DNA from: Legionella steelei
Lineage (GTDB): Bacteria; Pseudomonadota; Gammaproteobacteria; Legionellales; Legionellaceae
Assembly (NCBI RefSeq): GCF_001468005.1
Contig: NZ_LNYY01000005.1
Coordinates: 62,001-126,000, forward strand
Length of the DNA stretch: 64,000 nt
Direction of reading: 5' to 3'
A model generated the notes under the pieces. It was not told the origin of the DNA, ran no database searches, and was given only the letters and a program-made list of their open reading frames with translations. Shown here piece by piece: positions 1 to 64,000 of this stretch (its first letter is position 1; each line of letters starts with the position of its first letter). Position numbers and translations under genes: made by a program.

Positions 1-74
1 TGTTCAATAAAGATACCAATTTATTTAGAGTTTTGATATAATCGGGCGCAATTTTTAAGCCATAAGGAGTAACT

Positions 75-1343
75 GTGTCACAATCTATTACAGTGAATTC
101 AAGTACCTTCGTACCTCGCGGTGACTTAATGGCTTGGGTTGTGTGTCTGTCAGCCGGCTTATTTTTTTTATATGAATTCTTCCAGCTCAATATTTTTGAT
201 GTAATTAATCAGCCTTTACGAGATGATTTCGGTATTGATGCAACTCAATTAAGTTGGATGTCCAGTGCTTATTTGTGGGCGGATATTCTATTCCTTCTTC
301 CTGCAGGGATTATCCTCGATCGTTTTTCTACGCGAACCGTTATTTTAAGTGCGATGTTTGTTTGTGTGCTGGGTACTGTAGGCTTTGCACTAACCAACTC
401 ATTCATTCTGGCCTCGTTTTGCCATTTTCTCTCTGGAATAGGTAATGCATTTTGCTTTTTATCCTGTGTCGTGTTGGTATCGCATTGGTTTCCACCGAGA
501 AGACAAGCGCTTGTCATAGGCTCTTTAGTGACTATGGCTTTTGTTGGTGGCATGATGGCTCATACTCCTTTTGCTTACCTCTATGAGTTATTTGGATGGC
601 GTAAGGCATTATTAATTGATGGTGCAGTTGGTGCTGTATTACTACTTTGGATTTACTGGGTGGTAAGCGATAAGCCTGCAGATTCGCCAATGAAAATGAA
701 TACCAATCAGGGACAAGTCATTTCTGGATTTATTAAGGCATTATCTAACTCTCAAAATTGGTTAGCTGGATTTTATACCTCGTTTCTGAATCTGCCCATT
801 ATGGTTTTATGCGCTTTATGGGGGGCTAGCTATTTGCAAGTGGTGCATCATTTACCAGAAATGTCAGCGAGTAATGTTGTGAGTCTGATTTTTATGGGAA
901 GCGTTATTGGTTGTCCATTGGCTGGATGGTTGTCTGATTCCCAAGGACGTCGTAAACCGTTAATGATAGCAGGAGCTATTGCGACACTCATCACCGTCAT
1001 TCCTTTATTCTTGGATATTGCCTTATCACAACTTACTCTAAGCATTATCTTTTTTGCCTTAGGCTTTTTTACAAGCACACAAGTTATTTCCTATCCATTG
1101 GTTGCTGAAAGTAATTCTGCTGAAAATACCGGGGCGGCAACAGGTATTGCCTCGGTAATTATTATGGGCGGCGGTGGCGTAGGACAAGTTCTATTTGGTT
1201 GGTTAATCGCGCAACATGCTGGTGCTGCAGTCACTACGTATTCTGTGGCTGATTTTCAATATGCGATGTGGATATTTCCAATAACTACGATTGCAGCTTT
1301 GATAGCCGTTTTGATAACCCGCGAAACATATTGCAAGCGATAA
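75..1343 (+). CDS. Pht-type MFS permease (first of pair)
   Basis: A 422-residue polytopic inner-membrane protein of the major facilitator superfamily with about 12 hydrophobic segments. The MFS loop after TM2 is visible as LDRFSTRT near residue 80, and its repeat in the second half as GWLSDSQGRRKP near residue 285. The start is GTG at 75, with an AAGGAG site at 64-69. It is closely related to the next gene, 16 bases downstream, which runs directly into phosphopentomutase. Pht permeases of Legionella carry amino acids or, for PhtC/PhtD, nucleosides. The deoB context suggests a nucleoside such as thymidine, but the substrate is inference. Family call is strong. Confidence 0.85.
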   Translation: MSQSITVNSSTFVPRGDLMAWVVCLSAGLFFLYEFFQLNIFDVINQPLRDDFGIDATQLSWMSSAYLWADILFLLPAGIILDRFSTRTVILSAMFVCVLGTVGFALTNSFILASFCHFLSGIGNAFCFLSCVVLVSHWFPPRRQALVIGSLVTMAFVGGMMAHTPFAYLYELFGWRKALLIDGAVGAVLLLWIYWVVSDKPADSPMKMNTNQGQVISGFIKALSNSQNWLAGFYTSFLNLPIMVLCALWGASYLQVVHHLPEMSASNVVSLIFMGSVIGCPLAGWLSDSQGRRKPLMIAGAIATLITVIPLFLDIALSQLTLSIIFFALGFFTSTQVISYPLVAESNSAENTGAATGIASVIIMGGGGVGQVLFGWLIAQHAGAAVTTYSVADFQYAMWIFPITTIAALIAVLITRETYCKR

Positions 1344-1359
1344 AGCTGAGGAGTAAAAA

Positions 1360-2640
1360 ATGCAAATGGTTGATGAGTTTCAAGGATATAATGCTTTTAA
1401 GTCGTCATTATTACCTTGGATAGTGTGTTTTGCTGCAACTTTATTTTTCTTTTATGAATTTATTCAGGGGAATATGTTTGCATCCATCGCGGCAAACATT
1501 ATGCAGGATTATCAGATTCAAGCGGATAAGATGGCTTGGTTATCCAGTATTTACTATCTTTCCAATGTGTTATTTCTTTTTGTTGCTGGCATGGTTCTTG
1601 ACCGCTTTTCGATTAAAAATACATTGCTAGTTGCTATGTCTTTATGTGTCGCCAGTACGTTTCTTTTGGCATACTCTCATTCTTTTTATATGGCCTTATT
1701 GTGTCGGTTTATTACGGGCATTGGCAGTGCATTTTGTTTCTTGGGTCCAGTGCGTTTGGCATCTCATTGGTTTCCTCCAAAGCGGATGGCGCTAGTAACT
1801 GGCGCTATAGTCACTATGGCAATGGCTGGAGGCATGTTGGCTCAGTATCCTTTAACCCAATTAGTTATTTTGGTTGGGTGGCGTCAAGCAGTACAAAACG
1901 TAGGAATCCTTGGTTTTGTCATGTTGGTTTTGATGTTTTTTTGGATAAAAGAAAGACCTAAAAACGCAATAAAACCAGTGGCTCAACCAATTAATGTGAT
2001 TGCAGCTGCTAAGAAAGCCTATTTTAATACCCAATATATCCGGGCTGCATTTTATGCCAGTTTAATGAACATGGCCATTGCTGTATTTGGTGCCATGATG
2101 GGTACTTTATATTTGGTCGAGCGCTTAGACATTAATTCTGCGCAAGCATCTATGGTCAATGGCATGTTATTTCTAGGTGCGATCATTGGCTCGCCGTTGG
2201 TGGGTTGGATATCTGATAAGATGGGGTTACGCATTATGCCTATGAAAATGGGTGTGATTGCTTCCTTATTGACTTTGCTTGCAGTACTTTACCTTCCAGT
2301 TTCTTATAGTGTGATGGCATTTTTATTTTTCTTGCTTGGTTTTTTTACTTCTGCACAAGTGATTAGTTATGCTTTGGTTGCTGAAAGTAGTCCGCCAGCA
2401 ATGACTGCAACTGCTGTTAGTGTTATTTCGATATTGACTCAGGGCGGTTATATTGTATATCAAAATCTGTTTAGTTATTTACTGACAAATCATGGTGGTA
2501 TGCACATGGTTGACGGAACTCCTGTTTATCTACTTAGTGCGTATCAATATGCTGCAATTATTTTACCTATAGGCTTATTAATTGCTTTTCTCATGCTTTT
2601 CGGTTTAAAAGAAACACATTGCCAACATATTAAGGATTAA
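1360..2640 (+). CDS. Pht-type MFS permease (second of pair)
   Basis: A 426-residue MFS permease and tandem paralogue of the upstream gene: the N-terminal [15 protein letters not shown] region lines up with the same region of its neighbour. MFS loop motifs are seen as LDRFSIKN (near residue 85) and [10 protein letters not shown] (near residue 285). A GAGG-like site precedes the ATG. Its stop is one base before the deoB start, so the three genes almost certainly form one transcript. The pairing plus deoB resembles the thymidine-salvage type of Pht locus in Legionella. Transported compound is not provable from sequence. Confidence 0.85.
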
Positions 2641-2641
2641 G

Positions 2642-3865
2642 ATGACGGGGAGAGTTTGTATATTACTCATGGATTCTTTTGGCATAGGCGCCAGTTTGGA
2701 TGCGCCTCGCTATGGTGATGCAGGTGCTAATACTTTTGTGCATATTCATCAAGCCTGTGAGCGTGGCGAGTGCGACAAAACAGGGGTGCGCCAAGGTCCG
2801 TTAACTTTACCACATCTTGCGCAATTAGGGCTTTATCATGCTGCCTTAGCCAGTAGTGGGTTGCGCTTTGTTGAGTTATCCACTTTTCCTGACCCTGTCG
2901 GTTATTATGGCTATGCAGTTGAGCAGAGTTTAGGCAAAGATACTCCGAGCGGGCATTGGGAATTAGCTGGAGTTCCAGTGACATTTGAATGGGGTTATTT
3001 TCCAGAGCAACCTTTTTGTTTCCCTAAAGAATTAATTGATACATTTATTCAACGCACGGGTTTACCAGGAGTACTTGGTGAGAAGCATGCATCTGGAACT
3101 ACAATCCTCGAGGAATTAGGTGAGGAACACATACGCAGTGGTAAACCGATAGTATATACCTCTGCGGACAGTGTATTTCAAATCGCAGCTCATGAAGAAT
3201 ATTTTGGTTTACAGCGTTTGTATGATATCTGTGAAATTGCTCGCACTTTAGTTGATGACTATCAGATTGGTCGTGTGATTGCTCGTCCATTTATAGGCCA
3301 ACCAGGAGCATTTAAACGAACTGCAAATCGCAAGGATTATGCTACCCTACCTCCAGAAAAAACATTACTTGATTATTTAAAAGAAGCAGGACGAGAAGTA
3401 ATCGCCCTAGGAAAAATTGCTGATATTTATGCGCATCAGGGGATAACGCAAACCATCAAGGCTGATGGGAATATGGCTCTATTTGATGCCACTTTAGCTG
3501 CAATGAAAACCGCTCCTGCAGGAAGTTTGGTTTTTACTAATTTTGTAGATTTTGATTCTTCATTCGGTCATCGACGTGATGTAACAGGTTATGCACGCGC
3601 TCTTGAGGAGTTTGATGCACGTCTTCCTGAGCTTGACGCTGTATTAAATCCCGATGATCTCATTGTTATTGCAGCCGATCATGGATGTGATCCTACGCTC
3701 CCTGGTTCAGATCATACAAGGGAACATATTCCAGTTTTAGTCTATGGACCAAGCCTTAAAGGACGTTTTATTGGACGTAGAGATACCTTTGCTGATGTGG
3801 GGCAAAGCATTGCACAACACTTAGGGTTAGAGAACTTATCTCATGGCGTGTCTTTTTTAATCTGA
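2642..3865 (+). CDS. deoB: phosphopentomutase
   Basis: DeoB interconverts (deoxy)ribose-1-phosphate and (deoxy)ribose-5-phosphate, feeding nucleoside sugars into central metabolism in the cytoplasm. The 407-residue length is normal for the family. Visible alkaline-phosphatase-superfamily signatures are the N-terminal metal site MDSFGIG (D11), the DTPSGHWE segment whose Thr (T101) should be the phosphorylated residue, [12 protein letters not shown] near residue 300, and the C-terminal metal cluster ADHGCDP followed by [10 protein letters not shown]. An AAGGA site lies inside the end of the preceding permease gene, so translation is coupled to it. Followed by a palindromic repeat. Confidence 0.95.
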
Positions 3866-3889
3866 TCAAATGTTGCTTAGTAAATCATT

Positions 3890-3975
3890 GTAGCCTGGGT
3901 GAAGGCGTAGCCGTAACCCGGGGCAGAAAATCGTGCTTCGTAACTCCGGGTTACGCTGCTCTGCACCCAGGCTAC
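3890..3975. repeat. GTAGCC...GGCTAC palindromic repeat, copy 1
   Basis: Imperfect palindrome with outer arms GTAGCCTGGGTG and CACCCAGGCTAC and inner arms GTAACCCGG and CCGGGTTAC. It begins 25 bases after deoB. It could fold into a long stem-loop and end transcription before hslV. Confidence 0.85.
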
Positions 3976-4036
3976 CGTCTCTATGAAAACCACAGTCCCA
4001 GCATAAAATAGTTAGAATTTATTCATTATGAAACCC

Positions 4037-4065
4037 CTTGTTTTTTTGTTTATCATCCCCATGTA
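4037..4065 (+). promoter_or_regulatory. sigma-32 type heat-shock promoter of hslVU
   Basis: CTTGTTT at 4037-4043 and CCCCATGTA at 4057-4065 are separated by 13 bases. This matches the RpoH promoter layout (CTTGAAA, then CCCCATnT), as expected for hslVU. The -10 box matches well; the -35 box has only the CTTG core. It lies about 30 bases before the hslV start. Confidence 0.65.
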
Positions 4066-4096
4066 TGTTATTCCGGTTTGATTTGAGGATTTAATT

Positions 4097-4651
4097 TTGG
4101 AACAATTTCGTGGGACAACCATACTTTCAGTAAGACGCGGAAATCAGGTGGTTATCGGCGGTGATGGCCAGGTAACTTTAGGTAATACCGTGATGAAGGG
4201 TAATGCACGTAAGGTGCGGCGTCTCTACAAAGATCAAATTATTGCTGGCTTTGCTGGCGGTACTGCGGATGCGTTTACTCTTTTTGAGCGTTTTGAGAGT
4301 AAGCTGGAAATGCATCAAGGTCATTTAGTTCGTGCAGCAGTTGAGCTTGCTAAAGATTGGCGAACAGACAGAATGTTGCGTCGCCTCGAAGCGGTTCTTG
4401 CTGTAGCAGACATCAAATCTTCCTTAATTATTACAGGTAATGGCGATGTGATCGAGCCAGAAGAGAGCTTAATTGCTATTGGTTCGGGAGGACCTTTTGC
4501 GCAAGCTGCTGCACGAGCACTGATGGAAAATACAAAATTATCCGCTATGGAAATAGTACGTAAAGCATTAACTATCGCAGGGGATATCTGTATTTATACC
4601 AATAACAATTTAACTATAGAAGAATTAAATCATGGCAACGGAAAACAGTAA
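4097..4651 (+). CDS. hslV: ATP-dependent protease proteolytic subunit HslV
   Basis: Threonine peptidase of the HslUV (ClpQY) heat-shock protease; twelve subunits form the chamber that degrades unfolded proteins. The catalytic threonine should be T7 in [10 protein letters not shown], after removal of a six-residue leader (MEQFRG); E. coli has only the initiator Met. The conserved [14 protein letters not shown] and [14 protein letters not shown] segments follow. The start codon is TTG at 4097, with GAGGAT about 8 bases upstream; no ATG fits. It overlaps hslU by 20 bases, indicating coupled translation. A sigma-32-like promoter precedes it. Confidence 0.95.
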
Positions 4652-6005
4652 AATGATGACTCTTCATGAGAGTATCCGAGAGGTGATGACGCCTCGTGAA
4701 ATTGTCCAGGAATTAGATAAATATATTATTGGCCAGGATGATGCAAAAAGAGCGGTTGCTATTGCATTACGTAATCGTTGGCGACGCATGAACATTAAAG
4801 ATGCGGCTTTGCGCAATGAAATCATGCCCAAAAATATTCTTATGATTGGACCAACTGGTGTGGGTAAAACCGAAATTGCCCGACGTTTGGCTAAGTTGGC
4901 GCGTGCACCATTTATTAAGGTAGAAGCTACAAAATTTACCGAAGTGGGATATGTCGGACGTGATGTAGATAGCATTTTACGTGATTTAGCAGATATTGCG
5001 ATAAAACAAGAGCGTGAATTTGCGATGAAGAAGGTGGAGCATTTGGCTGAAGATGCAGCTGAGGAACGAGTTCTTGATGTATTACTACCGCCCGCACGTG
5101 GTAGCTTAACTCCTAGCGAAAAGGACAGCACTACCAGACAGGTTTTCCGCAAACAATTGCGTGAAGGAATTCTCGATGACAATGAAATCGAGATTGAAAT
5201 TTCTGCAACGCCTATGGGAATCGAAATTATGGCTCCTCCAGGCATGGAAGAAATGACGAGTCAATTACAATCGATGTTCCAACAAGTGGGGACTCATAGA
5301 ACCAAAACACGCAAGATGAGTATCGCTAAGGCAATGAAAATTTTACGTGAAGAAGAGGCTGCCAAGTTAATTAATGAAGATGATATTAAGATCCGTGCTA
5401 TAGAAAATGTAGAGCAAAATGGTATAGTCTTTATTGATGAGTTGGATAAAGTCGCGCGACGCGCTGAAAATGGCGGCGGTGGTGATGTTTCACGTGAAGG
5501 GGTACAACGCGATTTATTACCTTTGGTTGAAGGAACTACGGTTACAACTAAATATGGCATGATTCGTTCTGATCATATTTTATTTATTGCATCGGGAGCG
5601 TTCCATGTAGCCAAGCCATCTGATTTGATTGCTGAATTACAAGGTCGATTACCTATTCGTGTTGAGTTGTCAGCTCTTTCTGTAGATGATTTTGTCCGTA
5701 TTCTTACTGAGCCTAATGCATCGTTGACCTTGCAATACAGTGCTTTGATGTCGACTGAAGGGTTAACGTTGACTTTTGATGAAACGGGAATTAGACGCAT
5801 TGCTGAAGTTGCATGGCAAGTAAATGAGCGTACAGAAAATATTGGTGCGCGTAGACTTTACACGGTGATGGAGCGATTATTGGAAGTTGTTTCGTTTGAG
5901 GCTACAGATAAATCAGGCGAATCAGTCCATGTTGATAAAGCTTATGTCGACAAAAATCTCGGACAAATTGTCGCGGATGATGATTTGGCTCGTTATATTC
6001 TTTAA
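4632..6005 (+). CDS. hslU: ATP-dependent protease ATPase subunit HslU
   Basis: AAA+ unfoldase that recognises and feeds substrates to HslV. The 457-residue protein shows Walker A GPTGVGKT at 73-80, Walker B IVFIDE at 265-270, the pore loop GYVGRD near 106-111, and the insertion domain between them. The C-terminal tail ends ARYIL, the type of tail that docks into HslV. The N-terminus is some 17 residues longer than E. coli HslU before MTPREIV; an alternative ATG lies at 4653. A palindromic repeat starts 4 bases after the stop. Confidence 0.95.
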
Positions 6006-6008
6006 TCT

Positions 6009-6082
6009 GTAGCCTGGGTGAAGGCGAAGCCCTAACCCGGGTTTCATATCCCGGGCTACGGTTTCGCCTTCACCCAGGCTAC
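6009..6082. repeat. GTAGCC...GGCTAC palindromic repeat, copy 2
   Basis: GTAGCCTGGGTGAAGGCGAA pairs with the arm TTCGCCTTCACCCAGGCTAC; a central AACCCGGG/CCCGGGCT stem is also present. It starts 4 bases after the hslU stop and probably acts as its terminator. Confidence 0.85.
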
Positions 6083-6293
6083 AAATATCTAGGATCTATT
6101 TTCAATCCCATTAAAAATAAGTAATTATTCAAAATAGTCGCCTTTGTCCTAAAAATTAAGGTATGCTTTTATTTGTTTGTTATGAAAAACGTTGTCAAAT
6201 AATTAAGGAAAATTATTACAACAATTCCCTTGCTGATTCATCTGGAATTTTGAGATGTGACTAAAAACAGCTGCTCTCACGGAGGAGAAAAAA

Positions 6294-6791
6294 ATGTCAT
6301 ATGATTCACATTCTATTGCTACAATAATAAGTGAAGATTTTGATCTTATCGAAGATGGTTCTGCGGTTAGTTCAGTCAATTCTCGTTCTCATTCTCTTTT
6401 TTCGTGTGGCGGAGTAAAAGCATACTCTTTTTTTAATCGTTCAAAATCTACTATAGATTTTCCTGATTCTTATACTAAGAATTGGAATAAGGTCGGCGGG
6501 GACTCTAATTACAGAAAAATTAAAGCATTGCTTATAGACTACACCAAAGAAAGTTGTTTCTTTGGTTCATTTATTGGGCGAGTCATTTCAGGGCATTGGC
6601 ATAGAAATCATGTTAGTGCTGTAAGTAAAATTATCGCGAATATGTCGGTTAATAACTATTATGAGTCCGTTGATGACATTGTCGCTGATTTAAGGTCATT
6701 AAAACCTGCACAAGGGGGCTCTTTGTATCGGCGGATTAAATTTATTGAAATGAAGTTAGAAGGGCCACTAAAGTATGAATTTAAATTTTAA
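6294..6791 (+). CDS. Legionella DUF5617-like protein, possible effector
   Basis: A 165-residue soluble protein with no enzyme motif I recognise. The first 60 residues are Ser-rich and look disordered. The C-terminal half contains DYTKE, then GHWHRNHVSAV near residue 100, then GGSLYRRIKFIE near residue 143. I recall this combination (an aromatic-rich GHWNRHH motif followed by a GSLxRRIxFI helix) as the DUF5617 module common in Legionella proteins, many of them effectors. GGAGGAG stands 7 bases before the ATG, an excellent ribosome-binding site. It is a lone gene between a repeat and wrbA. Function unknown. Confidence 0.6.
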   Translation: MSYDSHSIATIISEDFDLIEDGSAVSSVNSRSHSLFSCGGVKAYSFFNRSKSTIDFPDSYTKNWNKVGGDSNYRKIKALLIDYTKESCFFGSFIGRVISGHWHRNHVSAVSKIIANMSVNNYYESVDDIVADLRSLKPAQGGSLYRRIKFIEMKLEGPLKYEFKF

Positions 6792-6819
6792 ACGAGAAAA
6801 ACCAGTTGAGTTATCGTGA

Positions 6820-8240
<1,421 letters not shown>

Positions 8241-8248
<8 letters not shown>

Positions 8249-9020
8249 ATTGGCAAGTTGGAATGTGAATTCATTGAAGATACGACTAGAGCAAGTATTG
8301 GAATGGCTTGACTCTACTGGGGTCGATGTTCTTGCCTTACAAGAAACAAAATTGCTTGATGAAAATTTTCCTGCGACTGCGTTTACGGATAAAGGATACT
8401 ATGTCATATTTTCAGGACAAAAGACCTATAACGGGGTTGCGGTGATCAGCCGTTATCCTCTCTCTGATATTGTAACTGATGTCCCTGGTTTTGAAGATCC
8501 ACAACGACGTATTTTAGCAGTTACTGTTGCGGGTATCCGTTTAATCAATTTATATGTTCCTAATGGTTCAGAGCTAACTTCGGATAAATATCAATATAAG
8601 CTGAATTGGTTGCAACAAGTTACAGCATTTATTCAACAACAAATGAGTGTTTTTCCTAATCTGGCAGTCGTAGGCGATTTTAATATTGCTCCCGAGGATC
8701 GCGATGTTCATGATCCTGCTGAATGGATAGGCTCAGTGTTAGTAAGTCCTGCTGAACGAGAAGCATTTACGCAATTATTATACCTGGGATTGCATGATAG
8801 CTTTAGAAGTTTTATACAAGACGAACAGGTTTTTAGTTGGTGGGATTATCGTGCTGCTGCTTTTAGACGTAACAGGGGCTTGCGTATCGATCATGTTTTG
8901 TTGAGTACGCCACTCAATGCATTGTGCAAACAATCCGTGATTGATAAGGAGCCACGCAAAGCAGAAAGGCCGTCTGATCATGCGCCAGTTTGGGTTGAAT
9001 TGGATTTGCATGTGAGTTAA
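8241..9020 (+). CDS. exodeoxyribonuclease III family AP endonuclease (2)
   Basis: Second ExoIII-family nuclease directly downstream of the first, with all active-site motifs intact: SWNVNSL, QETKL, GDFNIAPEDRDVHDP, FSWWDYRAAAFRRNRGLRIDH and RPSDHAPV. The DVHDP form of the fourth motif is typical of the E. coli XthA-like group, so this copy may be the exonuclease-type enzyme and the upstream copy a different branch. Start is GTG 8241, six bases after AAAGGAG. It is not a recent duplicate: identity to the upstream copy is largely confined to motifs. Confidence 0.9.
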
Positions 9021-9022
9021 AT

Positions 9023-9059
9023 GTAGCCTGAGTTACGGCTTCGTCTTTACTCAGGCTAC
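9023..9059. repeat. GTAGCC...GGCTAC repeat, copy 3 (short)
   Basis: Short palindrome (GTAGCCTGAGTTACG ... ACTCAGGCTAC) three bases after the second xth gene and 34 bases from the end of dps on the other strand. It is placed to stop transcription from both sides. Confidence 0.8.
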
Positions 9060-9092
9060 AAAAGCGTTCTATGGTTTTTTACTTTGTTTTCA

Positions 9093-9590
9093 TTACTTAT
9101 TTTGTAACGTTTCAAATAAAAACCAAACGCGTCGTTCTGTTTCATCGATATAAGTTTCTAGGACACTTGTTGTGGCAAAATCATTTCTTTTGCTACACAC
9201 TTCATGAACTTTCCGTAAGTTTTTTAGAAAAGCTTTATTATCATCTAGTAGATTTTGCAGCATATCATCTGCAGAAAGGGATTCGTTGACATCTCGAAGT
9301 GTCTGCAATTGTTTGATCTGTCCAATAGAATGGATCGTTTGTTCCCCTAATTTGCGCACACGTTCGGCTAACACATCAACCATTGCAAAAATTTGTTCGC
9401 TGTGTTCATCTAACAACAGATGATAGTCACGATAGTGTGATCCCGTCATATGCCAATGGAAATTCTTGGTTTTAACGAATAAAGCAAAGGTGTCCGCTAT
9501 AAGTGGATTAACCGCCTCAGCAATTTTACGACGATCTCTGATATCAAGGTCATTTGGTGTTTCAAGCTTATACAATTCCAATTTTTTCAT
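9093..9590 (-). CDS. dps: Dps-family DNA-protection ferritin
   Basis: Dodecameric mini-ferritin that oxidises and stores Fe(II) using peroxide and shields DNA in stress or stationary phase. The intersubunit ferroxidase residues appear in KTKNFHWHMTG and in the following DYHLLLDEHSEQIFAMVDVLAER segment, with His, Asp and Glu spaced as in the family. Length 165 is usual. ATG 9590 was chosen: GAGGAG stands 6 bases before it, and the GTG two codons earlier overlaps that site. It converges on the wrbA-xth-xth run, a second oxidative-damage function. Confidence 0.93.
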   Translation of the reverse strand: MKKLELYKLETPNDLDIRDRRKIAEAVNPLIADTFALFVKTKNFHWHMTGSHYRDYHLLLDEHSEQIFAMVDVLAERVRKLGEQTIHSIGQIKQLQTLRDVNESLSADDMLQNLLDDNKAFLKNLRKVHEVCSKRNDFATTSVLETYIDETERRVWFLFETLQNK

Positions 9591-9636
9591 GTTCACTCCT
9601 CTAAATTCATTAGTTTTTATAAGCGTAGACCAATCA

Positions 9637-9656
9637 TTGTAAATTTGTTACAAATT
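9637..9656 (-). promoter_or_regulatory. inverted repeat upstream of dps
   Basis: AATTTG at 9642-9647 and CAAATT at 9651-9656 form a perfect inverted repeat, nested with TTGTAA/TTACAA (9637-9642, 9648-9653). It lies about 50 bases before the dps start and may be a regulator site. The regulator is unknown. Confidence 0.35.
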
Positions 9657-9750
9657 GATAAAAATATTGCATAAAATAGGGCAGGAAATGATGAATAGAG
9701 TAATTCATGGTTATCTATGAGGATTCTGTGAATGTACTTCCTCACGTTCG

Positions 9751-11535
9751 TCAGCCGCAAGTGGTGGTGGCTCGGAGATTTCTTTTGGCTTTTCCTAATT
9801 TAGAAATGTCCCTTTCTAAATCGTCTTTATTTTCCGCTGAGAATAGTTCTTTAAAATGGGAAAGTGTCATTTGATGGGTTTGGCCTGCGTTGACTTTTTC
9901 TAAAGCAGTTTGATATTCCAAATAAAGCTCATCAAGATCGCCCCAGGTCCTAATTTTCGGTATGTATTTTTCCTCTGCAAAGTCTTTGGCATACTCCGAT
10001 AAAAAAACTTGCATTCCATCATGCAGTGACATTTTTGGTTGATCTCTTACTTGTAAAAATTTGGAAGCACATTCTAGTCTTCCATCAAGACAATTACCTG
10101 AGAAATTGCCGCTCCATTCGTATAATAGGTCTGCTTTTTTTGCTCTTTCATATTGGGAAATGAATGAGTCAATAATTCCATTTAAACCGTGTATTAAACT
10201 AACATGAGAATAATCGTGATTAAGAGGGGCATAAGGATCAATATGAAGTTCTATGCCATTAATGGATAATAAACGAGGTTGGGTGGGATCGTTTTTTATA
10301 TATTCGTAGCCTGTTTCAATATAAGTTTTTTTATTTTCTATTAGATTTTTAATGACTTCTAAGCAAGGAAAATTATTAGTTCCTTTTTTTTTACATTCGA
10401 TAGCTACTTCGTTTAACGTTTTGAGACGAACTTTATCTTTTTCCTCTTCTCCTTTTTCTTTAAGGATTGCATCTGCTCTGCTTATTTCGACCTCAATTTG
10501 TTTCCTTGCCTCTTTCTCTGCAGCTTCTTTCCTAAGAATAAAGGGAGAGGGTTTTCGCCTAAAAAAATCTTGCAGTTTTTCTAGGTTAGTTTTTTTGTGA
10601 AAAAAAGCAGTAATTTCATTCTCCAATAAATGGCGTAATTTTCCATCTAAAGGAGGATATTTCTTTATTAAATCAGTAAATTTCGGTTTTTTAAATTCGG
10701 CATTTAATGTGTTGCGTGGAAAATTTTTTTCAAAATCTTTTAAAAATTCGTGCAAAGGTCTTTGCATAAATTCACTGTCAGGCGGGATTTCTTGATTTAA
10801 TGCATTTAGAAATTCACGTACATCTTTTGTTTGCTTTTGTTTTAACAATACAGCTTTTAAAGCAGCTTTTTGATGATACGCAATTGAAGATTCCTTTGCA
10901 TTTTGTTGTTTGTCGGCTGCTTCATCATCATTTGCCATGCTCAATAAGCCAGTTAACTTAATGACCTCTTCTTCAGAGCGATCAGGTAATTTATGCCCAT
11001 CTTCAGGTTGTATCTCGCCAGTTATTACTCCAATAATATTTGCAGAACTATGTACACCACAGCTTATTTTATCCTTTTGCTGAACTCCAGAAGCACAAGT
11101 TATTTTGTAGCCATTTAAAACTCCTTGCTCAATGCATTTAGAAATTTGATCTTTTGCTTCTGCGTAATCCTCTCCCAAGGAATCCATTATATGCACTTTT
11201 TTATTTGCTTTATCGATTACTACCGCAACTGAATGTTCTCCAAATTTTGTAGGTAAAGAAAAAAACACATAACGTGGTTCGGTTATAGAAAAATCGATCT
11301 TTTTTTCTTTTAATTGATTTGCCAAATTAAAACTTTGGCCCGCTCGATCTGGGCCTACCATTATTGAGGTAAAATTATGAATCTTTAGACTCTTAAGGAC
11401 TCTTGTGGCACTTTGAACTATGGATGAATTATCAAAATCTATTTGACTTTCTCGATATCTCTTACCGAGTTGTAATTGAACTTCAGGTTCCAATTCGTCA
11501 AAAGGCTTGTATTTTACTACCATAATAATTGCCAT
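9751..11535 (-). CDS. CE-clan cysteine protease-like protein, effector candidate
   Basis: A 594-residue soluble protein. Residues 90-170 carry the full order of a CE-clan (Ulp1/YopJ/SseL/XopD) active site: H101 in GEHSVAVVID, D118 in HIMDSLGE, Q152/Q153 in GVQQKD, and C159 in ISCGVHSSANI. CE-clan enzymes in pathogens are deubiquitinases, deSUMOylases or acetyltransferases, so the likely role is changing host proteins after Dot/Icm delivery. The rest (residues 200-594) is helical, Lys/Glu-rich, coiled-coil-like near 330-400, and not recognised. No signal peptide or membrane segment. A second ATG at 11523 is possible; neither start has a clear ribosome-binding site. Monocistronic. The fold call is moderately strong; effector status is inference. 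Confidence 0.7.
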   Translation of the reverse strand: MAIIMVVKYKPFDELEPEVQLQLGKRYRESQIDFDNSSIVQSATRVLKSLKIHNFTSIMVGPDRAGQSFNLANQLKEKKIDFSITEPRYVFFSLPTKFGEHSVAVVIDKANKKVHIMDSLGEDYAEAKDQISKCIEQGVLNGYKITCASGVQQKDKISCGVHSSANIIGVITGEIQPEDGHKLPDRSEEEVIKLTGLLSMANDDEAADKQQNAKESSIAYHQKAALKAVLLKQKQTKDVREFLNALNQEIPPDSEFMQRPLHEFLKDFEKNFPRNTLNAEFKKPKFTDLIKKYPPLDGKLRHLLENEITAFFHKKTNLEKLQDFFRRKPSPFILRKEAAEKEARKQIEVEISRADAILKEKGEEEKDKVRLKTLNEVAIECKKKGTNNFPCLEVIKNLIENKKTYIETGYEYIKNDPTQPRLLSINGIELHIDPYAPLNHDYSHVSLIHGLNGIIDSFISQYERAKKADLLYEWSGNFSGNCLDGRLECASKFLQVRDQPKMSLHDGMQVFLSEYAKDFAEEKYIPKIRTWGDLDELYLEYQTALEKVNAGQTHQMTLSHFKELFSAENKDDLERDISKLGKAKRNLRATTTCG

Positions 11536-11752
11536 ATGAGCGAAATATATACAAATTATAGTCTATAAATTAATAGTAGACAGTGTGCTATTAGGGCTAA
11601 TAAGAAGCAAGCATCATAACTATAGTTTTATTCCTATTTTTATAAAAATTGCTTTACAGAAGTTTTTCTGCTATTGTTTTGCGTCATTTGTCGAGTATGG
11701 TGCTTGACCGTGGGTTCAGGTGGCGATACTCATTATTATAGAGAGTAGTATT

Positions 11753-11974
11753 ATGAAGGCATCAATTCATCCAGAATATAAAACAGTAAAAGTTACATGC
11801 AGTTGTGGCGAGCAATTTGAAACTCGTTCAACCTTATGTAAAGATTTGAACATTGAAGTATGTTCACAATGCCATCCTTTTTATACCGGTAAGCAAAAAT
11901 TGGTAGATACTGGTGGACGCGTGCAGAAGTTCCGCGATCGTTACAGTCAGCGCTCTGCGCAAACGAAAGAATAA
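11753..11974 (+). CDS. rpmE: 50S ribosomal protein L31
   Basis: A 73-residue L31 of the zinc-binding type: cysteines at 16 and 18 (CSC) and in CSQC near 36-39 form the zinc site, followed by HPFYTGKQK and the RVQKFRDRY tail typical of the family. The start is ATG 11753, with GAGAG about 8 bases upstream; upstream in-frame codons have no site. A single gene ended by a good intrinsic terminator. Confidence 0.95.
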
Positions 11975-11982
11975 TAGAAATC

Positions 11983-12010
11983 AGGGCGCAATTTTTTGCG
12001 CCCTATTTAT
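11983..12010 (+). terminator. rho-independent terminator after rpmE
   Basis: AGGGCGCA (11983-11990) pairs with TGCGCCCT (11997-12004) across an ATTTTT loop; a weak T-rich stretch (ATTTATAT) follows. The second small palindrome TATACTTC/GAAGTATA at 12012-12031 lies just after it. The remaining bases to 12265 hold only the malic enzyme leader. Confidence 0.75.
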
Positions 12011-12265
12011 ATATACTTCACTCGAAGTATAGCTTATTGACAGATTGCTCCTGCAGTGCTAATTTGCGGTGCTTGTAGGTTCTTGTCGTTCGATTCATGT
12101 CTCAATCCTCATCATTTTATGGCTTTTCTCTTAAAATTGCTTTAAGAGTTTTATAGTCAGATGTTTGTGTGTCTGTGACACTTTGGATGAGTAATGAATT
12201 GCTCGTGGTTGGTAGGATTTAGGCCTTACTTAACTTAAGTTTTGTTTTATGAGAGGGTGAGTACT

Positions 12266-13507
12266 TTGGATAATGAAGTTTTAAAGCAGTGCGCATTAGA
12301 TTATCACGAGTTTCCAAGCCCTGGAAAACTTGGTGTTCATGTTACCAAATCAACTGACTCTCAGAGTGATTTGTCTCTGGCTTATACGCCAGGCGTTGCA
12401 GCCCCAGTGATTGCAATCGCAGAAAACCCCGAAGATGCTTATCGTTACACGAATAAAGGAAATTTAGTCGCTGTAATGACTAATGGCACTGCGGTATTAG
12501 GTTTGGGAGATCTTGGACCTCTCGCCAGTAAGCCGGTTATGGAAGGTAAAGCCGTTTTATTCAAGCGTTTTGCAGGTATTGATGTATTTGATATAGAAAT
12601 TGATGCTCATGATCCGCAAGCTTTTATTGCTACCGCAAAACGTATTGCCCCTACTTTTGGTGGGATTAATCTGGAAGATCTTAAGGCCCCTGAATGTTTT
12701 GAAATCGAGCAGGCTTTAATTGAACAATTGAATATTCCTGTATTTCATGATGACCAGCATGGCACGGCTATTGTTGTTGCGGCGGCGTTGCTTAATGCGC
12801 TTGAGTTACAACAAAAGAAATTATCTGAAGCAAAAATCGTATGTATAGGTGCTGGTGCAGCAGGAATTGCTTCTATGCGGTTACTTGTTGCTTTAGGTGC
12901 TCATAAAGAAAATATGTTGCTTCTAGATACTAAAGGCGTTATTCATTCAGGACGTGCTGATCTCAATGCTTATAAGTTTGCTTTTGCGCGTACTACTGAA
13001 TGCCGGACCCTAGCAGATGCACTGGTTGATGCTGATGTGTTTATTGGTGTTGCCAAGCCTGATTTATTAGATGCTGATTTATTGAGATTAATGGCACCTA
13101 ACCCTGTTATTTTTGCTTTATCAAACCCTGATCCGGAAATTAGACCCGAAGTGGCTTTTGAAGTACGTGATGATATTGTTATTGCGACTGGACGCAGTGA
13201 TTATCCTAATCAGGTTAATAATGTATTATGTTTCCCATATATTTTTCGTGGCGCGTTGGATGTACGTGCCAAGTGTATAAATCAATCAATGCAAATTGCT
13301 GCAGTTGAAGCAATTCGTCAACTGGTGCATGAGCCCGTTCCCCAGGTAGTAAAGGATAATTACCCAGGTGTTACGCATTGGGAGTTTGGCCCGAACTACA
13401 TTATTCCCAAGCCCATAGATCCTCGTTTAAGAGAACGAGTTCCTGCTGCTGTAGCTCAAGCTGCAATAGCAAGTGGCGCAAATCAAATGAGTAGTAATTT
13501 AGAATAA
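12266..13507 (+). CDS. malic enzyme (short form)
   Basis: Oxidative decarboxylation of malate to pyruvate with NAD(P), linking the TCA cycle to pyruvate and giving reducing power. Motifs: [11 protein letters not shown] near residue 40, the metal-binding [14 protein letters not shown] and [11 protein letters not shown] near 135-175, and the nucleotide-binding GAGAAGIAS near 195. It ends after about 413 residues, so it lacks the phosphotransacetylase-like tail of E. coli MaeB. Start is uncertain: TTG 12266 has GAGAGGGTGAG before it; TTG 12242 and GTG 12257 are alternatives. Confidence 0.9.
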
Positions 13508-13677
13508 AAGTAGCATCCTGCTTGGCAATAAGGTACCTCAAGGTGTAGCAATATGCCGGATGAGCTCTGCCTGATTACATTCAGGGTAACAATAGGTAAA
13601 TTATAAAGATAAGAGGTGTAACTGTTGAAATTTGGGACAGTGCATACCCTTGCTTTACAAATATTAAGGAGATTGCC

Positions 13678-14976
13678 TTGCTTTCTGAAAACCGTAGAAA
13701 TTACGCATTAATTGGATGGCTTATTTGTGGTCTTGGAGCTTTGTTTTACAGTTACGAATATTTGCTTCGAATAGCACCTAGTGCGATGGAAACTGCTCTA
13801 CGCGAGCATTTTAATTTATCAGCCACAGGATTTGGGCACGTTTCATCTATATATTATTATGCATATGTTCCTATGCAATTACCTGTAGGGATAATGATGG
13901 ACCGATATGGTCCACGAAGATTGTTAACCTTTGCGTGTATGGTCTGTGTTATTGGAACTTTTTTATTCACAGGAACAACCTCTTTTTGGGTTGCCGCTTC
14001 AGGACGTTTTTTAGTTGGATTAGGTTCTGCATTTGCATTTGTGGGGGTATTAAAACTCGCTACCATTTGGCTACCTGAAAATAAGCTCGCTATGGTTTCT
14101 GGTATCACTTCGGCATTAGGAACTGTTGGCGCCATGCTCGGCGATAATTTTTTAGAAATATTTGTTGTTCGATTTGGATGGATTAAAACCTTAAACATCA
14201 CAGCTTTTTTTGGAATTGTATTAACCTTTCTTTTATGGTTAGGAATTCACGATAAAAAAGGTCGACACAGACAAAGTGGTACCGTTTCTGACTTTAAAAC
14301 AGGTTTAGTCGATTTAAGTATCATCATCAGTAATAGACAGATATGGATTAACGGATTGTATGGTTGCATGGTCTATCTACCGACAACTGTTTTTGCTGAA
14401 TTATGGGGTATCCCATATCTAAGACATGCTCATGGGTTATCAGCGCATGATGCTGGTTTAGCGAACTCACTTCTTTTCTTAGGTTTTACTGTAGGTGCGC
14501 CACTGATGGGCTATTTTTCTGACCGAATAGCGCGCAGAAAGCTACCGATGTTTTTAGGTGCTAGCATTGCAACGGTTCTGATGCTGGTTATTCTCTATTT
14601 CCCTGGCCTGACGGAAACGAACGTGCAAATACTCATGTTTTTCTTAGGGTTATTCTATAGTGCCCAAGCAATCGTATTTGCAGTTGGAAGAGAGTTGAGT
14701 CCTGGAGAAGCAGCAGGTACCGCGATGGCGTTTACTAATATGATCGTCATGCTCGGTGGCATGTTATTGCAACCTTTAGTAGGACATTTATTAGATTTCA
14801 GTTATTCCTTACGAAGTGGTGCTTCAGTATCTTCAGCTTTGGTTGTGGATAATGTTAATAAGTTATACAACATGACGGACTACCGCATTGCACTTGCTTT
14901 TATACCGCTTAGCATGCTTATTGCGGCTTTATTAACATTCTTTTTAAGGGAAACTCACGCTCATGCACCTAAATGA
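13678..14976 (+). CDS. Pht-type MFS permease (third copy)
   Basis: A 432-residue, roughly 12-segment permease with MFS loop motifs MDRYGPRRLLTFA (near residue 77) and GYFSDRIARRKLP (near 280). It starts at TTG 13678, six bases after AAGGAG. It overlaps the next permease by 14 bases. The pair is more alike to each other (both have the MDRxGPRRLLTFAC loop) than to the pair at the left end of the window. Substrate unknown; an amino acid is likely by analogy with PhtA and PhtJ. Confidence 0.85.
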   Translation: MLSENRRNYALIGWLICGLGALFYSYEYLLRIAPSAMETALREHFNLSATGFGHVSSIYYYAYVPMQLPVGIMMDRYGPRRLLTFACMVCVIGTFLFTGTTSFWVAASGRFLVGLGSAFAFVGVLKLATIWLPENKLAMVSGITSALGTVGAMLGDNFLEIFVVRFGWIKTLNITAFFGIVLTFLLWLGIHDKKGRHRQSGTVSDFKTGLVDLSIIISNRQIWINGLYGCMVYLPTTVFAELWGIPYLRHAHGLSAHDAGLANSLLFLGFTVGAPLMGYFSDRIARRKLPMFLGASIATVLMLVILYFPGLTETNVQILMFFLGLFYSAQAIVFAVGRELSPGEAAGTAMAFTNMIVMLGGMLLQPLVGHLLDFSYSLRSGASVSSALVVDNVNKLYNMTDYRIALAFIPLSMLIAALLTFFLRETHAHAPK

Positions 14977-16234
14977 TATCGTTTCAAGGAAACAGTTGCT
15001 TTGTGGTATGTTTATCTGCTTTGTTGGGGCTATTTTTTATTGCTATGAGTTTATCTTACGCATTATCCCCGGTGTTTTGCAGACCGAGTTAAGCATTGCC
15101 TTGGGGCATATTTCTGCGACCACTTTTGGTCAGATATCTGCCTTATACTATTTTGCATACTCACCTATGCAAATGCCTGTTGGCATGCTGATGGATCGAT
15201 TTGGCCCCAGAAGGCTTTTAACTTTTGCCTGTATCTGTTGTACGGTTGGTTCTTGGATGTTTACCCTGACCTCATCCATGTTTTTGGTTGGGGCAGGACG
15301 TTTTCTAGTGGGTTTTGGTTCTTCGTTTGCTTTTGTGGGGGTTTTGTCTCTTGCATTACATTGGTTACCCAGACGTTACTTTTCTTTAGTCGCAGGTCTG
15401 ATGACAACCTTGGGAATGTTAGGCTTGGTCTATGGTGAAGTGAAGATTACTGAATGGTCTGAGAGCATGGGCTGGGAACAGGTATTATTTTCGATAGCAA
15501 TTGTAGGCGCCGGTTTGAGTGTCTTGATGTTTATTGTGGTTCGTGATGGACCTGAAGGGCATCAGCCGAATAAACATCCTTTGCCAGAGTTCTTTCAAAA
15601 TGTTCTTAAAGTATTAATGGCTCCAGAGGTTTGGGTTATCGGTTTTGTCGGTGCTTGTTTGTATACTTCTTTGTCCGTATTTGGTGAGTTGTGGGGAAAG
15701 ACTTATTTAGAGCAAGCACATGGTTTGACTAAAGTTGAAGCAGCGAAAACAGTTTCCGCCGTTTTTTTAGGTTGGGCAGTTGGTGCTCCTATAGCAGGTT
15801 ACTTATCGGATCGTACGGGAAGACGTTTGTTGCCTTTGGTTTTAGGGGCAATTTTTGCCTTGATTTGTATTAGCATTGTCTTGTACTGGCCTGGTTTATC
15901 TTATTTTAGTTTGAATGTTTTCTTGTTTTTGTATGGTGTATTCAGCGCCACGGAAATTATTGTATTTATCATGGCCAAAGAATGTACTGGTGCTCAATTA
16001 TCAGGTACGGTATTTGCGGCAACCAATATGATAGTCACCCTTGGTGGGGTCGTTTTCCAACCACTAGTTGGTAAATTGCTGGATACTTTTGGTGATAGTG
16101 GTATTGTTGAAGGGGAGCATATCTATACTGTGGTAGATTATCAGGTTGCTTTATCTATATTGCCTCTTTCATTATTACTCGTCACGATTCTTGCGTTCTT
16201 TATCAAAGATCATAAAGACCATCCAACTAATTAA
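14963..16234 (+). CDS. Pht-type MFS permease (fourth copy)
   Basis: A 423-residue permease with MDRFGPRRLLTFA near residue 77 and GYLSDRTGRRLLP near residue 280. The ATG lies inside the end of the upstream permease gene, which suggests coupled synthesis and perhaps joint function. A palindromic repeat follows 4 bases after the stop and separates it from dam on the opposite strand. Confidence 0.85.
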   Translation: MHLNDIVSRKQLLCGMFICFVGAIFYCYEFILRIIPGVLQTELSIALGHISATTFGQISALYYFAYSPMQMPVGMLMDRFGPRRLLTFACICCTVGSWMFTLTSSMFLVGAGRFLVGFGSSFAFVGVLSLALHWLPRRYFSLVAGLMTTLGMLGLVYGEVKITEWSESMGWEQVLFSIAIVGAGLSVLMFIVVRDGPEGHQPNKHPLPEFFQNVLKVLMAPEVWVIGFVGACLYTSLSVFGELWGKTYLEQAHGLTKVEAAKTVSAVFLGWAVGAPIAGYLSDRTGRRLLPLVLGAIFALICISIVLYWPGLSYFSLNVFLFLYGVFSATEIIVFIMAKECTGAQLSGTVFAATNMIVTLGGVVFQPLVGKLLDTFGDSGIVEGEHIYTVVDYQVALSILPLSLLLVTILAFFIKDHKDHPTN

Positions 16235-16237
16235 ATT

Positions 16238-16302
16238 GTAGCCTGGTTGCTTGCAACCAGGTGTTGTCGATTATTAATCCTGGTTGCAAGCCACCAGGCT
16301 AC
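16238..16302. repeat. GTAGCC...GGCTAC repeat, copy 4
   Basis: Outer arms GTAGCCTGG and CCAGGCTAC enclose internal repeats of the GGTTGC/GCAACC type, differing from the GGGTGAAG/CGGGTT core of the other copies. It is located between convergent genes. Confidence 0.8.
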
Positions 16303-16328
16303 AAAGCCGCCTAGCCTTCATGTAATTA

Positions 16329-17138
16329 TTAGCTAAATATGGCGATTAACTCGATTACTGGCCGACGTAGTGAGCCTTGGCAATTAATAAAACGTGATAC
16401 TGGGAAGCTCTTGATTTCTGCTTTTCTATAATGGTATCGAGTAAATTCCGTGTCGTGATTGGACAGAATGACAGGAATCCCTTTTGCTGCTGTTTCTTTA
16501 GCCAGCTCAGTGAGTTCTATTTGATCTTCTGTAGTAAACAGTTTTTTAGTGTAGGGCAAATGGTGTGATTTCTCTGAAAGAAGTACATAAGGTGGATCAC
16601 AATAAATGACATCACCGCGTTCGGCGTTTTCAAATGTTTTTCTAAAGTCTTGATGGATGAACTCCGCATGTTGGCTCTTCTGATGAAAAAGCTGCATTTC
16701 CTTCTGGGGAAAATAGGGTTTGTTGTATAGGCCAAATGGAACATTATAAAACCCTTTAGAATTATATCGGCATAATCCATTGTAACCGTGCCGGTTTAGG
16801 TAAAGAAAAGAAGCTGATTTTTGTGGTGAATGAGCCGATTCATTAAAATCAGATCTTATTTGATAATATTTTTCTTTCTGATTGAATTCTGGACTGAAAT
16901 AGGCTTCACAGAGCTTAATAAATGCACTTCCTTGCTGTTGCAATGTAGTGAAAAGATAAATTAAATCTTGATTGCTTTCTGCCAACAGGTGGGAGGAATA
17001 ATGCGTATTCATAAACACAACGCCTGAACCAGCGAAGGGCTCAATTAAGCGTTTACCCGGAGGAAGAAAGGGAATAATCTTTTCTAGGCAGTTATATTTA
17101 CTACCTGCCCATTTAAGGAAAGGCCTTATTTTAACCAT
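16329..17138 (-). CDS. dam: DNA adenine methyltransferase (Dam type)
   Basis: Class alpha N6-adenine methyltransferase, predicted to methylate GATC. Motifs in the expected order: FLKWAGSK near the N-terminus, SAM-binding IEPFAGSGVVF near residue 35, and catalytic YCDPPYVLL near residue 178; PVILSNHDTEF near 223 matches motif VI of the Dam family. Length about 269 is typical. ATG 17138 is favoured; GTG 17150 is an alternative and neither has a strong ribosome-binding site. No restriction partner is adjacent, so it looks like an orphan Dam used in repair and regulation. Divergent from umuD. Confidence 0.9.
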   Translation of the reverse strand: MVKIRPFLKWAGSKYNCLEKIIPFLPPGKRLIEPFAGSGVVFMNTHYSSHLLAESNQDLIYLFTTLQQQGSAFIKLCEAYFSPEFNQKEKYYQIRSDFNESAHSPQKSASFLYLNRHGYNGLCRYNSKGFYNVPFGLYNKPYFPQKEMQLFHQKSQHAEFIHQDFRKTFENAERGDVIYCDPPYVLLSEKSHHLPYTKKLFTTEDQIELTELAKETAAKGIPVILSNHDTEFTRYHYRKAEIKSFPVSRFINCQGSLRRPVIELIAIFS

Positions 17139-17271
17139 AGGTTTTACCACGATTTATTCAGAAAGAAGTATTGCTTATTTTTAAGAAAAAAAACAGAATT
17201 TTTTGTTGTAAAATTTTATTTCATGATAATGTTTATAACCATATTTACAATGAATTAATATGTTCTTATCA

Positions 17272-17294
17272 TTGATTTTTGTTGCAAAAATCAA
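17272..17294 (+). promoter_or_regulatory. perfect palindrome before umuD, candidate operator
   Basis: TTGATTTTTG (17272-17281), TTG, CAAAAATCAA (17285-17294): ten-base perfect arms around a three-base spacer. It ends 9 bases before the umuD ATG. A palindrome with the same TTGATT/AATCAA ends stands before umuC. No LexA box (CTGT-N8-ACAG) was found here. Confidence 0.5.
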
Positions 17295-17303
17295 ATGTGA
17301 GGC

Positions 17304-17837
17304 ATGATGAGTCAACGTGGAGGTAAACGAGAAGGAGCTGGGCGCCCTTTAGGTAGGGGGAAATATGGATTAGAGCCAACTAAAGCAATACGGATTCCCC
17401 TTTCTCGTCTTCCGGAAATTCACGACCTATTGGAAAAGGAACCTAAAACATATCAATTGCCTCTGTATTCCAGCAAAGTCCAAGCAGGGTTTCCTTCTCC
17501 AGGTGATGATTATATTGAACACTATTTGGATTTAAATCAACAATTAATAAAACATCCTGCCGCGACATTTATTCTTACTGCGACCGGAGATTCGATGATT
17601 GATGCAGGAATTCATTCGGGTGATCTTTTAATTGTGGACAAGAGTCTTGAAGCACAGCATGGAAAAATTGTGATTGCAGCGCTCAATGGTGAGTTAACTG
17701 TGAAGCGTTTATCTAAAGTTGGCGGACGCGTGCAGCTTCTTCCTGAAAACCCAAAGTACAAACCAATTGATATTACAGATGGACAAGATTTAGTGATTTG
17801 GGGCGTAGTGACTTATGTAATTCATATGCCGAATTAA
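17304..17837 (+). CDS. umuD: UmuD-like S24 peptidase, DNA polymerase V accessory
   Basis: Self-cleaving subunit that activates UmuC to form error-prone polymerase V. The S24 fold is clear: cleavage bond A61-G62 in VQAGFPSP, catalytic Ser97 in TGDSMIDAG, and catalytic Lys134 in ELTVKRL. The pre-cleavage arm is about 60 residues, against 24 in E. coli, and begins with a basic GGKREGAGRP stretch that could contact nucleic acid. A second ATG at 17307 is better spaced from GAGG. umuC is not next to it but 9.6 kb downstream at 27437. Confidence 0.92.
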   Translation: MMSQRGGKREGAGRPLGRGKYGLEPTKAIRIPLSRLPEIHDLLEKEPKTYQLPLYSSKVQAGFPSPGDDYIEHYLDLNQQLIKHPAATFILTATGDSMIDAGIHSGDLLIVDKSLEAQHGKIVIAALNGELTVKRLSKVGGRVQLLPENPKYKPIDITDGQDLVIWGVVTYVIHMPN

Positions 17838-17871
17838 TAGTAAGTGTTCAACAATGGCGTCAGCTTTAGAA

Positions 17872-17933
17872 TAGCCTGGATGAAGGTCTGAAGGACTGTA
17901 ACCCGGGTTTCACTTTCGTTGAACCCAGACTAG
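17872..17933. repeat. GTAGCC...GGCTAC repeat, copy 5 (degenerate)
   Basis: TAGCCTGGATGAAGG at one end and GAACCCAGACTAG at the other, with ACCCGGGTTTC in the middle, form a decayed copy. It sits between the 3' ends of umuD and the PhyH gene. Confidence 0.65.
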
Positions 17934-17944
17934 ATATAATCAGT

Positions 17945-18793
17945 TCAGCATTCCCAAATTACAGGAAATAGAGGATGTTCCATTGGCACACCTGCAGGAA
18001 GCTGTTCGAGTAGCCCTGGAAAATCAGGTGATGTGATCCATTGTCTTGGCGCATGTGTTATGTCATCGCCGAGGAATCGTAGAGAATATACTCTTCGTCT
18101 TTGGTGATAATGCACCCCGCTTGCAGAGTGCAGCGTGAGCATATGAAAGCAAACAACATCACCAGGATTTATTTCCCAACTTATGATGGGATAATATTCG
18201 CGTTGCGCATCAATATTGGGCAGTTCAGAAAGACTTCCCTCCGGAAACCATTTGGCTTGATTATCCATAAAAGAGCGGGGCATGAGCCATGGTCCTAAAT
18301 GAGAACCCGCTACGAACTCTAAAGTGGACGCACGCGGTACTGGATCAACAGGTATCCATAAACTGCAATTTTGCCTCCCTGCCACATTGTAATAAGGTTG
18401 GTCTTGATGCCAGGGTGTCCTTTGTCGAGTACCTGGTTCTTTAACTAAAAGATGATCATGATACAGTCGAGTTTTTTTACTCTCCATGAGTTTGCCTGCA
18501 AGAAGACTGGCTGGTGATTCAAAAATAAATTGTTGGTAATGAGGGTTCGTTTGCCAGGTACAAAAGTCTTCAATAAATTGTCCTGGATCATCGCTTTTGC
18601 TGGCTATTTTGGCCCTATGGCTGAGCGATTTGAGGTTGAGCTCAATGCCTTCACGCAGTAACTCTATTTCTTCAGAACTTAGCATTTGACGAACACAAAC
18701 GGCACCATCTTTTTTATAAGCATCAAGATGAGCTTGAGTAACTGTTGCTTCAACACGTTGAATAATTTGCTGAGAAATGGAATGGTTTTTCAT
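17945..18793 (-). CDS. phytanoyl-CoA dioxygenase (PhyH) family protein
   Basis: Non-haem Fe(II)/2-oxoglutarate oxygenase of the PhyH family, 282 residues. The iron triad is readable as H129-x-D131 in WHQDQPYY and H222 in LTLHSASG, with the oxoglutarate-binding Arg in the following RRRVYSLRF. PhyH proteins hydroxylate diverse small molecules, so the substrate cannot be named. It stands alone, convergent with umuD and divergent from the MHS permease. Fold call strong, role unknown. Confidence 0.82.
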   Translation of the reverse strand: MKNHSISQQIIQRVEATVTQAHLDAYKKDGAVCVRQMLSSEEIELLREGIELNLKSLSHRAKIASKSDDPGQFIEDFCTWQTNPHYQQFIFESPASLLAGKLMESKKTRLYHDHLLVKEPGTRQRTPWHQDQPYYNVAGRQNCSLWIPVDPVPRASTLEFVAGSHLGPWLMPRSFMDNQAKWFPEGSLSELPNIDAQREYYPIISWEINPGDVVCFHMLTLHSASGVHYHQRRRVYSLRFLGDDITHAPRQWITSPDFPGLLEQLPAGVPMEHPLFPVIWEC

Positions 18794-18972
18794 TTGTTGG
18801 TGCAGAACAATATATTACTTCCATTGATAATACTCGAACTCAAGAAAAAGAACTATTTCTAGAAGAATTTATAAAAATGAGAATGATAACAAAAGCTTGT
18901 TTTAAAAAAACTCATGAGAGCAATGAAAAGTTATGATATTTTACTGCTTTGCTATAAAACAAGGATTTGTAA

Positions 18973-20256
18973 ATGCAAGAGTTGAAATTAAGTTCGAGTG
19001 AACGAAAAATTATTTTTCTTGCCTCTTTAGGTGGTGCTTTGGAGTTTTATGATTTTGTCATTTACGTTATTTTTGCACCAATAATCAGCCAGATTTTTTT
19101 TCCGGAAACTGACAAATTGGCGTCACTGATGAGTGTGTATGCTGTTTTTGCGATTGGCTATTTAATTCGTCCTTTAGGTGGGGTTGCTTTTAGTCATTTT
19201 GGGGACAAATACGGTCGCAAGAAAACGTTTGTTTTTTCAGTTATCCTAATGGCTGTTCCAACGGTTCTTATTGGGTTTTTACCTACTTATCAACACATAG
19301 GCATCTTTTCGAGTATCCTTTTGATTTTTTTACGCTTATTACAAGGATTATCGATTGGTGGAGAAATTCCAGGTGCATTAACGTTTACTTGTGAGCATGT
19401 CAATCCTCGTTCCCGAGCGCTTGCTTGTGGTGTTATCTTTTCTTTTCTTAATTTAGGTATTTTTCTAGGGGCTCTGATAAGTTTAATCTTAACGAATCAA
19501 CTTTCAAAAGCTCAATTATTAAGCTTTGGTTGGCGCATTCCGTTTATATTTGGCGGACTGCTGGGAATATTTAGTTTCTACATCCGTAAACGATTGGCTG
19601 AAAGCCCATTATTTCTTGCTTTTAAGAACTCATCCGAAAGTACGCGCGTGCCTTTTGTTGAAGCAATTACCTTGTATTGGCGAAAGATTTTGCAAGGCAT
19701 TGGGGTAACGTGTTTGGGTTCGGTCATGATTAATTTGTTATTCTTATATATGCCTACGTACCTTTCAACAATCCTTGCTTATCCAAAACAGCAAGCGACC
19801 TTATTTAATACGATTAATTTGGGTTTTTATTCCTTGTTATTGATATTTTTTTGCTGGTTTGCTGATCGAGTGGGCCGTAAGCTAGTTCTTTTAATCGGCG
19901 CAGTTGGGTTTATTTTATTAAGCCATTTTTTATTTATTATGTTATCCCAGCAAACTACATGGTCATTGACTACCTCTTTAGCTATTTTTGCTATTTTGAG
20001 TAGTTCCATTATGGTTTATCCCAGCTTACTGGTTGAGCTATTCCCTGTGTCAATTCGTTATACTGGGATTGCTATTTCTTATAATCTTGCATTTGCCTTT
20101 TTCGGAGGTTTAACTCCATTCATTGTTACTTATTTAATTGAGAAACTAAACAACAATCTTGCGCCGAGTTTTTATCTCATGCTGAGTGCAATGCTGTGTT
20201 TTATCGCCGTATTAACTATTAAAAAACTCTATGCAGAAAAGGAGGTTTTATCGTGA
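18973..20256 (+). CDS. MFS permease, metabolite:H+ symporter (ProP-like) family
   Basis: A 427-residue inner-membrane permease. The N-terminal GGALEFYDFVIY is the hallmark of the metabolite:proton symporter family (ProP, KgtP, ShiA), followed by the loop HFGDKYGRKKTF near residue 77, LQGLSIGGEIPGA near 130, and WFADRVGRK near 297. Substrates in this family are organic acids or betaines. Its stop overlaps the start of a secreted nucleoside hydrolase (GTGA), which suggests it may take up what that enzyme releases. This link is inference. Confidence 0.82.
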   Translation: MQELKLSSSERKIIFLASLGGALEFYDFVIYVIFAPIISQIFFPETDKLASLMSVYAVFAIGYLIRPLGGVAFSHFGDKYGRKKTFVFSVILMAVPTVLIGFLPTYQHIGIFSSILLIFLRLLQGLSIGGEIPGALTFTCEHVNPRSRALACGVIFSFLNLGIFLGALISLILTNQLSKAQLLSFGWRIPFIFGGLLGIFSFYIRKRLAESPLFLAFKNSSESTRVPFVEAITLYWRKILQGIGVTCLGSVMINLLFLYMPTYLSTILAYPKQQATLFNTINLGFYSLLLIFFCWFADRVGRKLVLLIGAVGFILLSHFLFIMLSQQTTWSLTTSLAIFAILSSSIMVYPSLLVELFPVSIRYTGIAISYNLAFAFFGGLTPFIVTYLIEKLNNNLAPSFYLMLSAMLCFIAVLTIKKLYAEKEVLS

Positions 20257-21263
20257 ATTGTGCAGTAAAAGCTTTTGTCTTATTCAGTTTGTTTTTGTGC
20301 TTGTCTCTGGCAAATGCGGTGAGGCCTTTTATTATTGATACGGATGTGGGGGTGGACGATGAATTGGCAATTCTTTATTTGTTAGCACAAAAAGATATTG
20401 ATGTTAAAGCGATTGCTGTAGTGGGCACCGGGGAGGCTCATTGTTCCGCCGGATTAAGAAATGTTGCTGGATTGTTGTCCTTGATGCATCATGAACACAT
20501 TCCACTGGCTTGTGGTCGTGAGACACCTATGGCTGGAACGCATCAATTTCCTGATTGGTTACGTAAACTCGCTGATAATTTAGTCGGGGCTGCTGATTTA
20601 TTGCCACAAGTTCAAGTAACATCTTCGCAGACTGCAATTCAATTGTTGGAGTCCACCTTAAAAAGCGCAAAAGAGCCTGTTGAGATTTTAGCGATTGGCC
20701 CTTTAACCAATCTGGGTGAGCTTGTGACCCAAATGCCAGAACTAAAAAATAAAATTAAAATGATTTATATCATGGGTGGGGCAGTGGATAGCCCTGGGAA
20801 CATAGTAGAGGTGGAGCCTTCAATTAAAAATAATACTGCAGAATGGAATATTTATGTTGATCCTTATGCTGCAGACAAAGTATTTCGTTCTGGAATCCCT
20901 ATCACCATGGTTGGCCTGGATGTGACCAATCAGGTTCCCGTAACCAAAGCTTTTTATCAGAAACTGAAACAAAACCAATCGAATCTCGCCAATCATTTTT
21001 TCTATGAATTGTTTCATCACAATGAGGCCGAAATATTTGAACACAAGTGGTATTTTTGGGATGTACTCTCGGCGGTAATTGCCTATGATGATTCAATTGT
21101 TCAATCCAGCAATAAAAAATTACGTGTTGTATTGAGCCCAGAAGAGCGGGCAGGGACTACAGTAGTGGATAATGAGGGTAACACGGTACGAGTATGTACT
21201 TCCGTAAATCAAGAACAATTTGAACATGTTTTAATGGATACACTAAAAAAGAAAATGTCCTGA
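20253..21263 (+). CDS. secreted nucleoside hydrolase
   Basis: Inosine-uridine-preferring nucleoside hydrolase family, 336 residues: cleaves ribonucleosides to base and ribose. A signal peptide (hydrophobic residues 5-20, cleavage about ANA22) places it in the periplasm or outside the cell; most family members are cytoplasmic. The calcium-binding N-terminal DTDVGVDDE (29-37) is intact and MIYIMGGAV is recognisable. GTG start at 20253 with GGAGG 7 bases upstream; overlaps the permease stop by four bases. Confidence 0.85.
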   Translation: MNCAVKAFVLFSLFLCLSLANAVRPFIIDTDVGVDDELAILYLLAQKDIDVKAIAVVGTGEAHCSAGLRNVAGLLSLMHHEHIPLACGRETPMAGTHQFPDWLRKLADNLVGAADLLPQVQVTSSQTAIQLLESTLKSAKEPVEILAIGPLTNLGELVTQMPELKNKIKMIYIMGGAVDSPGNIVEVEPSIKNNTAEWNIYVDPYAADKVFRSGIPITMVGLDVTNQVPVTKAFYQKLKQNQSNLANHFFYELFHHNEAEIFEHKWYFWDVLSAVIAYDDSIVQSSNKKLRVVLSPEERAGTTVVDNEGNTVRVCTSVNQEQFEHVLMDTLKKKMS

Positions 21264-21272
21264 TTGGTGATT

Positions 21273-21307
21273 GTAGCCTGGGTAAAACGTATCGAAACCC
21301 AGGCTAC
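21273..21307. repeat. GTAGCC...GGCTAC repeat, copy 6 (short)
   Basis: GTAGCCTGGGT and ACCCAGGCTAC arms with a 13-base loop. It lies 10 bases after the nucleoside hydrolase stop and 12 bases from the carbonic anhydrase stop on the other strand; a good bidirectional terminator candidate. Confidence 0.85.
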
Positions 21308-21318
21308 AAAACACTTTT

Positions 21319-22059
21319 TTAATTAGGGACAGAACGCTTTTCTTCAAAAAATTCTATCTTGCCTGTTTTGATGTCATGTAGTCCCGCCACAATTCCTATT
21401 TGTTTTTTACTAATTAACTCTTTGATTATTGGGCTTCTTTCTTGTATTTCTTTGACTACTCTCAAAGCATTCGCTTTAGCGATCGCATCAATTAATTTGG
21501 GTTCACTGCAATTCTTTGTTCCCTGTTCTTGCATACTCATTTGCACAACAGGCTTAATTTTGTCTAAAACATCGGTGAGATGTCCTAGCTGAACCCCATC
21601 ACATGCACCAGCAACGGCACCACATGACGTATGTGCCAAGACAACAATAAGACGAGAGCCCGCTGCTTTAGTGGCAAACTCCATACTGCCTAGAATGTCA
21701 TCATTGAGTACATTTCCGGCGACGCGTAAGGTAAATAAATCAGCTAAACCTTGATCAAAAAAGAATTCAGGAACACTACGTGAATCCATGCAATTAAGAA
21801 TTACTGCAAATGGGTATTGTCCATAAGAGGATTGATGTGCTTGCTTTAAATAATCTCTTGATATTTGGGTGTTGGTTAAAAAACGTTGATTTCCATCTTT
21901 TAAGCGTTGCAGCGCTTGTTTCGGGGTCATCTGTTGTTGCTTTGCTTGTGTTATTGTTTTACCTAAAACAGGTGCTTCTGGGGTATTTGAGTTTGCAAAG
22001 CTCGTGGAAGCACAACTAAAACCAAATATTAATATCAAAATTTTTGTCAGATGCTGCAT
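21319..22059 (-). CDS. beta-carbonic anhydrase, exported
   Basis: Zinc enzyme that interconverts CO2 and bicarbonate. The beta-class site is complete: C90, D92 and R94 in LNCMDSRSVPE, H143 and C146 in LAHTSCGAVAG. The N-terminus is a signal peptide (hydrophobic residues 6-16, likely cleavage near SFA22), so it acts in the periplasm. Length 246 fits. GGAG 8 bases before the ATG. Gene stands alone, converging on the nucleoside hydrolase. Confidence 0.9.
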   Translation of the reverse strand: MQHLTKILILIFGFSCASTSFANSNTPEAPVLGKTITQAKQQQMTPKQALQRLKDGNQRFLTNTQISRDYLKQAHQSSYGQYPFAVILNCMDSRSVPEFFFDQGLADLFTLRVAGNVLNDDILGSMEFATKAAGSRLIVVLAHTSCGAVAGACDGVQLGHLTDVLDKIKPVVQMSMQEQGTKNCSEPKLIDAIAKANALRVVKEIQERSPIIKELISKKQIGIVAGLHDIKTGKIEFFEEKRSVPN

Positions 22060-22160
22060 TGTAAATGCTCCATGTTAATTAGAAATTATCCCTTATTGAG
22101 AATAACTTAATTTTGCATAATGTACACGCTAAAAAGAGAAATAGCGGTTTTTGGGGAATC

Positions 22161-22195
22161 GTAGCCTGGGTTTTGCTTCGCTTCATCCAGGCTAC
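22161..22195. repeat. GTAGCC...GGCTAC repeat, copy 7 (short)
   Basis: GTAGCCTGGG...ATCCAGGCTAC hairpin with TTTTGCTTCGCTTC between. It ends 6 bases from the stop of the DUF2269 gene, so it is 3' of that gene. Confidence 0.8.
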
Positions 22196-22200
22196 ACTTT

Positions 22201-22671
22201 TTAAAAACCAGCAGGTTTATTGGTCATTAGGTAAAAAACAATAATCAGACTAATAAATGCTGGCCAACCTAAGCAAAACCAATATTTAAAATAGCGGAAG
22301 TAAATAGGGGGCAAGGGGGTATTTTTTTGTTCTGCCTCCGTGGCAAAATCGCGCATTTTAATCTGGAGATACACCACAGGAAACCAGCAAAACGCTGCGA
22401 TTAAATAGCCAATAATTGATCCCATCACCCATAAAGAAGTCCATGCATAGCCGGCTAAATAGACCATCCATAATCCCGTAACTGGTTGAATAAAACCAGA
22501 GGTTCCAGTAAAGATCCAATCGGCAAGCACAACATAGCGTGTTGTTGCTGCAATCACTTCAGTTTTACCAGTTCTATGTCCGTACAGCATGGTACAGGCA
22601 GTTCCTATACCCGTGCCAAAGAGAATAGTTGAACTGATAACATGAATAAATTTGAGCCAAAAATAGAGCAT
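22201..22671 (-). CDS. DUF2269 integral membrane protein
   Basis: A 156-residue inner-membrane protein with four hydrophobic segments. The N-terminal LKFIHVISSTILFGTGIGTA, with the conserved His, and ADWIFTGTSGFIQPVTG are typical of DUF2269. Function of the family is unknown. Its ATG overlaps the stop of the SDR-DoxX gene (TAATG), so the two are translated together; the partner also ends in a four-helix membrane domain. Confidence 0.8.
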   Translation of the reverse strand: MLYFWLKFIHVISSTILFGTGIGTACTMLYGHRTGKTEVIAATTRYVVLADWIFTGTSGFIQPVTGLWMVYLAGYAWTSLWVMGSIIGYLIAAFCWFPVVYLQIKMRDFATEAEQKNTPLPPIYFRYFKYWFCLGWPAFISLIIVFYLMTNKPAGF

Positions 22672-23969
22672 TATCGATCAGACTCCAGGGCTAAAGAAAT
22701 GCATATTGCAACCAAAAGTGGAATATTTTTCGCTAAAGGCGCAAACGGTTCAAACCATAAATTAGGAAGTTTCCACGTTAATAGAGCACTATAACCTAAA
22801 ATAATAAGGATTTGTAATAGGGTAATTTTTTTTAATTGATTGCTGAACAACACAGCCAAACCAATAACTGCATCAAGAATGCTCGCGCCATAAAATAAAA
22901 TCGGTTGCCAGAATGCGTTCACCCCAATTTGCGCCAAAAGTCCATAAGAGGCTGCTTTAGGGTAGAAAAACAGGCAACTGATTGCCGTAAATAACCAGAT
23001 AAATGCAATACTAAATTTTAAAATGGGTTTAAGAAAATAAAGTCGCGCATGCCAACGATCCTGAATGGAGCTGGGATGGCGATACATTCCCTCCGGAAAT
23101 GCTTGTGGTGTAAAACCAATTTTGTTTTGAAACGTTTGTGTTTCTTCCGAGCTTGTAATGCTGTTTTGCACAAGTAACTTATAAGAGTTCGTATTCAAGA
23201 CAGAGTATGGGATTAAATCGCCAATAAATGATGCAAGTCGGATAAGTGTTACAGGCACAAAACATAACCTTGATTTGGCAAAACCCAGCCAGGAGCGCAT
23301 GTGGGTTAGGATATTATTTAAGTTAATCTGTTTGGCACTTACAGCATGTAACAGCAAATTCTGTTCTGAAGGAAGCTCCATGAGTTTGATGATGGCTTTA
23401 GATAAGTCTTCAACATGAATGGGTTGAAATTCCTGTGTCCCGTGCCCCGGTACAGGGGTAATCCAAGGTAATCCACAAAGACCACGAAATAAAGAAGAAC
23501 CTCCATAAGAGCCGCGTCCATAAACCAATGAGGGGCGAAGAATAATTGATGGAATAGGGAGGGTTTGTAAATAGTCATCAGCCGCTTTTTTACTTTGAGC
23601 ATAAACTACATCGGATGTCTCAACACCAAGAGCAGAGATTTGTATAATCTTTTTTACTCCGACCTGGACGCATGCATCAAATAATGCTTTCGGCGTCTTA
23701 TAATGAATCGACCATATTATTTTATTATTTGGATGGTAGAGAATTCCTACACAATTGATTACCAGGTCAATCTGTTGTAAACGTTCTTTCCAGTGATTGA
23801 TGGATTGATCATGGATAAAATCACAGCGAATGACACGTGTTGTGGAGAATAGTTTTTGCGTAAACGCAACATCACGGACACAGCATGTAACGGCATGTCC
23901 GGCGGCAATGAGATCAGTTACAATGTGAGAGGCAATAAAACCTGATGCACCAGTGACCAATATATTCAT
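22671..23969 (-). CDS. SDR/NmrA-type NAD-binding protein fused to DoxX-like membrane domain
   Basis: 432 residues in two parts. Residues 1-290 are a Rossmann-fold extended SDR: TGASGFIAS at 6-14, a YAQSK catalytic-type motif near 123 and LRPSLVYGRG near 143. Residues 315-432 hold four membrane segments of the DoxX-like type. The SDR half is like NDUFA9-type epimerase homologues that bind quinone or lipid substrates. Likely acts at the inner membrane. AAGGG precedes the ATG. The downstream DUF2269 gene overlaps it. Confidence 0.8.
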   Translation of the reverse strand: MNILVTGASGFIASHIVTDLIAAGHAVTCCVRDVAFTQKLFSTTRVIRCDFIHDQSINHWKERLQQIDLVINCVGILYHPNNKIIWSIHYKTPKALFDACVQVGVKKIIQISALGVETSDVVYAQSKKAADDYLQTLPIPSIILRPSLVYGRGSYGGSSLFRGLCGLPWITPVPGHGTQEFQPIHVEDLSKAIIKLMELPSEQNLLLHAVSAKQINLNNILTHMRSWLGFAKSRLCFVPVTLIRLASFIGDLIPYSVLNTNSYKLLVQNSITSSEETQTFQNKIGFTPQAFPEGMYRHPSSIQDRWHARLYFLKPILKFSIAFIWLFTAISCLFFYPKAASYGLLAQIGVNAFWQPILFYGASILDAVIGLAVLFSNQLKKITLLQILIILGYSALLTWKLPNLWFEPFAPLAKNIPLLVAICISLALESDR

Positions 23970-24064
23970 TGCAGACCCTTAATCGTTTTTCTCTTGGCGT
24001 AATAATAAATTATCTGAGACTTTTTTTCAGCTGACATGCGTTTGAAAAATTAAGTCAAGAAATC

Positions 24065-24150
24065 CCTTCTCCCTAAAAGGGAGAAGGTGACTGCAGGGGC
24101 GAATGAGGGATGCCCTCGTTCCGACCCTCTCTCACGTGGGAGGGGGAGCT
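24065..24150. repeat. CCCTTCTCCC palindromic repeat
   Basis: CCTTCTCCCT (24065-24074) and AGGGAGAAGG (24078-24087) form a perfect ten-base hairpin, followed by GCGAATGAGGGATGCCC and a second hairpin-like CCCTCTC...GTGGGAGGG. The same module, differently arranged, occurs at 50840-50941. Confidence 0.75.
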
Positions 24151-24176
24151 TCTGGGAATTTGTAGAAGATTAGTGA

Positions 24177-24563
24177 TTAAGCCTCTTTTAATTGCGGATT
24201 CAAAGAGAAAATACGAATCCTATGCTGATCTGGATCAAGTGCTACAAAAGTATAACCAAAATCCATCATTGTTGGTTTTTGGGCAATTTGTATTCCTTGT
24301 TGTTGCCAAAGTGCATAAAGCTCATCAATTGCGCGATCATCTTGTACTTGCAGTGACAGCTCATTTCCCCCGCCAAGCAGGGTAGCATGGGGTTCAACAG
24401 AGTGTTTCGACCATAAACCAAGACGCATCCCTGATTTCAATACAAACATGACAAAAGTAGGTGATGAACCTATGGGTTGGCTCTTAAGTATTCCTTCGTA
24501 AAAAGGTGTACTTATTAGAGGATTATCGACGTAAAAAATTATTAAATTTGGATCAAGATGCAT
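24177..24563 (-). CDS. VOC (glyoxalase/bleomycin-resistance) superfamily protein
   Basis: A 128-residue protein with two beta-alpha-beta-beta-beta units: FYVDNPLISTPFYEGIL near the start, and the C-terminal TMMDFGYTFVALDPDQHRIRIF, whose DPDxHRIRIF is typical of VOC proteins related to phenazine or drug binding. It lacks a clear complete metal site, so it may bind rather than convert its ligand. AAGGAG 8 bases before the ATG. Monocistronic, ligand unknown. Confidence 0.78.
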   Translation of the reverse strand: MHLDPNLIIFYVDNPLISTPFYEGILKSQPIGSSPTFVMFVLKSGMRLGLWSKHSVEPHATLLGGGNELSLQVQDDRAIDELYALWQQQGIQIAQKPTMMDFGYTFVALDPDQHRIRIFSLNPQLKEA

Positions 24564-24743
24564 AATAAACTCCTTTTGATTTAACGGAGATAAGAGTTTA
24601 AAGGATCGTACTGACAGTTTTTGTCAGCAGTGATTGACTCCGATAATACAAGATATGGATAAGCAAAGTGATTGGTGTTTTAATATCGCCAAAGTGGCTC
24701 TGGCCAATAAGTAAAGACAGGAATATTTATAAGGAAGTTGATC

Positions 24744-25829
24744 ATGAATAAGTTTTACGTCGATCCTGATATCGCACAAGCCGCTACTTTACCTGCACAT
24801 TTTTATACGTCTTTGGAATGTTTCGAACAAGCAAAAGAAAAGATATTTGCCAGGACTTGGCAATTTTGCTGCAGTACAGAAAGCTTGCGGTTAGAGGGGC
24901 AACTGGTGCCTTTTACCTTATTGCCAGGATTGTTGGATGAACCTTTATTATTTGTGCGAGATGAACAAGACCGTTTTCGTTGTCTCAGTAATGTATGTAC
25001 TCATAGAGGGAATATCTTAATTGATGCACCATGTTCTGCCGAGAAAATTAAATGTTCCTACCATGGACGTAGATTTAATCTATGTGGTGAACTTCTGCAT
25101 ATGCCTGAATTTGAGAAGACCTGCAATTTTCCAACGGCGCAGGACAATTTGTCGCAGATCCCATTTGATTGTCTTGATCCCTTTCTTTTTGCTTCATTAG
25201 CGCCGCAAATATCTTTTAAGGATGTGTTTGTCGATATTAAGGAACGCCTTTTTTGGTTACCCATGGAAAAAATGCGTCTCGACAGCAATCGTTCACGTGA
25301 TTACTTAGTTAAAGCGCATTGGGCATTGTATTGTGAAAACTATCTCGAAGCATTACACATTCCCTTTGTCCATCATTCGTTAAGAAAAGTGATTGATTGT
25401 ACCACTTATACCACAGAACTTTATCGCTATTGTAATTTGCAATTGGCGCTAGCCAGTCCTGGTGAGGAAAGTTTTGATTTGCCTAAGGATTCCCCTGATT
25501 ATGGCAAACAAGTTGCTGCTTATTATTATTGGATTTTTCCAAATACCATGCTTAACTTTTATCCGTGGGGATGTTCTGTCAATGTAGTAAAGCCAATGGG
25601 ACCTGAATTAACTAAAGTTTCCTTCTTAACGTACGTTCTTGATGAATCTAAGCTAGGTAAAGGTGCTGGCGGTGATTTGGATAAAGTGGAACGTGAAGAC
25701 GAGGCAGTTGTCGAGTCAGTTCAACGAGGGATTCGTTCGCGTTTTTATGAGACGGGTCGCTTCTCTCCGACAAAAGAACAAGGAACTCATCATTTTCAGC
25801 GTCTACTTTGTGAATTCCTTAATGATTAA
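24744..25829 (+). CDS. Rieske non-haem iron oxygenase, alpha-subunit type
   Basis: Aromatic-ring-hydroxylating oxygenase family, 361 residues. The Rieske [2Fe-2S] cluster ligands are C85-x-H87 in NVCTHRGN and C104-x2-H107 in CSYHGRRF; the catalytic iron site is in ENYLEALHIPFVHH near residue 200. Members of this shorter group demethylate or hydroxylate quaternary amines and aromatic acids; the substrate is unknown. No reductase gene is adjacent. ATG 24744 preferred: AAGGAAG six bases upstream, whereas the TTG at 24738 overlaps that site. Confidence 0.85.
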   Translation: MNKFYVDPDIAQAATLPAHFYTSLECFEQAKEKIFARTWQFCCSTESLRLEGQLVPFTLLPGLLDEPLLFVRDEQDRFRCLSNVCTHRGNILIDAPCSAEKIKCSYHGRRFNLCGELLHMPEFEKTCNFPTAQDNLSQIPFDCLDPFLFASLAPQISFKDVFVDIKERLFWLPMEKMRLDSNRSRDYLVKAHWALYCENYLEALHIPFVHHSLRKVIDCTTYTTELYRYCNLQLALASPGEESFDLPKDSPDYGKQVAAYYYWIFPNTMLNFYPWGCSVNVVKPMGPELTKVSFLTYVLDESKLGKGAGGDLDKVEREDEAVVESVQRGIRSRFYETGRFSPTKEQGTHHFQRLLCEFLND

Positions 25830-25905
25830 TGGATTTTTAATGATTAATAGATAAACAATAGTGACTATTAACACCGGATGATTTTTCTCTGGAATCAAGG
25901 ATTGA

Positions 25906-27348
25906 ATGATGCACGAATTAGCTCAAGAGCCTGTGCTGAAACGAAAGCTCAATGCACGTATATTGGGAATGATCACCTTGGGTGGCTCTATTGGAACGGG
26001 TATTTTCTTAGCGAGTGGTAATGCTTTATCCGTGGCGGGGCCTGGTGGTACTTTGTTTGCCTATTTGATCATGGGAATCATGGTCTATTTCTTGATGGCT
26101 AGCCTTGGTGAAATGGCGGCATTCATGCCGACTAGTGGATCATTTTATGTTTATGCCGCGCGCTTTTTCGACCCATCTTTAGGGTATGCGCTGGGATGGA
26201 ATTATTGGTATAGCTGTGCCATTTATATCGCGTCAGAAATTTCTGCTTCTGCATTAATCATGCATTTTTGGTTTCCTGAGAGTTCATCATTACTTTGGTG
26301 TTCTGTTTTTCTCTTTTTGATTATTGGTTTTAATGCAATATCCACTAAAGCATTTGGTGAGATGGAGTATTGGCTTTCATTTATCAAAATTTTTGTCATT
26401 ATTTTATTTATTGTCACCGGTGTTTTCTTGGTTTTTGGTTTCACAGAGTACAAAGCAGGTGGTTTTCAAAATTGGCGCATTGGTGATGCTCCGTTTCATA
26501 GTGGATGGATTGGTATTCTTGGTGCTTTTGTCGCAGCAGGTTTTTCTTTTCAAGGTACTGAGTTAATTGGAGTTGCTGCAGGAGAGAGTGAACAGCCTGA
26601 GAAGACGGTTCCCAAGGCGATAAAAATGGTCTTTTGGCGTATTCTCATATTTTTCATTTTATCACTTTTTATTATCAGCCTGTTAATTCCCTATACTGCA
26701 TCACAATTGGTTAGCTCTGATGTGGTAACGAGTCCTTTTACCTTAGTGTTTCAACAATACAATAAAGCGTTTGCAGCAATGATTATGAACGTGGTCATTC
26801 TTATTGCGGTCATATCAACAGCAAATTCAAGTATGTATGTTGGTAGCAGAATGCTTTGGTATCTAGCTAAGGAAGGGCATGTTCCTCGAGTTTTTTCTGT
26901 TGTTAACCGAAGAGGAGTACCCATCTATGCTTTAGCTTTAACGAGTGCTATTGCTATGTTGGCTTTTTTATCTTCCATTTTTGGTAACGGTACGGTTTAT
27001 TTTTGGTTGCTCAATGCAACAAGTCTTTCCGGTTTTATTGCCTGGATGGGAATAGCAATAAGTCATTACCGCTTCCGCAAGGCTTATTTGCATCAAGGAA
27101 AAGATCCAGCCAAGCTTCCTTATTTAGCTAAGGGATATCCTTTTGGACCCTTGTTTGCTTTTGGTGTATGCATTATCGTGATTGGCGGACAAAATTATAC
27201 GGCCTTAATGGCAACTCCTATTGATTGGTATGGCTTGCTTATTTCTTATATTGGTGTGCCATTGTTTCTCATGCTCTGGATTGGAAATAAATGGATTAAA
27301 AAGACCAAAATGATTCCTTTGAGTGAGTGCCAGTTTCACTGCGAATAA
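25906..27348 (+). CDS. amino-acid permease (AAT family)
   Basis: A 480-residue inner-membrane APC-superfamily transporter with about 12 segments. The N-terminal MITLGGSIGTGIFLASG and SLGEMAAFMPTSGSFYVYA match the amino acid transporter (LysP/AroP/GabP) family, as do GTELIGVAAGESEQPEKTVPKA near residue 225 and the NSSMYVGSRMLWYLAKEG segment near 307. AAGGA precedes the ATG pair at 25906. Which amino acid is not decidable; Legionella uses amino acids as its main carbon source. Confidence 0.88.
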   Translation: MMHELAQEPVLKRKLNARILGMITLGGSIGTGIFLASGNALSVAGPGGTLFAYLIMGIMVYFLMASLGEMAAFMPTSGSFYVYAARFFDPSLGYALGWNYWYSCAIYIASEISASALIMHFWFPESSSLLWCSVFLFLIIGFNAISTKAFGEMEYWLSFIKIFVIILFIVTGVFLVFGFTEYKAGGFQNWRIGDAPFHSGWIGILGAFVAAGFSFQGTELIGVAAGESEQPEKTVPKAIKMVFWRILIFFILSLFIISLLIPYTASQLVSSDVVTSPFTLVFQQYNKAFAAMIMNVVILIAVISTANSSMYVGSRMLWYLAKEGHVPRVFSVVNRRGVPIYALALTSAIAMLAFLSSIFGNGTVYFWLLNATSLSGFIAWMGIAISHYRFRKAYLHQGKDPAKLPYLAKGYPFGPLFAFGVCIIVIGGQNYTALMATPIDWYGLLISYIGVPLFLMLWIGNKWIKKTKMIPLSECQFHCE

Positions 27349-27399
27349 GCGGTAATTGCTCAAGATAATGATTTACAAATTGCTTTGTGCAGCTTATAT

Positions 27400-27421
27400 T
27401 TGATTGATGTACATTAATCAA
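27400..27421 (+). promoter_or_regulatory. near-perfect palindrome before umuC, candidate operator
   Basis: TTGATTGATGT / ACATTAATCAA: 22 bases with one mismatched pair around a GT|AC centre. It ends 15 bases before the umuC ATG. It shares the TTGATT and AATCAA ends and the near-start position with the palindrome before umuD at 17272-17294. Confidence 0.5.
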
Positions 27422-27436
27422 AAAGTGACCTAAATC

Positions 27437-28702
27437 ATGTATGCATTAATAGACTGTAATAATTTTTATGCATCGTGTGAGCGTCTTTTTCGCCCTGATT
27501 TACAAGGGAAGCCTATCATTGTGCTGTCCAGTAATGATGGCTGTGTTATTGCTCGCTCCAATGAAGCCAAAGCTTTAGGCGTTGGCATGGGAGAGCCTTA
27601 TTTTAAAGTTAAAGGGTTATGTACACGTCATCAAATTCAGGTATTTTCCTCTAATTTTACTTTATACGGTGATGTATCTCAGCGTGTGATGGCAACTATA
27701 GAGCAAGATTGGCCACAGATGGAAATTTATTCTATTGATGAGGCTTTTCTTGATTTAAGTAGTATGCCTGCACATCTGCATGATGCATTTTGTCTTGCAT
27801 TGCAAAAAAAGATTCTAAAGCATACGGGGATTCCCACCTCTATAGGTATTGGGCAAACGAAAACACTGGCAAAGCTTGCAAATTATCTGTGTAAAAAAGT
27901 CTTAAAAACGCCTACTTTTAATATGAACAATCAAGAGGGGTGGCTGAAAAAAATTGCCATCAATGAAGTATGGGGTATTGGTAGAAAGTGGAGTAAAAAG
28001 CTTATTGATTATGGTATTTATACGGCTTTTGATTTGGTATCGACTAATATTCATATGCTGAAAAAACAGTTTAATGTTGTGATGATGCGTACGGCTTTAG
28101 AGTTGCAAGGTATTCCTTGTCATGATTTGGAAATACAAGAAGCCAAGCAAAGCATTCTATCCTCCAAAAGCTTTGGCTCCATGCAAACGGAGTATACAGC
28201 CGTAGCTGAAGCTTTGAGTAGTCATTGCGCACGTGCCGTTGAAAAATTGCGTGGACAACACTCATTAACACATGGCATGCATCTTTTTATCTACACCAAT
28301 CGCTTTCGAGACGATTTGGCGCAACATGTGCAATCTATTGCAATCCGTTTTGCTTATCCAACAGATGACTTGCGAATCATTACTCACTTGGCAAAGAACG
28401 GTTTATCGCAAATTTTTAAGCAAGGGTATCATTATAAAAAGACGGGGGTATGCCTTGTCGATCTTATTCCTAAAGAGTTACGCCAGCTGGATTTACTTCA
28501 TCAAGTCAGTCAAAAGGAGTTACAAAAGACAGAGGACTTTATGTTAATTTTCGATAAAATTAATCAAAAGTTCGGCCGCAACACTTTATATCTTGCTGCA
28601 GAAGGCTGCAATAGTAAACCTTGGGGTGCGCGCTTACAAATGCGCTCACCACGTTACACTACGTGTTGGTCAGAATTACCTGTAGTGCGAATTGGCAAAT
28701 GA
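27437..28702 (+). CDS. umuC: Y-family DNA polymerase V catalytic subunit UmuC
   Basis: Error-prone translesion polymerase. 421 residues, as in E. coli UmuC. Catalytic carboxylates: D6 in ALIDCNNFYASCE and D101-E102 in YSIDEAFLDLS; helix-hairpin-helix segment NEVWGIGRKWSKKL near 180; the little finger domain and UmuC-specific C-terminal part (ending near PRYTTCWSELP) are present, so this is UmuC rather than DinB. umuD is separated from it by about 9.6 kb. An imperfect hairpin follows the stop. Confidence 0.95.
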   Translation: MYALIDCNNFYASCERLFRPDLQGKPIIVLSSNDGCVIARSNEAKALGVGMGEPYFKVKGLCTRHQIQVFSSNFTLYGDVSQRVMATIEQDWPQMEIYSIDEAFLDLSSMPAHLHDAFCLALQKKILKHTGIPTSIGIGQTKTLAKLANYLCKKVLKTPTFNMNNQEGWLKKIAINEVWGIGRKWSKKLIDYGIYTAFDLVSTNIHMLKKQFNVVMMRTALELQGIPCHDLEIQEAKQSILSSKSFGSMQTEYTAVAEALSSHCARAVEKLRGQHSLTHGMHLFIYTNRFRDDLAQHVQSIAIRFAYPTDDLRIITHLAKNGLSQIFKQGYHYKKTGVCLVDLIPKELRQLDLLHQVSQKELQKTEDFMLIFDKINQKFGRNTLYLAAEGCNSKPWGARLQMRSPRYTTCWSELPVVRIGK

Positions 28703-28763
28703 GCTGTTATACCCGTAAATGTATGCTTACGGTATAACAGACGTAGATCGGGCATTGGTCCGG
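28703..28763. terminator. hairpin and partial repeat after umuC
   Basis: CTGTTATACCCGTAA (28704-28718) pairs with TTACGGTATAACAG (28727-28740) with one bulge. GATCGGGCATTGGTCCGGC at 28745-28763 resembles a degenerate copy of the GTCGGGCC/GGCCCGAC repeat at 40929. No strong T tract follows, so terminator activity is uncertain. Confidence 0.45.
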
Positions 28764-28949
28764 CAATATAACTGCTCTGATGTTACTTTGAGTTAACAAA
28801 GTTGTTGAGCCAAGACCCAACTTACACCAGTGAAGCAAACCATATTGGACACGCATATGTTTACAGAAATAGCGCGTTGCAAAGGTTCAATTGAAAGATG
28901 TATTGTTAAGCCCTACTATAATAATAATTTATTCTATGGAAGTGTTTTT

Positions 28950-30242
28950 ATGGCAAATAAAGTACCAAACATTGTGATTGTAGGTGGTGGTGCCGGAGGA
29001 ATGGAGTTGGCCGCATTGCTTGGGAAGAAATTTGGAAAAGCAGGTACTGCATCCATTACTTTAGTTGATTGCTCACCAACCCATATTTGGAAACCACTAT
29101 TGCATGAGGTTGCAGCAGGTAGCTTGTTTACCAATGAAAATGAAATTGACTATCTTGCATATGCTGCGACACACCACGTTCATTTTGTTTTAGGGGCGCT
29201 TGAAGGTTTAAATCGAAGCAAAAAAGAAATTTATTTGTCCCCTTTTTACAGCCACGAACAAGAGATTTTGCCCAAACGTGCAGTTGCATACGATATTTTA
29301 ATTATTGCGGTGGGAAGTGTTGCTAATGACTTCGGTATTCCTGGGGTGCGTGAACATTGTTTGTTTTTGGATAATATAGAGCAAGCCGCTTATTTTCATC
29401 GTGAGCTATTAAACCGTTGTATGCGTCTTTCACAACAACCACAGCAGGGCCAATTTAATCTTGTAGTGGTAGGAGGTGGAGCTACTGGGATCGAATTAAT
29501 CGCCGAATTAAATAGCACAATCCATGAAATTATCGATTATGGTATTGGCATTCAACCCGAACTTATTTCGTTTACTTTAATCGAGGCGGCAAATCGATTA
29601 TTGACCGCACTTCCAGAAGATCTCTCAGAAAAAGTAGCTACTGGATTAACACGCATGGGAGTAAAAGTTTGTGTCAATCAACAAGTTGATACAGTGACAA
29701 AAGAGGGTTTGCATACTAAATCGTCACAATTTATTCCTGCCGATCTTGTTGTATGGACTGCTGGCATTAAAGCCCCAGATTTTCTGCATCATTTAGATGG
29801 TTTGGAGGTGAATCACATCAATCAGTTATTAGTGAAGCAAACTTTACAAACAACCTTGGATGATTCTATTTTTGTGTTAGGGGATTGTGCGAGTTGTCCG
29901 CAAACCAATTCAGATAAAATGGTGCCGCCACGTGCGCAGGCAGCACACCAACAAGCACGTTTTTTGTATAAAAATTTACATAAATATTTAGAAGGTAAAC
30001 CTTTGCCAGTTTATCATTATCATGATCATGGTTCTTTAGTGACTTTAAGTCATCAAGTGGTTGGTAATTTAATGGGCAAAATGACTCAGCGATTCATGAT
30101 AGAGGGTAAATTGGCGCGTTTATTCTATTTATCTTTATATAAACAACATCAAATGTCATTATATGGTGGGTGGCGAGTTTTCTTGCTGACCTTGTCGAAT
30201 GTGTTAAGTCGTAGGGTAAAGCCTCGACTCAAACTGCACTAG
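28950..30242 (+). CDS. ndh: type II NADH:quinone oxidoreductase
   Basis: Non-proton-pumping, FAD-dependent NADH dehydrogenase on the inner face of the membrane. Two dinucleotide-binding motifs are seen: IVGGGAGGMEL near residue 11 and VVGGGATGIEL near residue 170; the family motif VLGDCASCP with the following PPRAQAAHQQA is near 310-330. Length 431 with the ATG at 28950, which has TGGAAGTG upstream. The reading frame extends 40 codons further upstream but that part lacks family features. Confidence 0.9.
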   Translation: MANKVPNIVIVGGGAGGMELAALLGKKFGKAGTASITLVDCSPTHIWKPLLHEVAAGSLFTNENEIDYLAYAATHHVHFVLGALEGLNRSKKEIYLSPFYSHEQEILPKRAVAYDILIIAVGSVANDFGIPGVREHCLFLDNIEQAAYFHRELLNRCMRLSQQPQQGQFNLVVVGGGATGIELIAELNSTIHEIIDYGIGIQPELISFTLIEAANRLLTALPEDLSEKVATGLTRMGVKVCVNQQVDTVTKEGLHTKSSQFIPADLVVWTAGIKAPDFLHHLDGLEVNHINQLLVKQTLQTTLDDSIFVLGDCASCPQTNSDKMVPPRAQAAHQQARFLYKNLHKYLEGKPLPVYHYHDHGSLVTLSHQVVGNLMGKMTQRFMIEGKLARLFYLSLYKQHQMSLYGGWRVFLLTLSNVLSRRVKPRLKLH

Positions 30243-30325
30243 CATTATTCAAAGTTGTACCTCAATGATGCAGTGCATTTTGGGTATAAAGTAAGAATTG
30301 CAACATAACAAAGCAGGAAGCGATC

Positions 30326-31969
30326 ATGTGGGACCAGAATAAACAAGAATATTTAAAGCGCTTGTCCAAGATTAAACCCTATCTTAAAAACAACAAATTT
30401 GTTGAGGCAAATGATTTAGTCACCGTACTTTCTCTGCTGATACACTCAGGTGACCGAGTCTGCATTGAAGGGGATAACCAAAAGCAAGCCAGTTTTTTGG
30501 CTATGACAATGGCTCAGTTAAATCCTGTAGAGATAAATCATTTGCACATGATCCAATCGGCGATTGCCTTGCCTGAACACCTGGATGTTTTTGAAAAAGG
30601 TATCGCTAATCGAATTGATTTCTCTTATTCTGGCCCGCAATCTGTGCGACTTGCCAATATGGTAAACGATAAAAAAATTGAGATAGGTAATATCCATACC
30701 TACAATGAGCTTTTTGGACGATTAGTAGCAGATTTGACACCTAATGTGTGTTTGTTGATGGCAGATAAAGCAGACAGGCAGGGTAATTTATTTACCGGCG
30801 CGAACACCGAGGAAACACCGGCCCTTATTGAGGCGACCAATTTTAAAAATGGTGTGGTTGTGGTGCAAGTTAATGAACTGGTTGAGCACTTACCACGAGT
30901 TGATATTCCTGGCGATTGGGTTGATGTTATTGTTCAAGGTCCGGAAACCTCCTATATCGAACCATTGTTTACCCGTGATCCGGCACAAATAGACGAAATA
31001 AAAATATTAATGGCTATGATGGTGATCAAAGGGATCTATGCCCCTTATCAAGTGAATATCTTAAATCACGGGGTAGGATTTAATACCTGTGCCATTGAAT
31101 TACTTTTGCCGACCTATGGCGAATCATTGGGTTTAAAAGGAAAAATATGCCAACACTGGGTGGTTAATCCTTTACCTACTTTAATCCCTGCCATTGAAGC
31201 TGGATTTGTGAAAACAATTTATCCGTTTGGGGGAGAGGTAGGCATGAATCGTTACGCCGCTGCACGTCCCGACATTTTTTTTACGGGCAAAGAAGGGGAG
31301 TTACGTTCGAATCGTATGTTAGGCCAGTTGGCGGGACATTATGCCTGTGACGTTTTTATCGGAGCAACATTGCAGATGGATCTGGAGGGCAATAGCTCGA
31401 CCGCGGTTGAGGGGCGTATCGCGGGTTTTGGTGGCGCGCCTAATATGGGCTGTGATGCTCCTGGTCGACGCCATTCTTCTTATGCTTGGTTGAAAGCAGG
31501 ACAAGAACGCAGCCAGGCATTGGCGACCAAAATGCCACGAGGAAGAAAACTGGTGATTCAAATGGTCGAGACGTTTCAGAGTTCAACACAACCTACATTT
31601 GTGGAGCAGTTGGATGCTTGGGCTTTACAAAAAGCGATGAATGCTGATTTGCCTGCGGTGATGATTTATGGAGATGATGTAAGTCATGTAGTGACTGAAG
31701 AAGGGATTGCCAATCTCCTGATGTGCCGCACGCTCGAAGAGCGTGAGCACGCCATTCGTGGGATTGCAGGGTATACTGAAGTTGGAATAATGCGCGATAA
31801 GATGAAAGTCGAGGAATTGCGTCATCGAGGAGTAATAAAACGTCCAGAGGATTTGGGGATTAAGGTGTCTGATGCAACTCGTGATTTATTGGCAGCCAAG
31901 TCAATTCGCGATCTTGTTGATTGCTCCCAAGGGTTATATGAACCGCCTGTAAAATTTAGAAATTGGTAG
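30326..31969 (+). CDS. mdcA: malonate decarboxylase alpha subunit (acetyl-S-ACP:malonate ACP transferase)
   Basis: MdcA swaps acetyl for malonyl on the decarboxylase acyl carrier protein, activating malonate without free CoA. The 547-residue length is right for the family. Recognisable segments: SGDRVCIEGDNQKQASFLA near residue 40, MADKADRQGNLFTGANTEETPA near 148, and GFGGAPNMGCDAPGRRHSS near 370. AGGAAG 7 bases before the ATG. First gene of a five-gene mdc operon; 10 bases separate it from the next gene. Confidence 0.92.
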   Translation: MWDQNKQEYLKRLSKIKPYLKNNKFVEANDLVTVLSLLIHSGDRVCIEGDNQKQASFLAMTMAQLNPVEINHLHMIQSAIALPEHLDVFEKGIANRIDFSYSGPQSVRLANMVNDKKIEIGNIHTYNELFGRLVADLTPNVCLLMADKADRQGNLFTGANTEETPALIEATNFKNGVVVVQVNELVEHLPRVDIPGDWVDVIVQGPETSYIEPLFTRDPAQIDEIKILMAMMVIKGIYAPYQVNILNHGVGFNTCAIELLLPTYGESLGLKGKICQHWVVNPLPTLIPAIEAGFVKTIYPFGGEVGMNRYAAARPDIFFTGKEGELRSNRMLGQLAGHYACDVFIGATLQMDLEGNSSTAVEGRIAGFGGAPNMGCDAPGRRHSSYAWLKAGQERSQALATKMPRGRKLVIQMVETFQSSTQPTFVEQLDAWALQKAMNADLPAVMIYGDDVSHVVTEEGIANLLMCRTLEEREHAIRGIAGYTEVGIMRDKMKVEELRHRGVIKRPEDLGIKVSDATRDLLAAKSIRDLVDCSQGLYEPPVKFRNW

Positions 31970-31979
31970 GACAAAGAAT

Positions 31980-33170
31980 ATGGAACATATGGAATTTCGT
32001 TTTACGCTTTCAGGGGAACGCCTTCAAGGTAAAAAAACAGTTTGTGGTGTAGTTGGCTCCGGGAATTTGGAAGTCATTATTGAAACCAATACTACTGCAG
32101 AAACGATTTTTAATATCCAGACGGCAGTTGAACATTACAAACCCGTTTGGAAAATGGTTATTGGTGATTTTGTGAGTCAACACCAACCCATCGGTTTGCA
32201 ATTCACTCTCAATGATAATGGCGCAACACCAGCTGTTGTTTTATTACGCTTAAGCCAAGCGTTGGACGAGTTTTATGGCAACTGCAAAATAGGAAGTAAC
32301 TATGAAGAGCTTGACGCGCGTGAGCGCATCCAGGTTATTTTTGATGAAGACTCCTTTACTGAGTGGCTTGCTGATGAAAAACTATACAGTCCCTATTTGG
32401 CCGCTTTAAATTTACCTGGTGAAGCAGATGACGGCGTTGTGATTGGCTCTGCATTGCTACAAAAGAGTAAAGTGCTTGTTGCCGCACAACAAAAAGATTT
32501 TATGGGTGGTGCCGTGGGCGAAATTCATGGTGCAAAGCTTACTGGTTTATTCAAAGCAGCGGTCGCGACGCAAGCTAAGGCCGTGGTTCTTCTCATTGAT
32601 AGTGGTGGTGTGCGTTTGCACGAAGCAAATGCTGGAGAAATCGCAATTTCTGAGGCGATTCGCTCTATTTTTGAGGCACGACATCATGGAATAACCACTA
32701 TAGGTGTGATTTGTGGTAAGAATGGTGCTTTTGGAGGCATGGGAATTATTTCAGCATGTTTGGATTATCTTGTGATTAATGAAACAGGACGTATTGGGGT
32801 ATCAGGTCCTGAGGTGATTCAAGCAGTGGCAGGTATTGAGGCCTTTAATGCACAGGACAGGGCTTTGGTTTGGCGTGTGTACGGAGGAAAAACCCGCTAT
32901 CTACAGGATATTGCGCAAAACTATGTCGGTTCGAATGTTGCAGAAATACGTACTCAATTGATTGCTGCTCTTGATAAAAATCTGCCGCTGAATCTTAGCT
33001 CTGTAAAACAAAAACAGGCGTTGTTAAAAAAACGGTTTCAAGAAACACAAGGATATCAAGAGCAGGGAACTTATCTGCGTCATGTTGCGCCAAATTATGC
33101 GGCAACTCTTTTTGATATGGATGAGCAGGAATTTTTACAGGCAGCAAAAAATATAAAAAAGAAACTGTAA
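31980..33170 (+). CDS. mdcCD: malonate decarboxylase ACP-beta subunit fusion (MdcC-MdcD)
   Basis: One 396-residue frame covers two subunits that are normally separate. Residues 1-100 are MdcC, the acyl carrier protein: CGVVGSGNLEV carries S27, the likely attachment serine for the phosphoribosyl-dephospho-CoA arm, and NDNGATPAVVLLRL matches the MdcC end. From about residue 110 it is MdcD, the carboxyltransferase-like decarboxylase beta subunit: ELDARERIQVIFDEDSF, then DDGVVIGSALL and GGAVGEIHGAKLTG, then DSGGVRLHEANAGE. There is no stop or restart codon with a binding site at the junction. A palindromic repeat lies just after it. Confidence 0.88.
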   Translation: MEHMEFRFTLSGERLQGKKTVCGVVGSGNLEVIIETNTTAETIFNIQTAVEHYKPVWKMVIGDFVSQHQPIGLQFTLNDNGATPAVVLLRLSQALDEFYGNCKIGSNYEELDARERIQVIFDEDSFTEWLADEKLYSPYLAALNLPGEADDGVVIGSALLQKSKVLVAAQQKDFMGGAVGEIHGAKLTGLFKAAVATQAKAVVLLIDSGGVRLHEANAGEIAISEAIRSIFEARHHGITTIGVICGKNGAFGGMGIISACLDYLVINETGRIGVSGPEVIQAVAGIEAFNAQDRALVWRVYGGKTRYLQDIAQNYVGSNVAEIRTQLIAALDKNLPLNLSSVKQKQALLKKRFQETQGYQEQGTYLRHVAPNYAATLFDMDEQEFLQAAKNIKKKL

Positions 33171-33176
33171 TTCATT

Positions 33177-33256
33177 GTAGCCTGGGTGCAGCGCAGCGGA
33201 ACCCGGGAATGTGATTTAGATCGATCACCGGTTCCCCTGTGCTGCACCCAAGCTAC
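33177..33256. repeat. GTAGCC...GGCTAC repeat, copy 8, inside the mdc operon
   Basis: GTAGCCTGGGTGCAGCGCAG pairs with GTGCTGCACCCAAGCTAC; inner GGAACCCGGG and CCGGTTCCCC arms. It begins 7 bases after mdcCD and 39 bases before mdcE, the only copy between genes of one evident operon. Confidence 0.85.
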
Positions 33257-33294
33257 AAAGTATTCAGTCTGTGATGATACAAAAGGAATAAAAA

Positions 33295-34002
33295 ATGGTG
33301 GCATTAAAGGATCTTCTCAAACAGATATTTTCTCTGGAAGTTAAGTTGACTGAAAATCAATCCGTTGTTTATGGACATGCGACTTTGAAGAAGCAACGGG
33401 TACATATTCTTGGGGTCAAGGAATCAACATTTTTGGGGGCGGAGCAAGCACTGATTATGGCTCAGCATGTAATAGATATTCTTGAAAGCCAATCTAAAGA
33501 TCCCGTTTTGCTCTTAGTGGATGTTGCGGGACAAGAGTTAACAATGCGTGATGAGTGGTTGGGGATGCAACAGTATTTTGGCCATTTACTCGAATGTTTG
33601 GAGTGTCTACGTCAACAAGGGAATGCGTTGATATCACTGGTTTATAACCAGGCATTAGGAGGTGCTTTTATTGCCTATGGTTTGATGGCGGATACCATTT
33701 TAGCTTTGCCTGATGCTGCTTTGGCTGTGATGTGGCTGGAAGGTATTGCTAAAGTAACAAAAATAGAATTAGCGACACTCCAAGAGCTTAGTAAAACATT
33801 CCCAGTTTTTGCTCCTGGGGTGCAAAATTTTTATGAGCTTGGTGGGGTGCATGAAATCGTCCGCATCCCCGAACTTACTGAAAAAATTGATTTAGCGATC
33901 CAAAAACACAGGACACAGGACGAACGAGCTTTCTTGGGAAATGAGCGTGGAGGCAGGAAGCTGGCGTTCTCGATTATCAATAAAGTAGCCAGTCATTTAT
34001 GA
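33295..34002 (+). CDS. mdcE: malonate decarboxylase gamma subunit
   Basis: MdcE is the second carboxyltransferase-like subunit that, with MdcD, decarboxylates malonyl-S-ACP to acetyl-S-ACP. 235 residues. VLLLVDVAGQELTMRDEWLGM near residue 78 and YNQALGGAFIAYGLMADTILALP near 118 are characteristic. AAAGGAA lies before the ATG. Its stop overlaps the mdcG start (ATGA). The repeat just upstream may lower its transcription relative to mdcA and mdcCD. Confidence 0.9.
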   Translation: MVALKDLLKQIFSLEVKLTENQSVVYGHATLKKQRVHILGVKESTFLGAEQALIMAQHVIDILESQSKDPVLLLVDVAGQELTMRDEWLGMQQYFGHLLECLECLRQQGNALISLVYNQALGGAFIAYGLMADTILALPDAALAVMWLEGIAKVTKIELATLQELSKTFPVFAPGVQNFYELGGVHEIVRIPELTEKIDLAIQKHRTQDERAFLGNERGGRKLAFSIINKVASHL

Positions 34003-34664
34003 ACTCGCAACGGCATCATTTGATTTATCTTAAGCCTTATGCTGATTTTGTGATTACTTCATGTCATGAAGATCAGAAGATGATTGCCGGAGAGGTAGCA
34101 CTTTGGCTAACACGAGGATTGCCTTGCATTTATGCGAAACAAGTTTGCTCCGCAACGAGTTTCGAAAGAGGCCTAATTAATTTGGGGGTAACTCTTTTTC
34201 ACGAAAATAAAAAGCATCGAGTTGGCATGCAAGTTGCTCCTTCATTCGTGCAAAAACAACAGCCATTGCCACAACTTCTCGAGATGCAGAATTTTTTCTC
34301 CTCTTATTATGGGATAGAGGATTTAACGAGCATTACTGCTACATATCCAATTTCTGATATTGCTGTCTATGGATCATTTTTATTCCAATATTTATCTGGC
34401 GCCCCTTTTGTTAATGATGCTTCAGATCTTGATTTACTGATTCATTATCAAGAATATGCTTGGACTGATTTGCATGAAACAATTAGCGCGTTAACAAAGA
34501 AATTTAATCGTACGATTGATGGAGAGGTACGCTTTCATAATTTTGGGGATATTCCAATCAAAGAATTACTCGATTTATCTGCAAAAAAATTGTTATGTAA
34601 GCGTAAGGACAGCATTACGTTATTATCAAGAGCTGAGCTTTATGAACACTATCCCTTGCTGTGA
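33999..34664 (+). CDS. mdcG: malonate decarboxylase holo-ACP synthase
   Basis: Phosphoribosyl-dephospho-CoA transferase: a nucleotidyltransferase that attaches the 2'-(5''-triphosphoribosyl)-3'-dephospho-CoA arm to the ACP serine. 221 residues. The nucleotidyltransferase pattern AVYGSFLFQYLSG followed by ASDLDLLIH (Gly-Ser, then Asp-x-Asp) lies at about 125-150, and a third acidic position in TIDGEVRF near 171. The ATG overlaps mdcE by 4 bases and its end overlaps mdcB by 23 bases. Confidence 0.88.
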   Translation: MNSQRHHLIYLKPYADFVITSCHEDQKMIAGEVALWLTRGLPCIYAKQVCSATSFERGLINLGVTLFHENKKHRVGMQVAPSFVQKQQPLPQLLEMQNFFSSYYGIEDLTSITATYPISDIAVYGSFLFQYLSGAPFVNDASDLDLLIHYQEYAWTDLHETISALTKKFNRTIDGEVRFHNFGDIPIKELLDLSAKKLLCKRKDSITLLSRAELYEHYPLL

Positions 34665-35496
34665 AAGAACGCTCGCCAAAATGGCGGTTCGAGCACTTTA
34701 TTTGGAAGTGAAAGCTTATCCAAAACCAGGTTTAGTCAGTTTTGTGGATGCTGGGGCTCATCGCGATATGGACGGTGATACATTCTATCGTAGCCTGTTT
34801 GCTTTGCGCCATTATTTTTATCACATTACAAAAACAGGATTAGTCACCAATTCTTTTGAAGAATTAAAACAAATAGCGATTGCAGCAGAAGCGCACATGT
34901 TGAAAAAAACTTGGGGGGTGAATACACATCGTGGCGCTATTTTTGCCTTAGGTATTGTTTGCGTTTCGGTGATTCGTTTGGCTCAGGCAAAAAAACAATT
35001 CACACCTGCAGATGTGCACCGGCAAATATTAAATGATTGGCCAAAACATTTGCAAAACCATTTAGGTAATCCGGGAAGTCATGGTGCTTTAGTCCGTCAA
35101 AAATATAAGGTTCTTGATGCGAAGCACATGGCGATGCATGGTTATGAACTGATTTTTGAATTACTTCCTGCCTTTATGTCAATTTTTATGGAAACCCGAT
35201 CGCTTGATACAGTGTGTTTATATGCTTACTCAGAGCTTTTATTGCGTATGGATGATACCAATATCTTGCATCGGAAAGGCAAGCTGGGGTTGAATTATGC
35301 GCAAGAGCGGGCTGCAGAATTATTGACGATTCAATGTGTGCAAACCCGCCAAAAAAAAGCGTTGGAATTGCATCACGTTTTCTCCACTATAGGGATTAGC
35401 CCAGGAGGGGTCGCTGATTTGCTCAGTGTTTTATTGTTTCTTGGCCAATTATTTTGTGAACCATTACGCGACTATTCCAATCTTAAAAAATTTTAG
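34642..35496 (+). CDS. mdcB: triphosphoribosyl-dephospho-CoA synthase
   Basis: Makes the prosthetic-group precursor from dephospho-CoA and ATP, as CitG does for citrate lyase. 284 residues. Family signatures: ALYLEVKAYPKPGLVSFVDAGAHRDMD near the N-terminus, WGVNTHRGAIFALG near 88, GNPGSHGALVRQKY near 145 and MDDTNILHRKG near 202. I chose ATG 34642; an in-frame TTG at 34516 would add 42 residues lying wholly inside mdcG without family similarity. Confidence 0.9.
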   Translation: MNTIPCCERTLAKMAVRALYLEVKAYPKPGLVSFVDAGAHRDMDGDTFYRSLFALRHYFYHITKTGLVTNSFEELKQIAIAAEAHMLKKTWGVNTHRGAIFALGIVCVSVIRLAQAKKQFTPADVHRQILNDWPKHLQNHLGNPGSHGALVRQKYKVLDAKHMAMHGYELIFELLPAFMSIFMETRSLDTVCLYAYSELLLRMDDTNILHRKGKLGLNYAQERAAELLTIQCVQTRQKKALELHHVFSTIGISPGGVADLLSVLLFLGQLFCEPLRDYSNLKKF

Positions 35497-35568
35497 AAAA
35501 TTCAATCTATACTATGATTAAGACTATGTTATTTATACGGCAATTCATTTTTTGAAAAGGGAGAGTAT

Positions 35569-36027
35569 ATGGAACCGTTCAATCATTTATCTCAAGCAGA
35601 AATAATACCCATACTTTCTCAAGCAACCATTTTTACAGGAATTGGCCTTATTGAACAAAAAATGCTTGCTGACAAATGCGTTATTGCAAGCTATAGAGCT
35701 GAAGAGATCGTCATCGAGCAAGGTGAAGTGGGGGATAAGCTTTATATTATTATTCGTGGTTCGGTGCAGGTTTCTGTAAAAACACAATCTATGGGTTGGA
35801 AGCGTGTTAATACTTTGGGAGCCGGTGATGTGTTTGGGGAAATTGCTATTTTACGTAATATTCGCAGAACGGCGCGTATTAGTACACTCACCGCATGTCA
35901 ATTTCTGACGATTAATGCTAGAGATTTCTTGGCCGTTTATCAATATTTTCCTGCGCGAGCAAGAGACAATATTCAATTAGTTGTTGCAAAACGATTGCAA
36001 CAAAGCGGTGCGCACATTCGTTTGTAA
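35569..36027 (+). CDS. stand-alone cyclic-nucleotide-binding domain protein
   Basis: 152 residues forming a single cNMP-binding beta-barrel. EQGEVGDKLYIIIRGSVQV near residue 48 and the phosphate-binding cassette FGEIAILRNIRRTARIST near 86, with the conserved Glu and Arg, suggest that it can bind a cyclic nucleotide. No DNA-binding helix-turn-helix or enzyme domain follows. Legionella has many adenylate-cyclase genes, so a small cAMP receptor is plausible. GGGAGAG before the ATG. Probably monocistronic. Confidence 0.82.
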   Translation: MEPFNHLSQAEIIPILSQATIFTGIGLIEQKMLADKCVIASYRAEEIVIEQGEVGDKLYIIIRGSVQVSVKTQSMGWKRVNTLGAGDVFGEIAILRNIRRTARISTLTACQFLTINARDFLAVYQYFPARARDNIQLVVAKRLQQSGAHIRL

Positions 36028-36091
36028 ATACAGTTGGATATCTTCCGTGGGATATCAACAGTTGAAATAAATTGCAATTTCCGGAAATAAA

Positions 36092-37735
36092 ATGGAAGCA
36101 AATTTTTTTAATATTATTTTAGGGTTTATCGAAGGATTTGGCCTGATTATTTCCCCTTGTATTTTGCCCATCCTACCTATTTTTTTAGCGGGTTCACTCA
36201 CTGGATCCAAAAAAAGACCGGTAGGGATTATTGTCGGCTTTACTTTATTTTTTGCCTTATTCGTTTTCTTTTCGCATCAATTAGTACGTTATTTAAATAT
36301 TGATTTTAATATCGTGCGCGCTATTGGCTATGTCGTTTTACTTCTTTTAGGGCTCATTATGCTCTCGAATTATTTAACAGAGCAATTTGGCAAAATAACA
36401 CAGGGATTTACCCGCATAGGTAATTTTTTTTCTTCAGCAAATAAACCAGAAGCAGGATTTTGGAATGGGGTATTCTTTGGTGGAGTTATTGCCATTATTT
36501 GGACTCCTTGTGCGGGGCCGATTTTAGCGGCAATTATTGTACAAACCGCATTACAGAAAACGACAATAATTAGTTTCTTCACTTTGACGGCTTTTGCTTT
36601 AGGCGCTGCGATTCCTATGTTTATTATTTCCCTATACGGGAAAAAAATAATGAATACTTTTGCTTTTTTTAAAACGCGCGCAACTCTTTTCCGTAAATTT
36701 TTAGGCGGAATAATTATCGCGAGTGTCGTTTATATGATTTACTTTGAGGGCTATGTGGTTTCCTCTTCAGTGTCTCCGCAAACCGGGATTAAGACGTCAA
36801 ACGCACTCATCAACGGGCTATGGTTTACCTATCCCGCACCACCGATACAAGGGATTGACGCGTGGATTAATTCTCCTCCTTTACGCTTAGTTGATTTGCA
36901 TGGAAAAGTAGTTTTAATCGATTTCTGGACTTATTCATGTATTAATTGCTTGCGTACTTTACCTTATACCAAAGATTGGTATGCTCGGTATCATGATAAA
37001 GGATTAGTTATTATTGGTATCCACACCCCAGAATTTGATTTTGAAAAAAATCTAGATAATGTCAAAGCAGCTGTGACGCGATATGGGATTTTGTATCCTG
37101 TAGCACTTGATAATCAATTCGTTACCTGGAGGAACTATCAAAATAATTATTGGCCTGCACATTATTTAATTAATAAAAAGGGCGATGTGGTTTATAAGCA
37201 TTTTGGTGAAGGGGATTACGATGTTATGGAGAATAATATTCGTTTTTTATTAGGGGTTAAGGATTTATCTACTTTAAGGGCATTAAAGGATACTTCATTT
37301 AACCTCATGCAGACACCAGAAACTTATTTAGGATATGTAAAAGCTGATGCGGACTACAGTCCGGAACTTATTAAAGACAAGACGGCACAATATCATTTTT
37401 CTAATACATTATCTCCTAACGCATGGGGCTTAGAGGGGGCGTGGCAAGTCAATGCTGAGAATATCATTGCGCAAGAAGCAAATGCTGCTCTAAAAATACA
37501 TTTTAATGCGCGCAAAGTCTATGCGGTTATGGGCAATAGCGCTACAAAACCCATTAAGGTCACTGTAATTTTAACCGACGCACCATCCGGTAAAAAACTT
37601 CAGGAACACAGTATCTTAATCGATAAATATTCCATCTATGAATTAATTTCCCAAAAGCAATTCACCAGTGGCTATCTTCAGATTATTGTTCATGAGCCTG
37701 GAATCAAAGTATACACATTTACCTTTGGCAGTTGA
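36092..37735 (+). CDS. dipZ: DipZ-type CcdA-thioredoxin fusion
   Basis: Membrane protein carrying electrons from the cytoplasm to a periplasmic thioredoxin domain. Residues 10-220 are the CcdA/DsbD membrane part with redox cysteines C23 (SPCILP) and C140 (TPCAGP). Residues 250-385 are a thioredoxin domain with C283-INC-C286-type site (YSCINCLRT). The C-terminal part, from about 405, is the carbohydrate-binding-like domain of DipZ proteins. 547 residues. Likely involved in periplasmic disulphide reduction or peroxide defence. Confidence 0.88.
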   Translation: MEANFFNIILGFIEGFGLIISPCILPILPIFLAGSLTGSKKRPVGIIVGFTLFFALFVFFSHQLVRYLNIDFNIVRAIGYVVLLLLGLIMLSNYLTEQFGKITQGFTRIGNFFSSANKPEAGFWNGVFFGGVIAIIWTPCAGPILAAIIVQTALQKTTIISFFTLTAFALGAAIPMFIISLYGKKIMNTFAFFKTRATLFRKFLGGIIIASVVYMIYFEGYVVSSSVSPQTGIKTSNALINGLWFTYPAPPIQGIDAWINSPPLRLVDLHGKVVLIDFWTYSCINCLRTLPYTKDWYARYHDKGLVIIGIHTPEFDFEKNLDNVKAAVTRYGILYPVALDNQFVTWRNYQNNYWPAHYLINKKGDVVYKHFGEGDYDVMENNIRFLLGVKDLSTLRALKDTSFNLMQTPETYLGYVKADADYSPELIKDKTAQYHFSNTLSPNAWGLEGAWQVNAENIIAQEANAALKIHFNARKVYAVMGNSATKPIKVTVILTDAPSGKKLQEHSILIDKYSIYELISQKQFTSGYLQIIVHEPGIKVYTFTFGS

Positions 37736-37769
37736 TACTTGATTCCAACCTGAATGTTTCAATTTGATT

Positions 37770-38651
37770 TTATTGGCTAGGGGACGCCTGAACAACTGAA
37801 TTATGAATTATTGATGCTTCCTTTTTTTCTTCCTGAAAGAAAGATGGTGTTTTGGGTCTGCTGATGCTGGAACCAGGTTCTTTTGTAGGAGTTTCACGAG
37901 TTGCTACAACAGCTTGGAGGGGCTTTGGTTTGAACTCTGGGTATTTTTTTTGCAACTCCAAAAAAGGTTCAATTTTAAATAAAAATTTAAATAATTCGAT
38001 GGTCTCTGCGTCTTTTACGATTTGTTCTAAAAACATTCCAAAGTCGATAAAAATTTGTCCGTTGTGAAATACAGCAACCTCGGGGTTAATTGCGCTTTCA
38101 ATTTCTTGTTGTGTATATCCAGGAGAACTCCATCCACCAATTGCCTTAATTGCAGCATCTTTTTTTAATGCAAAGGAAAAGACATTCATCAACGCATCGC
38201 AAAATTTACTTGCATTCCCCATAGGGAGATCTACGAGCAAGCTTTTACCATAAACGTTAGATTTACTCGTAATTTTGATGCCAATTCTTTTATGATGAAC
38301 GCTAAATGATTTTAAAAATAAAAGCACATTATCTGCTTTGACGAGTTCTCTTTTTGGGGTTATTGGATAAGGGGTAGTGATATCCATACTGCCCGGAATT
38401 TTTGTTAAGAGGCTTGCGAAGTTAAAAGCGCCAATATAAAAAAAGTGGCATGCACCACCGCCTAGAACATGTTCATATTTTATTGACTCAGTTGCATCCT
38501 TGGCTACGCTAAATAAGCTTACCTGTAAAAGAGGCCAGCCTGTATGGTAATTACGTAATAGCTCTGGGATTTTATAGCGGTCACTTTGCAATGCATTGTA
38601 GCGATTTAAGACGGAGCTCTGCTCTTCTTCCAAAAAAGAATGTATTGGCAT
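37770..38651 (-). CDS. unknown soluble protein, possible effector
   Basis: 293 residues, no signal peptide or membrane segment, no family recognised. The N-terminus reads IHSFLEEEQ; the middle contains GGGACHFFYIGAFNFA and GGWSSPGYTQQEIESA. The last 45 residues are Pro/Ser/Thr-rich and end with an acidic patch FFQEEKKEAS followed by a short polar tail, the sort of C-terminus (E-block) seen in Dot/Icm substrates. Start at ATG 38651 because AAAGGAAAG precedes it; a TTG six codons upstream overlaps that site. Effector status is a guess. Confidence 0.5.
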   Translation of the reverse strand: MPIHSFLEEEQSSVLNRYNALQSDRYKIPELLRNYHTGWPLLQVSLFSVAKDATESIKYEHVLGGGACHFFYIGAFNFASLLTKIPGSMDITTPYPITPKRELVKADNVLLFLKSFSVHHKRIGIKITSKSNVYGKSLLVDLPMGNASKFCDALMNVFSFALKKDAAIKAIGGWSSPGYTQQEIESAINPEVAVFHNGQIFIDFGMFLEQIVKDAETIELFKFLFKIEPFLELQKKYPEFKPKPLQAVVATRETPTKEPGSSISRPKTPSFFQEEKKEASIIHNSVVQASPSQ

Positions 38652-38710
38652 GATCTTTCCTTTTATCAATTAAATGATGCTTCATAAGACACTATTGATT
38701 TACTGTGTAT

Positions 38711-38791
38711 ATAGGGGCTGTGTACAATACTACTGTCTTGACTAAAATCGCGGCATTTTAGCTTAAGCGAGCAATTGTAAACAGCCCCTAT
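38711..38791. repeat. nested palindrome (MITE-like), type B
   Basis: Outer 18-base arms ATAGGGGCTGTGTACAAT (38711-38728) and ATTGTAAACAGCCCCTAT (38774-38791) match at 17 of 18 positions. Inside is CTAAAAT (38742-38748) / ATTTTAG (38755-38761). The right arm contains the TAG stop of the DUF4442 gene on the minus strand, and a T tract follows on the plus strand. Confidence 0.65.
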
Positions 38792-39228
38792 TTTTTGATA
38801 ATCGAAAGAATCTTTTTTACCTCAGCAACGACTTTTCCTTCTTCATCAGTTATAGGAACAAAAAATTCGGACTCAATTTTTTGTTTTTCGTTGACTTCAA
38901 GTCGAATTTTTTCAACAAGCTCTGGGGATAATTTGAATCGTGCATAAATAGTTCCTTTGGCAGGTATTTTATAGCGAATAGATGCTGATTTATCCCATAC
39001 AATGTACCCCTTTCCTAATAAATTCATGAGCATCAACATATAAAAGGGATCGGTCATTGAGTACATGGAACCGCCATAATGTGTTCCCACATAATTTTTA
39101 TTCCAAAAGCGCATTTTCATCTGAACAACAATTTGAGTGCCATCAGCATGAAAATTTTTTACACTAATTCCAGCTCCCCAAAAAGGTGGCCAAAATCGCA
39201 TCATTCTTAATAATGTCGAGAATTTCAT
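38788..39228 (-). CDS. DUF4442 hot-dog-fold (thioesterase-like) protein
   Basis: 146 residues. MRFWNKNYVGTHYGGSMYSMTDPFYMLML near residue 40-68 is the characteristic DUF4442 core, a hot-dog fold related to PaaI-type thioesterases; DKSASIRYKIPAKG follows. These proteins are presumed to act on acyl-CoA or acyl-ACP, but activity is unproven. No signal peptide. Its stop codon is embedded in the nested palindrome at 38711-38791. Stands alone. Confidence 0.75.
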   Translation of the reverse strand: MKFSTLLRMMRFWPPFWGAGISVKNFHADGTQIVVQMKMRFWNKNYVGTHYGGSMYSMTDPFYMLMLMNLLGKGYIVWDKSASIRYKIPAKGTIYARFKLSPELVEKIRLEVNEKQKIESEFFVPITDEEGKVVAEVKKILSIIKK

Positions 39229-39344
39229 TCGCTATTCCAGTACAATGGAGGCTATTTACAGATCTTATTTTTCATTTTAAGTCTATTGCAGTCAACAAAT
39301 ATTATATACTTCGACTTTTTTTAACGGATTGATTAGGTTTTATT

Positions 39345-40877
39345 ATGCATCGTTTTATCGCAAAAAAATTTTTTGTTCTCGCTACTCTACTTCCCCTCGC
39401 GGTAAATAGTGAAAGTAACTCCTATCTTCCACCTATTTTTACTGAGAAGGATAGGCTTGCAGAAATTCAGGAAGTATTTCCACTCATTGATAAACTGTAT
39501 CAGAAGTACGCAGAGAAAAATCATGTTCCTGGCTATGCATATGGAATTATTGTGGATGGTCGTTTGGTACATACAGGAAATGGTGGCTACACTGATATTG
39601 CAAAAAAAATTCCTGCAACGCCGCAATCGATGTTTCGCATTGCGTCGATGACTAAAAGCTTCACTGCCATGGCTATTTTAAAACTTCGAGATGAGGGTAA
39701 ATTAAGATTAGATGATCCTGCCTCCCTTTATATTCCTGAACTCAAAGATCAAAAATTAACTCAAGATGCCCCAGAGATTACGATTCGTGATTTATTAACG
39801 CATTCTGCGGGATTTCCAGAAGATAATCCCTGGGGTGATAGAAATCTGAATCAAACAGATGAAGAACTAATTGCTTTGGTGAAGCAAGGAATTGCACTAT
39901 CTAATGTTTCTGAAACCTCATTTGAGTACAGTAACTTGGGGTACGCACTCCTGGGGTTGATTGTTAAAAAAGTATCAGGAGTTTCTTATCAGGACTATGT
40001 CGCAGCAAATATTTGGCAGCCTCTAAATATGAATCAGGTCGCTTGGGAGTTTGCGCAAGTTTCACCAAATCAATTAGCGCATGGTTATCAATGGGTGGAT
40101 GGACATTGGCAAGAGGAGCCTCTCTTACACGATGGCAGTTATGCTTCTATGGGAGGAATGATTGCTTCTATAGAATCGTTTAGCCGTTATATGACATTGC
40201 ATCAAACTGCGTGGCCTGCACGAAATGATGTGGAAACCGGGCCAATAAAAAGGAGTTCTATACGTGAAATGCACCAAGCGTGGCGATTTTATGCTGTAGA
40301 CTCAAAAAATAAGGATCATGGCAAAGTATGTCCCACAATAAACGCTTATGGTTATGGATTAAGATGGTCTAGGGATTGTAATACTCGAGTCGCTGTCGGA
40401 CATACTGGTGGGTTGCCTGGGTTTGGAAGTAATTGGATCATATTGCCTGAATATGGCATAGGTGTGGTTTTATTAACGAATGTGACCTATGCAGCTGCAG
40501 AGGCAGTTAATGCGAAAGTGATTAACACACTCATTCATGAGGCACAACTTAAGCCAAGAGAGTTACCGCCCTCACATATATTAAGTGAACGACAAAAAGC
40601 ATTGATGAAATTACTGCCTGAATGGAAGGATGCAAAAACAAGTGGAATATTTGCAGAGAATTTCTTTTTGGATTCATCTGTTGTGTTGTTACAAAAGAAA
40701 AGCCAAGAGCTTTTTGACAAGACAGGGAAAATCCTCGATGTTGGCGCGATCATTCCAAAAAATCAATTGCGGGGATATTTTATTCTGAAAGGGGAAAAAG
40801 CAAGTCTTAAAGTAAGTTTTAGTTTATCACCACAAAATGCGTTAATTCAGAATTATGAAATAAAAGTAAAAATGTAA
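39345..40877 (+). CDS. exported serine hydrolase of the beta-lactamase/PBP class C family
   Basis: 510 residues with a signal peptide (hydrophobic core at 9-20). The three active-site motifs are intact: S101-x-x-K104 in RIASMTKSF, Y195-x-N197 in FEYSNLGY, and H-x-G in VGHTGGLPGFG near 350. The fold covers residues 45-400; the last 100 residues form an extra C-terminal domain. Such enzymes are esterases, D-amino-acid peptidases or lactamases; the substrate is unknown. The gene downstream on the other strand is a related but inactive-looking protein. Confidence 0.85.
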   Translation: MHRFIAKKFFVLATLLPLAVNSESNSYLPPIFTEKDRLAEIQEVFPLIDKLYQKYAEKNHVPGYAYGIIVDGRLVHTGNGGYTDIAKKIPATPQSMFRIASMTKSFTAMAILKLRDEGKLRLDDPASLYIPELKDQKLTQDAPEITIRDLLTHSAGFPEDNPWGDRNLNQTDEELIALVKQGIALSNVSETSFEYSNLGYALLGLIVKKVSGVSYQDYVAANIWQPLNMNQVAWEFAQVSPNQLAHGYQWVDGHWQEEPLLHDGSYASMGGMIASIESFSRYMTLHQTAWPARNDVETGPIKRSSIREMHQAWRFYAVDSKNKDHGKVCPTINAYGYGLRWSRDCNTRVAVGHTGGLPGFGSNWIILPEYGIGVVLLTNVTYAAAEAVNAKVINTLIHEAQLKPRELPPSHILSERQKALMKLLPEWKDAKTSGIFAENFFLDSSVVLLQKKSQELFDKTGKILDVGAIIPKNQLRGYFILKGEKASLKVSFSLSPQNALIQNYEIKVKM

Positions 40878-40928
40878 CCTGGATTGTAGTTGATTTACGT
40901 GAACGTTCGCGTGTCCGGAAAGTCTCAT

Positions 40929-40953
40929 GTAGGTCGGGCCTTGGCCCGACAAC
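40929..40953. repeat. GTCGGGCC palindrome
   Basis: GTCGGGCC (40933-40940), TT, GGCCCGAC (40943-40950) is a perfect eight-base hairpin within GTAGGTCGGGCC. A degenerate relative is at 28745-28763. Lies in the gap between two convergent serine hydrolase-like genes. Confidence 0.7.
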
Positions 40954-41045
40954 TCCTTTCCTTAAAAAACTAACTTAATATGGATATTGCGGCAAATTTT
41001 TCCGGGAATGCTCAAGGGTAGGTACACGTTCATTTAAAATGGAGG

Positions 41046-41078
41046 AACCTGGGTTTCGTTTGGCTTCATCCAGGCTAC
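41046..41078. repeat. GTAGCC...GGCTAC repeat, copy 9 (left end decayed)
   Basis: ACCTGGGTTTCGTTTGGCTTCATCCAGGCTAC; the left arm has lost its GTAGC outer part. It ends three bases from the stop of the minus-strand DUF302 gene. Confidence 0.7.
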
Positions 41079-41080
41079 GT

Positions 41081-42601
41081 TTAAAGAATACTTTGTGCAG
41101 ATACAGCTTTTTCGCAAAGCATGCGCAATGCGCTGGCAATTTGTTTTAATTCTTTATTGTGTAATTGGTATTCCTTACCTAATTGAATTGGATCGGCAAA
41201 ACTTAACCATACTTGAGCATCATGGTCTTCAGTAGCCATTATCCGTAAAGGTAAATCCAGTGCGATTGCCGCATTTTCTTGCATTAATGGGGTGCCTTTT
41301 GCAGGATTACCTATAATAAGAACTTCAGTTGGAAGTAGGGTGAGATTCACCTTTTGTGCTTCCTTGCTGTGATCAATATGAGCAAATATTTTTCCGCCTT
41401 GTTGCGTCACAATATCAACTACTCGTTCTATTGTTTGTGTGACAGAGTAAGGACTTTGTAACGCTTGTGAACCTGACCCTTCAGGAGCGCCCAGCTTAAA
41501 GTCAAATGCAGCCGCAATTTTTCGACCGAGAATATCTAAATCAATTAAATGTTCCTTATTAGCCAAAAGGGTAACGCATAAAAGTTCGTTTGCTGCAGTA
41601 AAACGACTTAAGAATGCTGAAAAGCCAGGAATATTGCCTTTGATTTCCATTAACCCAGGGTGTCCCGGAAATAGCCAGCCTGCATTGCCTGGAATGGTGG
41701 TTTTGTTATTTAAGGTAATACAATGATAAAGGAAATCTCTGTTCTCTGTTTCTTTAACTAAAATGGTCCCTGCCAGGCTGATATCCCATATGCTAATGTC
41801 CTCTGCAGAGGCGATAACGCCACTATGTGACATAGTGGTTGTCCAGGTGACCTCTGGGATTGCTTCATTCTCTGTGTTATAGCCTAGAGCAACTTCCATA
41901 GGGTCTATATAGATAGGATTATGCAAAAATTCGCTATGTTTAAAGGGAGGAGCATCTTTGTTCAGTTCATTAGCAATTGATGTTTTATTTTTGACAAAAA
42001 ATGTTCGTTTTAGACCCACACGATTAATTTGATTTTTTGTTACATAGTCCTCGTAACTCATGTGACTGACTTTTTCAATAATAAGCCCCAATAAGTAATA
42101 ATTGGTGGCACTAATTTGCATTTTGGTGCCTGAAGGAAAATATAAGCCTGGATCCTTAAATAAACTAAAAATGTCTTTAGGTTTATAATCTTTATGGAAA
42201 GAAAAACCGTCACATTGGGTGTAATCGGGTATTCCTGAACTGTGGGTTAGTAATTCTCGAATGGTGACACTTTGCCATGTTTGCGGAATTGAAATATAAG
42301 CAGACACTAAGTCATCTAGCTGCAGTTTCTTTTCTTCTTTTAATTGCATGATGGCTACTGCAGTAAATGCATGGGTTAATTGACCCACGTGAAAGAGTGT
42401 ACGTGTCGAGACTAAAAGCTTTTTTTCTGTATCCGCGAATCCATAGCCGACTACTCGTGTAATATAGGGCGCTTGAACAATCGCCAGAGACATCCCAGGA
42501 ATATTATTTTCTTCCATATACTCAATAATGAGATCGTCTACAGATCGGCCTAGATAAAGAGTATGAAAATCACCACGTCCGCTACCGGAAAGAGTATTCA
42601 T
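41081..42601 (-). CDS. catalytically degenerate beta-lactamase-fold protein fused to DUF302
   Basis: 506 residues. Residues 15-390 align with class C lactamase/PBP-like hydrolases (NNIPGMSLAIV, ADTEKKLLVSTRTLFHVG, IRELLTHSSGIPDYT, NYYLLGLIIEKVSHMSYEDYV), but the catalytic motifs are gone: SxxK is Q74-L-T-H77, the YxN position reads I-S-A, and HxG reads K-G-N. Residues 400-506 are DUF302: FAHIDHSKEAQ, LLPTEVLIIGNPAKGTPLMQENAAIALDLPL. No signal peptide. ATG 42601 is favoured by AAAGGAA upstream; the frame is open further but lies under the GNAT gene. Probably a binding or scaffold protein rather than an enzyme. Confidence 0.8.
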   Translation of the reverse strand: MNTLSGSGRGDFHTLYLGRSVDDLIIEYMEENNIPGMSLAIVQAPYITRVVGYGFADTEKKLLVSTRTLFHVGQLTHAFTAVAIMQLKEEKKLQLDDLVSAYISIPQTWQSVTIRELLTHSSGIPDYTQCDGFSFHKDYKPKDIFSLFKDPGLYFPSGTKMQISATNYYLLGLIIEKVSHMSYEDYVTKNQINRVGLKRTFFVKNKTSIANELNKDAPPFKHSEFLHNPIYIDPMEVALGYNTENEAIPEVTWTTTMSHSGVIASAEDISIWDISLAGTILVKETENRDFLYHCITLNNKTTIPGNAGWLFPGHPGLMEIKGNIPGFSAFLSRFTAANELLCVTLLANKEHLIDLDILGRKIAAAFDFKLGAPEGSGSQALQSPYSVTQTIERVVDIVTQQGGKIFAHIDHSKEAQKVNLTLLPTEVLIIGNPAKGTPLMQENAAIALDLPLRIMATEDHDAQVWLSFADPIQLGKEYQLHNKELKQIASALRMLCEKAVSAQSIL

Positions 42602-42783
42602 TATTATTCCTTTCTGCAAACAAATTATTTTTTTAGTATAGATGAATATTGATGATAGTTTAGAGTGTGGTGAAGCTAAGAGTGCTCTAAAAAACAGATA
42701 ATTTATGAGATAATAGTTTTCTAGAGTAAGCGAGCATGACGGTAGTGCATCGAAGTAAATGGAACATTCATAGGCATTTAAAA

Positions 42784-43251
42784 ATGATAAAAATTGATCT
42801 TTTGCAAAATAATCTTGATGCGATCCCTGAACTTGCCCGGATTTGGCGAGAAGTTCTTGGAAAAATTTGGTTACCTGATGTGCCACTTGAAGTTGTAGAG
42901 CAGCGTTTTCTTGACCATGCGAATAACGATAAAATGCCTATGACGTTTGTCGCATTTGATGAAAAAAAACCAGTAGGGATGTGCAGTTTACGCGAAAATG
43001 ATGGTATTCGCCCTGATTTAATGCCATGGTTAGGCTCCTTAACCGTAAAGCCCGAGTATCAAAACCAAGGACTCGGTAAACGCCTTATTGACGTAACTAA
43101 AGAGCAAGCAAGAAAAATGGGGTATGAGATTCTGTATCTTTTTGCCTTTGATCGAACGATTCCCAATTACTACCAATCTTTGGGATGGAACATTATCGAT
43201 ACTGACCGTTTTAAAGGACATCCTGTTACGGTAATGGAAATTATAATGTAA
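42784..43251 (+). CDS. GNAT acetyltransferase
   Basis: GCN5-type N-acetyltransferase of about 155 residues. The acetyl-CoA binding motif A is SLTVKPEYQNQGLGKRLIDVTKEQA, preceded by FDEKKPVGMCSL and followed by ILYLFAFDRTIPNYYQSLGW, the usual final strands. Substrate unknown. Start uncertain: an upstream in-frame ATG at 42736 would add 16 residues, and neither has a good ribosome-binding site. Divergent from the DUF302 gene. Confidence 0.8.
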   Translation: MIKIDLLQNNLDAIPELARIWREVLGKIWLPDVPLEVVEQRFLDHANNDKMPMTFVAFDEKKPVGMCSLRENDGIRPDLMPWLGSLTVKPEYQNQGLGKRLIDVTKEQARKMGYEILYLFAFDRTIPNYYQSLGWNIIDTDRFKGHPVTVMEIIM

Positions 43252-43417
43252 ACCTTAATTATCCTCAGGATAATCACGAATACAACCCCCCCCATAATTT
43301 TGCCTATATTTTGCATATTTTGTTCTCTTTTTTTGCATTTTTGGAAATTATTGACTAGCCTTTACTTGCACTAATAAGAACTCTTCTTATTGGTTTAAAC
43401 ATTTTAGGGAGAACATA

Positions 43418-43621
43418 ATGAACCAGAATATTTTTCAAGGAAAATGGATGGAAATCAAAGGTCAAATGAAGCAATTTTGGGGAAAACTTACGGACGATGA
43501 CCTAAAACAAATTGAAGGAAATCAAGAGGAAATTTTTGGAAAGCTAAGAAAACATTATGGCTATACGGAAGAGCAAGCCAAAAAAGCAGTACACGACTTT
43601 CAAAAGAAAATGCATCATTAA
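43418..43621 (+). CDS. CsbD-family stress protein
   Basis: 67-residue, highly charged helical protein. NIFQGKWMEIKGQMKQFWGKLTDDDLKQIEG is the CsbD signature and a second half GKLRKHYGYTEEQAKKAV follows. CsbD proteins are abundant under general stress; their molecular role is unknown. AGGGAG stands 8 bases before the ATG. It heads a cluster with the PRC-barrel gene 40 bases on and a small secreted protein that overlaps the latter. Confidence 0.88.
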   Translation: MNQNIFQGKWMEIKGQMKQFWGKLTDDDLKQIEGNQEEIFGKLRKHYGYTEEQAKKAVHDFQKKMHH

Positions 43622-43661
43622 AAATGAACAGTGATTTCGCTTTATAAAAAGGAGTTTAATT

Positions 43662-44012
43662 ATGGAAAACAGAGGAATTGTTAAATCCGGCGAGCTAACA
43701 GGCTCTAAGGTAATGAACCCCGCACATGAAAACCTCGGTGAGATAGCAGAGGTTGTTATCGATAAACAATCCGGAAAAGTAAGCTATCTCGTATTAGATT
43801 TTGGTGGTTTTCTGGGATTTGGAAATAAATACTTTGCGGTGCCCTGGAATCTTTTTTTATACGACAATAAAGATGATTGCTTTATTCTCAATGTTGAGAA
43901 GCACCATTTGCAAAATGCACCTGGTTTTGACAAAGATCATTGGCCAAATTTTTCAGCACCTGCATTTACGACGACAATAACTGGTTTTTATACAGGAGGT
44001 AAAAAATCATGA
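43662..44012 (+). CDS. PRC-barrel domain protein
   Basis: 116 residues with one PRC barrel: LTGSKVMNPAHENLGEIAEVVIDKQSGKVSYLVLDFGGFLGFGNKYFAVPWNLF covers residues 14-65. Stand-alone PRC-barrel proteins of this type are linked to stress responses and often sit near csbD-like genes in environmental bacteria. AAGGAG precedes the ATG. Its stop overlaps the start of the frameshifted secreted-protein gene (ATGA). Confidence 0.85.
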   Translation: MENRGIVKSGELTGSKVMNPAHENLGEIAEVVIDKQSGKVSYLVLDFGGFLGFGNKYFAVPWNLFLYDNKDDCFILNVEKHHLQNAPGFDKDHWPNFSAPAFTTTITGFYTGGKKS

Positions 44013-44315
44013 GCTCCTTATCAAAAATATTTTTTACCAGTTTACTTTGTAGTCTCTGTCGCTTCGTTTGCTAATGATAATACTATGGGTTCAAATGCCA
44101 CTGGCACGAGCTCAAGTTCTACTGCAAAAAGCCCTAAGACTACTATGGGAACAAATTGGGTTTGTACTACCAATGCAAGTTCTAGTGAAAAAAGAGCAGA
44201 TCAAGACGCGGATAAGAAAATGTCTGATCATACTGGTTCTGCTTCTAAATCATTTGCTTTTGCACAAAAACATTGTCGAGACTGTACACAAATCACTTGT
44301 AATGTGAAAAAGTAA
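44009..44315 (+). pseudogene. small secreted protein gene with a 1-nt frameshift in its signal peptide
   Basis: AGGAGGT at 43994-44000 and ATG at 44009 are an ideal start. The frame closes at TAA after 21 codons, but removing one T from the six-T tract at 44030-44035 joins MSSLSKIF to LPVYFVVSVASFAND and then to the frame ending at 44315: a canonical signal peptide with SFA cleavage, plus an 80-residue Ser/Thr-rich mature part with cysteines near its end (KHCRDCTQITC). Either the gene is broken, the tract is a phase-variable or slippage site, or the base is a sequencing error. Mature protein not recognised. Confidence 0.7.
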
Positions 44316-44321
44316 ATCTAA

Positions 44322-44360
44322 TTACCTGCATGCCTATCCCAGGTATGCAGGTAACTTTTT
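44322..44360 (+). terminator. rho-independent terminator
   Basis: TTACCTGCAT (44322-44331) pairs with ATGCAGGTAA (44345-44354), with a CTTTTT tail. It ends the csbD/PRC/secreted-protein cluster. Confidence 0.85.
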
Positions 44361-44512
44361 CTAAAAAATATATTTTTTTCAATTAATTAGGCGTTTACCC
44401 TAGTTCCCTGTAACTCATGAATGAATTATTTTTTAATAGATTTGAAGAATTTAATAATTCTTCCTATGCTAAAAGGAGTTTTTAGTAATTCATTTTATGC
44501 CAAGGAAAGCAA

Positions 44513-47152
44513 ATGAACATTTTAAAAACCCAAGTTTTAAATGGGCCTAACTATTGGTCAAACTACAGAAAAGAACTCATAGTTATCAAACTCGATCTAG
44601 GGAAATATGAAGAGCTTCCAACAAATCGTATCGCTGGATTCAAAGAGCGACTGATTCAGGCCTTACCTAGTTTACACAGTCATCGATGTTCTTTGGGGAT
44701 TGAGGGTGGATTTTTAACACGAATTGAGGATGGCACATGGTTAGGACATGTGATTGAACATATTGCTTTGGAGTTGCAATGCCTTGCAGGCATGGACTGT
44801 GGTTTTGGTCGAACTTATGGGACTAAGGACTATGGGGTTTACCATGTGATTTTTGCCTATCAGATTGAAGAGGCTGGATTGTATGCCGGAAAAACAGCAA
44901 TCGACTTCATAACCGCTATCGCAGAAGGCAATAAATATCCGCTTGCTGAAGCAATCAATCATTTAAAAGAGATTTTTAAAAAACAAGGTTTGGGACCAAG
45001 TACTCAAGCACTTGTAGACGAAGCCCAAAAAAGAAAAATTCCTTGGAAGCGTTATGAAAACAGTTCCTTAATTACATTGGGATATGGTCGAAATCAAAAA
45101 AAGATATGGGCTTCTGTGTCTTCGAAAACAAGCTCAATTGGTGTCGACGTTGCCTCCGATAAAGAGTTGACTAAGTGTATCCTTAATGCAAATTTTATCC
45201 CAACGCCTAAGGGAATGATTATTAGTTCTGAGGAGGCACTAAATGAGGCGATTGAACAATTAGGTTTCCCATTAGTAATTAAGCCACTTAATGGCAATCA
45301 TGGAAAGGGCGTAACGACTAATATTAGCGATCTTAATAAAGCAAATTTTGGTTATGAGCTCGCAAAAAAATTTTCCGATCAATTGATTATAGAGCGCTTC
45401 ATATCTGGAAATGATTATCGATTTTTAGTGGTAAATCATAAAGTGGTGGCGGTAGCCAAGCGTACACCTGCGCAAATTGTAGGTAATGGAGAACTGACAA
45501 TTAATCAATTAATTCAACAGGCGAATGAGGATCCCAATCGAGGTGACTCTCATGAAAATATCCTGACAAAAATCAAAATTGATGAATCGACGTACTCTAT
45601 TTTAAGACAAAATAATCTGACTCTGGGAAGTGTTTTACCTAAAGATCATATTTTAGATTTAAAAGAAACTGCAAATTTAAGCTCTGGTGGCACAGCTAAA
45701 GACGTTACCGATGCGGTTCATCCTTTTAATGTCTTTCTTGCAGAACGTGTAGCACGTCTCGTGAATTTAGACATTTGTGGAATAGATGTTATTTCAAAAG
45801 ACATTAGTTGTCCGCTTAATGAGAATCATGGAGCCATTATTGAGGTTAATGCAGGCCCAGGATTAAGAATGCATCTGGCACCTAATGAGGGTAAGCCACG
45901 TAACGTAGCTGAGCCGATTTTAAATATGCTGTATCCAGCAAATTTAACGTCAAGAATTCCAATAGTCGCAGTTACAGGTACTAATGGAAAAACAACCGTA
46001 GTCAGATTGATTGCTCATCTTGCACGTGCTGTAAATCATTATACAGGGTATACAACCACTGACGGCATTTATATCAATAATAAATTAATCTATAGAGGAG
46101 ATTGCAGCGGTCCAGCTAGTGCGCAAGCAGTTTTGTATGATCCTGAGGTTGATTATGCAGTATTAGAATGTGCTCGAGGGGGGATTTTACGTTCGGGCTT
46201 AGGTTTTGATGAGTGTGATATCAGTGTGATAACTAATATTACTGGCGATCATCTAGAGTTAAATGATATTCATACATTGGAGGAGATGGCGGAGGTCAAG
46301 GCGGTTGTTGGACGCAGCACCAAAGAAACAGGATATTCTATTTTGAATGCTGACGACAGGCTAAGCTATGACTTAAGACATGATTTACACTGCAACATTG
46401 CTTTGTTTAGTCTGTGTGATGGCCCACAGATTAGAAAGCACTGTAGTTTAGGTGGCTTGGCTGCTTATCTTGATCAAGGGAATATTGTTGTTCAACGAGG
46501 ATCGGAACGGACTATTCTGGCGGATGTCAAATCAATACCGCTTAGTTTCCAAGGTTCTGCAACCAGCATGATCCAAAATATCTTAGCGGCGGTATTAGCT
46601 GGAGTTATCAGTCATTTCTCTTTAGATAAAATAAAAGAAGCCCTCCAGATGTTTTTCCCCACAGTTGAAAATCTTCCTGGCAGGATGAATCTTTTTCACT
46701 TTCCTCATTGTCAAATTATGCTCGATTATGCACATAACGAAGGTGCATTTCGTGAGTTAAAAAATTACCTTGCTTCGATTCCTTGTGCTAAAAAAATCGG
46801 AATTATTGGGGTAGTAGGTGATCGCCGTGATGAGGACATAGAGCAGTTGGGTTATCATGTTGCCTCCATGTTTGATGAAATTGTCATTCGTCATGATAAG
46901 GATGGACGCGGACGAACCCACCATGAAATGAACCAACTTTTTATTGCCGGAATCCTTCGTTCAGACTTTAAACCGTCTTTAAATATTATTTCAGATGAGA
47001 TAGAGGCGATTGAACATATGATGGAAATGGCGGAACCCAATACTTTTATCTTTTGTGCGGTTGAGGATGTATTTGAAACCACCAATTTTCTCAAGAGAAA
47101 GGAAAAACAATTGATGATGGTCAATGAGGTTTACAATGATACCCAAAGCTAA
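44513..47152 (+). CDS. cphA: cyanophycin synthetase
   Basis: Polymerises Asp and Arg into cyanophycin (multi-L-arginyl-poly-L-aspartate), a nitrogen and carbon store, using ATP for both steps. 879 residues, full length. N-terminal domain (1-160) with GIEGGFLTRIEDGTWLGHVIEHIALELQ; ATP-grasp domain (about 215-470) with PLVIKPLNGNHGKGVT and IIEVNAGPGLRMHLAPNEGKPRNV; Mur-ligase-like domain with Walker A AVTGTNGKTTVVRL near 486-493 and LDYAHNEGAF near 740. AAGGAAAG precedes the ATG. It overlaps cyanophycinase by 17-29 bases. Confidence 0.95.
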   Translation: MNILKTQVLNGPNYWSNYRKELIVIKLDLGKYEELPTNRIAGFKERLIQALPSLHSHRCSLGIEGGFLTRIEDGTWLGHVIEHIALELQCLAGMDCGFGRTYGTKDYGVYHVIFAYQIEEAGLYAGKTAIDFITAIAEGNKYPLAEAINHLKEIFKKQGLGPSTQALVDEAQKRKIPWKRYENSSLITLGYGRNQKKIWASVSSKTSSIGVDVASDKELTKCILNANFIPTPKGMIISSEEALNEAIEQLGFPLVIKPLNGNHGKGVTTNISDLNKANFGYELAKKFSDQLIIERFISGNDYRFLVVNHKVVAVAKRTPAQIVGNGELTINQLIQQANEDPNRGDSHENILTKIKIDESTYSILRQNNLTLGSVLPKDHILDLKETANLSSGGTAKDVTDAVHPFNVFLAERVARLVNLDICGIDVISKDISCPLNENHGAIIEVNAGPGLRMHLAPNEGKPRNVAEPILNMLYPANLTSRIPIVAVTGTNGKTTVVRLIAHLARAVNHYTGYTTTDGIYINNKLIYRGDCSGPASAQAVLYDPEVDYAVLECARGGILRSGLGFDECDISVITNITGDHLELNDIHTLEEMAEVKAVVGRSTKETGYSILNADDRLSYDLRHDLHCNIALFSLCDGPQIRKHCSLGGLAAYLDQGNIVVQRGSERTILADVKSIPLSFQGSATSMIQNILAAVLAGVISHFSLDKIKEALQMFFPTVENLPGRMNLFHFPHCQIMLDYAHNEGAFRELKNYLASIPCAKKIGIIGVVGDRRDEDIEQLGYHVASMFDEIVIRHDKDGRGRTHHEMNQLFIAGILRSDFKPSLNIISDEIEAIEHMMEMAEPNTFIFCAVEDVFETTNFLKRKEKQLMMVNEVYNDTQS

Positions 47153-48002
47153 GTTATTGATTATCGGTGGTGCAGAGGATAAAGGTGACAATGAACCAGT
47201 AGATATTTTTGAGCAAAAAAGAGAATTTACTCGTTACGAGATTTTAAGTGAATTATTACCTCCATCAAATAAGAAAATAGAAATTATTACAACGGGTTCA
47301 GAAATTCAGGATGAAGTAAAACAAATATACCAAAAAGTTTTTCATGATATGGGCTATAACAACATTGGGTTTCTTCCTATAAAAAAAAGAAGTGAAGCAC
47401 GCAATAATGAGTATTTAAAAAGAGTAGAAGATACTGGAGCTATTTTTTTTACCGGAGGTGATCAGTTTCGCTTATCAACAATATTAGGTGGCACCCCTAT
47501 TGTTGATATTATTAAAGAACGATATCTGCTGGATAGTGATTTTATTATTGCGGGTACCAGTGCTGGAGCTATGGTTATGGGCACGGTAATGATTACCGGG
47601 GGCGGTTTATCAGAGGCTTTAAGGTATCGAAACTTGTTAACCTCTTCAGGATTAGGGATCTTATTGTCTTGTATTATTGATACACATTTCATTAAAAGAG
47701 GTCGATTTAGTCGACTTGCACATGCAATTATTATGAACCCAGAACAATTGGGTATTGGCTTGGGTGAGGATACGGCTCTGGTCATTCGCAATGGCTCAGA
47801 GGCAGAGTGTTATGGCTCGGGTATGGTAGTTATTATTGATGGCAGAAATATTGATCAAACGAATATCACCGATGTTGAAGAAGGGGAGCCTGTATTTGTT
47901 GAAAATTTAATTGTGCATCTTTTGGTCAAGGGATGTCAATTTTCTATTGCAAATCGCACCTTAGCAAACCCCGCAATCCCTCCCAATAAATTATCTAAAT
48001 GA
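47136..48002 (+). CDS. cphB: cyanophycinase
   Basis: S51-family serine exopeptidase that cuts cyanophycin into beta-Asp-Arg dipeptides. The nucleophile elbow GTSAGAMVM (Ser about residue 141) and LIIGGAEDKGD at the N-terminus are typical, as are IFFTGGDQFRLS near 105, LSCIIDTHFIKRGRFSRL near 178 and GIGLGEDTALVI near 208. No signal peptide, so the intracellular form. ATG 47136 is favoured because TGAGG stands 7 bases upstream; ATG 47124 is the alternative. Confidence 0.93.
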   Translation: MIPKAKLLIIGGAEDKGDNEPVDIFEQKREFTRYEILSELLPPSNKKIEIITTGSEIQDEVKQIYQKVFHDMGYNNIGFLPIKKRSEARNNEYLKRVEDTGAIFFTGGDQFRLSTILGGTPIVDIIKERYLLDSDFIIAGTSAGAMVMGTVMITGGGLSEALRYRNLLTSSGLGILLSCIIDTHFIKRGRFSRLAHAIIMNPEQLGIGLGEDTALVIRNGSEAECYGSGMVVIIDGRNIDQTNITDVEEGEPVFVENLIVHLLVKGCQFSIANRTLANPAIPPNKLSK

Positions 48003-48014
48003 CGGAATAACGTG

Positions 48015-48926
48015 ATGAATAAAATTGCAATCGCAGTACATGGTGGCGCTAGTGAAAACTATTCTTTCTTGCAAGAACATCAAAAGGAATTTGCATATGG
48101 TCTAGCTCAAGCAGTTGAAATGGGTTATTCAGTGCTTGATAAAGGTGGTTCTGCTTTAGATGCAGTAGAGTCGGCAGTTGGTATTCTAGAGGACAATCCA
48201 TTATTTAATGCAGGAAAAGGTTCTGCATTAAATTCTCGCGGTGAAGTTGAAATGGATGCCTCGATCATGAGTGGCAAAGAGTTACAAGCCGGCGCTGTGT
48301 CTATGGTACGCACTGTAAAAAATCCGATTTATTTGGCAAGGTTAGTGATGGAGAAAACGAGACATGTCTTTCTTTCAGGATACGGTGCTTTAGAAATAGC
48401 AAAAAAGTATGGTTTAGACATGGAAGCAGAGTCTTATTTTATCACCCCTCATCAGTATGAAATGTATCAAGAGCTCAATAAAATAGAGACTATGGAAGAC
48501 ATTCAGAATAAGAAAATGAAAGGGACAGTAGGTGCCGTAGCTTTAGATGTACAAGGAAATCTTGCTGCAGCAACATCAACAGGTGGAACCAGTAATTGCC
48601 TTCCAGGACGAATTGGTGACAGTTGTGTGATTGGTGCTGGATGTTATGCTAATAATGCAACATGCGCAGTGTCTGGAACAGGGGTAGGCGAATATTTAAT
48701 TAGAGGCGTGGTTGGTCATGCTATCTCTATGATGATGGAATTTGATATGTCCATCCAGGAGGCATGTGATTATGTAATTCATGAACGCAATAAGCAGTTA
48801 AATAGGGAAATGGGCGTTATTGCGCTGAATCGAAATGGTGATTTTGGTATTTCTTTTAATACTGAAATTATGAAAAGAGCATGGCGAAGCTCATCGCAAG
48901 CAATGCAAATTAAGTTATTTGATTAG
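48015..48926 (+). CDS. iaaA: isoaspartyl dipeptidase/plant-type asparaginase
   Basis: Ntn-hydrolase that splits isoaspartyl (beta-Asp) dipeptides. After cyanophycinase it would release Asp and Arg, completing breakdown of the polymer. IAVHGGAS at the N-terminus, NPLFNAGKGSALNSRGEVEMDASIM near 60-85, and the autoprocessing site MKGTVGAVALD, with the nucleophile Thr at about 171, are intact; TGVGEYLIRG follows. 303 residues. ATG 48015 has ACGGA before it, 12 bases after cphB. Third gene of the cph operon. Confidence 0.93.
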   Translation: MNKIAIAVHGGASENYSFLQEHQKEFAYGLAQAVEMGYSVLDKGGSALDAVESAVGILEDNPLFNAGKGSALNSRGEVEMDASIMSGKELQAGAVSMVRTVKNPIYLARLVMEKTRHVFLSGYGALEIAKKYGLDMEAESYFITPHQYEMYQELNKIETMEDIQNKKMKGTVGAVALDVQGNLAAATSTGGTSNCLPGRIGDSCVIGAGCYANNATCAVSGTGVGEYLIRGVVGHAISMMMEFDMSIQEACDYVIHERNKQLNREMGVIALNRNGDFGISFNTEIMKRAWRSSSQAMQIKLFD

Positions 48927-48968
48927 ACCAAGCATATTGTACTTGAATGCAGTGAGGTGAACTCCTCG

Positions 48969-49044
48969 TCATCCCGAGCATGGCAAAGTATCTCCATTCT
49001 GTAGCTGTGTTATGAAAGAGACCCCTCGCAGTTCTCGGAATGAC
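48969..49044. repeat. GTCATCCCGAG ... CTCGGAATGAC inverted repeat
   Basis: GTCATCCCGAG (48969-48979) and CTCGGAATGAC (49034-49044) are inverted with a 54-base centre that includes AAAGAGACCCCTCGCAG. This type of repeat is widespread in bacterial genomes. It sits between iaaA and the DUF1328 gene, convergent. Confidence 0.65.
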
Positions 49045-49057
49045 TTGCTGTCCTATT

Positions 49058-49237
49058 TTATAGTGGGGGAGGAGGACGTCGACCAAGTAGCCCCATTACA
49101 AGAAATACGACAAAGATAACAAGAAATAAAAAGAATAAAATTTTTGCAATTCCTGCAGCCGCTACTGCAATTCCACCAAATCCAAATGCAGCGGCAATGA
49201 TGGCTACGATAAAAAATATGAGAGCCCAATATAACAT
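49058..49237 (-). CDS. DUF1328 (UPF0391) small membrane protein
   Basis: 59 codons, read from ATG 49237 (GGAGG at 49243-49247 on the complementary strand, 5-6 bases before it) to TAA at 49058. The peptide begins [20 protein letters not shown] and ends LGRRPPPPL, with two hydrophobic helices. This is the DUF1328/YtjA family, often induced by stress and of unknown function. The sequence is too short for many gene finders, but family match and binding site make it convincing. Confidence 0.85.
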
Positions 49238-49311
49238 AACAACCTCCTTGTGTTTTTATTGAACAGAGTATTCTTTTAAATTATAGCTAAAAATTAGGAA
49301 TAAGAATGATT

Positions 49312-49436
49312 ATAGCCTGGGACTGCGTAGCGGATTCTGGGAAATCAGGTTATGCCGGCATCGCAAGGGATAGTGTAGGTTCCTGTTTTGATGAGAGTTC
49401 CAGGGTTTTGGTCCTTCGGACCTGCACCCTGGCTAC
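49312..49436. repeat. GTAGCC...GGCTAC repeat, copy 10 (long, divergent)
   Basis: TAGCCTGGGACTGCGTAGCGG on one side and GGACCTGCACCCTGGCTAC on the other, with about 80 diverged bases inside. It ends 47 bases from the stop of the TyrP-like gene on the minus strand. Confidence 0.6.
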
Positions 49437-49482
49437 AATGTTTTAAAAAAAAGGGGAATATTGCGCTATTTAAGTGACCGTA

Positions 49483-50673
49483 TTAATACAGAATCGCAAT
49501 CATGAGTAAACTGGTAGCAATTAAACCAATTAGTGCAAGACTGGAATTGCCTCCAGGAACCAAGTGGCTTTCTGTTGTGATTAATGTTTGACGGCCTCTC
49601 CATGCCATGATCGCAGGCAATAACAACAGTAAAATAACACAACAGATACCAGCATAGCTTAATGCATGCAGATAAATCCCTGGATTTAATAGAACTACTG
49701 CGAGTGGAGGAAGGAATGTTAAGAGCAAAATATATTTTCCTTGGTTTCCTGATTTCTTTAGTTTTAATCCATCCGCCAGGAAATCAAATAATCCTAAAGA
49801 GACACCTAAAAATGCGGTGAGCATACAGATGGAAGTAAAAAAGCCGAAGAATCCGCTAATCCATTGATTTTGAACGGATTGGCTTAAAGCTTCTGTTAAT
49901 CCACTGGTAGCATGTTCTGAATTCATGAGGGCAAGCAGTCCATTTTCTCCTTCACGAGAGACAACGCCCATAATGACCGCATCCCAAACAATGTAACATG
50001 CAAGAGGGATAAGCGAACCGAAGAGTATCACTCGCCTTAGGCTGCGTACATCATCCCCAAAATAGTCTCGTAAGCTGGGTATTATCGATGCATAGCCGAA
50101 TGAAGTAATTAAAATCATTAAAGTGCCTGTAAAAGCACGTGCTGAACCATCAGTTAGGCCCAGCGTAGAAGCATGAGGGCTAATAATTGCAACTAATAAA
50201 ACGTATATGCCTAATTTTCCAAACATTAAACCACGGTTCACATAATCTACAGAGCGTATGCCTTTGTAAACAATTAAACTGAATAAAAGTGTAAATAGGA
50301 TCGCAGTGACGCTGGGAGGCAAATTAATATTCATTTTATGCAATAAGCTATTGAATACGTCGCTGCCACCTGAAATATAAGCTGAGAGGAGGGTATAGAG
50401 TAAAAATAAGTACGTGATCCAAGCAATGATTTGGCCCGGTAAACCCAAAGTGGATTTAGCCATGGATATCATGTTGCTGCCTGGTGGAAGACGTAGATTA
50501 ACCTCTAAGAGTAATAAGGCACCTGCAGTCATGACCAGCCAGCAAAAGAATAAGAAGAAAATTGAATTGCTAAAGCCTACTTCCGCTGTAGAGACAGGTA
50601 AGGCTAGCATTCCTCCACCTATTGACGTTCCTACTATAAGTAATATTCCACCTATTAGTTTTGAATTGATCAT
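49483..50673 (-). CDS. aromatic amino-acid permease, TyrP-like (1)
   Basis: 396-residue inner-membrane transporter of the hydroxy/aromatic amino acid permease family, about 11 segments. The N-terminal GGILLIVGTSIGGGMLALPV and LLYTLLSAYISGG near 95 are typical of TyrP/Mtr. It is a tandem paralogue of the next gene on the same strand, with many shared stretches such as VDYVNRGLMFGKL. Tyrosine or tryptophan import is likely. A CTTCTCCC-type repeat separates the two copies. Confidence 0.87.
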   Translation of the reverse strand: MINSKLIGGILLIVGTSIGGGMLALPVSTAEVGFSNSIFFLFFCWLVMTAGALLLLEVNLRLPPGSNMISMAKSTLGLPGQIIAWITYLFLLYTLLSAYISGGSDVFNSLLHKMNINLPPSVTAILFTLLFSLIVYKGIRSVDYVNRGLMFGKLGIYVLLVAIISPHASTLGLTDGSARAFTGTLMILITSFGYASIIPSLRDYFGDDVRSLRRVILFGSLIPLACYIVWDAVIMGVVSREGENGLLALMNSEHATSGLTEALSQSVQNQWISGFFGFFTSICMLTAFLGVSLGLFDFLADGLKLKKSGNQGKYILLLTFLPPLAVVLLNPGIYLHALSYAGICCVILLLLLPAIMAWRGRQTLITTESHLVPGGNSSLALIGLIATSLLMIAILY

Positions 50674-50839
50674 GAGATATAATCCAAAATAGTATAAAAA
50701 TAATTCAATATGATACTTTATTATTCATTTATAGTCAATCGTATCATAGCCCTTAAAATTCAGAATTGATGCATAAAATTCTAATTTATATTCCCACATG
50801 AAGGTAAAAAATTTTTTTCAGATGAGATATTCCTTGCCC

Positions 50840-50941
50840 TGACCTCTCTCCCCACAAGTGGAGGAGGGATCCTCTCTTAAGTAAAGCAAGCATCCCTTCT
50901 CCCGACAAGGGAGAAGGTGCCCGTAAGGACGGATGAGGGCT
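50840..50941. repeat. CCCTTCTCCC palindromic repeat, second copy
   Basis: CCCTTCTCCC (50894-50903) and GGGAGAAGG (50909-50917) hairpin, followed by ACGGATGAGGGCT; CCTCTCTCCCCACAAGTGGAGGAGGG stands before it. Same building blocks as 24065-24150 in another order. It lies between the two TyrP-like genes. Confidence 0.75.
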
Positions 50942-50952
50942 CACCAGATTGT

Positions 50953-52140
50953 CTACATCAAATTGTAAAACTCATGTATTAATAGCCCGATCGAAACAGC
51001 AACTACAGCAATCGGGGTCCATTTGCCGCCTGGAACGATAAAGGCAGAATGATGTTTTCTCCTGCCAAAATAACACATAAGAGCAGGTAAAAGTAGCAGT
51101 AATATGATACAAAAGATACCGGCATAACCCAAAGCATGGATGTAGGCGCCTGGATAATAAATGACTATAAGTAGTGGCGGGACAAAAGTAAGTAAAAACA
51201 ATCCCAGACCATGGCCTCCTTGTTCGCGTAACTTTAAACCATCGGCAAGAAAACTGTATAAGCATAAAGAAACACCAAGAAATGCAGTGAGCATGCAAAT
51301 GGAGGTGAAGAAGTTAAATAGGGCGCTGATGGTTGTATTTTGTACTTTATTCGAGAGCATGCTTGCCAGAGCACTTGTCGTATGCGGGTTATGCATTAAA
51401 CTCTCAAGATTTTGACTGCCTTCAGAAGGCAGGGCGCCCATAATTACCGCATCCCAAGCTAAATAACAAAATAAAGGGATTAGCGAGCCAATAAGAATAA
51501 CTTTTTTCAACTGCTTTACGTCATCATCAAAATAATCTCTTAGATTCGGTACAATGATGGCAAATCCAAAAGAGGTAATTAAAATCATAATCGCGCTACC
51601 GATATAGCGCATATCGCCGTGATACAAATGTTGTATTTCTATGTGTGGTGCGATAAGCAGTATTAACAAAAAATACACTGTTAATTTACCAAACATTAAG
51701 CCACGATTCACATAATCCACATAGCGGATGCCACCATAAACGACTAAGCCAAAAACAAAAGTGAACAACAAGCTGGCCTGCCAATCCGTCAAATGTAATC
51801 CTATTTTGAAAAGAAGACTATTTAAGACGTCAGCTCCTCCAGAAATATAGGCTGATAGTAGGGTATAAAGCAAAAAAAGATAGCTTATCCAGGCAGCAAG
51901 CAAGCCATAATTACCTAAAGTAGCTTGTGCCATAGAAACCATATGCTTCCCTCTAGGTAAATAAAGATTTGCTTCAAGAATAAAAAATGCCCCTAAAGTC
52001 ATAAATACCCAGCAAAGGAATAGAAAGATTGACGATTGCCAAAACCCTGTAGCCGCATTGGCAACAGGCAGGGCCAGCATACCCCCGCCTATAGATGTTC
52101 CAACGATTAAAAGAATTCCCCCGATAAATCTTGAGCGCAT
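50953..52140 (-). CDS. aromatic amino-acid permease, TyrP-like (2)
   Basis: 395-residue paralogue of the neighbouring permease: GGILLIVGTSIGGGMLALPV at the N-terminus, FLLYTLLSAYISGGADV near 93, and FNFFTSICMLTAFLGVSL near 268. Divergence between the copies is concentrated in loops, suggesting an old duplication. It begins 9 bases after the stop of the OmpA-like lipoprotein gene on the same strand and may share its transcript. Confidence 0.87.
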   Translation of the reverse strand: MRSRFIGGILLIVGTSIGGGMLALPVANAATGFWQSSIFLFLCWVFMTLGAFFILEANLYLPRGKHMVSMAQATLGNYGLLAAWISYLFLLYTLLSAYISGGADVLNSLLFKIGLHLTDWQASLLFTFVFGLVVYGGIRYVDYVNRGLMFGKLTVYFLLILLIAPHIEIQHLYHGDMRYIGSAIMILITSFGFAIIVPNLRDYFDDDVKQLKKVILIGSLIPLFCYLAWDAVIMGALPSEGSQNLESLMHNPHTTSALASMLSNKVQNTTISALFNFFTSICMLTAFLGVSLCLYSFLADGLKLREQGGHGLGLFLLTFVPPLLIVIYYPGAYIHALGYAGIFCIILLLLLPALMCYFGRRKHHSAFIVPGGKWTPIAVVAVSIGLLIHEFYNLM

Positions 52141-52149
52141 TAAATTGCC

Positions 52150-52869
52150 TTACTTGGTTGCATAAACTACAGGTGATGGTACTGGAGCTGGGCAGGTTGC
52201 ACAAGTCTTAGTCCCATAACTATTGAACCATTGAATTTCAATGCGTCGATTAAATGCACTGCCATGAATCAATTTATTATCACCTACATCATTTTTATCG
52301 CCATAACCTTCGGCTTTAAGAAGCTGAGCTGGAATATTATTTGCCCATAAGAAGGTCATCATTGTTTCTGCCTGGGCTTGGGACATTAATTTTTTATGGT
52401 GGCGCGAACCGACATCATCGGTGAACCCGGCAACATAAACGGGGCTTAATGGGTAAAATTTTAACAATCTTATAATGTTTTCCAAACCAGGGTAGCAAAT
52501 TTCATTAAGACGAGGACTTTCAAACATAAAATACTTATCAACGGGTACAACCAAGGTCATTGTATCCCCGTACTGTACATACTGGATATTTTCTTTATTT
52601 AGTTCTTTAATGATGCTGCGTCGACTGGCTTTGTTAAGCGCTACAATGGCACCCACAGTACCTCCGGCAACGGTACCTGCTAATGCACCAGCCACGTTAC
52701 CGGTTACTGCTGCGCCTACTGCAGTACCGAAAACGGCTCCTGTAGTTACTCTTTTAGGCATAGGGTGTACCGGTTTAAAATTATTATAAGGTGGATGAAA
52801 GCAACTACTCAGTAAACTGGTGATTAAGCCATAACATAGAATCCGAGTTTTAATTAGTTTGAGTGACAT
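52150..52869 (-). CDS. OmpA-family lipoprotein
   Basis: 239 residues. A type II signal peptide ends in the lipobox LLSSC (Cys about 23), so it is a lipoprotein. Residues 40-90 are a glycine-zipper segment (FGTAVGAAVTGNVAGALAGTVAGG). The C-terminal OmpA/Pal peptidoglycan-binding domain shows VYVAGFTDDVGSRHHKKLMSQAQAE and NRRIEIQW. ATG 52869 is chosen because GGGAGTGA precedes it. It may tether the outer membrane to the wall. Two cysteines sit in a KTCATCPAP stretch near the end. Confidence 0.85.
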   Translation of the reverse strand: MSLKLIKTRILCYGLITSLLSSCFHPPYNNFKPVHPMPKRVTTGAVFGTAVGAAVTGNVAGALAGTVAGGTVGAIVALNKASRRSIIKELNKENIQYVQYGDTMTLVVPVDKYFMFESPRLNEICYPGLENIIRLLKFYPLSPVYVAGFTDDVGSRHHKKLMSQAQAETMMTFLWANNIPAQLLKAEGYGDKNDVGDNKLIHGSAFNRRIEIQWFNSYGTKTCATCPAPVPSPVVYATK

Positions 52870-52977
52870 ATTCACTCCCTTGTCCAGTGATTTTATCATT
52901 ATTAAACATCTGCTTAAATTTCGCAATTGTAACGTCTTAATACTTAGAGCATATGCAGTCAGAATCTTTGGATAGTG

Positions 52978-53039
52978 CTGCCTGGGTAAAGCAGCGGAAA
53001 TGATGATTTCCGTGTTTCAGGTTCGCTTTACCCAGGTGC
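52978..53039. repeat. GTAGCC...GGCTAC repeat, copy 11 (degenerate)
   Basis: CTGCCTGGGTAAAGC pairs with GCTTTACCCAGGTGC; GGAAATGATGATTTCC forms an inner hairpin. It is 21 bases from the stop of the minus-strand CaaX-protein gene. Confidence 0.7.
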
Positions 53040-53059
53040 TTTGAGAGTTAAAACAGGAT

Positions 53060-53695
53060 TTATGAGAAACAACACGACTTATCTATCTCAGCATCCTCAT
53101 CGATATTTATCGGATCTAAGGTTACTGTTTTTGGTAGTTTTGGCTTAAAGAAAGAAATCAAACTGACTTCATTGGTGTATTCAGCATCATGGCGGCTAAA
53201 TGATCTGAACTCAGTAAAGCACGACAATGCTTTATATGCTGCTGCAAGCAGGCCTCCAACAATAGTTATACCTACGGCAACACCTAAAACAGGTTGGACA
53301 ATCAGTACAGGTAGTGCAATGCCAAAGATTCCTGCATACAGGGAAAATGCGGTGGCCGCATAGAACATTAATTCGCATGCCTTGGTGAGATTATGAAATA
53401 AAATGCTAATTTTTCTCGATTCACAGGCACTTCCAGTTTCATCTATTAATTCTTTGGGTTTTATTACCCCATTTTTTACTTGTTTTAATCGCGCTATAAA
53501 TAGTTCATAGCTGATTAAAATTTCTGTGATTCTTTTTTCAGAAACTGCTTTGGTATAAGACAGGTTATAGTAATCTTTTACTTGATCTATTTGCCATTGC
53601 AGTTTTCCGTCAACTTGCAGACCATCAAATATTTTTTGTAATTCTTTGTCACAGTTGCTTAAACGTGGTTCAAATTTACTATGATTAACAGGCAT
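53060..53695 (-). CDS. membrane-hairpin protein ending in a CaaX box, effector candidate
   Basis: 211 residues, no family recognised. Residues 1-90 are helical and charged; residues 105-160 hold two long hydrophobic stretches (FYAATAFSLYAGIFGIALPV and VLGVAVGITIVGGLLAAAY). The C-terminus is DEDAEIDKSCCFS, and the last four residues CCFS fit the eukaryotic CaaX prenylation motif, with Ser favouring farnesyltransferase. Some Legionella Dot/Icm effectors are known to be prenylated by the host through such boxes. The codons TGT TGT TTC TCA TAA are directly readable. Effector status is inference. Confidence 0.6.
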   Translation of the reverse strand: MPVNHSKFEPRLSNCDKELQKIFDGLQVDGKLQWQIDQVKDYYNLSYTKAVSEKRITEILISYELFIARLKQVKNGVIKPKELIDETGSACESRKISILFHNLTKACELMFYAATAFSLYAGIFGIALPVLIVQPVLGVAVGITIVGGLLAAAYKALSCFTEFRSFSRHDAEYTNEVSLISFFKPKLPKTVTLDPINIDEDAEIDKSCCFS

Positions 53696-53945
53696 GATTC
53701 ATCTCTTTATTATTATTGTCCGGACCATGGGTTATAACCATTTCAATTGAGAGGAATGGTCTAAATGTCTTATATCATAATTAAAGTGAGTTCGACATAA
53801 CAAGTAATCTTATTTTTTTAGGTGCTATTTCCATTTCTATTTTCTTGGTCAAACTGCCCTGATTTTCTACGATTCAATGCCCACATACTATTTTTCGTCA
53901 TACCTATACTGGAGATCCCTGTTGGCTTAGATGGCGAGGGGATTA

Positions 53946-56483
53946 CTACTCGACTTGAAATCGGCATAAGTTTTGAAAGTCACAATGTTGGCAAATCGTT
54001 AAATGAGCCGGTTGAGGGGGGCAGTGGCCTTCTTGAAATTCTTGAGCTAAATCCGTTAGTTGCCTTTTCCAGAGCTCTCTATACTCTGTCCATGTCTCTT
54101 CTTTCTTTAAAGGAGTAATCCCACTGATATTTAGTTTCTCCTCACTAAACCCCATGGCATTTATTTTTCCAGTTTTTACTTGTAGGAGTAATAACGCATT
54201 AATCTGTTCATCTAGTAGTGCATAAAGTAATAACTGTGATTCTTTAGGTCGTTCTTCATTCCAAGGTTTGCTAGCAGGAAGACTACTCTTGTAATCAATA
54301 ACCCATTTTTTATCTTCCACCTGATCCAGGCGATCGACACGTACTTGTACCTCAAGACCTGCTAAATTAATTGCATAAGATTGCTCTATGGCTGCAATTG
54401 CAAAAGGGGGACGTTGTTTTTCCCATTCAAGACAAGTTTGTACCAGTCGTTTGAGGCGTGTGTACTCCACTTCTTGAATTGAATCGGAGAGTAATTCACA
54501 CAGTTGTTTTTTTAGAGGCTCTAAAGCCGTATGAATGGCCTCTTCAATATACTGTTCCAGAATATTGGGCGCTAAATGAAGAAGGTTATGCTGAGTTTCC
54601 AACTTTTGCCACAGCAGTTCCATAACCCTATGAATAATTTGTCCTCGCTTTTTATTGTCCAAACCATCGGTTGTTGGCAAGGAGGCTTTTGCGCGCAGTC
54701 TGTGTTCAGCGAATGCTTTAAAAGGGCATTTCGCTTGATTCGAAAGGATTGCTGTGCCTCCATGAATGTGCTCTTCGGTCAATAATGGAACATTAAAACA
54801 TTCCTCCGCACTCATTAAATCAGGTTGTTTTTTTAATGCGTCATTTGTTGGTAGTAATTCAAAATTAGGAAAATCAGTGATTAAGGCGCACGGCAAATTG
54901 GGTGTGTCAGCCTGCAATTGAGCGTAGCTCAATACAACGGAATCGGCACTTCTTTGTAATCGTTGGAGAATCTGGCGTGCAAATTGTAGTTCACGAGCGG
55001 GTAAGCTATGAGGCATACATAATTCTCGTTGTAACTGTGGCGGGATAAAGGCAGATAAATGTACTTTTTGAGGCAAGCATTGATCAGTTAAGCCCATAAC
55101 CCATAAACTGTCGAACTCACATCCTGACGCTTCCAGTAAACCACAAATCTGAATCGGTGCACTTGTTTTTTGTGCTTGAAAAATAGTGTTTCTTATCAGA
55201 TGTTGTACCAGCTCAAGTACTTCCAATTTGGTGAAGCTCGAGTTAAATAACGCGAATTGTCTTAGCTCATCAAAAACCGTGATAAAACGATTAAGACACT
55301 GATAATTTTCTGAGTTGAGATTATAGTCTCCAGGAAATCCTAAAGTATTGAGACGTTTTTGAAATAAGCGTATCCATTCTTCTACCGTAGCTTCTTGAGG
55401 ATAGGGAGTGAGATGATTCAATAGTGTAGCAAGTTTTGGGACGTGATCTTGCAGTTCCTTGATTAAATGTTTTAAGGGGATCGAATGATTTGTCAGTAAC
55501 GTTCCTTCTTGCAAATACTCAGAACGTGCAATGAATTCTTCTTTAGAGCTGCCTATGTAAGGTGACTGCAGCAGCAAATTGGCTTGATGTGGATTGAGAT
55601 GGGTGTCATCTAAGTTAAGCCAGCATAAAGCATGGGCTACTAAAGGGAAATTACTTAGAGATTGGCCTAAGGAGATATTAAAAGAAGTTGTTTCAAAGTG
55701 CTGTGCTAAAGTTCTTTGTAATGCATGAGATTCTTGCTCTAAATTGGGAACAACGACTCCAATATGTTGATCCCCTTCTTTAATCTTTAAATGCAACCAT
55801 GCTATGAGCTGTTGATATTCTTCTTTGTTATCTTCGGCGGCTAATAGTTCAGTTTTCGACAACTTGTCCTTTAAATCGTATTGATATTGAAGGAAACCCT
55901 TTTGTGCCAGGCATTGCTGTAAAAGCACTTGTTGGGGAGTGAAGTCATCGAAACAAACCCAGACAACATTTTGAGAAAAGAAAGAACTATTGGCTTGGAG
56001 TAAATAGGGTATTAACGCATGTTCAGTAATAAAATTGTGGCGTTTTAATTGCTTATCAAACAATTGCCACCAGCGTTGAAATTGTCGCGTTTGTGCTGTG
56101 TGATTGAAGGCTGAATCATGCAGATTAATTTGCCACTGCTGACAGCGCTCCCAAGCACTAATTACTGCTTGAAGAAGTCCATCACTGTAGGTGATGTTGG
56201 ATTCTTCTTGGATTATTTTACGCCATAAATACTGGCATTGAGCGTTGTTTAATAAGGTGGGGTGGGTATTATGTGGGTTAATAAAGTTGAGTTGTTCATA
56301 GGCTTTGCTTAGCGCAACACGAAACGGCATACATGCGGGCTTATCTACGGTCGGCTTCTTACATTGAGCAAAATAATACTGCAGGATTGTTTCACTGAGT
56401 CGGTTATTGGGAGTGAGTACAGTGGCTTTTTGCGCTAAAAGAAGAAAAAGCTGCTCTTTATCAGTAAACGTATGTATTGGCAT
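53946..56483 (-). CDS. AddB-like PD-(D/E)XK nuclease, predicted DNA repair protein
   Basis: 845 residues. N-terminal TVLTPNNRLSETIL resembles the degenerate helicase Walker region of AddB-like proteins. The C-terminal RecB-type nuclease is clear: VRVDRLDQV then KKWVIDYKSS (D and K of PD-(D/E)XK), with QLLLYALL after it. Four cysteines (KCPFKAF near residue 600 and CQHCDFQNLC at the end) should hold a 4Fe-4S cluster that staples the nuclease domain. It probably processes DNA ends. ATG 56483 preferred over TTG 56498. No AddA/RecB partner gene is adjacent. Confidence 0.82.
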   Translation of the reverse strand: MPIHTFTDKEQLFLLLAQKATVLTPNNRLSETILQYYFAQCKKPTVDKPACMPFRVALSKAYEQLNFINPHNTHPTLLNNAQCQYLWRKIIQEESNITYSDGLLQAVISAWERCQQWQINLHDSAFNHTAQTRQFQRWWQLFDKQLKRHNFITEHALIPYLLQANSSFFSQNVVWVCFDDFTPQQVLLQQCLAQKGFLQYQYDLKDKLSKTELLAAEDNKEEYQQLIAWLHLKIKEGDQHIGVVVPNLEQESHALQRTLAQHFETTSFNISLGQSLSNFPLVAHALCWLNLDDTHLNPHQANLLLQSPYIGSSKEEFIARSEYLQEGTLLTNHSIPLKHLIKELQDHVPKLATLLNHLTPYPQEATVEEWIRLFQKRLNTLGFPGDYNLNSENYQCLNRFITVFDELRQFALFNSSFTKLEVLELVQHLIRNTIFQAQKTSAPIQICGLLEASGCEFDSLWVMGLTDQCLPQKVHLSAFIPPQLQRELCMPHSLPARELQFARQILQRLQRSADSVVLSYAQLQADTPNLPCALITDFPNFELLPTNDALKKQPDLMSAEECFNVPLLTEEHIHGGTAILSNQAKCPFKAFAEHRLRAKASLPTTDGLDNKKRGQIIHRVMELLWQKLETQHNLLHLAPNILEQYIEEAIHTALEPLKKQLCELLSDSIQEVEYTRLKRLVQTCLEWEKQRPPFAIAAIEQSYAINLAGLEVQVRVDRLDQVEDKKWVIDYKSSLPASKPWNEERPKESQLLLYALLDEQINALLLLQVKTGKINAMGFSEEKLNISGITPLKKEETWTEYRELWKRQLTDLAQEFQEGHCPPQPAHLTICQHCDFQNLCRFQVE

Positions 56484-56560
56484 AAAAATCCAGATCAAAG
56501 TAGTTCATTGTAGTCTTGCGCCACTCCGGTCATCCCTCGTTGAACTGGGGACATGCTCGT

Positions 56561-56643
56561 TAATTCGTAGACAAAAATGGCAGATGCAGGCTGGGCTGTT
56601 AAGCCCAGCTTAGGGTTATTTAGCTTTTTTTGTCTACGAATTA
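56561..56643. repeat. nested palindrome (MITE-like), type A
   Basis: Perfect 17-base outer arms TAATTCGTAGACAAAAA (56561-56577) and TTTTTGTCTACGAATTA (56627-56643) enclose an inner hairpin GCTGGGCT/AGCCCAGC (56590-56609). A related inner hairpin recurs at 61903-61926. 83 bases in all, in the gap between two minus-strand genes. No open frame inside. Confidence 0.75.
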
Positions 56644-56696
56644 CCTAACACATACAAGGATGAGGGGTTCCGTTGTTGAATAGTAAACGATTTTAC

Positions 56697-57314
56697 TTAA
56701 GTTTTTTTGCGCTGCAAAGTACGCGTTTTGCTGACTGGTTTTTTGGATACGGATTTGGGTTTTGGTTTGATTCTATCAGCGGCACTTACATAGCGAGGTA
56801 AACTATGACTTTCTCGTCTGTCTGTTCGCAAGATATGATAAACAAAATGACCGCGTAAATAGACTGAAGCTAAACCTGAGGCAATGGCGAGTAAAACACC
56901 AAAAAGGATATAGCTGTAACCAAGGACAATGAGGTACACATGCACAAAATCATGTACATTGGTTATTGGTAATACTTGGTTATTTGATGTGTCCATAGAG
57001 AGTACCAGACCTAGATCAAAAAATGGCAAGGAAACCAATACCATAATAAAACCTAATAAAAAGGTCTTACGTTTGTAGGGTCTAGGGCAGTGAACAAGAC
57101 GTTTCCCAAATATCGCTCCAGTTATTGAAGCGACAATCATTCCTAGAATAATCGCTTTAAAAAGAGGAACAAGTTCTTCGATGCCAATTGTTGTGAGAAA
57201 AGCATCGATAAGTATCGTTCCGACAACGGATAGCAATCCATAATAAACAGTCGCCAGTAAACGTGGATTGGAAAAGTTAAGTGCAGGATCTTGCTTATTC
57301 ATTTGGCACTCCAT
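56697..57314 (-). CDS. unknown four-helix membrane protein
   Basis: 205 residues with about four hydrophobic segments (near 22-44, 50-68, 85-105, 125-150). The tail from 175 on is strongly basic and Lys/Ser-rich (KPKPKSVSKKPVSKTRTLQRKKT region), likely cytoplasmic and possibly binding nucleic acid or lipid. No family recognised. GGTGGAG stands before ATG 57314; ATG 57302 with GGAG upstream is also possible. Standing alone. Confidence 0.65.
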   Translation of the reverse strand: MECQMNKQDPALNFSNPRLLATVYYGLLSVVGTILIDAFLTTIGIEELVPLFKAIILGMIVASITGAIFGKRLVHCPRPYKRKTFLLGFIMVLVSLPFFDLGLVLSMDTSNNQVLPITNVHDFVHVYLIVLGYSYILFGVLLAIASGLASVYLRGHFVYHILRTDRRESHSLPRYVSAADRIKPKPKSVSKKPVSKTRTLQRKKT

Positions 57315-57486
57315 AGCTCCACCTATATATGTATCATTTTAGTATAAATATTGTACAATTGAGGGTTTTATTCATTTTTTTATTTATTGTTTTACTTGTT
57401 TAGGTCAATTAGACTCGTCATGTGATAGAGGTGTATCAATAGGATAATTTGTATATACTAAAAAAAAATAATTATAGATTTTGCTT

Positions 57487-58041
57487 ATGAAAAAATTCGG
57501 TCGTATGGTTTTAAAACTGTTTGGTTGGAAAGTTGTCGGAGAACTACCACAAGATAAAAAATATTTGGTTGTCGTGGCTCCTCATACAAGTAATTGGGAT
57601 TTTGTTGTGGGTTTATTTGCTCGTTTTTCAGTAGGCGTTAAAATTAACTTTTTAGCAAAAAATCAATTGTTCTTTTTTCCTTTAGGTTTATTGTTAAGGG
57701 CATTAGGAGGGGCGCCAGTCGATCGTTCCAAAAAAAATAAGACTGTAGACCAGGTAGTAGAAATATTTCGTTCTCTTGATGAATTTAAATTGGCCATTAC
57801 TCCAGAGGGGACGCGTGGCCCAGTCACACGCTGGAAAGAAGGGTTTTATCATATTGCCTGCCAAGCAGGTTTGCCTATAGTGATGGTTGCACCTGACTAT
57901 GCAACTAAAGAACTGCGAATTCATGAGAAGTTCCAACCTACGGGAGATATTGATAGTGACTTTCCGAAAATTCTCGATTTCTTTAGAACTATAAGAGGTC
58001 GTTATCCAAAGGAAATTCCTGATTATCATTCTAAAAAATAG
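57487..58041 (+). CDS. lysophospholipid acyltransferase-like (PlsC family)
   Basis: About 184 residues. Acyltransferase block I HTSNWD (HX4D) is near residue 33, block III EGTRGPVTRWKEGFYHIA near 101, and GAPVDRSKK (block II region) near 76. Members acylate 1-acylglycerol phosphates or related lipids at the inner membrane. The shorter size without extra domains is typical of the soluble-looking subgroup annotated as glycerol acyltransferase. ATG 57487 preferred; TTG 57481 is two codons upstream and no clear binding site exists. Confidence 0.82.
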   Translation: MKKFGRMVLKLFGWKVVGELPQDKKYLVVVAPHTSNWDFVVGLFARFSVGVKINFLAKNQLFFFPLGLLLRALGGAPVDRSKKNKTVDQVVEIFRSLDEFKLAITPEGTRGPVTRWKEGFYHIACQAGLPIVMVAPDYATKELRIHEKFQPTGDIDSDFPKILDFFRTIRGRYPKEIPDYHSKK

Positions 58042-58053
58042 CTGGTTTGTGAT

Positions 58054-58088
58054 GTAGCCTGAGTGTAGCTACGCTGCATCCAGGCTAC
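58054..58088. repeat. GTAGCC...GGCTAC repeat, copy 12 (short)
   Basis: GTAGCCTGAGTGTAGC / GCTGCATCCAGGCTAC around a short loop. It is between convergent genes, 13 and 17 bases from the two stops. Confidence 0.85.
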
Positions 58089-58104
58089 AAAGCATTCACT
58101 AATT

Positions 58105-58629
58105 TTATAAATATTTTATCATTTTTAACATTTTAAATTGTTTCCCATCCGGGAGAGCAAAATATTCTGGTTGCTCAATTTGATACCCACAGGTTTGGTA
58201 CAGTTTTACGCCAGGTAGCGTTGCCATCATTTCCATTTTTGTAAATCCATGGAATAAAGCTTGTTGTTCACAATATTCTAGAAGCATGGTTCCAAACCCT
58301 TGCCGAGCATGGTGTGGATGGACAAAAAAAGCTCTTATCTTGGCATAATCTGTTTGTGGATTTAAAAATCCCTCCTCACGTGTTTTGCATTGATCGCCAC
58401 CAAACAGAGTTTTGCGTTTGCTCCATCCACCACAGGCAATAACAGTACCTTCTTTTTCGATGACGTAGTAAGTTTGATCCATGACCAGTTCTTTATCCAC
58501 CCCAAAAATGGAGTGGATTGCGCCTTCGATTTCTTGTTTTGAATAGTCTTCTTGGCTTAATCCACGTGCCGAATGCTCAATGAGCTGGTTTAAGAGATTA
58601 ATTTCATCAATCTGAGCTGTTCTGATCAC
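58105..58629 (-). CDS. GNAT acetyltransferase
   Basis: 174 residues. Motif A is AKIRAFFVHPHHARQGFGTMLLEYCEQQA, with the usual R/Q-x-x-G-x-G/A, preceded by the beta bulge VIEKEGTVIACGGWSKRK. The C-terminal LYQTCGYQIEQPEY completes the fold. Substrate unknown. The start is GTG 58629 with AAAGGAACC upstream. Divergent from the Lrp-type regulator. Confidence 0.85.
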   Translation of the reverse strand: MIRTAQIDEINLLNQLIEHSARGLSQEDYSKQEIEGAIHSIFGVDKELVMDQTYYVIEKEGTVIACGGWSKRKTLFGGDQCKTREEGFLNPQTDYAKIRAFFVHPHHARQGFGTMLLEYCEQQALFHGFTKMEMMATLPGVKLYQTCGYQIEQPEYFALPDGKQFKMLKMIKYL

Positions 58630-58754
58630 GATAGGTTCCTTTTAGGTCTTTTAATGAGGTGATGAATGTATCATGAAATAAAAATTAATAAATTTTTAAT
58701 TTAATGATGTTTTATTTCATTTTATAATGGTTAATTTTGAAATTTGGGTAATAT

Positions 58755-59270
58755 ATGAAAAAATATGGAGAAAAACGTTCACTGGAACAGACTACTGAAC
58801 CAGTATATTTAGATAAAATTGATAGAAAAATTTTAAATTTGTTACAAAAAGACAATCAAATTACTAACTTGGCTCTTGCTGAAAAAGTAGGGATTTCTGC
58901 TCCTCCTTGTTTTCGCCGCGTAAAACGGTTACGTGATGAAGGCATTATTGTGAACGATGTTTCTTTAGTCGATCCTTTTAAAGCGGGACGAGGGCTCATT
59001 GTTTTTGCAAATATTACTTTGGAAAAGCAACGAGAAGATTTGCTCGCGCATTTTGAACGTAAAATGGCGGAGCAAGAGGAAGTGAAGCAATGCTATTTTG
59101 TTTCCGGCGAAACCGATTATTTACTTATAATTCATGTTGCGGATATGAATCATTACAATGAATTTGCACGTAGAGTATTTGCAAATGAAGCAAATATTAA
59201 AGTTTTTCGCAGTAGTTTTTGTCTTAATCGTACTAAGTACAATACAAATATTCATTTTGCAGAGGATTAA
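58755..59270 (+). CDS. Lrp/AsnC-family transcription regulator
   Basis: 171 residues. The winged helix-turn-helix DKIDRKILNLLQKDNQITNLALAEKVGISAPPCFRRVKRL lies at about 20-60, and the RAM ligand-binding domain follows, with the QCYFVSGETDYLLIIHV segment near 115. These proteins sense an amino acid and regulate its metabolism. The N-terminus has about 15 residues more than usual. No divergent amino-acid gene except the GNAT, so the target is unknown. Confidence 0.88.
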   Translation: MKKYGEKRSLEQTTEPVYLDKIDRKILNLLQKDNQITNLALAEKVGISAPPCFRRVKRLRDEGIIVNDVSLVDPFKAGRGLIVFANITLEKQREDLLAHFERKMAEQEEVKQCYFVSGETDYLLIIHVADMNHYNEFARRVFANEANIKVFRSSFCLNRTKYNTNIHFAED

Positions 59271-59289
59271 GAAATAGAGCGTAAAACAT

Positions 59290-59367
59290 GTAGCCTAGGT
59301 AGCGTAGCGGAGCCCTGAATTTTATGGTAGAAAACCCGGGTTTCGCTGTGCGCTGCACCCAGGCTAT
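59290..59367. repeat. GTAGCC...GGCTAC repeat, copy 13
   Basis: GTAGCCTAGGTAGCGTAGCGG and CGCTGCACCCAGGCTA arms. Lies between the 3' ends of the Lrp gene and eno. Confidence 0.75.
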
Positions 59368-59382
59368 TTATGATGTTACAAT

Positions 59383-60663
<1,281 letters not shown>

Positions 60664-60758
60664 TTACGAGTAAAACTGTTTCATCTAAACAAGCGATAGA
60701 CTTCTACCACTCAAAGGTTCATTAGGCTCTAGTATTGTTTTGATATGCACCTGTTTTG

Positions 60759-61778
60759 TCAAGGCATACATTTTTTTCCTTCGGTGACTTGTTCAAGATA
60801 TTCATATTCTTTCGCTGTCACTAGTGATTGTGAGCATCCAAAAAGATAACTTATCAAGCGTTTAAATTGCGCCAATAAGGATTCATTTTTATTTTCTACG
60901 TTCTTGGCATGCAACGTATTGTGCATTTTAGCTAAGATTTCACTTGGAGGAAGTTTACCACGTTGCGCTAGGTGATCTTTTAATTCATAAACACCTCGTG
61001 GTACAGACACTTTTTTATCACCCTGGATTACTTTATGACGTGAACCAAAATATCCTAATGCCCATGGATGAGAATTGCTTTTCAGCGCTTGTGCTATTTT
61101 TGTATCAAGATAACTATTAATTTTTACCAACAAATGATTGATTGCCGCATTTTCTTTTTCGGCAATAAATTGTTTATCTGCCTCAGCCTGGGTGTGTTGT
61201 TGTAAGGCAATAAAAATAGTGGGGGTTGCTGAGGTATATTCACGTGCCGCCAAAATGGAAGCGAGAGATTGAACCATCCCACTATCTTGATGGCTAATAT
61301 GCTCGATTTGCTCATCGCTAATTTTTGCAATCAGTTCAGGTGTTTGGATAATGAGTAGTGCAGAAGGTTTATTTTTTACAGCTTCCTGAAATAATTCACT
61401 TGGATTTAAAGAGAATAAAAATTTTAAAGATTTTGTTTTGGCGAGCTGTGCCGTTAATCCTTCTTTGTATTTGTTTTGTCTTTCTATTTCTCTCGTAATT
61501 CGAGATTTAAGTTCTTCTCCATCCTCTCCATAAAACGCTACCTCGCTAATTCTCTTTTCATTCTGTGCAATTTGCTCCTGGACTGTTGCAATCATCCTTT
61601 CATGGGTAACAATAATGCCACTGTAGTTATTTTGTAATCCTTCAATTGCTCTTTGAAAGTTTGCTCTAGAAAAGCCACAATCTAGAACGAATCGCGAATG
61701 TTGTTGTTTTAATCCCTCTAGACTTAATCTTCGTGCATCGGTTGAATTAGAATATGGAGTTACACTTTTTAAGTACAT
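60759..61778 (-). CDS. unknown protein, possible effector
   Basis: 339 residues, soluble, no family recognised. Residues 60-115 form a charged coiled coil (TVQEQIAQNEKRISEV ... KSRITREIERQNKYKEGL). Residues 110-210 contain a helical ELFQEAVKNKPSALL, ISDEQIEHI series that looks like ankyrin- or leucine-rich-type short repeats but is not clear. The C-terminus has VPRGVYELKDHLAQRGKLPPSEILAKMHNTL, resembling helical C-terminal segments common in Legionella effector candidates. No signal peptide. Function not known. Confidence 0.5.
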   Translation of the reverse strand: MYLKSVTPYSNSTDARRLSLEGLKQQHSRFVLDCGFSRANFQRAIEGLQNNYSGIIVTHERMIATVQEQIAQNEKRISEVAFYGEDGEELKSRITREIERQNKYKEGLTAQLAKTKSLKFLFSLNPSELFQEAVKNKPSALLIIQTPELIAKISDEQIEHISHQDSGMVQSLASILAAREYTSATPTIFIALQQHTQAEADKQFIAEKENAAINHLLVKINSYLDTKIAQALKSNSHPWALGYFGSRHKVIQGDKKVSVPRGVYELKDHLAQRGKLPPSEILAKMHNTLHAKNVENKNESLLAQFKRLISYLFGCSQSLVTAKEYEYLEQVTEGKKCMP

Positions 61779-61902
61779 TTTGATTTCTCAATTCATCATC
61801 ATGATGAAGCATCATATCAAAACGTTCTTTATATATACAAATAATTCATTAGGCGATACTTGAGTGTATTTATGGAGGAATTGCTCCGGGCTACAATGGT
61901 GT

Positions 61903-62046
61903 GTAGGCTGGGTTGTTAAGCCCAGCATTTGCGGAGTTAATTCCTTTTCCAAAATTTCCATCATGCGACCCCTAACGCAAGCCCCACTAAACAAGTGCTA
62001 ATCCATTGCTCTGAAATAAAGAAATACATGCTGGGCTTAGCTACAA
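61903..62046. repeat. GCTGGGTT/AAGCCCAGC repeat pair
   Basis: GTAGGCTGGGTTGTTAAGCCCAGC (61903-61926) is a hairpin related to the core of the nested palindrome at 56590-56609; GCTGGGCTTAGCTAC at 62030-62044 is a partial copy in the same gap. The gap 61779-62058 holds no convincing gene. Confidence 0.6.
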
Positions 62047-62058
62047 TAGAGGAAATAA

Positions 62059-62661
62059 TTAGAAACTCACCGCACCAAGTTTCATTAAAGCTTGAGCTAG
62101 AGGAAGCAAAGGTAAGCCCAAAATGGTATCCTCATTTCCCTGAACCTCTTTAAATAACCATTTACCTTGGTTTTCATATTGGTAACTACCACAGCTATGA
62201 TAAGGTTTTTCACTGTGCAAATAAGCGTCTATTGTTGTTTCATTTAAATGATGTAGCGTTAAGCGGGCTGTTTCATGATGCTGCCAAAGCATTTGATTAT
62301 TTTTTGCAATGCAAAGGCAAGCAATTTGCACATGCTCTTTGCCACTTAATAGGCATAATTGTTCTATTGCTGCAGGATGGTTTAAAGGCTTATTCAGTAT
62401 GATTTGACCAAACAAGCACAGTTGATCGGCGGCAACAATAAAATGGTCTGGATGGTGCTGGCTTACTTCTAAAGCTTTATTTGCGGCAAGTGCATAGCCT
62501 AACTCCAATGCGCTCCCCGTCTTGAAGGATGCCTTAATTGCTTCTTCATCACAATGAGAAGGAACCACGGAAAACTCAATACCCAGAGATTGCAGCAATT
62601 TGCATCTTATTGCGGAGCTCGAAGCAAGAATGATAGGTTTTTGCTGTAAAAACTTAGACAT
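62059..62661 (-). CDS. Maf-like nucleotide pyrophosphatase
   Basis: 200 residues. Maf/YhdE/YceF proteins hydrolyse non-canonical or canonical NTPs to NMPs. ILASSSAIRCKLLQSLGIEF at the N-terminus matches the ASxSxxR substrate-binding motif, FIVAADQLCLF carries the catalytic Asp region, and EQLCLLSGKEHVQIACL follows. In the third motif SYQYENQGKWLFKEVQGNEDTILGLPLLPL, the LG-LP loop is clear. Its start overlaps the ZIP gene by 8 bases. Confidence 0.88.
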   Translation of the reverse strand: MSKFLQQKPIILASSSAIRCKLLQSLGIEFSVVPSHCDEEAIKASFKTGSALELGYALAANKALEVSQHHPDHFIVAADQLCLFGQIILNKPLNHPAAIEQLCLLSGKEHVQIACLCIAKNNQMLWQHHETARLTLHHLNETTIDAYLHSEKPYHSCGSYQYENQGKWLFKEVQGNEDTILGLPLLPLAQALMKLGAVSF

Positions 62662-63409
62662 ATGCCGCGACCAGAGCCATAAGTGAAAAACCTATAATTA
62701 CAAAGCTAAAATCTTTAAGATTGCAACAACGCTCGACCATAACACAGCGTTCTAAACCGTGAAGCGTTCCCAGATAAAGAAATGTGCCTGCGGAGGCGGC
62801 AATTAAAATGGGATCAAATAAAGATTTGGTTTCTACGCCATGACCAAAATACCAACCCAAGTAGATCCCTAGGGGTGTCATTAAACTGAATAAAATAAAA
62901 AAGCACAGGCTGGTGTTCATACTCATAGAGCTTTTATTTAATTGCACCGCTATTGCGAAACTTTCTGCCCATTTATGAGTGATAATGGCAAGAAAAATCA
63001 TAATAATCATGGAGTTGTAGTGAGCTAATCCTAAGGCGGCACCCAACATTATAGAATGAATGGAGAGCATTCCCCAGGCTAAAATGGCAAAAGCAGGATG
63101 TTTCCTGTTATGGTGATAAAGTTCTTTTCCTAAATGTTCAAACCAGAGAAAGACCAGAAATACGGCACCAGTAATAATAAAGGCAAAAGGGTAGTTATAC
63201 CCCATTTTTTTAAATAAAGAATTCGCGTCCGGAAGCATGTGCAATAGGCCTGCTCCCAAAAAAACGCCAGTAGCTAGGGTTTCACCGATAGGAAGATCAA
63301 TATGTTGGTCATCTTTAATGCGTTTTCTAAAGGGATACCACCCGGCGAGTAAGATGACAATAAAAATAGAAAGCGCAAAAAGTATTTTTAAACTGGTAGC
63401 AGATACCAT
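62654..63409 (-). CDS. ZIP-family metal transporter
   Basis: 251 residues with about eight membrane segments. GVFLGAGLLHMLPDA near 50-65 and the HSIMLGAALGLAHYN segment near 117-131 hold the conserved His and Gly residues of the TM4 metal pathway; ITHKWAESFAIAVQLNKS near 142-160 is TM5 with HKWAES. ZIP proteins import divalent metals such as Zn or Fe. The next gene upstream on the same strand is a CDF exporter, so opposing metal fluxes are encoded side by side. Confidence 0.87.
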   Translation of the reverse strand: MVSATSLKILFALSIFIVILLAGWYPFRKRIKDDQHIDLPIGETLATGVFLGAGLLHMLPDANSLFKKMGYNYPFAFIITGAVFLVFLWFEHLGKELYHHNRKHPAFAILAWGMLSIHSIMLGAALGLAHYNSMIIMIFLAIITHKWAESFAIAVQLNKSSMSMNTSLCFFILFSLMTPLGIYLGWYFGHGVETKSLFDPILIAASAGTFLYLGTLHGLERCVMVERCCNLKDFSFVIIGFSLMALVAAYV

Positions 63410-63450
63410 TGTTTATCCTGTTATTTATTCTAGAATTCTATAGCTAAACT

Positions 63451-63543
63451 GTAGCCTCGGTGAAGTAGCAGAGCTCGGGGATTTTCTTGACTTGAATTAA
63501 AAACTTCTTAAACCCGAGTTTCGCTGCGCTTCTTCCGGGCTAC
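63451..63543. repeat. GTAGCC...GGCTAC repeat, copy 14 (diverged centre)
   Basis: GTAGCCTCGGTGAAGTAGCAG at one end; CGCTGCGCTTCTTCCGGGCTAC at the other; CTCGGGG and AACCCGAG inside. It is 48 bases from the CDF gene stop on the minus strand. Confidence 0.75.
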
Positions 63544-63590
63544 AATTGTGCACTCAAACTACAACCCAGACTTAACCCAAACCACATAGT

Positions 63591-64000
63591 TTAGTTGTGA
63601 TACATGGTCTCATGCAAGCTAAATAAGCGAACTTCTACAATATCAGACTGTAGTTTTAATGCCAGAATGACTCGAGCATGCAACTCCTGCCATTGAGTAA
63701 ATGTTTCATCACAGACTATATCAATGCCTATAGTTCCATCCAGATAATGTAAATTCCAAAATAAAATGTGTGGGAAATCAATATGGACTTCATTTGACAG
63801 GAGTTCTTGTAAGACATTGCGACTGGGTAAATGTAAAGAGGGGCAAGAAGTCTCATCATCCTCTGGGTCGACATGTACAATCACATCCTTGACGCTTTCT
63901 ATTTGATCGATGAGTGCATGGTGTACGTGTTGCGCAATATAATGCCCCTCAGATACCGATATCGTAGGTGAAACTAGAATATGTACATCAATTAATACAT
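63591..64000 (-). CDS. cation diffusion facilitator C-terminal domain (cut by window end)
   Basis: The minus-strand frame stays open from the stop at 63591 to the window edge; the ATG near 63884 is internal. The translated piece includes DVHILVSPTISVSEGHYIAQ, then HVHHALIDQIESVKDVIVH and VDPEDDE, which is the cytoplasmic dimerisation domain of CDF (ZitB/FieF-type) exporters with its conserved His residues. The tail ILFWNLHYLDGTIGIDIV looks like an extra domain following the usual end. The membrane part lies outside. Exports Zn or similar ions. Confidence 0.85.
   Translation of the reverse strand, partial: VLIDVHILVSPTISVSEGHYIAQHVHHALIDQIESVKDVIVHVDPEDDETSCPSLHLPSRNVLQELLSNEVHIDFPHILFWNLHYLDGTIGIDIVCDETFTQWQELHARVILALKLQSDIVEVRLFSLHETMYHN

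What the first reader, a model, noticed from the sequence alone, without database searches (positions are those of the whole stretch)
17272..27421. Split umuD and umuC share look-alike palindromic operators
umuD and umuC are normally adjacent. Here they are 9.6 kb apart with ten unrelated genes between. Yet each start codon is preceded by a palindrome with TTGATT...AATCAA ends: 23 bases with perfect 10-base arms before umuD, 22 bases with one mismatch before umuC, ending 9 and 15 bases from the ATG. No LexA box was seen at either. L. pneumophila is reported to lack a classical SOS system, so a non-LexA regulator controlling both would keep the split pair in step.
Basis: partly seen in the sequence, partly recalled or inferred. 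Interest (0 to 1): 0.72.

Follow-up and report, generated by a model that had tools for sequence, protein, structure and literature searches.

The report
Self-repressing UmuD operators, LexA-less Legionella
Two far-apart genes for an error-prone DNA repair polymerase carry the same DNA switch, and the switch recurs beside relatives of one of them in other bacteria, which suggests that the UmuD subunit itself acts as the damage-sensitive repressor that is missing in this Legionella.

Summary
The palindromes at 17272-17294 (umuD) and 27400-27421 (umuC) are the only window hits (0.08 expected) and the only sites in the 4.23-Mb genome within one mismatch of the refined motif TTGAWT-N3-GT(N)AC-N3-AWTCAA. 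They are conserved in sister species and overlap the -10 box of TTTACA-N17-TATNNT promoters. The motif stands before 117 of 130 umuD loci whose product has a conserved N-terminal extension (Legionellaceae 73 of 76, Verrucomicrobiota 14 of 14), and before 4 of 18 without it. umuC directly behind umuD has no site (0 of 103); umuC parted from umuD has one in 16 of 20, with at least 7 label changes on a tree. No LexA DNA-binding domain was found. Best explanation: UmuD is its own repressor, as Acinetobacter UmuDAb is; RecA-stimulated self-cleavage at A60-G61 would release both genes and make UmuD'. The shared operator is well supported; UmuD as binder is inferred: the extension's fold is unresolved, and the tree-corrected association rests on 2 contrasts.

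The parts
17244..17272 (+). umuD promoter: TTTACA (17244-17249), 17-bp spacer, TATCAT (17267-17272)
   Evidence: Read; TTTAC[AG] lies 25-33 bp before the operator in 38 of 117 extended-umuD loci with a site, 36 of them at 28-29 bp; 79 of 117 lack that hexamer there
17272..17294 (.). umuD operator, 23-bp palindrome, core GTTGC (one mismatch to the refined motif)
   Evidence: conserved in sister species
17304..17837 (+). umuD, 177 aa (likely start 17307): N-terminal extension plus S24 peptidase/UmuD domain
   Evidence: PF00717 E 1.8e-35; NF007621 E 8.1e-50, over its cut-off
17307..17456 (+). conserved N-terminal extension (GGKREGAGRP...TKAIRIPLSRLPEIHDLL), proposed operator-binding part
   Evidence: alignments A1, A2; no Pfam match for the window's segment; phrog_21736, unknown function, matches 31 of 38 members
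17484..17489 (+). proposed self-cleavage site A60-G61 (numbered from 17307); S96 and K133 follow at 17592-17594 and 17703-17705
   Evidence: invariant columns of A2, 51 sequences; offset of 36 to E. coli UmuD at the start of the PDB match 8gmt; roles of these residues in E. coli UmuD are recalled
27372..27400 (+). umuC promoter: TTTACA (27372-27377), 17-bp spacer, TATATT (27395-27400), same geometry as umuD
27400..27421 (.). umuC operator, 22-bp palindrome, core GTAC, 16 of 16 motif positions
   Evidence: conserved in G127, G014, G135, G113
27437..28702 (+). umuC, 421 aa, Pol V catalytic subunit
   Evidence: PF00817, PF11799, PF13438 over cut-off; best NCBIfam model is UmuC NF002955 at 401.8 bits, under its cut-off of 431
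16329..17150 (-). dam-like adenine methyltransferase on the left of umuD in split and unsplit species (in G099 and G089 about 2 kb away)
   Evidence: PF02086; synteny

Best explanation
The two palindromes are operators of one LexA-independent repressor, most likely full-length UmuD acting as a dimer through its roughly 50-residue N-terminal extension. Bound over the -10 box and start region, UmuD would keep umuD and umuC off together although they lie 9.6 kb apart. On DNA damage the RecA filament would stimulate UmuD self-cleavage at A60-G61 (S96/K133 dyad), which cuts the DNA-binding extension from the dimerising domain, frees both promoters at once and makes UmuD', the active Pol V subunit. 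Shown here: the sites, their conservation, their place in the promoters, their rarity in the genome, their presence before most parted umuC genes, the conserved cleavage residues, and no LexA DNA-binding domain found. Inferred: that UmuD is the binder, that binding represses, and that RecA-stimulated cleavage releases it.
For: Conservation in sister species. 117 of 130 extended-UmuD loci score at least 13 of 16 motif positions, against 1.2% of shuffled upstream regions and 0.93% of 972 windows 400-1400 bp upstream; 127 of the 130 were called by a sequence motif and 3 by eye, none of the 3 with a site. By group: Legionellaceae 73/76, Verrucomicrobiota 14/14, unnamed other Gammaproteobacteria 16/21, named other Pseudomonadota 6/8, Chlamydiota 2/2, Chloroflexota 2/2, Cyanobacteriota 1/2, a cyanobacterial plasmid 1/1, Fidelibacterota 1/1, unclassified 1/1, Acinetobacter plasmids 0/2. 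umuC without umuD within 400 bp upstream has a site in 16 of 20, umuC behind umuD in 0 of 103; the parted label needs 8 changes on the UmuC tree, at least 7 on well supported branches (quick method). Only the umuD and umuC sites are within one mismatch in the genome; of the other 42 places, all at two mismatches, 34 lie inside ORFs and 3 within 120 bp before an ORF start. No PF01726 match. The published UmuDAb operator is TTGA(N4)GTWAC(N4)TCAA (PMC11332147, passages and introduction); two Acinetobacter plasmid loci share the extension and carry TTGATTACGTCACAAAATCAA or the same with a C in first place. In G109 (L. wadsworthii) an extended umuD without umuC coexists with a umuDC operon whose UmuD lacks the extension yet has a 16/16 site.
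Against: No DNA-binding fold was recognised in the extension, and its AlphaFold confidence is low (means of 46-69 per ten residues). 4 of 18 non-extended loci carry the site; 3 of those genomes (G109, G121, G129) have an extended UmuD elsewhere, but in G094 none was seen; its second, weak match was not examined. 13 of 130 extended loci score under 13, two of them the Acinetobacter ones with shorter spacing. The extension-site association gives only 2 independent contrasts on supported branches (median p 0.5). The two window operators differ by 1 bp in length. The umuD cores of this clade (GTTGC, GAAAC and others) depart from GTNAC. The motif was drawn by eye from part of the same loci, and the loci are related and picked by similarity to this UmuD. 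Several phylum labels come from metagenome bins and were not checked; L127 (titled Chloroflexi) and L131 (titled Marinimicrobia) are sisters on the UmuC tree.
Confidence: 0.77

Rival explanations
1. A separate, unidentified transcription factor, not UmuD, binds the conserved operators before umuD and umuC.
For: The extension has no recognised DNA-binding fold; 4 of 18 non-extended umuD loci carry the site, and in G094 no extended UmuD was seen.
Against: The site recurs before umuD on plasmids (L027, whose contig is the 140,878-base L. antarctica plasmid; L168 of Synechococcus) and in distant groups, so its binder should travel with it; of the operon's two products UmuD is the one with a LexA-like build. 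The 8 loci of genus g2 with a different N-terminus have no site (8 of 8 under 12), though they are close kin and fall in few lineages.
Confidence: 0.17
2. The palindrome works as RNA: a 5' hairpin of the transcript that affects stability or translation.
For: It lies at or just behind the expected start of transcription and can pair with itself; two half-site positions (5 and 7) are more symmetric than independence predicts, 99 against 64.2 and 74 against 51.3 of 117.
Against: Positions 6, 8, 9 and 11 are hardly more symmetric than independence predicts (81 against 79.4, 39 against 34.2, 77 against 73.0, 85 against 82.0 of 117), which suits two half-sites read by a symmetric dimer better than a stem; the central G and C of the core, near the loop, are among the most conserved bases; the -10 box overlaps the site.
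Confidence: 0.04
3. Chance AT-rich palindromes.
For: The loose pattern TTGATT-N8..13-AATCAA occurs at 29 places in the genome.
Against: Two at start codons in one window against 0.08 expected; conserved in sister species and beyond; in the genome only these two are within one mismatch of the refined motif.
Confidence: 0.01

Closest known systems
UmuDAb of Acinetobacter (with corepressor DdrR)
   Same: UmuD-like S24 protein with an N-terminal extension; LexA absent; operator TTGA(N4)GTWAC(N4)TCAA before its own gene, other umuDC operons and lone umuC genes (PMC11332147 introduction; PMC4807011 passages); a regulon centred on error-prone polymerases (PMC8565304 passages).
   Different: Here arm-to-core spacing is 5 not 4; the extension adds 36 residues before the cleavage site against 59; UmuD still sits with umuC in most relatives and so would serve as both repressor and polymerase subunit; DdrR was not looked for; homology of the two extensions was not tested because no UmuDAb sequence was reached.
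LexA/SOS box
   Same: Self-cleaving S24 repressor logic with a palindromic operator; the NCBIfam lexA model matches this UmuD's C-terminal part at 95.9 bits, under its cut-off of 110.95.
   Different: No LexA DNA-binding domain (PF01726) found in the genome; different operator.
Canonical E. coli UmuD/UmuC (Pol V)
   Same: Same peptidase domain, cleavage site and partner.
   Different: E. coli UmuD lacks the extension, and umuDC there is LexA-controlled (recalled).
HdiR and the Bacteroidetes LexA-like repressors
   Same: S24 peptidases other than LexA that control polymerase genes (PMC8565304, passages seen).
   Different: Not UmuD: HdiR clusters with Streptococcus phage repressors, and the Bacteroidetes regulators belong to a phage-repressor-like ortholog group (same passages).

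Membership tests
UmuDAb-type UmuD repressor | UmuD-like S24 domain with cleavage site and Ser/Lys dyad | tested here: met
   (by sequence)
UmuDAb-type UmuD repressor | N-terminal extension absent from ordinary UmuD | tested here: met
   offset of 36 residues to E. coli UmuD
UmuDAb-type UmuD repressor | Extension homologous to UmuDAb's N-terminal domain | tested here: inconclusive
   Acinetobacter plasmid UmuD shares the extension, but no UmuDAb sequence was reached
UmuDAb-type UmuD repressor | Operator TTGA(N4)GTWAC(N4)TCAA before own gene and other umuDC/umuC | tested here: inconclusive
   Same arms and a like core, but spacing 5 in place of 4; the exact published pattern has 0 matches in this genome
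UmuDAb-type UmuD repressor | LexA absent | tested here: met
   0 matches to PF01726 in the window's genome; the model rings in 10 of 14 control genomes, E. coli among them
UmuDAb-type UmuD repressor | DdrR corepressor | not tested
   no DdrR sequence to hand
UmuDAb-type UmuD repressor | RecA-dependent cleavage and induction by DNA damage | not testable with these tools
   -
LexA | LexA winged-helix DNA-binding domain | tested here: not met
   only PF00717 matched in this protein; PF01726 has no match in the genome; lexA equivalog model under its cut-off
Ribbon-helix-helix proteins | Recognisable RHH domain | tested here: inconclusive
   no RHH model among the Pfam matches of 38 members at E up to 10, but HMMER's filters drop most weak matches; AlphaFold unsure here

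The most novel reading that the evidence does not exclude
Repressor-UmuD is not a Moraxellaceae oddity but a widespread, possibly ancestral form of Pol V: one protein is damage sensor, repressor and polymerase subunit at once, so that a single cleavage both switches the operon on and makes UmuD'. The operator travels with the genes across distant bacteria, and when umuC is parted from umuD it repeatedly comes to lie behind its own copy of the operator, so the pair stays a two-gene SOS regulon without LexA.
Probability: 0.6. Interest if true: 0.78.

Novelty: new variant of a known kind. Interest (0 to 1): 0.66.

Why it matters
It gives a concrete, testable damage-response circuit to a Legionella in which no LexA DNA-binding domain was found. 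It also suggests that UmuD-type control, which a 2021 paper reports for Moraxellaceae and treats as convergent with that by HdiR (PMC8565304, passages), occurs far more widely. And it shows natural repeats of an operon being split while its control site is kept.

Tried and rejected
LexA control: no PF01726 match in the window's genome; a simple CTG-N10-CAG scan of up to 110 bp before umuD in the loci (the window's umuD among them, a few with little upstream DNA) printed no hit; umuC promoters were not scanned so. Wider regulon: the refined motif marks only umuD and umuC at one mismatch or less; of the other 42 places, all with two mismatches, 34 lie inside ORFs, 5 are intergenic without a start within 120 bp, and 3 lie within 120 bp before an ORF start (L292, L300, L324), which I cannot exclude as weak sites. 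Counts up to two mismatches (19 and 25) are about twice those of the reversed-pattern control (9 and 14). Ribbon-helix-helix idea for the extension: no profile support and an unsure AlphaFold model, so no fold search was run. A tree-corrected test of extension against operator had only 2 usable contrasts. Reaching a chromosomal UmuDAb failed (one search used too strict a cut-off to say anything). Rows dropped: of 196 umuD-like matches in held loci 148 were kept as distinct with at least 100 bp upstream and 120 residues; 3 more were dropped from the tree. Literature: in searches (25 of 140 listed; 12 of 37 listed) and 83 of the held library I saw no title or abstract that describes such operators in Legionella; L. 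pneumophila umuDC on genomic islands is mentioned in PMC3864950 (passages). Most subscription papers are not held.
Full report
Observation. Both palindromes are at the stated coordinates and are far from chance in the window. Both sit in the same promoter frame: TTTACA, 17 bp, a TATNNT -10 box whose last T is the first base of the operator, then 9 or 15 bp to the ATG (read; offsets). Nine genes lie between; six were named by Pfam and are metabolic or transport genes.

Conservation and history. In relatives that share a dam-like gene near umuD, umuC follows umuD within 9-60 bp: G139, G039, G089, G099. In G000, G127, G014 and G135 umuC lies 9.6 to 19.5 kb downstream of umuD; in G113 the two genes are on different contigs. 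All five have the umuC operator with TTTACA 28-30 bp before it. The umuD operator has perfect 10-base arms in these five. On the UmuC tree the parted genes of this clade group with the unsplit orthologues of G139, G039, G089 and G099 at 100% SH-aLRT (quick method), so umuC looks vertical and its operator an added copy.

Parted umuC elsewhere. Among umuC genes in held loci with at least 100 bp upstream, 103 lie within 400 bp behind umuD and none has a site; this control is largely umuD coding sequence and shows only that the site does not belong to umuC as such. 20 do not lie so, and 16 of these score 13 or more of 16. The four without are L176, L181 (little upstream DNA) and two where umuC lies further downstream of umuD (L218, L236). 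The tree, with 18 parted genes among 100, needs 8 changes of the label, at least 7 on well supported branches. In L108 umuD and umuC are convergent, each with a nearly identical operator. In G136 an operator stands before umuC with what looks like a frame-shifted remnant of the start of umuD between them, a possible trace of how a lone umuC comes by an operator: an operon copy that loses umuD.

Who binds. Of 196 umuD-like matches in held loci, 148 were distinct with enough upstream DNA. By motif 127 carried the extension and 3 more by eye; 117 of these 130 score 13 or more, against 4 of 18 without it. The 18 include 8 loci of genus g2 whose N-terminus differs and which have no site. Of the 4 exceptions, three genomes (G109, G121, G129) also hold an extended UmuD; in G094 none was seen. 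This points to UmuD. The tree-corrected test had only two usable contrasts, so the association is suggestive, not proven.

The protein. The peptidase domain keeps the cleavage Ala-Gly and the Ser and Lys of UmuD. The extension has a glycine-rich basic stretch (GGKRxGAGRP) and a TKxIRxP segment followed by a predicted helix at residues 32-43; confidence there is low. Phage protein families of unknown function and one annotated as terminase small subunit (24 of 38 members, best E 0.0013) match it, which fits DNA binding but does not prove it.

Regulon. With up to two mismatches, 44 places were found in the genome; only umuC (0 mismatches) and umuD (1) are better than two. Of the other 42, 34 lie inside ORFs, 5 are intergenic with no start within 120 bp, and 3 precede an ORF start within 120 bp. 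So this looks like a regulon of two genes, with three weak candidates not excluded.

Comparison. Acinetobacter UmuDAb is the closest known system: LexA absent, UmuD-like repressor with an N-terminal extension, operator with the same arms and a like core, targets including lone umuC genes (passages, and the introduction of PMC11332147). Differences: spacing 5 against 4, a shorter extension, and UmuD normally still paired with umuC. Whether it is the same family could not be settled, since no UmuDAb sequence was reached.

Noticed in passing
L190 and L022 (G109, L. wadsworthii): An extended umuD without umuC coexists with a umuDC operon whose UmuD lacks the extension but has a 16/16 operator: a natural parallel to a stand-alone UmuDAb.
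   Followed up: partly
L194-L201 (G095, G078, G065): umuD genes with a different, shared kind of N-terminus and no operator; G095 had 9 UmuD matches, not all of them full-length.
   Followed up: partly
L033, L038 (G098, G091): umuD and umuC transcribed divergently, with an operator-like site (15 of 16) on the umuC side.
   Followed up: no
window 21272-21310, 22160-22198 and a weaker copy near 17871-17930: Palindromic intergenic repeats of the kind GTAGCCTGGG...CCCAGGCTAC; a similar one lies near umuD in L017 (G127). Seen by eye.
   Followed up: no
phrog_21736: A phage protein family of unknown function, profile length 94, matches the UmuD extension (31 of 38 members, best E 3.6e-14): possibly a free-standing form of the domain.
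   Followed up: no
   Followed up: no
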